A DNA stretch of 64,000 nucleotides from Actinomycetota bacterium. GTDB lineage: Bacteria; Actinomycetota; Actinomycetes; Nanopelagicales; Nanopelagicaceae. The position numbers were made by a program, and so were the translations under genes. The stretch is from assembly GCA_009726135.1 (NCBI GenBank), contig WLIQ01000001.1:1-64000 (forward strand), written 5' to 3'. Shown in pieces: positions 1-64,000 of the stretch. Numbering within the stretch: position 1 is the stretch's first letter; the number at the start of each line of letters is the position of its first letter. Below the pieces are notes generated by a model that made no database searches, was not told the origin of the DNA, and saw only the letters and a list, made by a program, of their open reading frames with translations.

Positions 1-84
1 AGCAAAAAGATAGTGGTTAGTTGCACTTCTTACACGAATTAATGGCGATTAAGTGATGTGATTTTAAGATAATCTACGTCCATC

Positions 85-1284
85 ATGAGTAGTCAAGGCG
101 ATACCGAGCAATTTACGGGCCTCATTCTGCTCAGCGGAGTCGACAAGCCCGGCATTACGCAGGCTCTTTTCGAAACCTTATCTCCTTTTTCGATCACCAT
201 TCTTGATATTGAACAGGTAGTTATAAAGGACCGTCTAATTTTGACTACTCTGATTGGGCTCAATCCTGCCCACGAAGAATCCATCGCAGAAGATCTTCAA
301 ACTTGCGCGGCTACATTAGATGTAGATATCGCAACCTTGTTTTCGTATTCTGATCCATCTTTGATAGCAAACAAAGATTCTTTGATGCACGTGGTCATCC
401 TTTCCAAAAAAATTGGGCCTACAGCAGTAGCGCAAATCTCTTGTGGCATAACCGAAACTGGTGCAAACATTGAAAGGGCCGCTCGAATCGCCTCAACTCC
501 CGTTACCGCTTTTGAATTCCTAGTCTCTGGGGTTAGTCAGCAGGTGTTGAGCCAAGCTCTATCCCCTATCGCTGCCAGCAACAATGTGGACATAGCAGTT
601 CAACCGGGAGGATTAGCGCGCCATTCACGCAAATTAGTACAACTAGATGTCGATTCAACTTTGATTCAACAAGAAGTTATAGATTTGTTGGCCGCGAAGG
701 CCGGTGTAGCACAGGAAGTTAGTCAAATTACGGCTCTAGCCATGGCCGGTGAAATCGATTTTGCCCAGTCTCTTAAGGCGCGCGTTGCCTTACTGAAAGG
801 TTTACCTGAATCAGTTATCACAGAAGTACAGAATGAAATTGTTCTTACCTTAGGAGCTCGAACTCTCATAACTACTTTGCACAAACTCGGTCATACGGTC
901 GCTGTTGTTTCGGGTGGATTTATAGATGTGATTGCACCGTTACTTCACGATTTAGAAATTAAACATTTCAAGGCAAACAAACTCGGTATCGAGTCAGGTG
1001 TCTTAACTGGTGAAGTAGTTGGTCCAATTATCGATCGCGCTTCTAAGGCAGATGCACTGCGAGAATTCGCCCAGATGGAATCAATCTCAATGAGCCAAAC
1101 AGTAGCCATTGGTGATGGTGCCAATGATTTAGACATGATTGCGGCGGCTGGTTTAGGTATAGCTTTCAATGCAAAGCCAGCAGTCAAAGCCGCAGCAGAT
1201 AGCACATTATCGGAGCCATACTTAGATTCAGTTCTCTACTTACTGGGAATTACCACAGAAGATATCGAGCAGAGCAAAAACTAG
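85..1284 (+). CDS. serB: Phosphoserine phosphatase with N-terminal ACT domains
   Basis: [17 protein letters not shown] (DxDST) and [28 protein letters not shown] motifs; ACT-like N-terminus. Confidence 0.95.
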
Positions 1285-2147
1285 AGCCGACAAGCGTGAA
1301 TATCAGTTACCAAAATTCCACGCGCTCCAACAGCCCACAACTCATCCATTACGCGATTGGTATCGCGACGAGGAACCATAGCGCGCACTGCAACCCATTC
1401 TTGATTTTGCAATGGCGAAATAGTTGGTGATTCAAGACCCGGAGTGATTGCGCATGCAATATCAACGTGCACCTTTGGAATATCGTAATCAAGTAAAACG
1501 TATTTGCGTGCAGTAACAACACCTTGTAAACGACGAATCAAAATTTCCAACTCTGCCGGAATAGATGCCCCTGAACGTGCGATCACCACCGCTTCACTGG
1601 TTAAAATTGCTTCTCCAAAAATCTTTAAACCCGCTTGGCGCAAAGTATTTCCAGTGCTTACAACATCAGCAATTAAATCAGATACGCCCAAACGCACGCT
1701 GCTTTCAACCGCACCATCCAGGCGAACAACCTCGGCCTTGATGCCAAGTTGAGATAAGTGATGGTTGACTAAACCTGGATAAGCGGTAGCCACACGCTTT
1801 CCTGAAATATCTGCAATAGTCCAATCACGATCAGCCGGGGCTGCGAATCTAAAAGTTGAACCCCCGTAATTTAATGACAATAGTTCATCAGCGCTTGCAC
1901 CAGAATCAATAAGTAAATCACGCCCCGTGATCCCTGCTTCTAGTTCACCAGAACCCACATAGATTGCAATATCGCGGGGACGTAAATAATAAAATTCCAC
2001 TGCATTGTCATTATCGATTAAAACTAGATCGCGGCTGTCGCTACGTTGACGATAGCCAGCTTCCTTTAATACCGCTATAGATTCTTCAGCTAACGAACCC
2101 TTATTTGGGACAGCAATTCTTAACATGATGCGGCTCGATTCACTCAC
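1281..2147 (-). CDS. hisG: ATP phosphoribosyltransferase (HisG, long form)
   Basis: [25 protein letters not shown]...; adjacent to hisE; C-terminal regulatory domain. Confidence 0.95.
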
Positions 2148-2407
2148 AAGTAGGTATAAACATCATCAAGAGTTAAACCACGCGCCAACATCAAAGTTTG
2201 AACGTGATAAAGCAGTTGACTGATTTCTTCGGCCAGAGCTTCGTCGCTCTCGTGTTCTGCCGCTAACCACACTTCGCCGGCCTCTTCTAGAACTTTCTTA
2301 CCAATAGCGTGAAGGCCAGAATCTAGAGCGGCCACAGTTCCAGAACCCTCTGGGCGTTGTGCAGCCTTGAGGCTCAACTCGGCCCAGAGGGATTCGAAGG
2401 TTTTCAT
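2144..2407 (-). CDS. hisE: Phosphoribosyl-ATP pyrophosphatase
   Basis: [54 protein letters not shown]; start trimmed from the ORF track (2596) to ATG at 2407. Confidence 0.93.
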
Positions 2408-2430
2408 AACTAGAAGTTTACTCGAGGTGC

Positions 2431-3108
2431 CTAGTTCGATGTCACCAATTTTTCCACGCGTGAAATACGTAACCAAGAGATGAATCCCCAGATAACGAAT
2501 GGCAGGTAAATTGCATACAGCGTTCCTGTCGGGTAATACCCATTCTTGAATGCGAATGGGACGCCTACAAAGTCCACAGCGATCCAGACTAACCAAAATT
2601 CTACATAGCCCCGACTCATACCGTAGGTAGCTAGTGCAGTACCTGTAAAGATCCAGGTGTCAACTAATAGCCACGTTCCAGACTCTCCTAGAGCTTTGAA
2701 TATCTGCATGGAAACAAGGAAAAAGATAATGATTGCCGGCACCAAAATCTGCTTCTCTCGCAATGTCGTCCAACGTGGTGTGACTGCAGGCTTATCTTGA
2801 CCATGCACTCGGCGATGACGCGACCAACGAATCCATCCATACACACTCACGATAATGAGCAATAAGTTTCGACTGGCTTGTCCATAGAAATTGCCCGAAG
2901 GTTGATCGGCGTAAGCAAATACTGCACCTAGGAAAACCGTAAAGAGAAGTCCGTCGCCCACAATTCCTATTGGCCAGGCTAAAACTTTTCGACGCATTCC
3001 TAAAATCGCACTGCTCAGCCCTAAAATTCCACCGATAATTTCGCGTAAGGCAATGGACTTACTGCCGAAGTGCACTGTACTTTCAAAAAACCATATAATA
3101 ACTGACAC
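2431..3108 (-). CDS. ribM: PnuC-family transporter, probable riboflavin importer RibM/PnuX (GTG start)
   Basis: PnuC-like membrane protein (ANLLL..YGWIRW-type motif, multiple TM) located directly downstream of an FMN riboswitch. Confidence 0.82.
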
Positions 3109-3184
3109 TGTTGATCCTTCCTAGTAGAAAAGCTCCAGGAAGCAACGAGGAATTGCGCGCAGCACAGTGCCCGACAATTCCCTG

Positions 3185-3306
3185 TCCCTTTATCCAGACT
3201 TTAACTGTCGGTTTTGGATTTACACCAAATCAACCGACCACTGGATGTGGCCGGGTCGCGGACTTTACCGCCGGTTCGGAATTACACCGACCCCCGGAAC
3301 AACGTA
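3185..3306 (-). promoter_or_regulatory. FMN riboswitch (RFN element) controlling ribM
   Basis: Minus strand reads GTTCCGGGGGTCGGTGTAATTCCGAACCGGCGGTAAAGTCCGCGACCC...GGTTGATTTGGTGTAAATCCAAAACCGACAGTTAAAGTCTGGAT, the conserved RFN core. Confidence 0.95.
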
Positions 3307-3309
3307 GGG

Positions 3310-3975
3310 CTAGTTTGCCACACCCTGTGCGAGTTCGCGCAACGAAACGACCATCGCTGCAGGATCGCTAGCTTTAAAAACTGCACTGCCTGCAACAAAT
3401 GTATCCGCGCCCGCCTTCGCAGCAATTTCAATGGTCTGCACCGATATACCACCATCTACTTGTAACCAGATTGGTCGCTCGCCAATAATGGCGCGAGTCG
3501 CACGTACCTTATCCATCATCTCATTCATGAATTTTTGGCCACCAAAGCCAGGTTCTACAGTCATTATGAGAAACATATCTACGAGATCACTAAATTGTGA
3601 ATAATCTGAAATCGCAGAATTTGGTTTTAGTGCTAGTCCTGCTTGGGCACCATACGCCCGTATGGACTTCAAAGTTGCCGAAATATCTTTTGTCGCTTCT
3701 GCATGAATAGTTACGCTTGCGCAACCAGCTTGGGCGTATTGCGGGGCAATTTCATCAACGTCTGCAACCATGAGATGTGCATCAACTGGGATTGGACAAT
3801 TTTCAATAATCGTTGATGCACTTTCGAAATCAAAAGTGAAGTTAGGCACGAACTTGTTGTCCATAACATCTAAATGGATTAGATCGGAAACTTGAGCTAT
3901 TTTGGCAATTTCACCATCAAGTTGAGATAAATCTGCATTCAAAATACTTGGAGTTATTCGAATATGCCGCTTCAT
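3310..3975 (-). CDS. rpe: Ribulose-phosphate 3-epimerase
   Basis: ITPSILNADLSQLDGEI; HLDVMDNKFVPNFTF; MTVEPGFGGQKFM; VDGGI. Confidence 0.96.
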   Translation of the reverse strand: MKRHIRITPSILNADLSQLDGEIAKIAQVSDLIHLDVMDNKFVPNFTFDFESASTIIENCPIPVDAHLMVADVDEIAPQYAQAGCASVTIHAEATKDISATLKSIRAYGAQAGLALKPNSAISDYSQFSDLVDMFLIMTVEPGFGGQKFMNEMMDKVRATRAIIGERPIWLQVDGGISVQTIEIAAKAGADTFVAGSAVFKASDPAAMVVSLRELAQGVAN

Positions 3976-3984
3976 ATGTAAAGC

Positions 3985-5349
3985 CTAACTCTCTGTGGTT
4001 GTCTTCTTGCGAAACAACGCTAGAAACATCGCATCTGTTCCGTGCTTGTGGGTCCACAAAGACATCGAATTACCGCGAACTGCGTCGTGCAGATTTTCCG
4101 GAAGAAATTGGGCGATATCAATCTGCTCCAATTCAGGATGTTTCTTTAGAATATCTAGAACCTGAACTGTGGTTTCGGCCAAGTGAGGCGAGCAGGTTGC
4201 ATATCCCAACACCGCACCTGGATTAAGCACTGATGCCGCACTATCAATAAGTTCACGTTGCAGAAGTGTGAGTTCACGTAGATCCGAGAGCGTACGTCGC
4301 CAACGTACTTCAGGACGCCGGCGCAGTGCACCCAGACCAGTACACGGTGCATCAATTAAAATCCCATCGAATGTTTCATTGTGTGATGAAATGTCTCGGC
4401 CATCGCCACACCACACACGTGCACCATGGACAACTTTCTTTACTAAATCTGCACGAGGCGTTGAGAATTCATTAGCAGTAAATGTAATACCTCTTTGCTT
4501 AGCGATACTAGATAGCAGTGCCGCTTTTCCTCCAGGTCCTGCGCACAGGTCTAACCAAGATGTACCACTCGCAGCAGCGGCAAACACTGTTGCTACTAAT
4601 TGGGAACCCTCATCCTGCACACCGGCTAATCGATGCTTGATGAGGTCAATGTTTCCGGGATTTCCTTTTAATCGAACTCCTAATTGAGAATACGTCGTCG
4701 GCTCACCGCCCAAGGCAATTAATTCAGCCTGCGAAGAATAACCTGGCCAGGAAACCAGGGTTGGTAAAGCTGGAACATTGTTGGTGGCCAGTTCTTGTTC
4801 TACTAACTGCCAATCTTTTAGTAAATCGAAGTAGGCAGAAATAATCCATTGCGGATGAGAATACTCAATCGCTAATCTTTCTACGTTATCGCTCAATTGA
4901 TCTAATGGATCAAACCACTCTGCGTAAGTTTTTCTAGTAACAGAGCGAAGTAAGGCATTTACAAAACTAGCTTTCGACTCACCTAATCTTTTGCGTGCTA
5001 CCTCTACAGTTGCCGAAACCGCGGCGTGGTCCGGGATACGCAGTTCATGTATTTGATGGACACCCAATCTGGCTACATCGATTATTCCCGGATCAACCTC
5101 GGTCCATGGCCGATCAGAAATCTGAGCCAAGACCCAATCGTGCTTTCCTTGCATCCGCAGCGTGCCATAAACCAATTCAGTAACAAGATTGCGATCACGC
5201 TCATCAAGTGAAGAGGCATTCAAAGCAGCAGGCAGAAGTAGGTTTGAATAACCCTCATTGCGGTTAACTTCAGTTATTAAATCAAATGCTAAAAGTCGAA
5301 CTGCATCGGGTTTGGGCGATTTGAAGGTATCTCGACGAGCTTCAACCAC
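3985..5349 (-). CDS. rsmB: 16S rRNA (cytosine-967-C5)-methyltransferase RsmB/Sun family
   Basis: N-terminal NusB-like domain plus DLCAGPGGKAALL, DAPCTGLGALRRRPEVRWRR; GTG at 5349 overlaps the fmt stop (ORF track extends to 5397). Confidence 0.92.
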   Translation of the reverse strand: MVEARRDTFKSPKPDAVRLLAFDLITEVNRNEGYSNLLLPAALNASSLDERDRNLVTELVYGTLRMQGKHDWVLAQISDRPWTEVDPGIIDVARLGVHQIHELRIPDHAAVSATVEVARKRLGESKASFVNALLRSVTRKTYAEWFDPLDQLSDNVERLAIEYSHPQWIISAYFDLLKDWQLVEQELATNNVPALPTLVSWPGYSSQAELIALGGEPTTYSQLGVRLKGNPGNIDLIKHRLAGVQDEGSQLVATVFAAAASGTSWLDLCAGPGGKAALLSSIAKQRGITFTANEFSTPRADLVKKVVHGARVWCGDGRDISSHNETFDGILIDAPCTGLGALRRRPEVRWRRTLSDLRELTLLQRELIDSAASVLNPGAVLGYATCSPHLAETTVQVLDILKKHPELEQIDIAQFLPENLHDAVRGNSMSLWTHKHGTDAMFLALFRKKTTTES

Positions 5350-6250
5350 AAAGTTCCCCACTCTCAAAGCGTGCGCCTCGAGCCCACTCAACGCCACTCA
5401 TCTCTTTCTTACCAGCCGGAATGACCGAATCTATTTCTAAAGCGCCTTGCTCTGTACCAATCAAAAGAATGTTATTTGATAAAAGAATTTCACCGGGTTT
5501 CAGGGCCAGAAGTGGACGATGCAATCTTGCTGAGGTGATCTTTAAGATTTGATCCCTAAAAGTTGTCCATGCGATCGGTGCTGGATAAAAACCTCTGATT
5601 TTGTTGAGCGTGAGCGTCGCTGGTAGATCCCAAGCTATTTTTGCTTCTTCCCTAAAAATTTTGCCCGCGTGAGATGCGATACCAACCTGTTCATGTGGAT
5701 TGCCCCCAGCGGAAATTAGTTCTATCGCTTCTTTCACGACATCTACCCCGATAATTGAAAGTTGAGTAAAAACCTCCGAACTCCTAAACATTGGGTCGAT
5801 ATCGATTACGCGCGATGAGTAGATTGGACCGGTATCCACTCCCGCATCGAGTTTGAAAACAGTGACTCCCGTTTGCATCTCTCCTGCTTCCAGCGCGCGT
5901 TGTACTGGCGCGGCTCCGCGATACTGTGGCAAAAGTGAGAAATGCAGATTGATGCATCCAAAAGCTGGAAGAGAAAGTGATTGCTGGGGCAAAATGCGAC
6001 CGTAACCGATCGTCACCAGAAGTTGTAAATCTTTAATTGCACGATCTAAATCCTCTGGAGTTAAAGGTCGCACAAGATCAACTCCTGCAGCTAAGGCCCA
6101 TTGACTTACAGGTGATGGTTTTAAACTTTGCCCTCGTCCAGCAGGTCGATCAGGTTGACTGATTACCCGTACTAATTCGTGCCGAGAACCGTTGAGCCAA
6201 TTAAGTGTTGGTATAGCAACATCGGGAGTAGCGGCGACCCCAATGCGCAT
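5342..6250 (-). CDS. fmt: Methionyl-tRNA formyltransferase
   Basis: INLHFSLLPQYRGAAPVQRAL and GVTVFKLDAGVDTGPI motifs; adjacent to def. Confidence 0.96.
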   Translation of the reverse strand: MRIGVAATPDVAIPTLNWLNGSRHELVRVISQPDRPAGRGQSLKPSPVSQWALAAGVDLVRPLTPEDLDRAIKDLQLLVTIGYGRILPQQSLSLPAFGCINLHFSLLPQYRGAAPVQRALEAGEMQTGVTVFKLDAGVDTGPIYSSRVIDIDPMFRSSEVFTQLSIIGVDVVKEAIELISAGGNPHEQVGIASHAGKIFREEAKIAWDLPATLTLNKIRGFYPAPIAWTTFRDQILKITSARLHRPLLALKPGEILLSNNILLIGTEQGALEIDSVIPAGKKEMSGVEWARGARFESGELCG

Positions 6251-6810
6251 TAAAGATTCCGTCCAAATAGTGAATGCGGTGAGGTCTTAATCGCGGGTGA
6301 AATTCCGGATACGGCTTGTGCGTTAAACCATTCCGATTCTCGAATTTCTTTCATTGCAAGCTTGCGATCCTCTGGTGAAAGACGATCGATAAAAAGAATC
6401 CCATCGAGATGATCTGTTTCATGTTGTAAAGCGCGAGCAAGAAACTCCGTGCCTTCAATAACTACTGGTTCTCCAAACATATTGAAGCCACGAGCAACAG
6501 CGGTCAATGCTCGCTTCGTGTCGTAACGGAGTTCAGGGAAGGATAAACAGCCTTCTTCGCCCTCTTCAATTTCATCGCCAAGGGTTAATATTGGATTAAT
6601 CAGATGACCTAAGACGTCATCTACGTGCCAGGTGAAAACTCGTAAAGGCACACCAATCTGAGGAGCCGCTAAACCAGCTCCGGGAGCTTCAAGCATTGTT
6701 TCCGTTAGATCTGCTACCAATTTACGTAATTCTTTATCAAAATCGACAACAAGTGCCGCAGGCGTCAACAAGACTGGATCGCCAAATAAACGAATCTCTT
6801 GAATAGACAT
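6250..6810 (-). CDS. def: Peptide deformylase
   Basis: GAGLAAPQIGVPLRVF, EGCLSFPE, LQHETDHLDGILFIDRL. Confidence 0.97.
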   Translation of the reverse strand: MSIQEIRLFGDPVLLTPAALVVDFDKELRKLVADLTETMLEAPGAGLAAPQIGVPLRVFTWHVDDVLGHLINPILTLGDEIEEGEEGCLSFPELRYDTKRALTAVARGFNMFGEPVVIEGTEFLARALQHETDHLDGILFIDRLSPEDRKLAMKEIRESEWFNAQAVSGISPAIKTSPHSLFGRNL

Positions 6811-6831
6811 ATGGATAGTCTAGCAAAAAAT

Positions 6832-8715
6832 CTAAAGTGAATATGGGTCGATTCTAAGGGTGGAATCTACCTTTTTTGCGATGCTTCTTCGTCTCATCAA
6901 CTCATGTAGAAAACTCGTTAACATATTGCGCGAATCCAACGGCGACAAAATAACAATTTTGCTAAGTATTGAATCAATCTTCGTGGGACCGAGAACACGG
7001 CTCTTGTCAGATAAACGTGCATCAGAGATCGCTTTATTGATTCCCGATACAAACGCACTCGCTTGAGCCGTTGGCAACGTGATAACTGCGCTGACTACCG
7101 AGGGAGGAAAATTAACCTCCTCGCGCAGTTGTAATTCGCGTCTGAGGATGCTTGATGGGTTCCAACGAATGAGACTAGAAACAATTGGATGAGAATCTTC
7201 TATTGAAAGAAGAACTACTCCCCCTGCCTTTATCATCGAAGCGCTCTCAAAGAAAAGTTCGTTAGCTCGCTCGTTTGCACGCAGATCACCATGGTTGAAG
7301 TAAGTGAGACCTTCGAGAATCACCACAGCACTGTATCCACCAGTAACTTGAGGGGCTGCACCGGGCGTGCATAAAATGATTGATGGTTTAGGTTCAACAC
7401 GCTCCTTGATAACTTCTCCGAACGAAAAAATAATTGGAAAATTTGGAAATGCCCGGGAGATTTCTTCGGCAGCGCGATCAATACCTCGGGCCACCACGTA
7501 TTTCTTATCACGACCGCAATATTTACATTTCCACTCTTTGACTTGCTCACTACAGGTTTTGCACGAAGGTGTGGCATCACGACTTAACACCTGTAGTTTG
7601 GCTCCACACGAACACAGCCCTGCATTTTTGCAGTTCGCACACAAAATTCCATTTGCATAGCCTTTTCGAGGAAGCACAAACAGAACGGGGCCATCCTTTA
7701 AACTCGTTCGAATATCCGAGAAGATACGCCCGGGCAAAAGAGAAGAATCTGCCGAGGAAAAAGCCTTGACTTGAATTTTCGAAGGAGAACTGATGAAGCG
7801 AACCTTCTTTGCTTCAATCAAAACTGCAACATCAAGGCTAGGAACAAATCCGCACAGAAGAATTTTTGCTTTGTCTATCTCGTTACGCAAAATCGCAATG
7901 TCGCGGACATTCCAACCTGGATTACGAATCTCGTAAAGATCCGGAGATGATTCTTTAAACACGATTATTGTGGAACCCTGTGCGAGGGGAGCAAAAATCG
8001 CATTACGTGCCCCAATAATCACGTGATTTCCGGGTGAGGTCAATTTTAGAAACGCGCCATAGCGCTCTGCACGTGTAACTGAACTGTCGATGCGAAGCGT
8101 TTGGATCCCCTGCTGAGATAGAAGATTACAGAACGCTGAAATATCCCGCTCATCTGGGGCTATCAATAAGACTGATGACCTTTTCACTGAGGCCATTATC
8201 AAATCAACGACCGCCCTATATGGATCTATAAAAGGTTGGAAACTCATAAAGGAAATGTCATTAGGCGAACTGATTTTCTGACTAAAAAACATACCTGACT
8301 GATGTTGCTTATCTACGGCCGTTACTCGGGTTGGAATAGCACTTCTTACTATTTCCCAAGGGTTGGTGGCCCATCGCTGCGCTACGCTTTGAATGAGTTG
8401 CAAAGATTGGGTAGATGCGACTGGATGAATCGATAGCACTTTAGTGATTGCCTTTAGTTGAGACGTAGTTTGTGGCACCTGAACACGCTCGATTACAAGG
8501 CCTTCAACTTCGCGATTTCCGAAAGGGACTTGCACGCGTACACCAGTCGAAACTTGATCGGTAAGTTTTTCCGGTACTTCATAATCAAACGGCGTATCCA
8601 AATGAAATACCCCTGTGTCCACCCACACGCGCGCATAGCCAAAATCCGATGCAACTGGCCCGGTAGGAGCAGGAGCAATCTGGGATTTAAGTCTGAAAAG
8701 CCGTGGCGTTGCCAC
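6832..8715 (-). CDS. priA: PriA-like primosomal protein N' (helicase motifs degenerate)
   Basis: N-terminal 3'BD (YARVWVDTGVFHLDTPFDYEVPE), zinc-binding Cys cluster CANCKNAGLCSCGAKL..CKTCSEQVKEWKCKYCG; no Walker A GKT or DEAH motif seen. Confidence 0.85.
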   Translation of the reverse strand: MATPRLFRLKSQIAPAPTGPVASDFGYARVWVDTGVFHLDTPFDYEVPEKLTDQVSTGVRVQVPFGNREVEGLVIERVQVPQTTSQLKAITKVLSIHPVASTQSLQLIQSVAQRWATNPWEIVRSAIPTRVTAVDKQHQSGMFFSQKISSPNDISFMSFQPFIDPYRAVVDLIMASVKRSSVLLIAPDERDISAFCNLLSQQGIQTLRIDSSVTRAERYGAFLKLTSPGNHVIIGARNAIFAPLAQGSTIIVFKESSPDLYEIRNPGWNVRDIAILRNEIDKAKILLCGFVPSLDVAVLIEAKKVRFISSPSKIQVKAFSSADSSLLPGRIFSDIRTSLKDGPVLFVLPRKGYANGILCANCKNAGLCSCGAKLQVLSRDATPSCKTCSEQVKEWKCKYCGRDKKYVVARGIDRAAEEISRAFPNFPIIFSFGEVIKERVEPKPSIILCTPGAAPQVTGGYSAVVILEGLTYFNHGDLRANERANELFFESASMIKAGGVVLLSIEDSHPIVSSLIRWNPSSILRRELQLREEVNFPPSVVSAVITLPTAQASAFVSGINKAISDARLSDKSRVLGPTKIDSILSKIVILSPLDSRNMLTSFLHELMRRRSIAKKVDSTLRIDPYSL

Positions 8716-8720
8716 AGTAA

Positions 8721-9911
8721 TTACTTAACTGCGTTTTGTAGCTCAGTTACGCGATTCGTGCGTTCCCAAGCAAACTCTGGAAGTTCGCGACCGAAATGAC
8801 CGTAGGCACTTGTGAGCGAATAAATAGGACGTAACAAATCCAAGTCCCGGATAATTGCTGCAGGACGAAGATCAAACACTGTAGTAACTGCCTTTTGAAT
8901 TGAAGATATCGAAAGAGTTTCTGTGCCAAAAGTTTCTACGAAAACGCCGACAGGCTGTGCCTTGCCAATTGCATAAGCGACTTGGACTTCACAACGTCGC
9001 GCCAAACCAGCTGCGACGACATTCTTGGCTACCCAGCGCATTGCATATGCTGCAGACCGATCCACCTTTGATGGATCTTTTCCGCTGAATGCTCCTCCAC
9101 CGTGACGGGCCATGCCACCGTAAGTATCAACGATAATTTTGCGACCAGTTAAGCCCGCATCCCCCATAGGTCCGCCAATAACAAATCGTCCAGTTGGATT
9201 GATCAGCGTCTTAAGATTTTTGCGTGGCAGTTCTATCAGAGCCAAAATAGGATCAATAACGTGCTCGATAATCTCGGGTGTTAACTTCTTAGCTACATCC
9301 ACATCTTGTGAGTGTTGGCTAGAGATAACAACCGTATCAAGTGAAACCGCCCGATCGCCATCGTATTCGATAGTTACTTGGGTCTTGCCGTCTGGACGCA
9401 AATATGGCAACGCACCCGATTTACGAACTTTAGTGAGCTGTTGCGCTAAGGCATGAGCTAACCAAATAGGTAACGGCATCAATTCCTTTGTGTCATCACA
9501 GGCGTAACCAAACATCAAACCTTGATCACCTGCACCCTGCAAATCAAGAGGATCAACCTGAGATCCAACGCGGTGCTCATATGCATCATCAACACCTTGC
9601 GCGATGTCCTGTGATTGCTGACCTATCGAAATGGAAACGCCACAACTATTTCCATCGAAACCTTTATCAGATGAGTCATAGCCGATTTCTAAAACTGTAT
9701 CGCGGACTATTCCCATAACATCGGCATAACCATCAGTTGTTACTTCTCCAGCAACATGCACTTGGCCAGTTGTAATTAAGGTTTCAACAGCAACACGTGA
9801 TTTTTTGTCCTGAGAAAGCAGCGAGTCCAAAACTGCGTCTGAAATAGCATCTGCAATCTTGTCTGGGTGACCCTCAGTAACAGATTCTGAGGTGAAGAGG
9901 CGTTGTGACAT
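8721..9911 (-). CDS. metK: S-adenosylmethionine synthetase
   Basis: [59 protein letters not shown]. Confidence 0.98.
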
Positions 9912-9915
9912 TGTC

Positions 9916-11100
9916 CTAACCTAACTGCTTAAGAGCATAATCGAGGAGAAGATTGGCTAGCGTGTCTTTAGTTTGCCGTGAAATGCCGACTTGTTTCCCA
10001 TCACGGAAGAGTATCGTACCCTCAGTTTCTTCAGAGCCAAATATTGCACCTCCTGAAACATCATTGACATAGATGAGGTCTAAGCCCTTTTTCTCTAGTT
10101 TTGAGGTTGCAGACGCAATCAAATCATTGGTCTCTGCGGCAAATCCAACTACGACCTGCCTACTTTTTAAAGGTAGTAAAACCGCTAAGAGATCTGGGTT
10201 CAATTCTAAATCTATGGAGGTCAGCGCAGCCTTCTTAATTTTCTCTTGAGCAGAAGTAATTGGTTTAGCATCTGCTACAGCTGCGCTCATTACTAAAATG
10301 TCACACGTTCCAAATGATAACTTTAACGCTTCCAACATTTCATCCGCGGTCACAACATGGGTTATCTCTATACCTTCTAACCCGTCAGTTTCGATATTTG
10401 CAGCAATCAACTCAACTTTCGCGCCTCGGCTAGCTGCGGCTTTTGCCAGTGCAACACCTTGCTTTCCTGAAGATTTGTTTCCTATAAAACGCACTGGATC
10501 GATAGCCTCGCGAGTTCCGCCAGCTGTGACGATAATTCTTTTGCCTGCTAAATCCAACCTTGCTCCCGTAAAATCGATGAACTCGCTAAGAATTGCGGCT
10601 GTATCTGGGAAACGACCTTGACCGACATCGGTTCCAGTAAGTCTGCCAACTTCTGGCTCCATCACATGAAATCCTCGGGAACGCAACGTTGCGACATTGG
10701 CAACAGTTGCCGCATCTAGCCACATAGACGGGTGCATGGCAGGAACAATCATTTTTGGTGCATCACTTGCTAAAACAAGATTCGTCAGAAGGTCATCAGC
10801 GCGACCAGCGGCTAGACGGGCAATTAGATCTGCTGTCGCCGGAGCGATAAGAAAAAAATTTGCCAGCTTAGCGAGTGAAATGTGTCGGACATCTTCAACT
10901 TTTTCCCAAACCTGCGTGGTGACTGCGCGATGAGATAGCGCTTCCCATGTAGCTGCCCCAACAAAATTGAGAGAGCTCGGGGTTGGAACTACAGTTACTG
11001 AGTAGCCATGATCTTGTAGCCGACGTAATACATCTGCGGATTTGTATGCGGCTATGCCGCCACCTATACCGAGAATAACCTCGCGGTTAGTGACGCTCAT
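9916..11100 (-). CDS. coaBC: Bifunctional phosphopantothenoylcysteine decarboxylase / phosphopantothenate-cysteine ligase
   Basis: [57 protein letters not shown]. Confidence 0.96.
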
Positions 11101-11112
11101 AGAAGTTATCTG

Positions 11113-11361
11113 TTAAGCAGTTGGTTCTAGATTTTCAATCGTGAGCAAGCCTTCGTTAATCTCGCGAAGTGCGATTGAAAGTGGCTTCTCATGAACGTGT
11201 GTCTCAACAAGCGGTCCTACATATTCAAGTAGTCCTTCGCCAAGTTGTGAATAATAAGCATTGATCTGACGCGCACGCTTAGCTGCATATAAAACAAGGC
11301 TGTACTTCGAACCGGCCTTATCCAAAAGTTCATCAATAGGTGGATTTGTAATGCCATCCAT
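11113..11361 (-). CDS. rpoZ: RNA polymerase omega subunit
   Basis: [40 protein letters not shown]; position between gmk and coaBC; start trimmed from 11415. Confidence 0.93.
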
Positions 11362-11411
11362 GTCTCTACCCCGCTCAGATCTAGTGTGCTGTGAAGAATC
11401 CGTATGCGGAC

Positions 11412-12284
11412 TCAAGAGGCCAATGCTACCAGTTGTGAAACAACTCGCTCGACTGAGTCATTAACGATGACATGGTCAAAAAATGACGCTGCGGCGAGCT
11501 CCTCTTGGGCTAACTGCAACCGATGAGCCCTTCTCTCTGGATCATCAGTGCCTCTGCCTTCAAGACGGGCGACCAGCTCTTCCCATGAGGGAGGTTCAAG
11601 AAAAACTAACACTGCAGCTGGAAGGTGTGCTTTGACTTGCCGCGCGCCATCAATTTCAATCTCTAGCAAGACATTCTCGCCACGAAGTAGTGCATCTTCT
11701 ACTTCAAAGCTCGGTGTGCCATAACGATTTCCTGCAAACTCCGCCCACTCCAAAAACTCATCTTCCTTAATTCTGCGATCGAACTCTGCGACTGAAATAA
11801 AGTAATAATCAATCCCATTGAGTTCATTGGTTCGTGGTTGTCGCGTTGTTGCAGAGACGCTCACCCAAAAATCTCCTGATTTTCGAAGAAGTGCAGCGAC
11901 CGTACTTTTACCAACTCCCCCTGGGCCTGAAAGAACGAGAAGTTTTCCGGGTTTAACTGCATGTGTTGATTTCATAAATTCGTTACGCAGTTCCTTAATC
12001 TGATGACGCCCGAGCCCTGCGATTCTACGTGTTGCAGAGATATTAAATCTCTCCATCAGGTTCTGCGCTCTAACTTTTCCTACCCCTGATAGAGCTTCCA
12101 AAAGTTCTCGAACGCGCATCTTGGCTATAGCTTCATCTGTATGCGAAAGTTCTAAGACTGTGTCAATCGAATATTCACCATTTTTAATCTTCGTTTTAAT
12201 CTCGGCACGGCGCTTTCGTGATTGCGCAGCCTTGGCAAGGGCGGCGCTGCGCTGCTCGGCTGTTAACTTCGGAGGTGAACCCAT
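11412..12284 (-). CDS. gmk: Fusion of actinobacterial integration host factor (mIHF) with guanylate kinase
   Basis: N-terminus [30 protein letters not shown]...[35 protein letters not shown] (mIHF); C-terminus [19 protein letters not shown]...[23 protein letters not shown] (Gmk); no stop between them. Confidence 0.93.
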
Positions 12285-12310
12285 GCGCTTAATCTAACGC
12301 GCTTATGAGC

Positions 12311-13018
12311 TTAGTTTAAAATTTGTTCGGCGATTTCGATTGCGCGCTCACGCATCGCTGTGCTGCCCTGCGCAAAACTAGCCGTGATCGGGCGTCCAAT
12401 AACAACTAAATTTGCTCCTCTATCAATAGCTTCACGTGGCGTCATAGTTCGAGCTTGATCATCTGCGGCGGCCACATCATTAGGTCGTACACCTGGGGTA
12501 ATGATTGTTACTTCAGGGCCGAGGGCATCTCGAATAGCCAGAATCTCAAGCGGTGAACACACAATTGCCCGAGCGCCACCATGAACAGCGATCTTAGCTA
12601 AACCAACGGCTGATTCGAGAGCATGGGATTTGAATCCGATAGTTTCGACATCGGCTTCTGAAAGTGAGGTCAATATCGTAACGCCAGTTATATGTGTTGC
12701 TGGCATTGCCTCAACTGCTGCCGCCACCATCGCACTTCCGCCGCTGGCATGGACAGTTAAGAATTTTGGACGCAGTGCGCTAACAGCTCGAGCTGCCCCG
12801 GCAACCGTATGTGGGATGTCATGTAACTTTAAATCAAGAAAAATATCTGTGTCACAACTTTCGGAGATTGCACGCACACCATCACTGCCGAAAGTTAAGA
12901 AAAATTCTAGGCCCAATTTCACAACAGAAATTACCCCATCTGTTGCACTAACCCACTGCTTAGCGACATCCAAATCATTGGTATCTACTGCTAAAACTAT
13001 CGGAGCGGTCCTATTCAT
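12311..13018 (-). CDS. pyrF: Orotidine 5'-phosphate decarboxylase
   Basis: FLDLKLHDIPHTVAGAARA; ITPGVRP; VIGRPIT; start ATG 13018. Confidence 0.95.
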   Translation of the reverse strand: MNRTAPIVLAVDTNDLDVAKQWVSATDGVISVVKLGLEFFLTFGSDGVRAISESCDTDIFLDLKLHDIPHTVAGAARAVSALRPKFLTVHASGGSAMVAAAVEAMPATHITGVTILTSLSEADVETIGFKSHALESAVGLAKIAVHGGARAIVCSPLEILAIRDALGPEVTIITPGVRPNDVAAADDQARTMTPREAIDRGANLVVIGRPITASFAQGSTAMRERAIEIAEQILN

Positions 13019-13958
13019 CCTTTGCCTCATCCGGTCTATGCGCGTATCCAATTACTTGTCGCAAAGATGTGAAACCCTTTGCGATTATCAAATCCTTCAA
13101 CTCATTTTGAATAGTCATTATTGCGGTTGGATTTCCAAAACTGGCTGTTCCAATAGAAACGCCACTGGCGCCTGCGGCAATCATCTCGAGTGCGTCTCGA
13201 CCAGATGAGACACCACCCATTCCAAGAATAGGCGTTTGAGGCATAGCTGCATGGACTTGATAAATAGCTCGAACTGCGACGGGTCTAATAGCTGGGCCAG
13301 ATAAACCGCCAGTTTTGCCACCTAAATGTGGTCTCATTGTGTCAAGATTTATTACCATTCCTAATACCGTGTTAATCAAAGCTAACCCATCAGCTCCTGA
13401 ATCTACGACACCGCGTGCAATGGCTACGAGATCGGTTACATCCGGTGAAAGTTTGGCGATGATCGGCAGTTCTCCACCAATTGTTCGACGAACGCCATCG
13501 ATTACACGACGAGAAGCTTCGGGATCGCATGCAAAAACTAATCCACGGTTTTCAACGTTAGGACAAGAGATGTTGACCTCTATCGCGCTAATTCCAGAAA
13601 CAGAGCGCAGTTTACGCGCAAGAGTTGAATACTCCTCAATGGTTTCTCCGGCAATAGAAACGATGACTCGAGCCTTTTGTTCAACTAAATATGGAATATC
13701 TTTTGCCAAAAACGCATCTATACCAGGACCTTGTAAGCCAATTGAATTAAGCATTCCACTGGGAGTTTCAGCCATACGGGGGGTTGGGCGACCAGTGCGA
13801 GCTTTCATCATGACTGATTTAGTGACAACTGCGCCCATATCTTTGAGATCGAAGAATTGTGCTAATTCGCGACCAGAACTTGCACAGCCGCTTGCGGTAA
13901 AGGTCGGGGCAGGAAACCAGGCATTGCCAAGGGTTGTAGAGAAATCCAAAACCGTCAC
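13011..13958 (-). CDS. pyrD: Dihydroorotate dehydrogenase, class 1B catalytic subunit (GTG start, GTGA overlap with pyrK)
   Basis: DFSTTLGNAWFPAPTFTASGCASSG; IEVNISCPNVENRG; ILGMGGVSSGRDALEMIAAGASGVSIGTA. Confidence 0.94.
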   Translation of the reverse strand: MTVLDFSTTLGNAWFPAPTFTASGCASSGRELAQFFDLKDMGAVVTKSVMMKARTGRPTPRMAETPSGMLNSIGLQGPGIDAFLAKDIPYLVEQKARVIVSIAGETIEEYSTLARKLRSVSGISAIEVNISCPNVENRGLVFACDPEASRRVIDGVRRTIGGELPIIAKLSPDVTDLVAIARGVVDSGADGLALINTVLGMVINLDTMRPHLGGKTGGLSGPAIRPVAVRAIYQVHAAMPQTPILGMGGVSSGRDALEMIAAGASGVSIGTASFGNPTAIMTIQNELKDLIIAKGFTSLRQVIGYAHRPDEAKDE

Positions 13959-14791
13959 AAAACTTCTCCCACTTTGTCCCATTGAACGAATGAACCATCC
14001 ATAACAGGTCCATCGATGCACGATCTGAGCATAAAAATATTGCCTGACTCATCTGCCACAGGAAGAACACATGTCATGCAGATACCAATGCCACAGGCCA
14101 TCGATTCTTCAACCGCACACTGATGCACCACATGAGTACCGCGGGTGATTGCGTCAATGGCCGAGAGCATCGCCATTGGGCCGCATGAATAGATAACGGC
14201 GATATTCATATCTTCAATCAAAGCTTTAATTGGTTCGGTGACTCGCCCACTTTGGCCCATAGAACCGTCTTCGGTATAAATTCGTAGGGAATTAACTGCT
14301 CTTTTACCTTCCATCGGTGCGTATATTTTTGAAGCTGTACTTGCCCCCAACAACATATCTACACGGCAACCTTTAGCGTTGAGAACTTCAGCTAAACCAA
14401 ACAGGGGTGCAGATCCATATCCCCCACCGACTAGAAGAGCCTGTACTGGCTCAGTTGGTATGCCAAATGCTGTTCCCAAAGGAACAACGATATCTAATGT
14501 GGACCCTTCACTTTGGGAACATAACCATCTACTACCTTGACCGTGCGGAGCCACTATTAGCTCCAAAGTTCCACCCGAAATAGTGTTTGTAGATACTCGT
14601 GAGATTGCAAACGCCCTGCGCAAGATCATGCGCGAATTCTCGCCTCCAACATTTATAGCTACGAAATTACCAGGTTTGCATAACGCAGCTAGTTCACCGA
14701 TATTGATGATGAGTTGGTGGTATTGACCGACACGCTTGTTGCTAACAACTGTTGCAACAATTTGCGTAGCATTCTTATTGATAGTTGACAT
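13955..14791 (-). CDS. pyrK: Dihydroorotate dehydrogenase electron transfer subunit
   Basis: ILRRAFAISR; LLVGGGYGSAPLFGLAEVL; CAVEESMACGIGICMTCVLPV Fe-S Cys cluster; start ATG 14791. Confidence 0.93.
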   Translation of the reverse strand: MSTINKNATQIVATVVSNKRVGQYHQLIINIGELAALCKPGNFVAINVGGENSRMILRRAFAISRVSTNTISGGTLELIVAPHGQGSRWLCSQSEGSTLDIVVPLGTAFGIPTEPVQALLVGGGYGSAPLFGLAEVLNAKGCRVDMLLGASTASKIYAPMEGKRAVNSLRIYTEDGSMGQSGRVTEPIKALIEDMNIAVIYSCGPMAMLSAIDAITRGTHVVHQCAVEESMACGIGICMTCVLPVADESGNIFMLRSCIDGPVMDGSFVQWDKVGEVL

Positions 14792-14792
14792 G

Positions 14793-17700
14793 CTATGCCA
14801 ACCACTTTTGAATCGACTTAATCGAAAGTTCATTGTTCTGCAAAAAGCGAATACCTTCAACTGCTGCGTTAAACCCTGCTGTAGTCGTAATGATTGGAAT
14901 TGAACGCTGTACCGCCGCGGTTCGAATCAGCCAGCCGTCTTGTCGTGTTCCACGACCAACTGGAGTATTGATCACTAAATCAATATCGCCTGCATTGATG
15001 ATGTCAACAATCGTCGGCTCCCCCATTGGGCCCGTTCCTTCAGAGTTCTTGCGCACAGTAACGCACGCTACGCCATGTCCATTTAAAAATGCTGCAGTTC
15101 CTTCTGTGGCGAGAATTCTAAAACCACACTGCGCAAGTCCCAGGGCTGCCTGCACGCCAGCATCTTTATTCTTATCGGCTAAAGAGATAAACACTGTCCC
15201 AGATTTAGGTAACGGTCCAAAAGCTGCAATCTGACTCTTTGCATAGCTTTCGCCAAAATTGGGCGAAATACCCATGACTTCTCCAGTTGAACGCATCTCT
15301 GGTCCAAGTACAGCGTCGACCCCACGTCCATCACTGCGACGGAAACGATTCCATGGAAGAACTGCTTCCTTTACCGATACTCCCTTTGCCACTCCATCAC
15401 CCGATGATGGCAATAGATTTTCTGTACGAAGCTGGGCAATTGTTGAACCCACTGAAATACGAGCTGCAGCTTTTGCAAGGGGTACTCCAGTAGCTTTACT
15501 TACAAAAGGAACTGTTCGCGACGCACGTGGATTAGCTTCCAGTACATATAGTTTTGTATCGGCAATTGCGAACTGAATATTGATGAGTCCACGGACTCCA
15601 ACCCCCCGTGCAATCTTTTCGGTACCCATACGAATCTCCAGTAACTGCGCTGGCGTTACGGTCATTGATGGTAGAACGCATGCGCTATCACCGCTATGGA
15701 TACCTGCCTCTTCAATATGTTCCATCACTCCACCAAGGAATAGCTCTTCACCATCAAAAAGTGCATCTACATCAATTTCAATGGCACTATCTAAGAATCT
15801 ATCGACAAGGACTGGATGATCAGGTGTGATATCTGTGGCACGAGTTATAAAACCAGCTAGGGAGGCATCATCATAAACAATTTCCATACCGCGACCACCC
15901 AAAACAAAAGACGGACGAACCAACACTGGATAACCAATGCGCGCAGCAATTGTTACTGCTTCAAGCTGCGAAGCCGCCATTCCAAATTCAGGTGCAGTTA
16001 ACCCCTGCTCCTGCAAAATATTTCCAAAAGCACCACGCTCTTCAGCTAAATTGATTGCATCTGGACTTGTCCCAAGAATGGTTATTCCTGCTGCCTTTAA
16101 ACCAGCAGCTAGCCCCAATGGTGTTTGTCCGCCTAGTTGGGTAATAACGCCCACAACAGGACCGGCGAGAACTTCTGCATGAACAACTTCAATTACATCT
16201 TCTAACGTGAGAGGCTCAAAATACAAACGATTACTCGTGTCATAGTCGGTTGAAACAGTTTCGGGATTGCAGTTAATCATGATTGTTTCATATCCTGCTT
16301 CACGCAAAACAAATGAGGCATGCACACATGAATAATCAAACTCAATACCTTGACCTATGCGATTTGGTCCACTGCCCAAAATGATTACCGCCGGAGTTGT
16401 GCGGGGCTTAACTTCACTTTCTTCCTCATAGCTTGAGTAGTGATAAGGCGTGAACGCTTCAAATTCAGCCGCACACGTGTCGACAGTTTTATAGACCGGC
16501 CGTATTCCTAAATGGTGACGATCACGGCGTACTTCTTCTTCGCTCAAACCGCGAAGTTGACTAATCTGCGCATCAGAGAAGCCATGTGACTTAGCTTCAC
16601 GGAGTTTCTCCGCGGTGAGTTCGCCCCATTGAGTGATTGTTGTTGCTTGCTGGTTGATTAATTCGATTTGACGCAGGTACCAAGGATCAATTTTGGTTGA
16701 ATTGAATACTTCCTCGATTGAAGCACCAGCCCACATCGCTTTTTGAACCTGCTGTAATCGATACTCCGTTGGAATTTTCATCGAGATAAGTAGATTTTGT
16801 TTCTCTTGCTCACTGACTTGTGGCCAAGTGAAAATCGCTTCTTTACGCTCTAAGGATCGCAAGGCTTTCATTAATGCTTCAGAAAAAGAACGCCCGATAG
16901 CCATTGCCTCCCCCACGCTTTTCATGGTCGTAGTTAACCGTGGGTCAGCGTCAGCAAATTTCTCGAAAGCAAAACGTGGGACTTTAACGACAACATAATC
17001 CAGAGTTGGCTCAAATGATGCAGGTGTGGACTTAGTAATATCATTTTGAATCTCGTCTAGGGTGTAACCGATGGCTAACTTCGTTGCAATCTTTGCTATT
17101 GGAAATCCCGTTGCCTTAGATGCTAGTGCACTAGATCTAGAAACTCGGGGGTTCATTTCAATCACAATGATGCGACCATTTTCAGGGTTAACAGCAAATT
17201 GAATGTTACAACCACCAGTATCAACGCCAACTTCGCGAATGATGTCCATAGATAAATCGCGCAATTTTTGATACTCGACATCCGTTAAAGTCATTGCGGG
17301 TGCAACAGTTATGGAGTCACCTGTGTGTACGCCCATAGGATCGAGATTTTCGATACTACAAACAATCACAACGTTATCTTTGCGATCTCGCATCACTTCG
17401 AGCTCATATTCTTTCCAGCCAATTATGGATTCCTCGAGTAAAACTTCAGACGTTGGACTATGACGCAGCCCAGCTCCGGCTATTTGTCGCAACTCCTCTT
17501 CGTTAAAGGCAATCCCTGAACCAAGTCCTCCCATCGTGAAAGAAGGACGAACCACTACCGGATAATTCAACGATACGACGGCTGCGAATATCTCCTCCAT
17601 CGTGTGGCAAATGATTGATTTAGCTGACTCTCCCCCAACTTTTTCAACAATAGTTCTAAATAACTCACGATTTTCGCCACGTTGAATTGCATCGACATCT

Positions 17701-18053
17701 GCGCCAATCAATTTCACACCATATTTTGCTAATGTTCCGCGTTCAAACAGCCCAATTGCAGCATTAAGAGCGGTCTGTCCACCCAATGTTGCTAGGACAG
17801 CGTCGGGTTTTTCGAAGGCAATAATTTGTTCGATTATTTCTGGAGTAATTGGTTCAATATATGTTGCATCCGCAAACTCCGGGTCAGTCATAATTGTTGC
17901 AGGATTGGAGTTAACTAAAATGACTCGTATACCTTCAGCACGAAGAACTCGACAGGCTTGAGTCCCAGAATAATCGAATTCGCAGGCTTGTCCGATAACT
18001 ATCGGTCCGCTACCAATAACCAAAACAGATTTAATCGAAGGATCTAGAGGCAT
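14793..18053 (-). CDS. carB: Carbamoyl-phosphate synthase large chain
   Basis: Duplicated ATP-grasp halves; [24 protein letters not shown]; full length 1086 aa. Confidence 0.98.
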
Positions 18054-19169
18054 TTAAACGTTCACCTTCTTGGACATAAGATCAATAAATCGATCAAAAA
18101 GATAGGCTGCATCGTGAGGTCCGGCAGCTGCTTCAGGATGATATTGAACAGAAAAAGCTTTACCCTCAAGAAGCTGTAAACCCTCTACAACTCCGTCATT
18201 GAGGCTAACGTGTGTCACTTCGCCGAGACCGTAGACAGTTGTGAACGCAGTATCTGTCGGCGCTTTCAAAGCAAAACCATGGTTATGGGCCGTGATTTCA
18301 ACTTTCTGAGTGTTCTTATCAATTACTGGCTGATTGATTCCACGATGTCCGAACGCGAGTTTATAAGTTTCAAAGCCAAGCGCGCGTCCCAAAATTTGAT
18401 GACCAAAACAGATTCCGAAAATAGGGATGCGTGCACCCAATATGAGGCGCACCAATTCAATAGTGTCACTCATAGTTGCCGGATCTCCAGGGCCATTGGA
18501 TAAGAAAACACCATCGGGGCTTAGAGCCTTTATTTGCTCAAAAGTTGAATCATAAGGAAGGACATGCACTTCGACTCCGCGTTGTGCAAGCATTCTAGGT
18601 GTCGCAGCCTTTATGCCAAGATCTAATGCCGCGACGACGTATTTTCTTGGCCCAACTGCAGGCACGACATATGACTGAGGGGTAGAAACATCCTTAACTA
18701 AAAAGGCACCAGACATCTGTGGCGACTTTCTCACTTCTATAACCATTTCTTCACGAGATAAATCCAGATCCGAAAAGATACCAACGCGCATAGCTCCTCG
18801 ATCTCGCAAATGCCGAGTTATCGCTCGTGTGTCTACGCCCTGAATTCCAATAATACTTTGTTCGATTAATTCAGATTCAAGATCGGTTTCTGCGCGCCAA
18901 TTAGATGTTAACGACGAAGGGTTTCGAACTACGTAACCTGCTACCCAAATTTTTGATGATTCGTTATCAAGTGCGTTCATCCCCGTATTTCCAATGTGAG
19001 GCGCAGTCATAACAACAACTTGCTTATGATACGAAGGGTCCGTGAGAGTTTCTTGATATCCAGTCATACCTGTTTGAAAAACAGCTTCCCCAAAAGTACG
19101 CCCAGTCGCTCCCCATGAGCGACCTTCAAATATTCTGCCATCATCTAGTACAAGATAAGCCAGAGCCAT
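18054..19169 (-). CDS. carA: Carbamoyl-phosphate synthase small chain
   Basis: GRTFGEAVFQTGMTGYQETLTDPSY; PIFGICFGHQILGRALG; YHPEAAAGPHD. Confidence 0.98.
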   Translation of the reverse strand: MALAYLVLDDGRIFEGRSWGATGRTFGEAVFQTGMTGYQETLTDPSYHKQVVVMTAPHIGNTGMNALDNESSKIWVAGYVVRNPSSLTSNWRAETDLESELIEQSIIGIQGVDTRAITRHLRDRGAMRVGIFSDLDLSREEMVIEVRKSPQMSGAFLVKDVSTPQSYVVPAVGPRKYVVAALDLGIKAATPRMLAQRGVEVHVLPYDSTFEQIKALSPDGVFLSNGPGDPATMSDTIELVRLILGARIPIFGICFGHQILGRALGFETYKLAFGHRGINQPVIDKNTQKVEITAHNHGFALKAPTDTAFTTVYGLGEVTHVSLNDGVVEGLQLLEGKAFSVQYHPEAAAGPHDAAYLFDRFIDLMSKKVNV

Positions 19170-20476
19170 TACAACGCCGCCTTGTCCAATACTTGAGAAT
19201 CGATAACAGTTGCATGACCACCAAAAAATGTATGAGTAACTAATCCCGGTAATTCGTAGCCATGGTATGGAGTATTGCGACTCTTAGATAGAACCAAATC
19301 GCGATCAACCGTCCAATTTTTCGTTGGATCAATCACAGTGACATGCGCCGCAGAGCCGACAAGTAAATTGCGACCTTGTTGTGTGTATCTGCCGATTCGC
19401 GCAGGCGCGATTGACATGCGATCAGCGACGCCAGCCCAATCCAATAAGCCAGTTTCAACCATTGTTTTGACCACGATTGAGAGTGCGGTTTCAAGGCCAA
19501 TCATTCCAAAGGAAGCTTCTTGCCATTCGCAATCTTTTGTTTCACTGGAGTGAGGCGCGTGATCAGTTGCGACAATATCGATTGTGCCATCTGCCAAAGC
19601 TTCACGTAGCGCCATCACATCGGCAGTGGTTCGAAGTGGTGGATTCACCTTGAAAATTGGGTCGTAGGTAGTTGCTAGATCGTCAGTGAGTAACAAGTGG
19701 TGAGGAGTAACTTCAGCGCTGACTTGAATACCGCGTGCTTTTGCCCATCGAATAATTTCAACTCCACCTGCTGTCGTCACATGACAAATATGTAATCGAG
19801 ATTTCACATGGTCTGCCAATAGGACATCTCTAGCAATAATGGCTTCCTCAGCAATTGCTGGCCAGCCCTTGAGCCCTAAAGTCGCACTAATGCTTCCTTC
19901 ATTCATTTGTGCACCAACAGTTAGCCGTGGTTCTTGGGCATGCTGTGCGATAACCCCGTCAAATTTTTTTATGTACTCCAATGCTCTGCGCATCACTAAG
20001 GGATCGAAGACACAATTCCCATCATCGCTAAAGACACGGACTCGAGCTAGTGAGTCAGCCATCGCACCGATTTCAGATAGTTGTTCGCCCTTTAATCCAT
20101 GGGTCACCGCTCCAATTGGAAAGACATCGACGAGGCCAGCTTCTTGCCCTAAACGAAAAACCTGTTCCACTACACCAGCTGTGTCTGCGACTGGTGATGT
20201 GTTTGCCATTGCTGAAAGGGCAGTGAAGCCACCCTTAGCACCCGCCTTGCTAGCAGAAAGCACTGTCTCGCTATCTTCACGTCCTGGCTCACGCAGGTGC
20301 GTATGTAAATCTACAAGACCCGGCAAAATAACGTTTCCGGTTACATTAACGGTAACCGCAGAATCATCATTGATTGTCGGTGCAATATTTTCGATGACAC
20401 CATTTGCGATAAGAATATCCGATTGAATATTTCCCAGAATCTTGCCACCTTTAAGAACGTATCGAGTTGCTTGCAT
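19169..20476 (-). CDS. pyrC: Dihydroorotase
   Basis: VILPGLVDLHTHLREPGREDSETVLS; ATDHAPHSSETKDCEWQEASFG. Confidence 0.97.
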   Translation of the reverse strand: MQATRYVLKGGKILGNIQSDILIANGVIENIAPTINDDSAVTVNVTGNVILPGLVDLHTHLREPGREDSETVLSASKAGAKGGFTALSAMANTSPVADTAGVVEQVFRLGQEAGLVDVFPIGAVTHGLKGEQLSEIGAMADSLARVRVFSDDGNCVFDPLVMRRALEYIKKFDGVIAQHAQEPRLTVGAQMNEGSISATLGLKGWPAIAEEAIIARDVLLADHVKSRLHICHVTTAGGVEIIRWAKARGIQVSAEVTPHHLLLTDDLATTYDPIFKVNPPLRTTADVMALREALADGTIDIVATDHAPHSSETKDCEWQEASFGMIGLETALSIVVKTMVETGLLDWAGVADRMSIAPARIGRYTQQGRNLLVGSAAHVTVIDPTKNWTVDRDLVLSKSRNTPYHGYELPGLVTHTFFGGHATVIDSQVLDKAAL

Positions 20477-21423
20477 TAGTTGCTCCCTACTTCTAGTGGC
20501 CCGCCAGCAAGCAGCACATACAAAATCGCCATCCGAATGTTTACGCCGTTTGTGACTTGTTCAACGATAACTGAACGAGCGCTGTCAGCTACGTCTGCAG
20601 AGATTTCTAAACCACGGTTCATTGGTCCAGGATGCATAACAATTGCATGCGTAGCCATTGCTGACATGCGTTCTGAATTAAGACCAAAGTAACGTGAGTA
20701 TTCACGCGCATTCGGAAAGAAAAGATCAGTCATACGTTCTTGCTGGACCCGTAACATCATGATTGCATCAACATTGGGAATCACTGCATCAAAATCATAT
20801 GACACTGAGGCTGGCCAGGTTTCTACCCCAACTGGAAGTAACGTTGGTGGTGCGACTAAAACTACATCTGCACCAAGCAGTGAAAGCAAGAGAACATTAG
20901 ATCGTGCGACTCGAGAATGAAGCACATCCCCCACGATGGCAATACGCAGCCCTGCTAAATCATTTGCGCCTTTGGATAAATGCTTACGAATCGTAAATGC
21001 ATCCAATAAAGCTTGACTTGGATGTTCATGTGTTCCGTCTCCAGCGTTGATAACACTGCCAGACATCCATTCGAGATCAGCTAATCTTTGAGCAGCACCA
21101 GATGCAGAGTGTCGTATAACAACGGCATCGGCTCCCATCGCCTGTAAAGTTTGGGCTGTATCCTTGAGAGATTCACCTTTACTAAGACTTGATCCTTTTG
21201 CAGAGAAATTAATAACATCAGCCGATAAACGCTTAGCTGCAGCTTCAAAGGAAATACGAGTACGGGTCGAATCTTCGGCAAAAAGATTTACTATCGTTCG
21301 CCCGCGCAATGTAGGTAGTTTTTTTACTTGACCTTCATTGATTCTCGCGAGTTCTGTAGCTGTATTCAAAATTCCAATTGCATCCGCAGCAGTTAAGTCA
21401 GTTATCGAAAGTAAGTGGCGCAT
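20476..21423 (-). CDS. pyrB: Aspartate carbamoyltransferase catalytic subunit
   Basis: [52 protein letters not shown]. Confidence 0.97.
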
Positions 21424-21956
21424 TAGTTGGCCTCCCCTTCAATCACAACTTCATCAATCGAATCAATCTCAGTTAGTTGCACTTTTACTGATTGCCGTGG
21501 TGATGTGGGCAGATTCTTACCCACATAATCAGCGCGAATAGGGAGTTCACGGTGGCCACGATCGACTAAAACGGCCAACTGCACAGTGCGCGGACGACCG
21601 ACTTCACCCAGTGCATCTAATGCAGCGCGAATAGTTCTACCCGAATAAAGCACATCGTCTATCAAAATTACATCGCGTCCAGCGATTCCAATTGAAGGAA
21701 TCGAAGTGGGCATAATCGTTCGAGGTGGACGCAAACGTAGGTCATCTCTGTATAAAGTGATATCTAGAGTCCCATAAGGGATTTCGCGGCCTTCAATACC
21801 AGTCATAATTGTGGCGATACGCGCGGCTAAATGTGCACCTCGCGTAGGAATTCCGAGGAGTGTAATTTCGGCCGAACCATGGTTTCTTTCAAGAATTTCA
21901 TGGGAAATTCGAGTCAACGCTCGGGATATATCCTCGGCGGACAGGGCTACGCTCAT
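21423..21956 (-). CDS. pyrR: PyrR bifunctional pyr operon regulator / uracil phosphoribosyltransferase
   Basis: [56 protein letters not shown]; start ATG 21956. Confidence 0.96.
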
Positions 21957-21962
21957 GTAAAT

Positions 21963-21997
21963 CTCCTTCCCCACCTCTCAGGATGGGTTGTTAAAGG
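21963..21997 (-). promoter_or_regulatory. PyrR-binding-type RNA hairpin overlapping the pyrR Shine-Dalgarno
   Basis: Minus strand CCTTTAACAACCCATCCTGAGAGGTGGGGAAGGAG: stem CCCATC/GGTGGG, loop CTGAGA; resembles the Bacillus PyrR binding loop UUUAAC..GUCCAGAGAGGCU..AAGG. Confidence 0.75.
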
Positions 21998-22080
21998 ATG
22001 CGGTGCAGACTATATCAGCATCGAGATTGCCTTGTGGATATCACTGCCTCGGTGTGCCACCACTTGCCTAATGTGGGGCT

Positions 22081-22566
22081 ATGAACTCACAACTAGATGA
22101 AATCTCAGCCCGACTTCGTTCAATCCGCCGTTCTCGGAATTTGACCCTAGCTGCAATCGAGAAAAATAGTCACGGAAGCATCAATGCGATTTCACTAGGC
22201 TCATATGAACGTGGAGATCGGTCTTTAACGGTTAGAAAAGCAATTGAAATTGCGCGCTTTTATGAGGTTCCACTTTCCTATCTATTAACAGGTCGTTCCC
22301 CGATATCAACCAAAATTGGAAAAATCATGATCGATCTGAGGCGAGTCAAAATACTCGTCCTGGGCTGTGGCAAAGAGAGTTCAAGCATCGAAAGAATTAC
22401 GCTTTCCTTCATCTCTGGAATTATCAAAGCGCGACAGGATTTTAACGGTGAGGTACTTTCGCTGCGTGAAAAGGATTGCGAATATCTAACTATTTCTATC
22501 GGATGCACTCAAGAAGAGTTGTTGGAATATTTGGAACAAAACAACTTGCTAGTCAGGATTAAATAG
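22081..22566 (+). CDS. bldD: BldD-like transcriptional regulator (XRE HTH plus C-terminal c-di-GMP-binding-like domain)
   Basis: ISARLRSIRRSRNLTLAAIEKNSHG..SLGSYERGDRSLTVRKAIEIARFYEVPLSYLL; C-terminal RQDFNGEVLSLREKD; located between pyrR and nusB as in Streptomyces. Confidence 0.9.
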   Translation: MNSQLDEISARLRSIRRSRNLTLAAIEKNSHGSINAISLGSYERGDRSLTVRKAIEIARFYEVPLSYLLTGRSPISTKIGKIMIDLRRVKILVLGCGKESSSIERITLSFISGIIKARQDFNGEVLSLREKDCEYLTISIGCTQEELLEYLEQNNLLVRIK

Positions 22567-22981
22567 AGAGATTTTCCTTTAACGAGGAGATTCTGCCCAA
22601 TACACCATGTATAAACCCGGCAGAATCATCTGTTGAGAGTTCCTTAGCCAGATCTAACGCCTCATCTATTGCAACGCCATCTGGTACATCACTAGACCAT
22701 AGAATTTCAAAGATTCCCAACCGCAAAATATTGCGATCAACATTGGGTAAGCGATCCATATCCCAGCCCTGGGCATAGGTCGTTATGAGCTCATCAATTT
22801 TGCGCGCATTTTCATGTACACCAATGACAAGTGAGCGCGTGTACTCCCGAATAGGTCTGGCATCTGGACCTTCTTCAACCACATCACGCAGGTTGAGCAG
22901 GTCTAAAACATTGGTCGCGCGAATATCGGCTTCGAAAAGTAAATCTAAAGCCGCTTTTCGAGCTTTACTGCGTGCTGACAC
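22559..22981 (-). CDS. nusB: Transcription antitermination factor NusB
   Basis: SARSKARKAALDLLFEADIR; LPNVDRNILRLGIFEILW; IDEALDLAKELSTDDSAGFIHGVLGRI. Confidence 0.96.
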   Translation of the reverse strand: MSARSKARKAALDLLFEADIRATNVLDLLNLRDVVEEGPDARPIREYTRSLVIGVHENARKIDELITTYAQGWDMDRLPNVDRNILRLGIFEILWSSDVPDGVAIDEALDLAKELSTDDSAGFIHGVLGRISSLKENLSI

Positions 22982-23541
22982 TAGTTAGCGCGGCCTTGAT
23001 ATGACCCATCGCGCGTATCAACCATGACAACTTCATCTTGCTTGATAAAGAGAGGGACCTGAATTTCAATGCCAGTCTCAACAGTTGCCGGCTTTGTTCC
23101 ACCAGAAGAACGATCTCCTTGGATACCTGGCTCCGTGTAAGTGATGCGCAAAGGAACCGAGGCAGCTAATTCGATATACAAAGGATTACCCTCATTAACG
23201 GCCACTACAGCATCAGTATTTTCTAACATGTAGTTGGCCATATCTCCAACTACGGCTTGGGCAATAGTCATTTGATCATAAGTCTTACTATCCATGAACA
23301 CGAAGTCATCGCCCTCTTTGTACAAGTACTGCATGTCACGCTTTTCAAGAATAGCGATTTCAATTTTTACACCAGAGTTGAAAGTACGGTCAATAACCTT
23401 GCCAGTCAAAACAGACTTAAGTTTTGTGCGTACGAAAGCTGGACCTTTGCCTGGCTTAACATGCTGGAACTCGACAACAGTCCATAGCGCGTTATCCATG
23501 TCAAGAGTGATTCCATTTTTTAGATCTGCTGTTGTTGCCAC
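22981..23541 (-). CDS. efp: Translation elongation factor P (GTG start)
   Basis: [44 protein letters not shown]. Confidence 0.98.
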
Positions 23542-23638
23542 GATTTAAACTCCACTCATGTCTGTAGTCATTTTTTCGGCCATTGTTTTCAACGGCAAGG
23601 GGTTCAGGATACCCGTATTACTCGAGCGTTTTTCGCAC

Positions 23639-24070
23639 TTAGCCAAGCAGGGCTTTGAGGGCGTTAATCGCTAAAACATAAGAATTTGGACCAAATCCAG
23701 TGATAGTTCCATTGGCAACACCAGAGATTACCGATGTGTGACGAAACTCTTCGCGTGCCATCGGATTAGACAAATGGACTTCAATAAGTGGGGTCGTTAA
23801 CAGTTCTGCGGCATCGCGTATGGCATATGAATAATGTGTAAATGCAGCTGGATTAATGATGACAGGAGTTTTGGAATCTGCTGCCTCATGAAGCCATCCG
23901 ATAATCGTTGCTTCATCATTGCTTTGCCGCACATCCGCTTCGAAACCTACCTTCTTTGAAGAGGTTTCAATGAGAGATTTTAATTCGGAGTAATTGAGAT
24001 CGCCATAAATCGAAGAGTCACGAATATCTAAACGCGCTAAATTGGGGCCATTGATGACGATTATCTTCAT
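23639..24070 (-). CDS. aroQ: 3-dehydroquinate dehydratase, type II
   Basis: IIVINGPNLARLDIRDSSIYGDLNYSEL; VIINPAAFTHYSYAIRDA; EVHLSNPMAREEFRHTS. Confidence 0.95.
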   Translation of the reverse strand: MKIIVINGPNLARLDIRDSSIYGDLNYSELKSLIETSSKKVGFEADVRQSNDEATIIGWLHEAADSKTPVIINPAAFTHYSYAIRDAAELLTTPLIEVHLSNPMAREEFRHTSVISGVANGTITGFGPNSYVLAINALKALLG

Positions 24071-25122
24071 GAGCTAATTCTCTCATAGGCTTGCATTAGT
24101 TCGCTTTCATTTGCATCTTCTATTCGAACCACCGTCCCAAGTGCGCTCAAGGCTACAAAACGAAGTAAGTGGCCGCGAGATTTCTTATCCAGGGCCAATA
24201 ATGGAAATAGTTTCTGCCAGGCATCTCGAGGGTAAGTAGTGGGTAGTCCAACGGTTTGCAAAATTTGACGGTGCTTTTCAACGACAGATTCACTCAACAA
24301 TCCTTTAACTTGAGCCAATTCGGCGGCAAAGACTAAGCCAATTGATACGGCTTCCCCATGGCGCAGTGAAAACTTGCTATCAATCTCGATTGCATGGGCC
24401 AATGTGTGTCCGTAATTCAGTATTTCTCGATTAAAGCTTTCCTTAAAATCTGCGCTGACCACGTGTGCCTTAACTGCCACGGACCTAATAATCAGATCCG
24501 CAACAAGCTCTGCATTGGATCGAATTTGCGCGAGATTCTTTCCGGAAATTTTCTCCAAAATTTGTACATCTGCAATAAATCCAGACTTAATTACTTCAGC
24601 TAAACCGGCGGCAAAATCACGATCTGAAAGCGTGAGAAGCCAGGAAGTATCAATGAGTACTGTCTTAGGAGAATGAAAGGCACCAATGAGATTCTTTCCG
24701 TAATCACTATTGATCCCGGTTTTACCTCCTACTGAAGCATCAACCATGCCCGCGACCGTGGTTGGCACTGCAATCCAGCTAATACCGCGCAACCAGGTTG
24801 CAGCAGCAAAGCCAGCTAAATCGGTGATTGTTCCCCCGCCTACTCCAACAATTAAATCGGAACGAGTAAACCCAGCTGCTCCAAGCCAGTTCCATAATGA
24901 ATGCAATGTGGCCGAAGTCTTGGCCGCTTCGCCATCTGGGACTTCGAAGAAATGTATCTCAGACTCTCCAGCGTTCAAGGCTTTGACTTGCTCTCTCATC
25001 GTTGAAGAAAAAATTACTGCGATGCGAGTGTGAGAACTTGCTTGCTGTAGTAAAGAGCTCTCCCATTGGCACCCGACGACAACATCGTATTCATGTTCAG
25101 AGTGAACGCGGATCGTATGCAT
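24067..25122 (-). CDS. aroB: 3-dehydroquinate synthase
   Basis: VGVGGGTITDLAGFAAATWLRGISWIAVPTTVAGMVDASVGGKTGIN; LNYGHTLAHAIE. Confidence 0.97.
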   Translation of the reverse strand: MHTIRVHSEHEYDVVVGCQWESSLLQQASSHTRIAVIFSSTMREQVKALNAGESEIHFFEVPDGEAAKTSATLHSLWNWLGAAGFTRSDLIVGVGGGTITDLAGFAAATWLRGISWIAVPTTVAGMVDASVGGKTGINSDYGKNLIGAFHSPKTVLIDTSWLLTLSDRDFAAGLAEVIKSGFIADVQILEKISGKNLAQIRSNAELVADLIIRSVAVKAHVVSADFKESFNREILNYGHTLAHAIEIDSKFSLRHGEAVSIGLVFAAELAQVKGLLSESVVEKHRQILQTVGLPTTYPRDAWQKLFPLLALDKKSRGHLLRFVALSALGTVVRIEDANESELMQAYERISS

Positions 25123-25622
25123 TAAATCTTCTGCGCAATCGTTGTTACCAATTCTTCAACTGACATGCCATCTACTTTAATGGAATCGGTAGCTAAAGAT
25201 TCATATATGGGTCGACGGGTCTGCGCTAACTCTTGCCATTGGGCGCGTGGATTACCGAGCAATAAAGGTCGATCTCTATTGAACCCAACACGAGGCGCAG
25301 CTACAGTCAATGAGACGTCTAAGAAAATAATCGGGGACTTGCTTTGCGCAAGAAGATCCTGGGCTCTTTGGGAAATCGGAGCACCTCCACCTAAAGCCAA
25401 CACACAGTCAGGAATCTGCAACGAATCTTCGAGGGCTTTGTACTCTAAATCACGAAAAAAAGCTTCACCTTTATCTACAAAAATATCGGAAATTGCATGC
25501 CCGTATTCCTGCTCGACAACAGAATCGGTATCAACAAACAAACAATCCAATTCATCTGCGATTGCTCGCCCAATAGTTGATTTCCCGCAACCTGGTGGAC
25601 CAATCAATATTATCCGTGGCAT
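25122..25622 (-). CDS. aroK: Shikimate kinase
   Basis: IILIGPPGCGKSTIGRAIADELDCLFVDTDSVVE; ALGGGAPIS; RDRPLL. Confidence 0.96.
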   Translation of the reverse strand: MPRIILIGPPGCGKSTIGRAIADELDCLFVDTDSVVEQEYGHAISDIFVDKGEAFFRDLEYKALEDSLQIPDCVLALGGGAPISQRAQDLLAQSKSPIIFLDVSLTVAAPRVGFNRDRPLLLGNPRAQWQELAQTRRPIYESLATDSIKVDGMSVEELVTTIAQKI

Positions 25623-25624
25623 TT

Positions 25625-26806
25625 TTACTTGAAGTTTAAGTTCTGCATATAGCTTGTGAAATTACGACGTGTTTCAGTTAATGAATCACCACCGAATTTT
25701 TCAAGTACCGCTTCTGCTAAAACCAATGCCACCATTGCTTCTGCCACTACCCCGGCTGCAGGAACTGCGCACACATCAGATCTTTGGTTAATCGCTTTAG
25801 CGCTCTCCCCTGTAGCGACATCAATAGTGTCTAAAGCTTTCGGAACCGTGGAAATCGGTTTCATAGCCGCGCGAACACGCAATATTTCACCGTTAGACAT
25901 TCCGCCCTCAGTGCCTCCGGCGCGATCGGTACGGCGAACAATCTTTCCCTTGGCATCTTTTTCAATTTCATCGTGTGCAACAGAGCCGCGACGAGTTGCT
26001 GTTTCAAAACCGTCACCAACTTCGACACCCTTAATTGCTTGAATTCCCATAACCGCACCCGCTAATCGTGCATCTAATCTGCGATCCCAATGAACATGTG
26101 AACCAAGTCCTGGCGGCATATTAAAAGCTAAAACTTCGACTACTCCCCCGAGGGTATCTCCATCAGCATGTGCCGCTTCAATCTCAACCACCATTGCCGA
26201 GCTGGTAATTGGATCAGCACACCGAACTGAATCTTTATCAATACGTTCTAGGTCGGTAGCCACTGGTAAAGGTGTTCCCTCTGGTACTCGAACTTTTCCA
26301 ATTGATAGAACGTGCGACAAAATCGTTATTCCCACGCTTTGTTCTAAGAATGCACGGGCAACTGCGCCAAGTGCTACTCGTGCCGCGGTTTCGCGTGCGC
26401 TTGCTCGCTCTAAAATTGGTCGTGCGTCATCTAAATCATATTTTTGCATTCCAACTAAATCTGCGTGGCCCGGACGTGGACGAGTCAAGGGAGCATTGCG
26501 CGCTAAATCTTTAATCTCATCGAGTGGAACCGGATCTGCAGACATTACCTTTTCCCACTTTGGCCATTCGGAGTTACCAACTTGAATTGCTATTGGTCCA
26601 CCTTGGGTTAGTCCTAAACGAACACCACCCAGAATTGTGACTTTATCTGCCTCAAAGTTTTGTCGTGCTCCACGACCAAATCCTAAACGTCGTCGTTCTA
26701 AGTGACGATCAATATCTGCAGTCGTTATTTTAACAGAAGCAGGAATGCCCTCAATAATTGCACTCAGTGCCTGTCCGTGAGATTCACCCGCAGTTAACCA
26801 ACGCAT
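25625..26806 (-). CDS. aroC: Chorismate synthase
   Basis: [53 protein letters not shown]; start ATG 26806. Confidence 0.97.
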
Positions 26807-26825
26807 GTGCCTATTCTTGCAGAAG

Positions 26826-27227
26826 TCAGGCGCAACCCGTTGCCAAATAAAGGCCAGTTCCAACAAAAATCGCCGGAGCCATCGCGATACTTCGCACATA
26901 CGCCTTAGTAATCAGGATCGTTAGTGCAATTTCTAACGAGCAGGCCAGCAAAACTGAAAATAGCAAGCCAATAACCGCTTGGATCGAAGTGGGACGCAGA
27001 AATAGCACGAGCAATGAGAGCAATTTTACGTCCCCCATTCCAGCTCCGCACATACTAAAAAGGATGAGAACTACCAGGGAAAATAGCAGTACATGGAACC
27101 TAGGAAATCCTCTGAGAAAGACAATGCTTGCCAAAAGGTATGCATAAATAATTATGTAAATGTTTGGGATTTTACGTGATGAGTAATCTGCAATAACTAT
27201 TGGCAGGGCGAATATGAAAATGAGCAC
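26826..27227 (-). CDS. Short type IV prepilin peptidase (A24 family)
   Basis: DYSSRKIPN and [10 protein letters not shown] (GxGD aspartate protease motif) in a 133-aa multi-TM protein. Confidence 0.82.
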
Positions 27228-27273
27228 CGGAATAGGCTAAAACCTTTTAGCAAACGGCGATCGTCACTGTGGA

Positions 27274-28077
27274 TTACTTAAGTGCGTTGATCCCTACATT
27301 ACGTAGGAGGGTATACATATCGGATTTATCAAAGCTGACTCCTGAGAAAATCTCCATCTGGGCAATTCCTTGATGAATAAGTAGATCCAAACCATCTATG
27401 ACAAAACCCCCACGTTTTGCCCATTCACTTGAGGCAACAGTGGGCCAAGGTTTATAGAGCGCCTCAAAAAAAGGTGCCACAGTCTTTAATGGCAGTTCTA
27501 TTCCATCAGTTGCACCGACCGGTGTTGTGCTTATGACCAAATCTGCATCTTCAATTATTGATGAACCGCTCCAATCAACAAAGGAAAACTGCGAATGTTG
27601 AATCGCCGCTGACATCGCTTCTATTCGTTTAGTCGATCGATTAACTACGGTGATGTGACTAGCGAGACCATCGCAGGAAGCTGCAGCGGCTCTCGCAGTT
27701 GCTCCAGCACCCAAAATAACTACATGGCCAGATATTTCGATACTGTGCATCGCAAGAGCATTACTAAATCCCACCATATCGGTACTTGTCGCTTTCCATT
27801 TTCCACCAGATCTATACAAGGTGTTTGCACTGTAGATTCGTTGGGCTAACTCATCCACTTCATCTGCCAGAACTACCGCTTCCTCTTTAAGCGGCATAGT
27901 TAAAGAAAAACCAGTCCAAGATGCATCTAGATTTGAAATGAAATCCGATAGTCCAGCACTGCTTACTTCTATAGCTTGGTAATTATGTTCAATACCTAGC
28001 TCTTCATATGCAGCCCTGTGCAGCAGAGGACTCAAAGAATGCGCAATAGGTGATCCTAAGACTGCGGCTTTAATCAA
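27274..28077 (-). CDS. aroE: Shikimate 5-dehydrogenase (TTG start, TTGA overlap with mltG)
   Basis: AAVLGSPIAHSLSPLLHRAAYEELG; SLTMPLKEEAV; VVILGAGATARAAAASC. Confidence 0.93.
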   Translation of the reverse strand: MIKAAVLGSPIAHSLSPLLHRAAYEELGIEHNYQAIEVSSAGLSDFISNLDASWTGFSLTMPLKEEAVVLADEVDELAQRIYSANTLYRSGGKWKATSTDMVGFSNALAMHSIEISGHVVILGAGATARAAAASCDGLASHITVVNRSTKRIEAMSAAIQHSQFSFVDWSGSSIIEDADLVISTTPVGATDGIELPLKTVAPFFEALYKPWPTVASSEWAKRGGFVIDGLDLLIHQGIAQMEIFSGVSFDKSDMYTLLRNVGINALK

Positions 28078-29093
28078 TTGAAAGCACCTGCTTTTCTGTT
28101 CTTTGCATACAAAGCTTTCCACTGTAAAAATTCATCGTTAGATCGGGTAAAGCGGGTATCGCCAGGGGCTACTGTGATGAAAAATAGCCAATCTCCGCTA
28201 CTTGGATTGAGGGCACCTTCGATTGCTGCGCTACCGGGATTACCAATAGGTGTAGGTGGAAGGCCATATTTTCTATATGTGTTATAGGCAGATTTGATTA
28301 AGGTTGAATCTGTACTTAAAAATATTTGGCCACGCACTTTCTTAATGTAGTGCACGGTTGAATCAAGTTGCAGCGGCATACCGATTTCAAGACGATTACG
28401 AACGACCCTTGAAACCTTAGAAAAATCTTTTGAATCCCCTTCGGCCTGAACAATCGATGCAATCACGAGCAATTGTTGCGGTGAGTACTTCCCGGAGGCA
28501 GCCAGTAAATTCTGCCCAGAAACCTCTGCCTTAAACCTGTCAATCATCTCCTGCACTGCTTCAAGGGCACTAGTGCCTTTAGCGAATGTGTACTGCGCAG
28601 GAAATAGCAGACCTTCAACATCAGAAAATCCTTTGGGAAGTTCAACATTCGAAAATGCTCTATCAACTTCGATCGCGGAAAATCCATACCTTATCAATGA
28701 GGTTTTAACTTCACTTTTCCAAGCACCCTCAAAAACCTTAATCAGATTAGGAATACGGTTAGAGTCTAACAATTGGAGTAATGCTTGCTTTGCAGAAATC
28801 TTTAAGTTAAGTAGATGGGCTCCGGGGGCTACCTGCGCAGATTTTGTATTGGCTACTGCTGCGCGAAAATAAGATAGAGCTGATTCGGTTACTCCATTTT
28901 CGAAAAGAATTTGACCGACCTGTGAACCTGTTGCACCTGATGGGATTTCGATAACAACTGTTGGGGATTGCGCGTTGATTGATGCATTTGGATAGTCAGG
29001 TGCTGCTGATACCTGAGAGCGAACTGCATAAATTGAAAATGTCAGCGCACCTATTGCGGCCAATCCGGCAGTCAGTCGAATATAGGCTTTCAT
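28074..29093 (-). CDS. mltG: Endolytic murein transglycosylase (YceG/MltG family)
   Basis: IPSGATGSQVGQILFENGV; LLVIASIVQAEG; LQLDSTVHYI; YNTYRKYGLPPTPIGNPGSAAIEGALNP. Confidence 0.95.
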   Translation of the reverse strand: MKAYIRLTAGLAAIGALTFSIYAVRSQVSAAPDYPNASINAQSPTVVIEIPSGATGSQVGQILFENGVTESALSYFRAAVANTKSAQVAPGAHLLNLKISAKQALLQLLDSNRIPNLIKVFEGAWKSEVKTSLIRYGFSAIEVDRAFSNVELPKGFSDVEGLLFPAQYTFAKGTSALEAVQEMIDRFKAEVSGQNLLAASGKYSPQQLLVIASIVQAEGDSKDFSKVSRVVRNRLEIGMPLQLDSTVHYIKKVRGQIFLSTDSTLIKSAYNTYRKYGLPPTPIGNPGSAAIEGALNPSSGDWLFFITVAPGDTRFTRSNDEFLQWKALYAKNRKAGAFN

Positions 29094-29515
29094 CCGCGCT
29101 GCTTTTCGATTTCGAGAGCGAAATTTAGAATTGCCACGGCGGCGGCTTGATCGATAGATGCACGTGCATCTTTTGCCTTCACTCCAGAATCTTGCATATT
29201 TTTTGTAGCGCTCACTGTACTCAACCGCTCATCGATGAGTTCAACGGGTGCGTTCGTCAGCTGCCCCAGCATCAATGCGAACTCACTGGCCTTAACTGAA
29301 GATTGACTATCACGGCCATCCATATGTGATGGTTTGCCGACGTAAATTCGAATAGGTTCATATTCGGAGAACAGTTCCAAAATTTTTACCTTTAAATTGC
29401 CGTCATTGGAATTCAAAGTAGTAACAGGTGATGACAAAATTGCATCTGGATCACATACAGCTACACCTATTCGGACGTCACCATAATCAAATGCGATTCG
29501 GCGACCTCGTTGCAT
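29090..29515 (-). CDS. ruvX: Putative Holliday junction resolvase / pre-16S rRNA nuclease YqgF
   Basis: RRIAFDYGDVRIGVAVCDPDAILSSPVTTL; VGKPSHMDG; LIDERLSTVSA. Confidence 0.93.
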   Translation of the reverse strand: MQRGRRIAFDYGDVRIGVAVCDPDAILSSPVTTLNSNDGNLKVKILELFSEYEPIRIYVGKPSHMDGRDSQSSVKASEFALMLGQLTNAPVELIDERLSTVSATKNMQDSGVKAKDARASIDQAAAVAILNFALEIEKQRG

Positions 29516-29522
29516 AACCAGA

Positions 29523-32195
29523 TTATTCGGCTAGGGCTTGAGAAATCGCAGCCAACGCATCAACAGATTTTGCTGCATCTGTGCCTCCACCTTGAGCAAA
29601 ATCATCTTTACCACCACCGCCACCACCTAAAACTGTGGATCCAATCTTTACTAACGCTCCAGCTTTGACTCCACCGGCACGGGCAGCCTCACTAACGGCG
29701 ACAACTAGCACTGGCTTGGAATCATTAACGCTGATTAGTGCAACAACGACGTTTGGCGCATGAGAGCGAAGTTCTAGTGCAATCTTGCGCAGATCATCTC
29801 CCGAGATTCCATCTCCTAAAAGTGCTGTGATAACTGTTGTGCCATTCACAACCTTTGCACTCTTAGCAATCTCGCCAACTTGAGATAGTGCCTGTGCTGA
29901 GCGCAAAACAGACAACTCCTTTTCAATCTCTTTCATTGAGTTGATAAGACCATTAATACGTTCAGGAAGTTCTTCTACACGAGCACCTTTGAGGATCTCT
30001 GTTAGCGAGTTAAGCAAGATGTGTTCGCGCGCTAAGAATTTATAAGCATCAACACCTACAAGAGCCTCAACACGTCGAACACCCGCACCGATTGAGGACT
30101 CACTCAATAGTTTTACGACACCAAGCTGACCCGAGCGAGACACGTGTGTTCCACCGCAAAGCTCACGTGCCCAATCGCCAACGCTGACAACGCGAACTTG
30201 GTCTCCATACTTTTCACCAAAGAGTGCCATAGCACCAATTTTCTTAGCCGCCTCTTGCGACATAACCTCTGCACTGATTTCCAAATTATCAAGTAGCAAA
30301 GTATTAACGCGGAATTCAACATCATTGAGAACTGATGCTGGAACTGCACCCGTTGCCGGAAAATCAAAGCGGAAGCGCCCAGGTGAATTCTCAGAACCGG
30401 CTTGCGTTGCAGTTTCGCCTAGAAGTTCGCGAAAGGCTTTATGAACCATGTGTGTAGCAGTGTGTGCACGTGAAATCGCATGTCGACGCTCAATGTCGAT
30501 AGATGCCTGGGCCTGTGAACCGTTTTCTACCGAACCACTGAGTACTCGACCTCGGTGAACAAACACACCTGGAACGGGAGTTTGTACGTCATCGATTTCA
30601 ACAACTGCGCCGTTAGACAATGTAATTGTTCCACCATCGGCTAGCTGCCCACCACCTTCTGCATAGAACGGTGTGCGATCCAAAACTATTTCGACATCTT
30701 CATCGGCCCCGGCGGACCCAACGAGCAGGCCATCGACCAATATCGCATTAATCTTTGATTCACTTGTTACATGGGTGTAACCAATGAACTCGGATTTTCC
30801 ACTCTTATCAACGAGTGCGCGATATACCGAAAGATCGGTGTGCCCACTCTTTTTAGCTTTCGAATCAGCTTTAGCTCGATCCTTTTGCTCTTTCATTAAT
30901 CGACGAAAACCATCTTCATCAACTTCAAGACCTTCTTCGCGCGCCATTTCTAGCGTCAAATCAAATGGAAAACCGTAAGTGTCGTGAAGTTTGAAAGCGT
31001 CTTCGCCCGGTAAAACTGCGCTTTTGCTCTTCTTGATTGCCGCACTAGCTACATCAAAGATCTGTGTTCCACTTTTTAGTGTTTGCAAGAAACTCTCTTC
31101 TTCAGAAACACTAACTGACAAAATACGTTTTGTATCAGTAACTAACTCTGGGTACTGCGGACCCATTGCACCAATAGCTGCCACGGTGAGCTCGGACATG
31201 ATTGGATCCATTGATCCAAGTAAACGCATATTTCGAATCGTGCGGCGCATCATGCGTCGTAGAACATAACCACGACCTTCATTTCCCGGCGTTACCCCAT
31301 CGCCGATGAGCATCGCCGATGTTCGAGCGTGATCTGCAATGATGCGCAGAGAAATATCTGACTTCGCGGATGAACCGTACTTAACTCCAGTTAACTGTGA
31401 TGCTTTCGAGAGAATTTGCATCGTTGTATCAATCTCGTAAATATTCTCAACGCCTTGCAATAGCGCGGCCATACGCTCGAGCCCTAAACCTGTGTCGATA
31501 CTTTTTGCTGGAAGCTCGCCAAGGATTGGATAATCATTTTTACCCGATCCCACGCCTCTTTCATTTTGCATGAAAACCAAATTCCAGACTTCCATATAAC
31601 GGTTTTCATCGGCAATTGGACCGCCTTCAGAACCAAAGGCTGGACCACGGTCGTAATAAATCTCAGAGCACGGGCCGCAAGGACCAGGAACTCCCATTGA
31701 CCAAAAGTTATCTTCCATGTCGCGGCGCTGAATGCGCTCTTTAGGAACACCCATTTTATTGTGCCAAATGTCAGCGGCTTCGTCATCATCGAGATAAACA
31801 GTTACCCATAAGCGATCTTCAGGGAACCCATATCCGCCATCATCAATAGGACGCGTCAGAAGTTCCCAAGCAAGTGCGATGGCACCCTCTTTGAAATAAT
31901 CGCCAAAAGAAAAGTTACCGCACATCTGAAAAAACGAAGCGTGGCGTGTTGTCTTACCTACCTCATCAATATCTAATGTTCGTACACATTTTTGAACTGA
32001 TGTCGCTCGCTTGTAAGGAGGAGTAATTTCACCAAGAAAATAAGGTTTGAAAGGCACCATACCTGCGTTCACAAGCAGCAGGTTGGGATCATCAGCGATT
32101 AACGATGATGATGGAACGACTGTATGCGTTAACCCTTGACGGTTATCTGATTCAAAAAAACGCAGCCAGCGTGAACGGATCTCGGCGGATTCCAC
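29523..32195 (-). CDS. alaS: Alanyl-tRNA synthetase
   Basis: [72 protein letters not shown]. Confidence 0.98.
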
Positions 32196-32204
32196 TTGTG
32201 AGGA

Positions 32205-32564
32205 TCACTCAGCCTTCTTCTTAGATCGAGATTTCTTCATCGATGCTGCAGAAAGCAAAGCTCCAGCTACTTTAACCGCTGAGCCATTTTTGCTGATGAA
32301 AGATGTAGTGACTTCATTAACCTTATCTGAGAGATCTTCTGCATTTTTGGTGATGCGGTTAATGCTCTTAAGCGGTCCGTTAATAAGAGTTACGGTTGTA
32401 TTGACCTCATCAATAAGAGGTGCGGCCTCATCCGTTAAAACCTTGAGTGAGGCCTTCGCTTCATCTATTAAACGACCAACTCGAATAATTACGTAGGCAA
32501 CTGCCAGCGCGATAATCATTAACGCGCAGCTCGCGACTATCGTTGCAACTCCACCTGGACCCAT
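32205..32564 (-). CDS. DUF948 domain-containing membrane protein
   Basis: N-terminal TM then a long helical region; position between alaS and aspS. Confidence 0.75.
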   Translation of the reverse strand: MGPGGVATIVASCALMIIALAVAYVIIRVGRLIDEAKASLKVLTDEAAPLIDEVNTTVTLINGPLKSINRITKNAEDLSDKVNEVTTSFISKNGSAVKVAGALLSAASMKKSRSKKKAE

Positions 32565-32568
32565 GTTG

Positions 32569-34320
32569 TTAGCCTACCTGAGGAGCTTGTTTAGGCGCGC
32601 CATCGATACCGCTCTCCTTGCGTTGCGCCAGGGTAATTGGTGTTGGAGCACCAGTGAGTGGGTCCCCACCGCTAGCTGTTTTAGGGAAAGCAATGACTTC
32701 ACGAATTGAATCTGAACCAGTTAGCAATGCGCATACGCGATCTAGGCCAAGTGCGATTCCGCCATGTGGAGGCGGACCATAGTTAAATGCCTCAAGTAAG
32801 AAACCAAACTTACTTTGCGCTTCCTCATCACTTAATCCAATAACGTTAAAGACATCTTTTTGAATTTGGCGATCGTGGATACGGATGGAACCGCCGCCAA
32901 GTTCAGTTCCGTTGAGCACTATGTCGTATGCATAGGCAAGTGCCGATGCTGGATCTTGTGCAAAAGTTTTCGCAAACTCTGGTTTTGGACCAGTGAACGG
33001 ATGGTGAACCGCTGTCCATCCACCATTATCAGTTGGTTCAAACATAGGTGCGTCCACAACCCATAAGAACTCCCACTTATCGGCTGGAATTAAGTTACAA
33101 CGCTTACCAATTTCTAATCTGACTGCACCCAACAAATTTAGTGATGCGGTGCGCTCACCAGCTGCAAAGAAAATAGCGTCTCCGGGTTTTGCCCCAGCTG
33201 CTGCAGTAATGCCAGCAGCTTCTGACTCTGAAAGATTCTTAGCAACTGGCCCACCCAAAGTTCCATCTTCATTAACCAAAATATATGCAAGGCCTTTAGC
33301 CCCGCGCGCTTTAGCCCAATCTTGCCATGCATCTAGTTCACGGCGAGGTGAAGATGCTCCACCTGGCATAACAACGCTTCCAACATACGGAGCTTGGAAA
33401 ACTCGGAAAGTAGTTTCTGCAAAATATGAAGTCTGTTCCGTTAATTCGTGAGCAAAGCGCAGATCTGGTTTATCAGATCCGTAACGAGACATTGCATCGG
33501 CGTAGGTCATACGTTGAAGTGGAAGTGGAATTGTGTAACCAACGGCTTCCTTCCATACACGTGCAACTATTTTCTCGGCAACTGCCAAAATATCCTCTTG
33601 GTCGATAAATGACATTTCAATATCGAGTTGGGTGAACTCAGGCTGACGATCAGCACGAAAATCTTCATCGCGGAAGCAGCGCGCAATTTGGTAATACTTT
33701 TCCATGCCAGCCACCATCAACAACTGCTTAAACAGTTGTGGCGACTGAGGAAGTGCATACCAGCTTCCGGGTTGCAATCGAACAGGTACTAGAAAGTCAC
33801 GTGCACCTTCAGGTGTTGATCGAGTCAGATACGGAGTCTCAATCTCTAAAAATGCTTCGTCCTCCATAACTCGGCGAATTACCGACGTTACTTTTGATCG
33901 CAGGCGCAGGTTAGCTGCCGGCTTTTCGCGACGAAGATCTAAATATCGATACTTGAGGCGTACTTCTTCACTTATGTCTGCATCATTTCCAGAATCAACT
34001 GGGAAAGGTAGTGCAGCCGATTCGCTAAGGACAACAACCGTGTCCCCCATGATTTCAATTTCTCCGGTTGGAAGATTCGGATTTTCATTTCCAGAAGGGC
34101 GGGCTAACACTTCACCCGTAATCATCAAACACCATTCAGCACGAAGTGATCCTGCAATTTTCTCGTCACGGATTACAACCTGGACCGAGCCTGATGCATC
34201 GCGCAGATCGATAAATGCAACTCCGCCATGGTCGCGACGTCTAGAAACCCAACCTGCCAACGTGACCGTCGTGCCGGCATGAGATTTGCGCAATGAGCCT
34301 GCGTCGTGAGTTCTTAACAT
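32569..34320 (-). CDS. aspS: Aspartyl-tRNA synthetase
   Basis: [67 protein letters not shown]. Confidence 0.98.
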
Positions 34321-34343
34321 GGTTGCGTTTTACATCCCTATAA

Positions 34344-35594
34344 TTAAAGTGCGCTGATTAATGATGCAATCTTAACCGATGAAGTCTCACCAGTTTTCAT
34401 CTCTTTTAGCTCCACAGTTGCGCTAGAAATCTCAGAATCACCTAGAACTATGACGTAGCGTGCACCGCTCTTATCAGCACCTTTCATGGCTCCTTTGAGT
34501 GCCCGGTCGCCAAAAGCAACTTCGACGCTTTTTCCAGAAGATCTTAGATCGCTGGCAATCTTCATCGCCATCTCTTTAGCGGCATCACCTAATGGAATGA
34601 TGAATAAATCCGAGACAAAGGAGTTTTCGTTGATAACCCCTTCTGCTTCAGCAGCTAGTAAAGCTCTATCAACACCTAAGCCAAAACCGATTCCTGATAG
34701 CTCTTGGCCACCAAGCTGCGCCATGAGACCGTCATAACGGCCTCCCCCACCAATTCCTGATTGCGCTCCTAGAAGTTCGTGCACAAACTCAAAAGTTGTT
34801 CCGGTGTAGTAATCCAAACCACGAACCATACGTGGATTGAGAGTGTAAGAAATTCCGAGGGCCTCTAAATATTTTTTGACTTGCTCAAAGTGAGATTTTG
34901 AGGGATCGCTGAGGTAATCAACGAGTAAAGGTGCATTAGCCATAGCTTCTTTTACTTCAGGGCGCTTGTCATCAAAGAGGCGCAAAGGATTTAGAGCAGC
35001 TCTTGAACTGGTTGCCTCATCCAGATTCATTCCGGCAATAAATTGGACTAAGTCGATACGGTGGGCTGCGCGCGATTGGGCATCACCCAGACTCGTAATT
35101 TCCAAACGATACTTACTTAAGCCAATAGCTTTGAATCCTGCATCTGCAATAGCAATAACTTCGGCGTCTATTGCCGGATCATCCAAACCAATTGCTTCAA
35201 TACCAACTTGGTAAAATTGACGATAACGGCCAGCTTGTGGACGCTCTGCTCGAAAGAATTGCCCGGAGTACCAAAGTTTTGCCGGAAGTTGACCACGATC
35301 TAAACCATGTTCAATAACTGCGCGCATCACACCTGCAGTTCCTTCGGGGCGTAAAGTGATTGAGCGATCTCCACGATCTTGAAATGTATACATTTCTTTG
35401 GAAACTACATCAGTCGATTCGCCAACTCCGCGAGTGAATAGCTCAGTATCTTCAAAGACTGGAAGCTCTATGAGTTGATAGCCTGCCAGACGGGCTGGAG
35501 TAATCAGAGACTCCCTGACGAATTCAAACGCTGCAGAGCGTGGTGGAACATATTCACTTACGCCTTTTGGTGCTTGGATCTTTTGTGCGGCCAT
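34344..35594 (-). CDS. hisS: Histidyl-tRNA synthetase
   Basis: [64 protein letters not shown]. Confidence 0.97.
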
Positions 35595-36256
35595 TAGTAA
35601 CGACCTTTCAACGCAGTTAAATATGGATTGTTCTTTTTCTCTGCCGCCATAGTGGTCTCAGCGTAATGACCAGGCAAAACCCTTAGGTGATCTGGCAAAG
35701 GCATAATTTTTTTGCGCAAAGTTGTCTCCATCGCTTCAGCTGATCCACCTGGCAAATCAGTGCGACCTATGGAACCAGCAAAGAGAACATCGCCGCTGAC
35801 TAATATTTCATCCTCAATCACAAAGACTAAGGAACCAGCAGTATGTCCGGGTGCGTGGATAGCTTTAAATTTCATACCCACAAGCTCGACAACTTCCTCA
35901 TTACGCAATTCTCTAACATCTACTGGTTCGACAAAGTCCATACTCGATAATGTCGCTATAAATTCTGGCCCATGAATGCGTTCAGGGTGCGCCAATGCAA
36001 CTCGGTCCAAAGAATGAATATAGGCAGGAATCGAATACCCATCTGCAATCGGTTGAATTGAAAAGGTGTGATCGAGATGACCATGCGTAGCAATGACGGC
36101 AACAGGCTTGAGTGAATGCTTCTTGAGAATTTCATCCAACTGCTGTGAAACATCAGGCATGCCAGGATCAATAACTACGCATTCACTGCCCGCCTTTGGG
36201 GCAATAACCCAGCAGTTAGTGGCATACATAGGAGCGGCGAATGAGTCGATAAGCAT
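35594..36256 (-). CDS. MBL-fold metallo-hydrolase (glyoxalase II-like)
   Basis: [66 protein letters not shown]. Confidence 0.92.
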
Positions 36257-36428
36257 GGAGTTGACCCCTTCGCCTACGCTTAAAATTGGAGCGATTGACG
36301 CTCACACACCTAGACAGGGTACCTTTTACCTCCGCACGATTCACGCTCATCCAAGGTGCGCCTTAGGTGAGCACGCACACTGATAGCGACGTTCCATAGT
36401 GGAACAACGCGCTGAAAGGGACTACACC

Positions 36429-37727
36429 ATGAGCGAATTCAATCCAACACCACAAGCAAGTGCAGCATCGGCGTTAATCGGAGACCCTTCAGCCTTTGGC
36501 CGAGTCGGTGAGGATGGAACGGTTTTTGTTCGCACATCCTCTGGTGAAAAAGCAGTTGGTTCATATCCTGGTAAAACCGCAGAAGAGGCGTTGGCATATT
36601 TCGTTCGCAAATTTGAACTCCTTGCAGCTGAAGTTGCACTCCTCGCCGCTCGAATTAAAAGTGGCGCGCTAGTTCCATCAGATGCCTATGCCGCCGTGAA
36701 GAAACTGCGCGATCAAGTTAAAGAACTAAATGGTGTTGGCGATCTCGATGCACTCTCAGCATCTGTTGAACAGATTGAGCCTCTTATTGAAGGTCACCGT
36801 GAAGCATATGAGGCTAAGAAAGCTGCAGAAACTGCGGCAAAGGCGGCTCGGCGTGAACAGATTCTTGTTGAAAAGGAAAAAATTGTTGCAGAGGCCGAGA
36901 CTCTTGCACTCTCCGAAAGTTGGAAAACTACTGGCGATCGCTTGAAAGTTCTTCTTGGTGAATGGAAATCTGCACCCCGTCTAGACAAGAAAGCCGATGC
37001 TGATCTATGGAAACGTTTTTCTTCTTCACGCAATAAATTTGATAAGCGTCGCCGTACACATTTCGCAGCTCTCGAATCGGTTCAAAAAACGGTAGTTGAT
37101 GCGAAAAAGGGGATCATTGAAGAGGCTGAAAAACTAGCAACATCAACTGAATGGGTTCCTACAGCTAAGCGCTACAAAGCTCTAATGGATTCTTGGAAAG
37201 CGGCTGGACGCGGTAAGCCAAGTGATGATGCAAAAATGTGGGCCAGATTCAAAGCAGCCCAAGATAAGTTTTTCACTGCCAAGAACGCTGATCTTGAAAA
37301 GCGCGATACAACGATGGCTACTAATCTAATTAAGCGAGAAGAGTTAGTTGTGCTCCTTGAAGGACTTCTACCCATTACTGACTTAGGTGAAGCTAAAAAA
37401 GCGTTGCGTGATCACCTCAATGCTTGGAGCAAGATTGGTATGACTCATCGCGAAAAGCGAGCTTCGCTCGATGCGCGCGTACAAGCCGTTGAAAACGTTT
37501 TTAAAGAAGCCGAAGCAGAAACTGTTCGCAAGACTGATCCAGCTGCCAAAGCTCGTGCGCAAGAGGTTGTTAAGCAGCTAACAGATTCGATCGAAAGCTA
37601 CGAAAAGATCGCTGCTAAATCTCAAGCTGCAGGTAACGCCAAGAAAGCAACGGAAGCATCTGAATCTGCAGCTGCGCGACGAGTGTGGTTAGAAGAGGCA
37701 ATGAAGGGCCTAGCTGAGTTCAGCTAG
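36429..37727 (+). CDS. DUF349 domain-containing protein
   Basis: Repeated W.(x)..R.K.L...WK motifs (SWKTTGDRLKVLLGEWKSAPR; EWVPTAKRYKALMDSWKAAGRG); adjacent to rel; ATG 36429 preceded by GAAAGGGA. Confidence 0.88.
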   Translation: MSEFNPTPQASAASALIGDPSAFGRVGEDGTVFVRTSSGEKAVGSYPGKTAEEALAYFVRKFELLAAEVALLAARIKSGALVPSDAYAAVKKLRDQVKELNGVGDLDALSASVEQIEPLIEGHREAYEAKKAAETAAKAARREQILVEKEKIVAEAETLALSESWKTTGDRLKVLLGEWKSAPRLDKKADADLWKRFSSSRNKFDKRRRTHFAALESVQKTVVDAKKGIIEEAEKLATSTEWVPTAKRYKALMDSWKAAGRGKPSDDAKMWARFKAAQDKFFTAKNADLEKRDTTMATNLIKREELVVLLEGLLPITDLGEAKKALRDHLNAWSKIGMTHREKRASLDARVQAVENVFKEAEAETVRKTDPAAKARAQEVVKQLTDSIESYEKIAAKSQAAGNAKKATEASESAAARRVWLEEAMKGLAEFS

Positions 37728-39886
37728 TTATTTGTAGTGCGATAAACGTCGTACACCCCTTCAATATGTCGCACGGCTGAAAGAACTGCATCTAGATGTG
37801 TTGCATCAGCCATTTCAAAAGTAAAACGTGAGATGGCTGTGCGATCTTTAGACGTGGTAACTGATGCGCTCAAGATGTTTACGTGCTGATCAGAAAGCAT
37901 TCGAGTCACATCAGCTAACAAAGAAGCTCTATCTAGTGCTTCTACTTGGATATTGACCAAAAAGACACTAGCTGCACCCAAGCGCCAGGAAACATTAACA
38001 ATTCGATCATTTTGATTGCGGACTAGGTCATCAGCATTTACACAATCTGAACGGTGAATTGAAACCCCACTACCTTTGGTAATGAAACCCAAAATTGCAT
38101 CCCCTGGAACTGGCGTGCAGCAACGTGCGAGCTTTACTAGAACATCATCGGTACCTTCGACATCAATGGCATTACTCGATCGCCTTGTTGTGCTGACTCG
38201 CGTTGGAAAGCTTTCCATCGTTGGCTCTGGATGCGAATCTTCTGCCCCCATAGATGAAACTAATTTATCAATTATGGAAGCGGCCGAAACATGACCATCA
38301 CCCACCGCTGAATACAATGCCTCGATATCGGCATATCGAAGCTCATGTGCTAATTCCAAAAGTGAATGACCAGCAAAAATTTTCTGAAGAGGAAGTCCCG
38401 CTTTTCGCATCTGACGGGCTATAGATTCACGTCCAGCATCAATGGCTTCTTCGCGCCGCTCCTTGCTAAACCAAGCTTTGATCTTAGAACGCGCCCGAGG
38501 ACTTTTAACAAAATTGAGCCAATCTCGACTTGGCCCCGCGTGCTCTCCTTTATTGGTAACAATTTCAACAACATCACCATTATTTAGAGGTGATTCTAGT
38601 GGAACTAATCGACCGTTAACCTTTGCTCCTGCGCAACGGATACCAACATCAGTGTGAACTGAGAACGCAAAATCCACAGGCGTTGATCCCCCAGGCAAGG
38701 CAACGACACTCCCCTTGGGCGTGAATACAAAAACCTCAGGTGTGCCTAAATCAAATCTCAATGCTTCCAAAAATTCCGAGGGATCCTCAGTCTCTTTCTG
38801 CCATTCATGCAACTGTCGTAGCCACAACATTTCTGGTGAGCTCTCATTATTTTCATGTCCTTGCTTGTACTTCCAATGCGCGGCTATACCGAACTCAGCG
38901 CGAGAATGCATGTCATATGTTCGGATTTGGATCTCAATAGCTTTTCCAGTTGGTCCTATAACAGTTGTATGCAAAGACTGATAAAGATTAAATTTTGGCA
39001 TCGCAATGTAATCTTTGAAACGCCCAGGTACCGGACTCCAACGAGCGTGTATTGCTCCAAGAACTCCATAGCAATCTCGCACATCCTCAACCAATACGCG
39101 AATACCAACAAGGTCATATATCTCATTGAACTCACGACCTCGCAAGACCATTTTTTGATAGACCGAAAAGAAATGCTTCTTGCGCCCAGTAACAGTTGCC
39201 TGTATTCCATCAGCGGCCAAATCGGTAGTAACAATCTCAATAACATCATGAGTTAGCGCGTCTCGAGACGGGGAGCGTTCAGCAACGAGGCGCGCGATTT
39301 CTTCGAATTTCTTAGGTTCTAGAACTTCAAAAGATAAATCCTCTAACTCCCACTTAATCGCATTCATACCTAATCGATGTGCCAGCGGCGCATAAATATC
39401 CAGAGTCTCTCGAGCTTTGCGCTCAGCGCTCTCGGTAGAAACATGCTTCCATGTGCGGGCATTATGTAATCTATCCGCCAACTTGATCACCAACACACGA
39501 ATATCCCGAGACATTGCTACAACCATCTTGCGAACAGTTTCTGCTTCGGCCGTAGGCCCGTATGTGAGTTTGTCTAACTTTGTAACGCCATCGACTAATC
39601 CTGCAATCTCATCACCAAACTCACTTCGAAGCTCTTTAAGTGAGTACGCCGTATCTTCAACTGTGTCGTGCAAAAGCGCAGCGATAATAGTTTCAGAGTT
39701 CAGGCCAAGGTTAGCCAGAATGTTTGCAACGGCTACAGGGTGCGTTATGTAGCGATCACCGGATTTTCGTAGTTGCCCCTCGTGTGCCTTTTCAGCCACA
39801 CGATATGCGCGTTCAACGTCATCAAAGGTGCTTGTTGCATGGTGTTCTTTGAGCGCACTTATAACTGGTGCAATCAAAGTTTCCAT
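37724..39886 (-). CDS. rel: Bifunctional (p)ppGpp synthetase/hydrolase RelA/SpoT
   Basis: HD domain ALLHDTVEDT; synthetase GRFKDYIAMPKFNLYQSLHTTV; TGS and ACT domains; start ATG 39886. Confidence 0.96.
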   Translation of the reverse strand: METLIAPVISALKEHHATSTFDDVERAYRVAEKAHEGQLRKSGDRYITHPVAVANILANLGLNSETIIAALLHDTVEDTAYSLKELRSEFGDEIAGLVDGVTKLDKLTYGPTAEAETVRKMVVAMSRDIRVLVIKLADRLHNARTWKHVSTESAERKARETLDIYAPLAHRLGMNAIKWELEDLSFEVLEPKKFEEIARLVAERSPSRDALTHDVIEIVTTDLAADGIQATVTGRKKHFFSVYQKMVLRGREFNEIYDLVGIRVLVEDVRDCYGVLGAIHARWSPVPGRFKDYIAMPKFNLYQSLHTTVIGPTGKAIEIQIRTYDMHSRAEFGIAAHWKYKQGHENNESSPEMLWLRQLHEWQKETEDPSEFLEALRFDLGTPEVFVFTPKGSVVALPGGSTPVDFAFSVHTDVGIRCAGAKVNGRLVPLESPLNNGDVVEIVTNKGEHAGPSRDWLNFVKSPRARSKIKAWFSKERREEAIDAGRESIARQMRKAGLPLQKIFAGHSLLELAHELRYADIEALYSAVGDGHVSAASIIDKLVSSMGAEDSHPEPTMESFPTRVSTTRRSSNAIDVEGTDDVLVKLARCCTPVPGDAILGFITKGSGVSIHRSDCVNADDLVRNQNDRIVNVSWRLGAASVFLVNIQVEALDRASLLADVTRMLSDQHVNILSASVTTSKDRTAISRFTFEMADATHLDAVLSAVRHIEGVYDVYRTTNN

Positions 39887-39896
39887 TGAGGGATCG

Positions 39897-40946
39897 CTAT
39901 CTGCGATGTTTACGTTTCGGTTGATTGCGTGGCCCACGTCGGTCCTCTGAAACAGAAGGTACAGGTGTGGAAGTACCAACTGGACCAGTGCGTCCGTTTA
40001 CTCGCTTAGATAAAGCCTGCATCGCAGGTTCCTTTTCACGCAACTGCGCAAGAACAGGAGGTGCGATGAAAATCGATGAGTAAGTACCAACGGCTAAGCC
40101 GATGAAAAGAGCTAACGAAAGATCTTTAAGTGTTCCAGCTCCCAGAAGACCCGCACCAACAAAGAGGATAGAGCCAACAGGAAGCAGAGCAATCAATGAT
40201 GTATTCATAGATCGAATGAGCGTCTGATTAACAGCCAAGTTAGTTGCCTGTGAATATGTGCTTTTGGAAGTTGACGTGATAGTCCGAGTGTTTTCACGGA
40301 TCTTGTCGAAAACCACAACCGTGTCGTAAAGAGAATAACCAAGAATTGTTAGAAAACCAATAACTGTTGCCGGTGTTACGTCGAAACCAACAAGTGCGTA
40401 AATTCCAACTGTAATGAAAACGTCATGGACAACTGCTGCAATTGCGGCCACTGCCATTTTGGGTTCAAAGGCCATCGCCAGATAAAGCATTACGCAGATA
40501 AGGAATCCAAAGAGACCATAAAGTGCTTTGCGTGTAATTTCTTTACCCCATGAAGGCCCAACGATTTGCGTATCAATTGATTCAACTGGAACTGAAAATT
40601 TTGCTGCTAACGCATCTTGGACAGCGTTGTTTTGTGCAGTATCAAGTGCACCTGTTTGCACGCGAACCTTGTCGCTGCCAACAGTTTGGATAATTGACTC
40701 TCCGGGGATGCCAACCGCAGTAACTGCTGCACGAGCATCATCAACATTAGCCCCCACCTTAGTTACAGTGAATGAGGAACCACCCTTAAATTCAATACCC
40801 AAGTGCAGACCCTGCATACTTAGTGCACCTATAGACAGCATGATGAATATTGCAGATATCGCATACCAACGACGACGACGCCCAATAATTTCAATAGAAG
40901 TTTCACCACGGTAGAGACGTCCACCTAGACCTGAAATCTTTGACAT
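39897..40946 (-). CDS. secF: Protein translocase subunit SecF
   Basis: LGIEFKGGSSFTV; GFLTILGYSLYDTVVVFDKIRENTR; adjacent to secD. Confidence 0.97.
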   Translation of the reverse strand: MSKISGLGGRLYRGETSIEIIGRRRRWYAISAIFIMLSIGALSMQGLHLGIEFKGGSSFTVTKVGANVDDARAAVTAVGIPGESIIQTVGSDKVRVQTGALDTAQNNAVQDALAAKFSVPVESIDTQIVGPSWGKEITRKALYGLFGFLICVMLYLAMAFEPKMAVAAIAAVVHDVFITVGIYALVGFDVTPATVIGFLTILGYSLYDTVVVFDKIRENTRTITSTSKSTYSQATNLAVNQTLIRSMNTSLIALLPVGSILFVGAGLLGAGTLKDLSLALFIGLAVGTYSSIFIAPPVLAQLREKEPAMQALSKRVNGRTGPVGTSTPVPSVSEDRRGPRNQPKRKHRR

Positions 40947-40949
40947 CGT

Positions 40950-42461
40950 TTATGCCTCCTCTGCAACTGGCAGTGTTCCAGTGCTCTTAGCCGATAGACC
41001 TGACAATGGGTGACCTGATGCAAAGAAAATCATCTTTGAAAGAATTGTCACTATTGGTTTTGTGAAGATAAAAACAACGATCAAGTCGATAAGCGTTGTT
41101 AACCCTAAAGTAAAGGCAAACCCACGAACGCCACCTACTGCGAAGAAATACAAAAGAACTGCAGCGATGATTGAAACAAAGTCAGCGACTAAGATTGTGC
41201 GTCGTGCACGACTCCACCCTGTTTCAACTGCGGTGCGCAGTGTTCGGCCTTCTCGAATTTCATCTCGAATTCGCTCGAAATAGATAATAAATGAGTCGGC
41301 AGTTACACCAATAGCCACAATAGCTCCGGCAATTCCTGCAAGAGTCAATGTAAATCCGATCCACTTACCCAAAAGTAGGAAGAGTAGATAAACAAGTGAA
41401 CCAGCTACAGCAAGTGAACCGACAGTTACAAGACCCAAGCCACGATAGTAGAGAAGTGAATAGAGAAGTACTAGTCCTAAACCAATTCCGCCTGCCAATA
41501 GTCCAGCATTGAGTTGGTCTGCTCCAAGTGTTGGAGAAACTTGTTGAACTTCACCACGATCAAAAGCAAGTGGTAACGCACCATATTTCAAAACGTTCGC
41601 CAAATCCTGTGCCTCAAGTTGAGTGAAGTCTCCTGTGATCTGGACATTACCGGCTGGAATAGCGGCCAAAATTCGCGGAGCCGAAACAACTAAACCATCG
41701 AGCACAATTGCCACTTGATTAAGCGGTGCCGCTAGAGATGTAACTCGAGATGTTAGTGCGCCAAATGCTGTAGTTCCTTCGGAGTCAAAAGTAAGAGTGA
41801 CTATCCATGAACTTCCGGCTTGAGTATCGAGCACTGACGCTGCCTTTGATACTTGACGACCCAAAACTTCTGCTGGAGCTAAAATATATTTATTTCCGCC
41901 GGCGCGATCGCACCCAACAATAATGTCAGTTGGTGCATCTGAACCTGAACCCTGAAGATTTTCAGCCTTTGTACAATCTAAGGCTGCAAACTTTGCGTTT
42001 ACTTCTGCAGATACCCCGGCTACTGGAGTTGCATTTGGATCAGCAACACCGGTTGAAGTAGCTGTTGCTAACACTTGGCGGAATCGAAGCTCTGCCGTTT
42101 GACCAACAAGCTCAACTACACGACGACCAGTGTCTCCAGGAACGGAGATCACAATCTGGCGGTTAGTTCCACTTCCTTGTGCAGTAACTTCTGACTCAGC
42201 AACACCGAGTGAGTTAACACGTTGACGGATAATGGAGACTGCTTGATCAATTGCTTCATTAGTAACTTTTCCATTCTCCCCCGGCGCGATACGCGGTTGA
42301 AGAGTTACGGACGTTCCACCTCGAAGGTCAAGACCTAGACGTACTGCGGTTGCACTTTGAACAAATACAAGACCGGTTAGCGCGATGAGTGCTAGAGCCA
42401 GAATTGCTAATGAACGTGCGGGACGGGCAGTCGTCTTTACTGGTTTAGTAGTTGTAGACAT
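40950..42461 (-). CDS. secD: Protein translocase subunit SecD
   Basis: VRLGLDLRGGTSVTLQP; IAGAIVAIGVTADSFIIYFERIRDEIREGRTLRTAVETGWSRARRTI. Confidence 0.97.
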   Translation of the reverse strand: MSTTTKPVKTTARPARSLAILALALIALTGLVFVQSATAVRLGLDLRGGTSVTLQPRIAPGENGKVTNEAIDQAVSIIRQRVNSLGVAESEVTAQGSGTNRQIVISVPGDTGRRVVELVGQTAELRFRQVLATATSTGVADPNATPVAGVSAEVNAKFAALDCTKAENLQGSGSDAPTDIIVGCDRAGGNKYILAPAEVLGRQVSKAASVLDTQAGSSWIVTLTFDSEGTTAFGALTSRVTSLAAPLNQVAIVLDGLVVSAPRILAAIPAGNVQITGDFTQLEAQDLANVLKYGALPLAFDRGEVQQVSPTLGADQLNAGLLAGGIGLGLVLLYSLLYYRGLGLVTVGSLAVAGSLVYLLFLLLGKWIGFTLTLAGIAGAIVAIGVTADSFIIYFERIRDEIREGRTLRTAVETGWSRARRTILVADFVSIIAAVLLYFFAVGGVRGFAFTLGLTTLIDLIVVFIFTKPIVTILSKMIFFASGHPLSGLSAKSTGTLPVAEEA

Positions 42462-42472
42462 AGAGCCAGAGT

Positions 42473-43534
42473 CTAGGCGTCAGGCGCTGGCGTGTCGAAA
42501 AGGGTCCCTGGTTGAGCAGGTGGTGTTCGTCCTATATGAGCAAAGCCTGCAGCCGTTGCCACTCTTCCACGCGGGGTTCTGGCCATTAAACCGTTGCGAA
42601 CTAAAAATGGTTCAGCCACAGCTTCTACTGTTTCAATCTCTTCGCCAACTGCAATCGCTAACGTTGAAAGACCGACCGGACCACCGTTAAAGCGCTCAAC
42701 AAGGGCGGTCAAAACGCCTCTATCTAATCGATCCAACCCCATTTGATCTACTTCATACATCTCCAACGCAGCTCTGGCATCGGTAAGTGAGATCGATGAT
42801 GCCCCGTGAACTTGTCCATAATCTCGTACACGTCGAAGCAATCGATTAGCGATTCGAGGGGTTCCGCGAGATCGCCCTGAGACTTCAGTAATTGCATCTT
42901 TGTGAATATCAATATCCAATAATTGGGCACTTCGCGTAATCACTTGAGCTAACTCTGAGTCGTCATAAAAATCTAAATGCGCAGTGAAACCAAAACGATC
43001 CCGTAAGGGACTTGGAAGCAGGCCGGCTCGAGTTGTAGCTCCTACTAAAGTGAAATGCGGAAGCTGCAAAGGAATCGCGGTAGCCCCCGGGCCCTTACCA
43101 ACAACTACGTCGACGCGAAAATCCTCCATAGCAAGATAGAGAAGTTCTTCAGCAGGTCGCGGCAATCTATGAATTTCATCAAGAAAAAGAATTTCACCTT
43201 CAACAAGAGAAGAAAGAATCGCCGCTAAGTCACCTGCATGCGTAATAGCTGGCCCGCTAGTGATGCGAATAGGTGCCTGCATTTCACTAGCCAAAATTAG
43301 GGCCAACGTAGTTTTACCTAATCCCGGCGGACCGGAAAGCAAAATATGATCTGCTGGTGTTTTACGATGACGCGCAGCAGTTAATAGAACGTCAATCTGT
43401 TCCCGAACGCGGTGTTGACCAATGAAATCCTTGAGTGTTTTAGGACGAAGCGCTTGTTCCAATGCAGACTCTTCACCCTTTACATTCGAGGCAACTAGGC
43501 GCTCTTCTTTTTCAGCCACGTGAACTCTTTCCAC
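42473..43534 (-). CDS. ruvB: Holliday junction branch migration helicase RuvB
   Basis: [59 protein letters not shown]. Confidence 0.98.
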
Positions 43535-44126
43535 TGGCTAACGCCAATTTGAGCAGTTCACTTAAATTCAGCTTTGCAGGATCAGCATCATTTGCATGCA
43601 AATCATTTACAACAGAACTAATTGCGCTATCAGATTCCTTTGGTGAAAAGCCAAGAGAGACAAGTGCGCTAGTTAACTGCTCACGCCAAGGTGGTTGATG
43701 GCCCTTATACGTTCCACCACTGGATAAATCACTGAGCTTGCCTTTTAACTCCAAAATCATTCGTTGTGCGCCTTTTTTACCAATGCCAGGTACTCGTTCG
43801 ATTGCCGACGTATCCTCCTGAGAAATTGCGCGGGCTAGATCTTCAGGAGTTAACGCCCCCATGATTGAGAGAGCGACTTTCGGCCCCACCCCAGAAACAG
43901 TTTGCACAAGCTCAAAAAGATTTCGAACTTCTTCAGTCAAAAATCCGAACAAAGTTAATGAATCTTCCCGTACAACTAACGAAGTGTAAAAAGTTGATTG
44001 TGATCCCAGCGCAACATTGGCACTTGTTTGGGGGTTGATTAAAACACTTAACCCAACTCCCCCAACCTCGATGATCAATTTCTCAGATGACAAGGATCGA
44101 ATTGTGCCTGTAAGAGTAGAAATCAT
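43512..44126 (-). CDS. ruvA: Holliday junction branch migration protein RuvA
   Basis: [58 protein letters not shown]. Confidence 0.97.
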
Positions 44127-44663
44127 TTATCCACGCAGTTTTCGTAAACGTGACTTTTCCGCTTCGACAGCTTGATTGATCCGAGCCGTTGCCCCACCAC
44201 GCCATATATTACAAATTGCAAGAGCTAGTGCATCAGTTGCATCTACGGGCTTTGGAATGCTTTCAAGATTAAGAATCTTTTGCACCATCTGCGCTACTTG
44301 TGCTTTATTGGCACGACCTGATCCAGAGACCGCCGCTTTGACTTCACTGGGGGTGTGCATCATGACTGGTATTCCAGCCTTGGCAGCAATGAGTAAGGCG
44401 ACGCCTGCGGCTTGACCAGTACCCATAACGGTTCGAACATTGTGTTGAGCAAATACTCGCTCAACTGCGATTACATCTGGGTTATAAAGAGTGATCCACT
44501 CATTTAAGCTTTTATCTAATTCAAGCAGACGGTTTTCAAGTGCCATATCCGATGGAGTCATTACTACTCCGACACCCACAATCTTTAAAGGGGAACCAGC
44601 AACACCTTCAACGATTCCAATACCGCAGCGCGTTAGCCCAGGATCAATACCTAGTACGCGCAT
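44127..44663 (-). CDS. ruvC: Crossover junction endodeoxyribonuclease RuvC
   Basis: [57 protein letters not shown]. Confidence 0.97.
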
Positions 44664-44726
44664 CGCCAGCCACCTATTCCTCTTCTTATGTGCAAGTTTC
44701 TAGCCTAGGCCTTAACTCAGACGAAG

Positions 44727-45479
44727 CTATTCCAGGCTCGCCATAACCTCGTCTGAAACATCAAAATTGCTATAGACATTTTGTACATCATCTAGCTCTT
44801 CGATTGCATCGATGAGTTCAAATACCTTCTTGGCACCCTCTGCATCTAGCGGAATAGACATCGATGGCAGGAATGAAGAGTCCGCAGATTCATAATCAAT
44901 TCCCGCGCTTTGTAGGGCGGTTCGAACTTGTACTAAATCAACTGGCTCGCACACAACCTCAAAAGATTCACCCAGATCATTGACTTCATCAGCCCCGGCA
45001 TCTAGAACAGTTTCTAAAACTTTATCCTCTGTTAATCCATCAACTTTGTTGAGGATTATGACGCCTTTACGGTTGAACAAATATGACACTGAACCAAGAT
45101 CTGCCATCGATCCCCCGTTACGGGTAACTGCCACTTTGATTTCAGAGGCTGAGCGATTTCGATTATCAGATAAACATTCAATCATGATTGCAACGCCATT
45201 TGGGCCATAGCCCTCATACATAATTGTAATCCAGTCTTTTGCTCCAGCTTCAAGACCTGCACCGCGCTTTATCGCACGATCAATATTATCTGCGGGCATT
45301 GACGATTTCTTTGCCTTAGTCACAGCGTCAAAAAGCGTTGGATTGCCTTCCATGTCAGCTCCACCATTGCGTGCTGCAACTTCAATTGCACGAATCTGCT
45401 TTGCGAAAACTTTGGCACGACGACTATCGATAATCGCCTTCTTGTGCTTGGTCGTCGCCCACTTGGAATGGCCGGACAT
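44727..45479 (-). CDS. YebC/PmpR family protein
   Basis: [73 protein letters not shown]. Confidence 0.96.
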
Positions 45480-45514
45480 GGCTTACACCTTCAATCTAGT
45501 CTGCGCGAATGAAC

Positions 45515-46111
45515 TTACTTTACCTTCTCTAATGCAGGCTTTGCCACTTCCTCAATAAAGTATCGGTGGATTCGATGATCTCCAGTTAGTTCAGGATGAA
45601 AAGATGTAGCTAAAAGGTGATCCGAGCGCACGGCCACGGGATGCGCATCAACTGATGCCAGTACTTTAACTCCAGGACCAATTTGTTCCACCCATGGTGC
45701 GCGGATAAATACGGCCTTAATTAAATCCGCCGATCCATCAGCGAAGGTAATGTCAGATTCGAATGAGTCCACTTGGCGCCCAAAAGCATTTCTGCGCACA
45801 GTGATATCTAAACCACCAAAAGTTTTTTGACCTTCTTTAGCATCGAGAATGGAATCAGCTAACAAAATCATTCCGGCACATGAGCCGTAAACCGGCATGC
45901 CTGAAGAAATTCGAGTTCTGATCGGTTCAAGCAGGCCAAATATTTCTGCTAACTGGGCAATCGTTGTTGACTCTCCCCCAGGCAAAACCAGCGCATCAAC
46001 TTCGGCTAACTCACTCGGACGTCGAACTTGCACGGGGTCAATGCCGCAAGCAATTAATGCGCTCAGATGTTCGCGCACATCACCTTGGAGGGCGAGAACT
46101 CCGACCTTCAT
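45515..46111 (-). CDS. pdxT: Pyridoxal 5'-phosphate synthase glutaminase subunit
   Basis: [57 protein letters not shown]; start ATG 46111. Confidence 0.96.
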
Positions 46112-46124
46112 GAGGTTCTCGAAA

Positions 46125-47012
46125 CTACCAACCGCGATCGGCAAGACGATGAGGTGCTGGAAGATCGGCAACGTTGATTCCAACCATCGCTTCACCTAAT
46201 CCGCGAGATGCATCAGCAACAACCTTTGCATCATTCCAAAACGTCGTTGCCTTGACACAGGCAGCTGCGCGTTGCGCTGGATTTCCAGATTTGAAGATTC
46301 CTGAACCAATGAATACTCCGTCGGCCCCCATTGCCATCATTAACGCTGCATCTGCTGGAGTTGCAATTCCACCGGCTGTAAATAGAACTACTGGAAGTTT
46401 TCCAGTTTGAGCAACTTCTTTAACTAATTCATATGGGGCTTGTAGTTCTTTAGCGGCAACATAGAGTTCATCTTCGCGCATTGAAGATAGACGGCGAATT
46501 TCTCCGCCAATTTTGCGCATGTGCTGCATCGCATTAGATACATCTCCAGTGCCAGCTTCACCCTTTGAACGAATCATTGCTGCACCTTCATTGATGCGTC
46601 GCAAAGCTTCGCCAAGATTTGTTGCGCCACAAACGAAAGGAATAGTGAAATCCCACTTATCGATGTGGTTTTCATAATCAGCTGGAGTCAAGACTTCGGA
46701 TTCATCAATGTAATCAACACCAAGTGATTGCAAAACCTGTGCTTCGACGAAATGCCCAATACGCGCTTTTGCCATAACTGGAATTGACACTGCAGCTTGG
46801 ATTTTTTCGATCATGTCAGGATCAGACATCCGAGCAACTCCGCCTTGTGCACGAATATCTGCAGGCACGCGCTCTAACGCCATAACGGCAACTGCGCCAG
46901 CATCTTCGGCAATCTTTGCTTGTTCGGCGTTAACGACATCCATGATGACGCCGCCCTTGAGCATCTCTGCCATGCCGCGCTTAACTCTGCCTGTGCCTTT
47001 TACTTCTGACAT
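46125..47012 (-). CDS. pdxS: Pyridoxal 5'-phosphate synthase lyase subunit
   Basis: [57 protein letters not shown]. Confidence 0.98.
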
Positions 47013-47050
47013 TGCCTATTTACTCGCCTTCGCTGATGTAGGGGTACATC

Positions 47051-48082
47051 CTACTTTGTCTTTGATGGCTCCGCGCTCGCAGATAAATAGGTGAAATCAG
47101 GCTCGGTATCGGTTAACGCCACCCACACTTGCCCAGGTGCAAATTTAATTTCGCTTCCATCCAGCAAAGTCCATTGTGTTCCGGCCTCGGCTGAAGCCCT
47201 GTTCCACAGCGCAGGAAAAGTTTTCCCACCGCGCAAGATATATCCACGACCACTACCAACCGTTTGTGAAAATGGTGTTACTCCGCCAACTTTGTCGTGG
47301 TATTCCGAATCAGTAATTGTAACCAACTGGATAACTAGAGTTGTCGGACCTAGAGTTTTTCCAGATTCTGCAACATCAGGCATGGAGTTAAAGTCCAACA
47401 ACCAACGGTTCTCTACATGTGACCACGTGGCCAAGTATTTTGCGGCTGGCCAACGCATCATCACCATTTGTGTTGGCTTGCCACCTTCTGGTGCTTCACC
47501 AAAGCTCCATCCAACGTTATTGGATGAGGTTACTTGGTAGTTCTTTTCAACTATCTTGGCCATTAAAAGATCTGCACGCAAAACCATTGCAAATGGTGGG
47601 GTGCGATTTGGATCTGTTGTGTAAATAGAAGATGATTGAGATTGCCCACCAAGATTTTCTAGATACGCTCCCTGTATTACTGGAAGAAGTTTTTTCTGCG
47701 CTCCACTAAATGCGAAGGCAACTCGACCGTATTGACGTAAAATATCAATATCTGAAATTCGAGCGCTCCGAACCGGACCTATGCGCATAGGGATTGAGGA
47801 CGAGAATATTGCTGCCAACCGAGTCAATCCACCCTCTACTTGCTCGATGTAAATTACATCTGCATCTTCTAGCCCGATTTGAGGATGTGCCGAATTTGTG
47901 TCGTCAATTTTCACTGCGAGAACGGGGCCATTAACTCCTGCACGACCACTGAGTACATTTGTCTCTACAACCTTAGGTTTGGCTTTTGAAACGACGTTGG
48001 CCACCGAAGAGCAGCCACTGAGAAGGATGAGTGCCAGAAACGCTGCAGTTGAACGTTTAAAGAACATCAGATTCAAACTCAT
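47051..48082 (-). CDS. DUF3048 domain-containing lipoprotein
   Basis: Lipobox LILLSGCSS; NGPVLAVKIDDTNSAHPQIGLEDADVIYIEQVEGGLTRLAAIF, typical DUF3048/YerB. Confidence 0.88.
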   Translation of the reverse strand: MSLNLMFFKRSTAAFLALILLSGCSSVANVVSKAKPKVVETNVLSGRAGVNGPVLAVKIDDTNSAHPQIGLEDADVIYIEQVEGGLTRLAAIFSSSIPMRIGPVRSARISDIDILRQYGRVAFAFSGAQKKLLPVIQGAYLENLGGQSQSSSIYTTDPNRTPPFAMVLRADLLMAKIVEKNYQVTSSNNVGWSFGEAPEGGKPTQMVMMRWPAAKYLATWSHVENRWLLDFNSMPDVAESGKTLGPTTLVIQLVTITDSEYHDKVGGVTPFSQTVGSGRGYILRGGKTFPALWNRASAEAGTQWTLLDGSEIKFAPGQVWVALTDTEPDFTYLSASAEPSKTK

Positions 48083-48560
48083 AAGTAACAGGCAGTGGCG
48101 CTGTCCCTGCCAATCTAAAAACTTTTACTACAAACTTACGACGCACCATTTGTGTTGACGAAACTGCATCAGTGTGAATTGAAATAGCTATCCGGATTTT
48201 TGACGTTAAAACAGAAAGCTCCTGAAGTAGAGCTTGCTCTGGCGCACTTGCATGGGGCAGCCCATCTGCGATTAGCAGCCCAAGTGCGCCGGATAAACCA
48301 CTTTCAGCCATAGAACGATTTTCAACATCTGCATCACGAGCCTGATAAGCAGCACCAGTTAACAACATAGAACTGGCGGGATCTGCCAAATCACTATGGG
48401 CTATTTCAAGGGCTATAGCCGCGCGCTTTTGCAACAACACATCTAAATTCGCCCAACTCGTTTCAACACGATGATGCAAGCGGTCTAAACGTGTTGCCGA
48501 AAAAGAGAGGTACCAAATACCTAAAAGAATCAAAAAAGAAAATGTCAGCAGATTTTTCAC
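48057..48560 (-). CDS. Membrane-anchored LemA-like protein
   Basis: N-terminal TM followed by TRLDRLHHRVETSWANLDVLLQKRAAIALEIA, as in LemA-type helical bundle proteins. Confidence 0.65.
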   Translation of the reverse strand: MKNLLTFSFLILLGIWYLSFSATRLDRLHHRVETSWANLDVLLQKRAAIALEIAHSDLADPASSMLLTGAAYQARDADVENRSMAESGLSGALGLLIADGLPHASAPEQALLQELSVLTSKIRIAISIHTDAVSSTQMVRRKFVVKVFRLAGTAPLPVTYEFESDVL

Positions 48561-49741
48561 TTCTTCTCCTCATCGCGTGAAAGGAAACGTCCCCAAGCAC
48601 GTCCGTCAGAACTAAGAGAAACACCTTGCCCGCCGACGATAGCCATCTCATAAATCGAAAGAATTTGCTCGGCTACAACATCCCAATCAAATAATTGTGA
48701 ACGAATTTTTCCAGCAGCAGCTAATGTTTTTCTCTTTGACTCATCACGCAATAGGTCGATAACTACTTTGGCCAATTCTGTAGAATTCTCGGATTCAAAT
48801 AGCGCACCAAATTCTCCGCCACCTAAAAGTGAATCAAAAGCTGGAATATCACTTGCCACCACACATGCACCACCAGCTAGAGCTTCAGCCAAAATGATCC
48901 CAAAAGATTCTCCACCCGTATTGGGCGCGACATAGAGCGAGACCGAAGACATGAAATCAGCCTTTTCTTTCTCTGAGATTTTCCCAAGGAATTCGAATCG
49001 ATCGCGAAGTTGAGGGTCAATCTCTTTTTCGAAATCTTTAGAATCTCCAGGGCCTGCCACAAAAACCTTCACATCTGGTGCAAATCGAGCAATTATGGGA
49101 AGTGCATCAACTAAAACCTGCAGCCCTTTACGAGGTTCTTCAAATCGCCCGATAAAACCGATGGTATTTCCTGACCACTTTTGCTGTGCGACTCCATCTG
49201 AATATCGCTTGGCATAGATGCCGTTAGGGATAACAACAGCATCTGTTTCAAGATGATCTGTAAGAGTTAAACGAGCCGCCTCGGAAACTGCAATGCGCGC
49301 GGAAAGTTTTTCAATTGCTGGCTCCAAAATTGGCCCAATAGCAAAAATAACTTTTTGACGTTTTGCGGCTGCATGAAAAGTCCCAACCATGGGACCTTCA
49401 GCTGCCCAACAAGCCAAGAGCGAAATGGATGGAATTGCAGGTTCGTGTAAGTGGAGTAAATCAAAATCTCCACTTCCGATCCACTGGCGCACTCTGGCAT
49501 AAGCAATCGGACCAAAAAGAACTCGTGCAACTGCGCCGTTGTAAGGAATCGAAATTGGTTTACCGGCGCTCACCACATAGTCGGGCAATTTCTCATCATC
49601 TAAAGCTGGCGCTAATACAGAAACAGTGTGGCCGGATACAATCAAGAATTCCGCCAAATCACGAACATGGTTTTGCACCCCACCTGGCGTATCCCAGCCA
49701 TACGGACAAACTATTCCGATTTTTAGCTTCTTAGTGAGCAT
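48557..49741 (-). CDS. pimA: GT4 glycosyltransferase, probable phosphatidylinositol alpha-mannosyltransferase PimA
   Basis: IGIVCPYGWDTPGGVQNHVRDLAEFL; HLHEPAIPSISLLA; GFIGRFEEPRKGLQVL; ESFGIILAEALAGGACVVASDIPAF; cluster with pgsA. Confidence 0.92.
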   Translation of the reverse strand: MLTKKLKIGIVCPYGWDTPGGVQNHVRDLAEFLIVSGHTVSVLAPALDDEKLPDYVVSAGKPISIPYNGAVARVLFGPIAYARVRQWIGSGDFDLLHLHEPAIPSISLLACWAAEGPMVGTFHAAAKRQKVIFAIGPILEPAIEKLSARIAVSEAARLTLTDHLETDAVVIPNGIYAKRYSDGVAQQKWSGNTIGFIGRFEEPRKGLQVLVDALPIIARFAPDVKVFVAGPGDSKDFEKEIDPQLRDRFEFLGKISEKEKADFMSSVSLYVAPNTGGESFGIILAEALAGGACVVASDIPAFDSLLGGGEFGALFESENSTELAKVVIDLLRDESKRKTLAAAGKIRSQLFDWDVVAEQILSIYEMAIVGGQGVSLSSDGRAWGRFLSRDEEKK

Positions 49742-50625
49742 TATTGACGAACCTTAAAATCGCCATCAATCCAAATGCGCTGCATCATGTGCCAATCCTG
49801 TGGGTATCTAGAAATACCTTGAGCAAAAAGATCCGCACTTTTTTGAACAACTAAGGCTACGCGTTCACTTTCACTTCCTTGTGTTGGAATTTCGATAACT
49901 GTTAAGTCGATATGTATTCCAGCCTCAGTGTAAGAAATATATGCGCTAATCAGTGGGGCCCCGGTGCGAATGGCAAGTAGTGCAGGACCAGCCGGCATCC
50001 GCGCGGGACCGCCAAAGAAATTCACATCGATGCCAGATTTAGAAAGATCGCGATCAGCGGCAAGTGCGATAACACTCCCGCTTCGAATACGTTGCATCAA
50101 TGTAGGAATAACTCGACCGTCTAACGGAAGAGATTCCATGCCGAAATTCTCACGGTACTGCATGAATTTTTTGAATAGCTTTTCAGGTTTTAAATGCTCA
50201 GCAACAGTGACAATTGTTGCGCCTCTCGCACAAAAATACGCTGCTGCATGATCATAATTACCGCAGTGAGGTAGCGTCACGATGGCACCATTTCCGGCAG
50301 CGACCGCATCCATCAAAATACTTTCATCATTGACGGTAACGGTGCTCAGAATTCGCTCTTTTGACCAATCCGGAAATCTAAATACATCACACCAATATCG
50401 CAGTGCAGATCGCATTCCCTGATAAACAAGTAGGTCTAAATCTAAATCAGTGATGTTCGGTGAAGTTCGCGCCAAATTCGAACGCAACCGAGCAACACTC
50501 TTACCGTTCTTCTTTACAAGATAGTCAGCCACATCGTTGGCTTTGGAATACACAAAGGTTTCAGGCAGCCAGCGAAGAACTCGCCACGCACCAAAATATC
50601 CCCAAGCTGAAATATTTTCAATCAC
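49741..50625 (-). CDS. Phosphatidylinositol mannoside acyltransferase (LpxL/HtrB superfamily)
   Basis: HX4D motif TLPHCGNYDHAAAYF; PQDWHMMQRIWIDGD; between pimA and pgsA. Confidence 0.9.
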   Translation of the reverse strand: MIENISAWGYFGAWRVLRWLPETFVYSKANDVADYLVKKNGKSVARLRSNLARTSPNITDLDLDLLVYQGMRSALRYWCDVFRFPDWSKERILSTVTVNDESILMDAVAAGNGAIVTLPHCGNYDHAAAYFCARGATIVTVAEHLKPEKLFKKFMQYRENFGMESLPLDGRVIPTLMQRIRSGSVIALAADRDLSKSGIDVNFFGGPARMPAGPALLAIRTGAPLISAYISYTEAGIHIDLTVIEIPTQGSESERVALVVQKSADLFAQGISRYPQDWHMMQRIWIDGDFKVRQ

Positions 50626-51221
50626 TTCAAAAAGGCCTTACGCACAATTAACATGCGTTGCACAACAGTGATGGCTCCAAGTGCTGCCAGCAACCACATT
50701 CCAATAGCTAATACATATGGAATTCCAAGCCCATCTAATGCAATCGCAGACATCGCCATAATTAACCTCTCAGTGCGTTCTGCAATTCCTCCACTACAAG
50801 CCACAGAAAAACTTTCAGCTTTGGCCCGAATGTATGGAACCAGTAGTCCGGTGACTAAGGCGACGATGACTACAAAACTGAGATGGTCGCTCTGATTTAT
50901 CAAATAAATACTGATACCCAATAAAATTGCAGAATCAGTTAATCGATCAATTGTGGAATCCAGAAAACTTCCCCACACACTTGCACCGTTTTTTGAGATA
51001 CGAGCCATTGCTCCGTCAAAGAGATCACTTAAAGCAAATACCGCAATAACTGCAGTGCCAACAAAGAAATCTCCGCGAGGGTAAAAGAAGAGCGCAGATG
51101 TAATCACGCCGATAGCCCCTATCCAGGTCACCGCATTTGGAGTTATCCCAATTCGCAGGGCAAATGAGGCTACGGGTGTTATTAATCTCGTAACCGCTGG
51201 TTTCAAAGAACGACTTAACAT
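50622..51221 (-). CDS. pgsA: CDP-alcohol phosphatidyltransferase, probable phosphatidylinositol phosphate synthase
   Basis: DLFDGAMARISKNGASVWGSFLDSTIDR (DX2DGX2ARX8GX3DX3D) plus PIM cluster context; start ATG 51221. Confidence 0.92.
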   Translation of the reverse strand: MLSRSLKPAVTRLITPVASFALRIGITPNAVTWIGAIGVITSALFFYPRGDFFVGTAVIAVFALSDLFDGAMARISKNGASVWGSFLDSTIDRLTDSAILLGISIYLINQSDHLSFVVIVALVTGLLVPYIRAKAESFSVACSGGIAERTERLIMAMSAIALDGLGIPYVLAIGMWLLAALGAITVVQRMLIVRKAFLK

Positions 51222-51245
51222 CACTGCACATCGTAGGCTGACCCA

Positions 51246-51827
51246 GTGCAGAATCACACATCCGGCTTGAATCTTTGCGTCTTTGGCCACCCATCAGCGG
51301 CACCGACCGATGTTGCTGGTGCCTTAGGGGCGAGCATTGGCTCGAAGGCCTCTGGTGAAGTTTCGTTGGCAATATTTGCAATTAATCCCAATACTGGAAT
51401 CGACCAAGAAACAATTGATCAATGGCAATCATTCGATGAATTTCTTACTCCACGCATGATTCTCGTAACGCAACTAGATGGCAACAATGCAGATTTTGAT
51501 GATGCCGTTATGTTGGCCACCCGTGTATTTGATCAGGTTGCAACTCCTTATTTAGTTTTACATGATGACGATGGTTCGCCACGGGCGTTAATCTCACTTT
51601 CTGACATGGTCGTCACTGATTATTCAACGACTCCTCCAACCCAAAATCCATGCGAACCAGAGCATGAAACATTGGTGCAAGAGTTTCGCGATGAATATCT
51701 GGAACTTGTAACTTCTATGGGTGAAGGTGCTTTTGCAGCAGGCGTACTATTTCCAGCGATCCCTTTAGTCCTTGAAAATGGAATTGGGCTAGATGTTATA
51801 AAGCAATATCTAGCGCAACTCGTTTAG
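51246..51827 (+). CDS. Stand-alone degenerate EF-G-like G-domain protein
   Basis: FAINPNTGIDQETIDQWQSFDEFLTPRMILVTQLDGNNADFDDAV aligns by eye to the EF-G G-domain region VVSAVDGVQxQTExVWRxAxxxxxPRxxFVNKLDRxxADF; P-loop, DTPG and NKLD motifs absent. Confidence 0.65.
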   Translation: MQNHTSGLNLCVFGHPSAAPTDVAGALGASIGSKASGEVSLAIFAINPNTGIDQETIDQWQSFDEFLTPRMILVTQLDGNNADFDDAVMLATRVFDQVATPYLVLHDDDGSPRALISLSDMVVTDYSTTPPTQNPCEPEHETLVQEFRDEYLELVTSMGEGAFAAGVLFPAIPLVLENGIGLDVIKQYLAQLV

Positions 51828-51829
51828 TT

Positions 51830-52351
51830 CTACCAAGCTGCTGCGATTTCATCTCGCGTCAAATTCAATAACTGTGGCAGCACTTTAGTCTTGCCAATAA
51901 TCGGCATGAAATTAGCGTCACCACTCCATCGAGGAACAACGTGCTGATGTATATGCTCTGCAACCCCTGCTCCGGATATTGCCCCTTGATTCATACCTAG
52001 GTTAAATCCGGCAGGTGCTGAAACTTTACGAATTGTTTTCATAGCGTGAGCAGTCAGTGCAGAAATTTCACTTCTTTCGTCATCACTTAAATCAGTCAAA
52101 TCAGCGACATGGCGATATGCGCATACCAACAAGTGCCCAGGGTTATATGGATATAAATTCATCACAACGAAAGCCGTACTGCCTCGGTGAACTATTAATC
52201 CTTCTGAATCACTTAATGTAGGAATTCTGCAAAAGGGACACTCCACATCGTTGCCTTCTAATGGCCGGTTTTCACCACGTAAATACTCAAGGCGATGTGG
52301 TGCCCACAGGCGTTGCCAACCATCAGGCATCCCTGCGCCATCAATATCCAT
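51830..52351 (-). CDS. HIT family hydrolase/phosphorylase
   Basis: ECPFCRIP; NLYPYNPGHLLVCAYRHVADL; EHIHQHVVPRWSGD; between thrS and pgsA as in mycobacteria. Confidence 0.95.
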   Translation of the reverse strand: MDIDGAGMPDGWQRLWAPHRLEYLRGENRPLEGNDVECPFCRIPTLSDSEGLIVHRGSTAFVVMNLYPYNPGHLLVCAYRHVADLTDLSDDERSEISALTAHAMKTIRKVSAPAGFNLGMNQGAISGAGVAEHIHQHVVPRWSGDANFMPIIGKTKVLPQLLNLTRDEIAAAW

Positions 52352-52353
52352 GA

Positions 52354-54336
52354 TTAAACCTGGGTGCGTTCAGATACAGTTTTTTGAATTTCGGCAATCG
52401 CTTGCGCAATTGGGATTCCATTTTTCTGTTCACCATTGCGATAGCGGAATGAGACAGCACCTGCTGCCATATCTTCCTCACCAGCAATAACCATAAATGG
52501 AACTTTCTGCATCTGTGCGTTTCGTACCTTTTTCTGCATACGATCATCGGAGGCATCTAGCTCGGCGCGGATTCCAGCCTTCTTCATCTGCTTAATTACA
52601 TCGGCTAAATAATCAGCAAAGGCTTCTGCAACTGGAATGCCAACTGCCTGGACTGGCGCAAGCCATGGTGGGAACGCTCCTGAATAGTGTTCAGTGAGAA
52701 CACCAAAGAATCGTTCAATAGATCCAAACAATGCACGGTGAATCATGACAGGACGTTGGCGTGAGCCATCAGCTGCTGAATACTCAAGTTCAAATCGTTG
52801 CGGCAGTTGAAAATCCACTTGAATCGTTGACATCTGCCATGTGCGCCCAATGGCATCTTTAGCTTGTACTGATATTTTCGGACCATAAAAAGCTGCGCCA
52901 TCTTCATCTAAAACAAGTTCTAAGTTTTGCGCAACCGCTGCTTTTCGTAGGGTCTCGGTTGCTTCCTGCCAATCTGCGTCTTCTCCTACAAATTTTTCAG
53001 GATTTTTCGTAGAAAGTTCGAGATAGAAATCATTGAGACCATAGTCACGCAGCAAATTGAGAACGAAAGTCAATAATGAATCCAGCTCATCAGCCATCTG
53101 TTCCTTTGTGCAGTAGATATGCGCGTCATCTTGCGTGAAGCCACGTGCACGCGTGATGCCGTGAAGTACACCTGATTTTTCATAGCGATAGACCGTTCCA
53201 AATTCGAATAAGCGAAGCGGAAGCTCACGATAAGAGCGTTGACGAGCCTGGAAAATTAAGTTGTGGAAGGGGCAGTTCATTGGCTTCATGTAGTACTGCT
53301 GGCCAGGTTTCTTTATAGTTCCATCTGCATGGAGTTCTTCGTCCATAATCATTGGTGGGTACATGCCTTCGGAATACCAATCCAAGTGGCCAGATTTTTC
53401 AAAGAGCGCTGCCTTGGTTAAGTGAGGCGAATAAACAAATTCATAATCTTCTTCTTCATGGCGCTTGCGCGAATAATCTTCCATCGCCCGGCGGATGATT
53501 CCTCCCTTAGGGTGAAACACTGCAAGACCAGAACCAATCTCTTCGGGAAATGAAAAGAGATCGAGTTCAGTTCCTAAACGGCGATGGTCGCGCTTTTCAG
53601 CTTCAGCTAAAAGTTCAAGATGGGCATTGAGTTCATCTTGTGAAGGCCATGCTGTTCCATAAATTCGTTGCAACATCGGATTTTTTTCAGATCCGCGCCA
53701 ATACGCCGCCGCACTTCGCATTAATTTAAATGCAGGAATGAGTTTTGTTGAAGGCAGATGTGGACCTCGACAGAGATCGCCCCACACAGGATTTCCATCA
53801 CGGCCTAAGTTGTCATAAATAGTGAGCTCTGCTCCCCCAACTTCCACACTTGCTTCTTCACCTGCTGGACCTTTTATGCCAATGAGTTCACATTTGTAAG
53901 GCTCGTGGGCAAGTTCTGCCAAGGCCTCAGTTTCGCTAACGACACGACGGCGAAAACGTTGGCCGTCTTTAACAATCTTGCGCATTGTACTTTCAATCTT
54001 GATTAAATCCTCTGGATTAAAAGGAACCTTAGGATCAAAATCGTAATAAAAACCATCCTTTATCGGCGGGCCAATTCCAAGTTTTGTCTCTGCATATATC
54101 TCTTGCACCGCTTGCGCCATTACGTGAGCAGTTGAATGTCGAAGCACAAAGAGCCCGTCAGGTGAAGAGATTAAGACTGATTCAATAACATCGCCATCTT
54201 TGAGATCTGTCCACAAATCTTTGAGGGCGCCATTAATGCGACAAACCACTACATCTTTGTTTTCGGCAAATAAGTGCGTAGGGCGTTGATCTACTTCTAT
54301 GGAGCGCGATGCGCCATCAACGGTTACCTGAATCAT
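52354..54336 (-). CDS. thrS: Threonyl-tRNA synthetase
   Basis: [75 protein letters not shown]. Confidence 0.98.
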
Positions 54337-54340
54337 CTGC

Positions 54341-55093
54341 CTAGCCTACCGAATACTTATGAGCCAACGACGCAATTTCTTCTCCGAACGCGTGCGAAAG
54401 ATGCAATGGCCTTGATTCAATGGAAGAAATCGCATGAGATAAACGCAAGCTACTTATGAAGAAGGCTGAAGTGATTTGTGAAACCCGTTCGGCCGAGATG
54501 CTCTCAACGGCTACTAGCTTGTTCTCAATCAATATTTCGCGAATGATTCCTGGCAGCACGCAATCAGAAGTTGGTGGCGTAACCCAAACTCCATCAATAT
54601 AGCCAATGAGATTCGTGACCGAACCTTCGCAGATGTTTCCCTCAGGGTTGATTGTGATTGCATCATCAAAACCAGAAAGCCGAGCCTGCTCAAGAATGTC
54701 AATGCGATGCGTGTACGGAAATCTTTTGTGAATATCGCCGACGACTGGCTGTGGATGAATCCGAACATCGCAGGTCTTTGATTGTTCGGTATACGGCATG
54801 TGTACCGCAAGCCAGTTAGATTCATTATCGAAGCTAATCCGTAGCATCCCTAAACCTTGCGGAACTACAGCGAATAGGTCTACGACACTCTGTGAAATCT
54901 GTTTAGCGTCTGGAATCTCAATACCAAGTTCATGTGCACTTCTGTGCGCTCGTGCAATATGTCGATCCAACGAAAATGCGCGATTGCCCACGGTCTTTAT
55001 CGTTTCAAAAATTCCTTCACCATCAAGCCAACCTGAAGCGGTTGCAGGTACTTGGCTAATGTCCTGTAGATGAGCGTTATAAATGACTTTCAT
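54341..55093 (-). CDS. pabC: Class IV aminotransferase, probable aminodeoxychorismate lyase
   Basis: [53 protein letters not shown]; directly downstream of a pabB-like gene. Confidence 0.85.
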
Positions 55094-56142
55094 AATTCAC
55101 CGCCGGCAAGTGAGACTAGGCGTCTGGCTTTAAGTTGCGTCTCTTCCCATTCAGCTGCAGGTTGACTGGGCCACGTTATCCCCGCGCCTGTGCCAAAGCG
55201 CAACTTGTCATCTTTAAAGAAAATGCGAATAGCAACTGAGAGTTCGCAGGTATCTCCTTGTACCCAACCCAGTACTCCGCAATACGGCCCACGTATTCCT
55301 TCATTTTCATGAATGACCGAAACCGCAGATGATTTCGGCGCTCCGCTTATTGAACCTGGTGGACTAAGTAATGTAAAAATCTGCGACCACGTTGTGTCTT
55401 GCGCTAACTCACCTTCAATATCAGAGACTAAATGCACTAAACCAGGGTGGACTTCAGTTGAAAGTAATCGCGGGACGGATACCGTTCCACTTTTGCAAAT
55501 TTGCCCCAAATCATTTCTCATCAGATCAACGATCATGATGTTCTCAGCCCTATCTTTTACACCAAAATCAGTAGAGCCAACTGGCGCTGTTCCCTTAATA
55601 GGTGATGTGCGTATTCGATTTCCCTCTCGTTTCAAGAATAGTTCTGGTGAAGCCGAGGCGATATTGATACCTGGGGCTTCAAGGTATGAGGCCCAAGGCG
55701 CTGGATTACCTTCCAACAAGACGCTAAATAAACCACGTAAATTTTCGGTATCAGTGTCAATAGAAATTTCTCTACAAGCATTTACTTGATATACCCACCC
55801 TTGTGCGATGAAGTCTTGTATGCGCTGAACATAAGTGACATATTCATTCTCACTTGCACTGCTACTCCATGTTCCATCAATTTTTTTCCAAGGTGTTTGC
55901 GGAAACTCTGAAGTACTAACGTCATCAAACTTGAATGCCTGAAACTTTCCTTCAAATGTTGTTGAGACTGCCCAGAATCCTCCATCGGCTAAACAAGCAG
56001 GATCATCTGAAACCTGTGACAGGCCAGTTGCCAACCGCCCATTCATCCAAAAAATAGGCGCATTGGGCGATGAACTCACAAGGTAACGGTATCCATTGAT
56101 TTCCCACTTTGGCGCTATGGCCTCACCTACGATAGATTTCAC
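55090..56142 (-). CDS. pabB: Chorismate-utilising enzyme, probable aminodeoxychorismate synthase component I
   Basis: NPAPWASYLEAPGINIASASPELFLKREGNRIRTSPIKGT; DRAENIMIVDLMRNDLGQICKSGTVSVP; SPPGSISGAPK. The ORF track start (56226) lies inside the antisense of tRNA-Gly and is trimmed here to GTG 56142; the exact start is uncertain. Confidence 0.87.
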   Translation of the reverse strand: MKSIVGEAIAPKWEINGYRYLVSSSPNAPIFWMNGRLATGLSQVSDDPACLADGGFWAVSTTFEGKFQAFKFDDVSTSEFPQTPWKKIDGTWSSSASENEYVTYVQRIQDFIAQGWVYQVNACREISIDTDTENLRGLFSVLLEGNPAPWASYLEAPGINIASASPELFLKREGNRIRTSPIKGTAPVGSTDFGVKDRAENIMIVDLMRNDLGQICKSGTVSVPRLLSTEVHPGLVHLVSDIEGELAQDTTWSQIFTLLSPPGSISGAPKSSAVSVIHENEGIRGPYCGVLGWVQGDTCELSVAIRIFFKDDKLRFGTGAGITWPSQPAAEWEETQLKARRLVSLAGGEL

Positions 56143-56148
56143 CTCCTC

Positions 56149-56221
56149 GCGGACGTAGCGCAGTTGGTAGCGCGGAACCTTGCCAAGGTTCAGGTCGCCG
56201 GTTCGAACCCGGTCGTCCGCT
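56149..56221 (+). tRNA. tRNA-Gly(GCC)
   Basis: GCGGACG...GAACC TTGCCAA GGTTC...GCCGGTTCGAACCCGGTCGTCCGCT cloverleaf, anticodon GCC. Confidence 0.97.
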
Positions 56222-56233
56222 CTCAAAACTTAT

Positions 56234-56269
56234 CGCCGTTCACGTTAAAAATGAGCGGCGTTAGTTTTT
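56234..56269 (+). terminator. Rho-independent-like hairpin after tRNA-Gly
   Basis: CGCCGTTCA cgttaaaaa TGAGCGGCG stem followed by TTAGTTTTT. Confidence 0.65.
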
Positions 56270-56340
56270 GGTCGGATGGCCGAGAGGCGAGGCAAGGGAC
56301 TGCAAATCCCTCTACACGGGTTCAAATCCCGTTCCGACCT
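56270..56340 (+). tRNA. tRNA-Cys(GCA), CCA encoded at 56341-56343
   Basis: GGTCGGATGGCCGAGAGGCGAGGCAAGGGACTGCAAATCCCT...GGGTTCAAATCCCGTTCCGACCT; anticodon GCA. Confidence 0.96.
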
Positions 56341-56371
56341 CCATTATTAAAACAAGTTAAAGGAAGCGTTC

Positions 56372-56710
56372 ATGAGCGATGACATCAGACCGTGGGGTCG
56401 CTATGAAATCTTGTCAGAAAGCTCAGATCACAAAGTAAAGCGAATCATCGTTAATGCTGGTGCTCGCTTTTCCTATCAACGCCACCAACATCGTGCAGAA
56501 CATTGGTTCATCGTCAGTGGTCAAGCGAAAGTAACGCACAATGGCGTTGATGTTGAAATGGCTGCTGGTGGTTCAATTGATATCGCCAAAGGTGATCTCC
56601 ATCGATTAGCAAACATTGGCACAGAGCCAGTTGTTTTTATTGAGGTGCAAAGTGGCTCATACTTTGGCGAAGACGATATTGAGCGTATTGAGGATGATTA
56701 CAACCGCTAA
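56372..56710 (+). CDS. Cupin domain protein (mannose-6-phosphate isomerase type II-like)
   Basis: RPWGRYEILSE..HKVKRIIVNAGARFSYQRHQHRAEHWFIVSGQAKVT; cupin His pattern. Confidence 0.9.
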   Translation: MSDDIRPWGRYEILSESSDHKVKRIIVNAGARFSYQRHQHRAEHWFIVSGQAKVTHNGVDVEMAAGGSIDIAKGDLHRLANIGTEPVVFIEVQSGSYFGEDDIERIEDDYNR

Positions 56711-56738
56711 TTGCGGCCGTAATTTCGTGGGGTATGAT
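56711..56738 (+). promoter_or_regulatory. Putative sigma-70-type promoter of tRNA-Val
   Basis: TTGCGG (56711-56716), 16-nt spacer, TATGAT (56733-56738), 15 nt upstream of the tRNA 5' end. Confidence 0.65.
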
Positions 56739-56753
56739 TCCTCACTCAAGCAA

Positions 56754-56825
56754 GGATCGTTGGCTCAGCGGTAGAGCACCACATTGACATTGTGGGGGTC
56801 ACTGGTTCGATCCCAGTACGGTCCA
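56754..56825 (+). tRNA. tRNA-Val(GAC)
   Basis: GGATCGTTGGCTCAGCGGTAGAGCACCACATTGACATTGTGGGGGTCACTGGTTCGATCCCAGTACGGTCCA; anticodon GAC. Confidence 0.96.
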
Positions 56826-56897
56826 CTTCAGTAAGTTCATCAAGGCGCAAACAAAACTATCGGAATGCGCTCATTGTCAGCCGATACAATTTCTACT

Positions 56898-58244
56898 ATG
56901 AAATCCCCAACTAAAAAACCTATTGCCCGCGTGGTTAATAGGGTGGAACGTGCCGTAGGGCGGCGCGATCTAGTTTTGGCTCGCAAAAGTATTCGCGATT
57001 CAGTTGTCTCACTTGCCGGATTACTGGGTTGTCCAGTGCGCAATGAAGATGGCCGTGAAATTGGCCGCTTAGTTGATGTCGTAGTTCGACATGGGCAGGA
57101 TGCTTATCCCCCAGTCTCAGGATTAATTGTAAAAGTCGGATTGCGTAAATCTTTTATTGATGGTGCGCGAATCGCAAAGCTGGGCCGCAATGAAATCCAA
57201 CTATCGTCTACAACAATCAACTTAACGGATTACAAACGCCGCAGCGATGAATCCTTATTGGACGCAGATGTGCTCGACCATCAAATTGTTGATGTGAATG
57301 GGTTGCGCGTTGTGCGATCCTCTGATCTTTATCTAGCACCACTTGATAAAGAGATTCGAGTGGTTGGTGTAGATATCTCCTTCGTGACTTTTCTTCGCCG
57401 AATCTTTCCTGGTGCCCTTGGTCGCAGGGCTACCCCACAACATGTTTTGGACTGGGCAACCGTTGCATCCCTGGCCGATACTTCAGGAGTAGTAAAAACT
57501 TCAGGTTCAAAGACTGCGCTCTCACAACTTCGCCCTGCTGACCTAGCCGATTTAATTGAAGATCTCGCCGGCCGTGAACAAAACGCACTCATCGAAATGT
57601 TGGATCCTGAGTTGGCAGCTGATGCACTTGAGGAAATGGAAGATGAAGAGTTGCAAGGACTGCTTCGCGGTTTAAGCGAAGGCCGCGCCGCCGAACTACT
57701 TAGCCGCATGGAACCAGATGAGTCTGCAGAAGTTCTGCGTGATTTAGATGATGAGCACCGCGAAGATATTTTGAAAGCAATGGATTCAAAGATGGCAAAG
57801 CAGTTACGTCAGTTGATTGCTTTCGATGAAACTTTGGCTGGTGGAATTATGACTAGCCACATGGTTTTTGCTCAAGAAAATGAGACTGTGAACCAGGCGT
57901 TAGTTCGCCTGGTTGAAAACCGCGACCGAGACGTCTCTGACGGCGTGATCATGGTTGATTCAAAAGGCAAGTTGATGGATCACATTGCAATTATTGAACT
58001 TGTTGCCGCTAAACCCACCGCTCTTTTGAGCACGTTAATGGGACCGCCCTACCCAACGGCCGTGAACATCGATTCACCATTAGAAGAAGTGATCGAAGAG
58101 TTCTCTAATAACCGTGGGGCCTCAATCGTGGTCATTGATGAAAAAGGCAAGCCGGTTGGCCGCATCTTGGCTGATGATTTAGTTGATGCACTCAAGCCAG
58201 AGGAACAACATGGATTGTCTAAGGGAACCGGTGCGCTCTCATGA
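56898..58244 (+). CDS. PRC-barrel-like / MgtE-N / CBS-domain protein without MgtE transmembrane domain
   Basis: PRC-like LLGCPVRNEDGREIGRLVDVVVR; MgtE_N LRPADLADLIEDLAGREQNALIEMLDPELAADALEEMEDEELQGLLRGLSEGRAAELLSRMEPDESAEVLRDLDDE; CBS pair; no TM region. Confidence 0.9.
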   Translation: MKSPTKKPIARVVNRVERAVGRRDLVLARKSIRDSVVSLAGLLGCPVRNEDGREIGRLVDVVVRHGQDAYPPVSGLIVKVGLRKSFIDGARIAKLGRNEIQLSSTTINLTDYKRRSDESLLDADVLDHQIVDVNGLRVVRSSDLYLAPLDKEIRVVGVDISFVTFLRRIFPGALGRRATPQHVLDWATVASLADTSGVVKTSGSKTALSQLRPADLADLIEDLAGREQNALIEMLDPELAADALEEMEDEELQGLLRGLSEGRAAELLSRMEPDESAEVLRDLDDEHREDILKAMDSKMAKQLRQLIAFDETLAGGIMTSHMVFAQENETVNQALVRLVENRDRDVSDGVIMVDSKGKLMDHIAIIELVAAKPTALLSTLMGPPYPTAVNIDSPLEEVIEEFSNNRGASIVVIDEKGKPVGRILADDLVDALKPEEQHGLSKGTGALS

Positions 58245-59476
58245 CAACTCAACGCAAAATTCGTTTAGCTGCATTGCTCTCAGTCATGGGTCCAGGAATC
58301 ATTGCTGGACTTTCCGATGATGATCCAGCTGGTATCACCACATATTCGCAACTGGGTGCAAAATTTGGATACCAAATGTTGTGGGTTCTGGTCATCTCCA
58401 CGATTGCATTAATTATTTTCCAAGATTTAGGGGCTCGCATTGGCGTCGTTACTCGCCAAGGACTCATCGGTTTAGTGCGTCAAAAATACGGGGCTCGCTC
58501 TGGAACTCTTAGTGCCAGCGCTTTAATCATCGCAAACTTTGGAACACTCACCGCTGAATTTGCCGGTATTGCAGTTGCCGGAGAGCTCTTTGGCTTTTCA
58601 CGTTTTGTAACCGTTCCTGCTGGAGCATTAGTTGTTTCATTCCTTGTATTACGTGGTTCTTTTGCCAATGTTGAAAAGGTTTTCTTTGCACTATCAGCAG
58701 TATTCATTTCTTACATCATTGCTGGCTTCATGGCCCACCCTGATTGGGGCCAAGCAGCACGTGGCGTTTTTGTCCCGTCAATGCCATTTACTCATGATGC
58801 GATCTACTTAGCGACGGCTACCTTAGGTACAACACTTGCGCCTTGGGGTCTGGCATTTATTCAGTCGTATGCTGTTGATAAGCGTTTAACACGCGATGAT
58901 TTAAAACTGCTGCGTATTGATGTGTGGACGGGATCATTGCTAACAGGAATTATTGGTTTCTTCGTGATCATTACCTGTGCCGCAACTTTAAACAAAGAAG
59001 GTCAGACAAACATCACCGATGCCGCGCAGGCTGCACGCGCATTAGAACCATTAGCCGGCACAATGGCTAAAGCTCTTTTCGCAATTGGCTTAGTGGGAGC
59101 AGCTCTTCTTGCTGCATCAATCTTGCCTTTATCAACTGCTTATTCGGTAGGCGACTTAACTGGGCAACCGGCAGCACTCGATGATGGTCCGAAAGAAGCA
59201 CCGCTATTTTATGCAACTTTTGGTGTAATGACCCTTTTTGCTGCTGGATTAATTCTGATACCTGGGTTGCCGTTAATTAAGGTATTAGTTTTCACTCAGA
59301 TTCTTAATGCTATTTTGCTTCTACCCCTTCTAATATTTATGTACGGAATATCTAAAGATGAACGCCTCATGGGTGAGTTCGCCTCAAGTTCTCGCATGCG
59401 CGGCGTTTATGCCTTCATTATTTCGTTGGTTTCAATCTGCGTTCTGGCACTTCTCTGGTTCACAATAAAACCTTAA
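58241..59476 (+). CDS. NRAMP-family divalent metal transporter (possibly NRMT-like)
   Basis: LSVMGPGIIAGLSDDDPAGITTYSQLGAKFGYQMLWVLVIST; ~11 TM; ATLGTTLAPWGLAFIQSYAVDKR in the TM6 region; ATGA overlap with the MgtE_N gene. Confidence 0.88.
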   Translation: MTTQRKIRLAALLSVMGPGIIAGLSDDDPAGITTYSQLGAKFGYQMLWVLVISTIALIIFQDLGARIGVVTRQGLIGLVRQKYGARSGTLSASALIIANFGTLTAEFAGIAVAGELFGFSRFVTVPAGALVVSFLVLRGSFANVEKVFFALSAVFISYIIAGFMAHPDWGQAARGVFVPSMPFTHDAIYLATATLGTTLAPWGLAFIQSYAVDKRLTRDDLKLLRIDVWTGSLLTGIIGFFVIITCAATLNKEGQTNITDAAQAARALEPLAGTMAKALFAIGLVGAALLAASILPLSTAYSVGDLTGQPAALDDGPKEAPLFYATFGVMTLFAAGLILIPGLPLIKVLVFTQILNAILLLPLLIFMYGISKDERLMGEFASSSRMRGVYAFIISLVSICVLALLWFTIKP

Positions 59477-60300
59477 TTCGACCGAAGAGTTAATCCTTCG
59501 ATAAAAGTAAGTGAGTTTTGAAAAATCAATTCCTGGTCATAATCCAATGTAGCAACGTGATAACTATTTACTAACTCGATTCGTGATTTATTTGAGGACC
59601 CTAAGCCAGCCATAATAATTTCAGTATTTGAAACAGGCAAAGTGTGATCTTCTACAGAATGAAATAACTGAACCGGAACAGAAATTTTGCTTAAATTTTT
59701 GCGAGTTATCTTGAGCATTTTTAAAAGTTCATACACGCCGCGAGTCGGTAAGGCGTCATATCCGTGCTCTGTAATTCCAGGGCGCTTGATGTCGTTTCCT
59801 ACGCTGGACCTAAGTTTTTGAAAATTAGAAATTACGTAAGCCAATTGATGCGGCATATAAGCCACATGAATCATTGGATTTACCAAAATAATTCCTGACA
59901 ATCGGTCATTATGGGTAAGCGAAATATTAAGAGCTGTTCCGCCGCCCATTGATAAGCCTGCGATAAAAACGTGGTCGCAAGTTTTATAGAGTTTATTTAA
60001 CTCAGCTTCAACCTTGGCGGGCCACTCTTGCCATTTCACTTTGTTTAGATTTTCAGGCTTTGTTCCATGCCCGGGAAGCATTGGGACGCTAACGGTGTAT
60101 CCCTTGCCATTGAGAAATTCTCCCCACGGGCGCATCGATGGTGGTGCTCCAGTAAATCCATGAACAAGTAACACTCCAATGCGAGCATTTTTGCCTGAGC
60201 CCTGCGCTGACCAATCTTGCATCCAACCTGGGGGTGCGCTTTCAACTGCCATACCAGTAACCATACGCGGACTGTCAATGACAGTGCAATCACTTACCAT
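59473..60300 (-). CDS. Alpha/beta hydrolase (carboxylesterase/monoacylglycerol lipase-like)
   Basis: VLLVHGFTGAPPSMRPWGEFLNGKGYTVSVPMLPGHG; IAGLSMGGGTALNIS (GxSxG); start uncertain (60300, 60264 or 60252). Confidence 0.88.
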   Translation of the reverse strand: MVSDCTVIDSPRMVTGMAVESAPPGWMQDWSAQGSGKNARIGVLLVHGFTGAPPSMRPWGEFLNGKGYTVSVPMLPGHGTKPENLNKVKWQEWPAKVEAELNKLYKTCDHVFIAGLSMGGGTALNISLTHNDRLSGIILVNPMIHVAYMPHQLAYVISNFQKLRSSVGNDIKRPGITEHGYDALPTRGVYELLKMLKITRKNLSKISVPVQLFHSVEDHTLPVSNTEIIMAGLGSSNKSRIELVNSYHVATLDYDQELIFQNSLTFIEGLTLRSN

Positions 60301-60904
60301 TACCGCTGTGCACCTTTCGCAAACAACTTTCGTTGTAGTTGATCTTGAGACCTCTGGTGCTGCACCTTCTACTGGCGCCGGTATTACTGAAATCGGCGCG
60401 GTCAAAGTATGTGGCGGAGAGATAATTGGTGAGTTTCAAAGCTTTGTAAATCCTGGTGTTCCTATTTCATCCTTCATCACACAGCTCACCGGGATAACGG
60501 ATGAGATGCTTTTCGACGCTCCTCAAATAGGAGAAATTTTCCCTTCGTTCATTGAATTCTTAGGGCCAGAAAATGAGAACGTACTAGTTGCCCACAACGC
60601 GCCATTTGATATTGGATTTTTAAAAGCAGCCGCAGTTCATCTTGAGTATCCCTGGCCCAACCATCATGTTGCCGACACTGCCCGACTCGCTCGCTATGTT
60701 CTTACAAAAGATGAAGTCATCAACTGCAAATTAGCTACGTTGGCCGAGTTCTTTGGCGCAACTACTTCACCTACTCACAGAGCTCTAGATGATGCGCGAG
60801 CCACAGTAGATGTATTGCACGGAATCATTGAAAGATTGGGTGGATTTGGTATCACTACTTTGCCAGAGTTTAAAAAAGTTAAGAAGAGGCTAGTTTCTGG
60901 GTAA
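60278..60904 (+). CDS. DEDDh exonuclease (DNA polymerase III epsilon-like)
   Basis: FVVVDLETSGAAPSTGAGITEIGAV; NVLVAHNAPFDIGFL; THRALDDARATVDVLHGII; start ATG 60278 or GTG slightly downstream. Confidence 0.9.
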   Translation: MTVQSLTITAVHLSQTTFVVVDLETSGAAPSTGAGITEIGAVKVCGGEIIGEFQSFVNPGVPISSFITQLTGITDEMLFDAPQIGEIFPSFIEFLGPENENVLVAHNAPFDIGFLKAAAVHLEYPWPNHHVADTARLARYVLTKDEVINCKLATLAEFFGATTSPTHRALDDARATVDVLHGIIERLGGFGITTLPEFKKVKKRLVSG

Positions 60905-61925
60905 GTTCTGCCCACTTGGCTACTAGTTCAGTCGCAGCACCACTATCAATTGCCTGCGTTGCTTTTTCGATACCAGCCGAAATTCGATCATGCAATGACA
61001 CATCCATTGCACCTTCATAGGCAGCTATCGCAGCGGCGGCGTTGAGTACAACGGCATCACGTGGAGCACCTTTTTCACCGTCGAAAATTGCGGTGGAGAT
61101 CCGCGCATTTTCAACTGCGTCTCCCCCGACTAAGGCCGAGATAGGTGCACGTTTGATACCGAAATCAAGAGGGTCCAGCAGATCGCTCGATATTTGCCCA
61201 TTACCAATTGTTAAAACAGAGGTTGTTGTTGCCAAGGTAATTTCGTCGATTCCATCATCGCCACGGAAAACAAAGCCATCTACGCCTTTTTCGACAAGAA
61301 CTTGCGCCATTACTAAGTGCATTCGATCATTTGCTACACCGATAGCTGCAGCCTTTGGCCGTGCAGGATTTGCCAGTGGACCCAGAATATTAAAAACTGT
61401 TGGTACACCTAACTCTTTGCGAGCAGGCGCAGCAAATTTCATAGCTGGGTGAAAAACTGGAGCGAAACAGAAACCAATTCCTAGGGCATGAAATGTAGTT
61501 TCTACACCTTTGCCGTCCAGGGTTATGGCAATTCCCAGAGCTTCCAATAAGTCAGCCGCACCAGATTTAGAAGAAGCTGCTCGATTCCCGTGCTTGATAA
61601 CTTTAGCGCCAGCTGCTGCTGCAATAATTGCCGCCGTTGTTGAAATATTTATTGTGTGTGCACCATCTCCGCCAGTTCCTACAGTGTCGACGGCGCGCTC
61701 AGTAATTGAAATAGGCGCTGAATGCTCGTACATCTGGGCAACTAATGCGCCGACTTCCTCAGAAGTTTCACCTTTTGTTTTTAATGCAATCAGAAACTTT
61801 TTAATTATTTCGGTATCTGCATTTCCTTCAAGAATCTGCTTCATGCACCATTGAACATCTTTCGGTTCAAGATTTTGACCAACTTCTAGAGTGGAAAAAT
61901 ATTGATCCCACTGAGTCTGCGACAT
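60879..61925 (-). CDS. trpD: Anthranilate phosphoribosyltransferase
   Basis: DTVGTGGDGAHTINISTTAAIIAAAAGAKVIKHGNRAASSKSGAADLLEALGI. Confidence 0.97.
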   Translation of the reverse strand: MSQTQWDQYFSTLEVGQNLEPKDVQWCMKQILEGNADTEIIKKFLIALKTKGETSEEVGALVAQMYEHSAPISITERAVDTVGTGGDGAHTINISTTAAIIAAAAGAKVIKHGNRAASSKSGAADLLEALGIAITLDGKGVETTFHALGIGFCFAPVFHPAMKFAAPARKELGVPTVFNILGPLANPARPKAAAIGVANDRMHLVMAQVLVEKGVDGFVFRGDDGIDEITLATTTSVLTIGNGQISSDLLDPLDFGIKRAPISALVGGDAVENARISTAIFDGEKGAPRDAVVLNAAAAIAAYEGAMDVSLHDRISAGIEKATQAIDSGAATELVAKWAELTQKLASS

Positions 61926-61935
61926 GATTACCTAT

Positions 61936-62337
61936 TTAAACTGTGGCGAGCTTTGTCCCGCGCAATAGTTCAGCAGCGCTCTTGGCCAAGGTAAATGGAT
62001 CGATGGGATGAACAACTGATGCTTCAGCTAATGACCATGCCGCTAGCCATGCATCCTCTTTTCGCCCTGTAATCACAAGGACTGGAGGGCAGTTAAAGAC
62101 CTCGTCTTTAAATTGACGTGCAATTCCTAGTCCACCTTCGGGTACAGCTTCACCATCTAAAATGAATAGATCAATCCCAGCTTTTGAATCAACAAAAGCA
62201 CGAAGCGCTGCCCCAGTAGCAAACTCATGAATCTGGTGTTCGCCCACATCGCTGGCGGTTTGGCTACCAAGGGCGTTAATAATGGCGTCACGAATAGTTG
62301 AATCATCTGCATAGATGACGATCTGTTTCTTTGCCAT
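61936..62337 (-). CDS. Atypical response-regulator receiver-like protein
   Basis: IVIYADDSTIRDAI; DLFILDGEAVPEGGLGIARQFKDEVFNCPPVLVITGRKEDAWLAAWSLAEASVVHPIDP; start ATG 62337. Confidence 0.8.
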   Translation of the reverse strand: MAKKQIVIYADDSTIRDAIINALGSQTASDVGEHQIHEFATGAALRAFVDSKAGIDLFILDGEAVPEGGLGIARQFKDEVFNCPPVLVITGRKEDAWLAAWSLAEASVVHPIDPFTLAKSAAELLRGTKLATV

Positions 62338-62488
62338 GGCTGTAAGTCTAAAGGTCTTCTGAGGTTGTCGCCTTCGATTTTCACCGCCCAAAGCATGTGG
62401 CCTGTTTCACCCCTGATGAGAGGTAATAATCTGGCTGAAAGGGGGTTCGGGTAAGACTCAGGCGTGGTTTTCGGGAATAATCACCTCC

Positions 62489-63118
62489 ATGTCAACTGCA
62501 TCCGTATCGGCCCATCACAAGATCACCCGCCCCAATGCCGTTGCTGTTGGAACAATCGTTTGGCTTTCAAGTGAACTCATGTTTTTTGCCGCACTCTTTG
62601 CTATTTATTTCACAACACGGGCAGTTCAAGGACCAACCATTTGGACCGAGTCAAACCAGATTCTCAACATTCCTTTTGCAGCACTCAACACAACGGTGCT
62701 GGTTCTTTCATCAGTAACGTGTCAGTTCGGAGTATTTGCTGCTGAGCGTTTTCAGAATCGCCGCACCGGATCCATTATCCAAATGAACAAATGGGGAATG
62801 CGTGAGTGGTTTGCTTTAACATTTTTAATGGGTTCATTCTTTATTGGTGGTCAAATATTTGAATACGCATCATTAGTTCAGGAAGGCTTAACACTTTCAT
62901 CAACTGCCTATGGATCCGTTTTTTACATTGCTACAGGTTTCCACGGTTTACACGTAACTGGTGGCCTTATTGCTTTTCTTGTCGTAATGATCCGCGTTTC
63001 TAAAGCCCGTCGCTTTACACACCAGCAAGCAACTACGGCAATCGTCGTTTCCTATTATTGGCACTTTGTTGATGTTGTGTGGATCGCCCTCTTCTCTGCT
63101 ATTTACCTGATTAAGTAA
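62489..63118 (+). CDS. ctaE: Cytochrome c oxidase subunit III
   Basis: [61 protein letters not shown]. Confidence 0.97.
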
Positions 63119-63135
63119 GGGAGTACATACACTTC

Positions 63136-63927
63136 GTGAAACGCTTATCGCGCTACCGCAGACACAAGGCCGCAGGTCCTGCCCTTCTTATTTTCGCCCT
63201 ATTGGCAATTGGCACAACTTTTTCAGTAGCTAGCGCCACAGTGAAGGCGTCACCAACTTCATTTGCGCGCTCTGCAGTAATTGATGAAGGTAAACAAATA
63301 TTTCTTAAGGGTTGTTCTTCATGTCATGGTCTTAACGCAGAGGGTGGCGCAGTTGCACCATCTCTTATTGGCGTCGGTGCGGCTTCGGTAGATTTCCAAG
63401 TTGGAACAGGTCGTATGCCAATGGCGGATATGAGCCAACAAGCTATGCGTAAGAAGCCTGTCTACAACGCCGAAGAAACTGCGGCATTAGCGGCATATGT
63501 TGCTTCGCTTGCTCCCGGCCCAGCAATTCCTGATGATTCAGTTTTAAATTATGAACGAGATGGCAACACTGCACAAGGTGGTGAGCTATTTCGCAACAAC
63601 TGCGCCATGTGCCACAACTTTGCGGGCCAAGGTGGTGCGTTGACTCAAGGTAAATATGCACCAACACTTATGGGCGTAGAACCAAAGTACATCTACGAAG
63701 CATTGATAACTGGTCCACAATCAATGCCAGTTTTTAGCGATAAAACAATTACTCCCGCAGAAAAACTTTCACTTATCAAATGGATTAAGGCAGCTGAGGC
63801 TGAACCAAATCTAGGTGGAGCGACAATGGGGCGAATTGGACCAGTAACTGAAGGCCTATTGGCATGGGTTCTAGGAATAGGACTGCTTATTGGTATTGCA
63901 GTCTGGCTAACTACGAGAGCAAGGTAG
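63136..63927 (+). CDS. qcrC: Diheme cytochrome c subunit of cytochrome bc1 complex (GTG start)
   Basis: Two CxxCH haem motifs (KGCSSCHGLNAEGG, NNCAMCHNFAGQGG); C-terminal TM; adjacent to ctaE. Confidence 0.96.
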   Translation: MKRLSRYRRHKAAGPALLIFALLAIGTTFSVASATVKASPTSFARSAVIDEGKQIFLKGCSSCHGLNAEGGAVAPSLIGVGAASVDFQVGTGRMPMADMSQQAMRKKPVYNAEETAALAAYVASLAPGPAIPDDSVLNYERDGNTAQGGELFRNNCAMCHNFAGQGGALTQGKYAPTLMGVEPKYIYEALITGPQSMPVFSDKTITPAEKLSLIKWIKAAEAEPNLGGATMGRIGPVTEGLLAWVLGIGLLIGIAVWLTTRAR

Positions 63928-63934
63928 GCGAAAC

Positions 63935-64000
63935 GTGTCTAATGAATTAGTTCCAACTGATGATTCGATTGCACCTGCCCATGCACCTCGATCTACTGAT
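63935..64000 (+). CDS. qcrA: Start of probable Rieske Fe-S subunit QcrA (truncated by window end)
   Basis: GTG at 63935, MSNELVPTDDSIAPAHAPRSTD...; assigned only from conserved ctaE-qcrC-qcrA order. Confidence 0.5.
   Translation, partial: MSNELVPTDDSIAPAHAPRSTD

Follow-up and report, generated by a model that had tools for sequence, protein, structure and literature searches.

The window, by which we mean the whole stretch of 64,000 nucleotides of Nanopelagicaceae DNA that was analysed, carries a gene in which the nucleoid protein mIHF and guanylate kinase (Gmk) are joined in one reading frame. Judging from the sequence, the product is probably one bifunctional protein, composed of an N-terminal H2TH DNA-binding domain, a short flexible linker and an active guanylate kinase. 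The window belongs to the freshwater acI group, and the relatives with matches include Ca. Planktophila lacus, Ca. P. versatilis and Ca. Nanopelagicaceae bins.

One open reading frame holds two complete domains

The fusion gene (11412..12284) lies on the minus strand, as do all features given below. It is a single open reading frame of 290 codons plus stop that runs from 12284 to 11412, starts with ATG and has zero internal stops. Residues 5–103 (11976..12272) constitute an actinobacterial IHF (H2TH) domain, identified by alignments with 4itq and 6tob and by a match of 123.6 bits to the NCBIfam model NF041260 (actino_IHF; typed equivalog_domain, curated cut-off of 60 bits), of which positions 3–101 of 102 are covered. 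The guanylate kinase domain occupies residues 113–288 (11421..11948), where TIGR03263 (guanyl_kin) matches with 214.8 bits at an equivalog cut-off of 160.45 bits, and its fold matches that of M. tuberculosis Gmk (1s4q/1znw). Pfam places H2TH_5 at residues 33–103 and Guanylate_kin at residues 114–285. Both domains are complete, with about nine residues between them. A sequence-only reading had described a 290-residue in-frame fusion with roughly 103 N-terminal IHF residues ahead of a complete Gmk, and both profile cut-offs are indeed passed; the positions it gave for M104 (nt 11975) and for the P-loop GPGGVGKS were reproduced.

In the IHF part, the GVGKV hairpin motif of the H2TH domain (residues 67–71, 12072..12086) and the double arginine align with sIHF (4itq) and mIHF (6tob). 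The Gmk part keeps the lysine of the P-loop (residues 120–127, 11904..11927), the SxTTRxxR motif and the tyrosine and arginine residues of the substrate site, as seen in the alignment columns of the fusions and in alignments with 1znw and 4qrh. Catalytic residues are retained across the fusions, and K126 of the P-loop, R148, R151, Y160, Y188, R240, R244 and R255 are among the residues invariant in 50 of them. An AlphaFold2 model shows two confident domains (mean pLDDT 88, pTM 0.58) connected by the linker MKSTHAVKP (residues 104–112, 11949..11975), which is predicted to be flexible, with a pLDDT of 61 over residues 101–110. Given the pTM value and the loose linker, no fixed arrangement of the IHF domain relative to Gmk is predicted. 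The gene sits in the usual actinobacterial arrangement, the order carB-pyrK-pyrD-pyrF-[mihF-gmk]-rpoZ-coaBC-metK-priA being conserved; by synteny, pyrF is the upstream neighbour (12311..13051) and rpoZ the downstream neighbour (11113..11415, the longest ORF, with the real start probably inside).

The fusion recurs within the class

Within the family, the two genes are fused in about 107 of 151 sampled genomes (count from the match table), which represent eleven genera and include closed, single-contig genomes. Separate genes occur in about 35 of the 151, in genera g29, g33, g34, g36, g38 and g40, and in the remaining sampled genomes the locus is either absent or cut by a contig end. Among the Ca. 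Planktophila-type genus-mates, all 33 full matches are single stop-free frames, at identities down to 56%. On a tree built from seven flanking genes, the fused Nanopelagicaceae fall in one supported clade (100/99). The basal genera g29, g38, g33 and g36 are split; g34 and g40 are nested in the fused clade yet split as well. A single fusion that was later undone in g34 and g40 requires three changes, no more than any other account; several separate fusions inside the family are possible, and the basal position of g35, which has a long branch, is doubtful. In some g40 genomes the genes are separated by a single in-frame stop followed by a start codon (TAGATG); in the g40 loci L115, L127 and L136, mihF and gmk lie in frame with TAG directly before ATG. 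Such loci are either one substitution away from fusion or the outcome of a fresh fission.

A class-wide profile search of 297 genomes revealed two further fused groups, namely family f36 and part of family f34. In f36, whose many genera and genome sizes of 0.9–4.6 Mb suggest Microbacteriaceae, a full-length single-ORF match was obtained in about 73 of the 79 matching genera; in f34, genus g103 is fused and genus g117 is fused in part. Read directly as fusions were the ORFs of 19 f36 members plus L079, a metagenome bin assigned to f36 by sequence resemblance only, and of seven f34 members. Constraining the flank tree to group every fused row cost 1125 log units (p-AU 6e-5). Since the AU test rejects a single origin of all fusions, the fusion arose at least three times, in Nanopelagicaceae, f36 and f34. 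Four f36 loci (L180, L182, L183 and L184, of genomes G570, G575, G515 and G518) have a Gmk with no detectable IHF in front, an apparent loss of mIHF in a family that is nearly all fused.

Several candidates were discarded. Single tblastn matches suggesting fusions in Actinomycetospora, Nocardioides, Luteipulveratus and Lapillicoccus turned out to have a stop or a frame change between the two parts, the long frames upstream of gmk in the GC-rich loci L080, L082, L083 and L093 contain IHF in another frame, and the frame upstream of an apparently long Gmk in G040 (f5) is not IHF. Two small f5 genomes (L129 and L173; G040 and G315) have gmk and no detectable mIHF upstream. A phylum-wide sample of 120 genomes, mostly from other classes, yielded no stop-free fusion besides the window's own gene. 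The sequence-only reading had suspected that other actinobacteria may carry such fusions, which is borne out by at least two further independent fused lineages, and had taken mihF and gmk to be separate neighbours elsewhere, which is supported.

The tendency to fuse is specific to the mihF-gmk pair

Comparing neighbouring genes of the same operon in about 150 loci, we found a single fusion in about 960 observations of eight other pairs. By comparison, mihF and gmk are fused in 104 of 148 of those loci, a proportion that is not a rate, as the loci are enriched for the fused family, many having been retrieved with the fusion as query. The sole other case is rpoZ-coaBC in L008, minus strand (G023), where the two genes share an open frame of 481 codons that may reflect either a true fusion or an error in the frame. 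The pairs coaBC-metK, pyrD-pyrF and carB-pyrK are as close together as mihF-gmk or closer. Because equally tight pairs almost never fuse in the same loci, the within-locus contrast points to a cause specific to this pair, be it benefit or tolerance, and a mere by-product of a compact operon is disfavoured as the cause.

The IHF domain changed after fusion

At matched Gmk identity, the IHF/Gmk distance ratio is 1.3–1.5 in fused groups versus 0.96–1.17 in split genomes outside the family, the split Nanopelagicaceae being intermediate (1.11–1.27). Changes are also seen at a defined site, the third arginine of RRxRGLG, a conserved residue that is no criterion of NF041260. Outside the family, 40 of 47 split genes have it; in 78 of 78 fused Nanopelagicaceae its place is taken by A, Q, G, K, V or M, the residue in the window being A89 (12018..12020). 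The arginine is likewise absent from the fusions of f36 and of g103 in f34; it is kept in three g117 fusions, which look recent, as this genus also has split members. Some family members additionally lack the lysine of GVGK, and with both changes the affinity for DNA could be lower. Loss of the third arginine and fusion are linked by a tendency and not by a strict rule, because the arginine is also missing from the nested split genera g34 and g40, and independent losses occurred in a few other split groups. Split mIHF genes without this arginine were found in L156 and L157 (f34) and in L084–L087.

These changes raise the question whether the fusion is real but the IHF part is becoming a structural attachment to Gmk that hardly takes part in DNA binding, if at all, with the joining arising for the most part as a harmless consequence of the short distance between two genes in a compact operon. 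The faster divergence of IHF in fused groups and the missing third arginine in all long-fused groups fit such a course, as do at least four f36 genera with a Gmk and no detectable IHF domain; moreover, many genomes have just one in-frame stop between the genes, making fusion an easy mutation. However, the IHF domain is under clear purifying selection (pN/pS 0.23 among 31 near relatives), G69 and R86 are invariant across 50 fusions, and the domain has remained basic, with a net charge of about +6 to +12 and with the hairpin and double arginine kept in most fusions. Furthermore, the equally tight coaBC-metK and pyrD-pyrF pairs never fused. We regard decay into an appendage as rather unlikely. 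Still, the arginine loss, the GVGK lysine loss in some members, the split genera g34 and g40, and the f36 genera devoid of IHF are counted against the bifunctional protein that we favour, and the nested genera with separate genes indicate that the joined state is dispensable.

The fusion gene is probably expressed as one product

A TANNNT element a few nucleotides ahead of the start codon is the layout of a leaderless promoter in actinobacteria. In the window's clade, 65 of 67 loci have TANNNT 4–8 nt 5' of the start codon, compared to 8.6 in shuffled upstream sequences, and in 61 of 67 it lies at exactly 6 nt from the ATG (1.7 expected in shuffles); the layout is nearly absent in the second clade of the family (one of eight loci). 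In the window itself, the candidate -10 element TAGATT (12291..12296) is located 6 nt 5' of the ATG, at a spacing conserved in relatives. The fusion gene of this clade therefore has a putative conserved leaderless promoter of its own at the ATG. Across the upstream regions of L002–L081, TAGATT(T) 6 nt before the fusion ATG is conserved in one clade of the family and absent in the other.

The cell might make free Gmk besides the fusion, by initiation at M104 (11973..11975) or by proteolysis of the linker, so that the fusion would be a precursor or one of two products. An ATG stands at M104 in 28 of 31 near relatives, the linker is predicted to be loose, AGGAG stands 3–7 nt before an internal ATG in L007, L008, L013 and L033, and internal starts are known from leaderless genes of actinobacteria. 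Against this, conservation of M104 does not extend beyond the window's own subclade, and in about ten fused loci the 22 codons before the P-loop contain neither ATG nor GTG nor TTG. M104 is a weak candidate start in the window as well, its ATG having no Shine-Dalgarno sequence at a usable spacing. Usable Shine-Dalgarno sequences before internal starts are rare, most candidates lacking one (L013 and L103 are among the exceptions), and a -10 element at leaderless spacing precedes only 1 of 37 internal ATGs. The split gmk genes of the sister genus g40 mostly have AAGG(A) before their ATG or GTG start. With internal starts unconserved and mostly devoid of a Shine-Dalgarno sequence, independent translation of Gmk appears unlikely as a general feature, though single species may differ, and we consider a two-product outcome quite improbable. 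The sequence-only reading had already thought separate translation of Gmk unlikely, a view strengthened by these observations.

Among the 31 near relatives, junction codons vary synonymously, with H108, A109, P112 and G113 unchanged and E102-F103 likewise conserved, and pN/pS is 0.23 for IHF, 0.35 for the linker and 0.20 for Gmk. The junction is translated as protein, and both domains and the junction are under purifying selection. That a sequencing or assembly artefact conceals a stop between two normal genes draws on nothing beyond the draft state of the assembly and has a negligible chance of being right, as the same frame is open in about 107 family genomes, closed ones included, and the synonymous variation across the junction excludes a hidden stop; the in-frame fusion first read from the window's letters is real. 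In the source genome, which comprises 1.37 Mb on 77 contigs and is 84% complete, actino_IHF and Guanylate_kin each match once, in the fusion ORF, and one HU protein is encoded elsewhere. The separate mihF or gmk copy that the earlier reading had proposed to look for was not found in this 84%-complete genome, nor was any second IHF or Gmk copy.

A proposed guanylate kinase tethered to the nucleoid

In the proposed bifunctional protein, the H2TH/IHF domain would bind DNA and the Gmk domain would convert GMP to GDP. The only Gmk found in the genome would thereby be held on or near the nucleoid, and IHF and Gmk would be present in a fixed 1:1 amount. The fusion may take over from an older coupling of two adjacent cistrons; in M. 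tuberculosis, deletion of mihF is polar on gmk-rpoZ (PMC6155035), which implies co-expression of the two genes where they are not joined. A working precedent for a fused mIHF is provided by M. smegmatis, in which C-terminally tagged mIHF (PAmCherry, HaloTag) as the only copy supports growth like wild type (PMC10028186). Given that in every long-fused group IHF evolves faster than Gmk and a commonly conserved arginine is gone, the IHF part may have become less of a free nucleoid protein and more of a module for tethering to DNA. GMP, GDP or ATP might control DNA binding. The boldest version seems to us distinctly unlikely: the cell's sole GMP kinase would be anchored to the chromosome by its own DNA-binding domain, nucleoid organisation and GDP/GTP supply, perhaps including (p)ppGpp sensing, would reside in one allosteric protein, and selection would have favoured this link in at least three independent cases in Actinobacteria.

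Fusion of two genes is a sign that their products cooperate, and the recurrent joining suggests that the two jobs belong together. Gmk is an essential nucleotide kinase. For mIHF, essentiality has been reported in M. tuberculosis (PMC6155035). An essential nucleoid protein and an essential nucleotide kinase have repeatedly become joined, in a pair-specific manner and in clades to which the abundant freshwater acI actinobacteria belong. Should the link prove functional, free mIHF and Gmk are predicted to interact in split-gene genomes, and a route would lead from guanine-nucleotide supply to chromosome structure. Even with a neutral origin, the independent fusions, the nested return to split genes and the measurable changes of the DNA-binding domain afterwards offer a natural experiment. 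In the open-access literature we found no paper on an mIHF-Gmk fusion. Gmk proteins of about 300 residues must already be in databases, where the architecture is visible to anyone looking; what is new here is that the fusion recurs and is specific to this pair, that it was reversed or repeated within the fused clade, and that the IHF domain is altered.

Comparison with known systems

The closest relatives of the N-terminal part are mIHF of M. tuberculosis (Rv1388; 6tob) and sIHF of S. coelicolor (SCO1480; 4itq/6bek), with full-length homology over residues 4–104 (E-values of 1e-22 and 2e-25). They share with the fusion the H2TH hairpin, the double arginine and the operon position before gmk-rpoZ. 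Whereas mIHF and sIHF are free proteins of about 105–110 residues with RRxRGLG, the fusion has alanine in place of the third arginine and Gmk in frame behind. Actinobacterial IHF is described as a small free protein that binds, bends and compacts DNA, and at the gene level the window's IHF is not such a small free protein. For the C-terminal part, M. tuberculosis Gmk (Rv1389; 1s4q/1znw) gives the best Foldseek matches (TM-score 0.89–0.90 on target length) and shares the P-loop and the conserved GMP-site residues; the fusion differs by the added N-terminal DNA-binding domain and by GPGG instead of GPSA in the P-loop. The fusions of f36 and of g103 and g117 in f34 have the same domain order in one ORF and, where read, the same operon neighbours. 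They differ in their independent origins, in the more divergent IHF of f36 and in the third arginine kept in g117. A guanylate-kinase fold is likewise joined to other domains in eukaryotic MAGUK proteins such as PSD-95, whose GK domains are catalytically inactive scaffolds. Unlike these, the Gmk of the fusion keeps its catalytic residues, and the partner domains of MAGUK proteins are unrelated to IHF.
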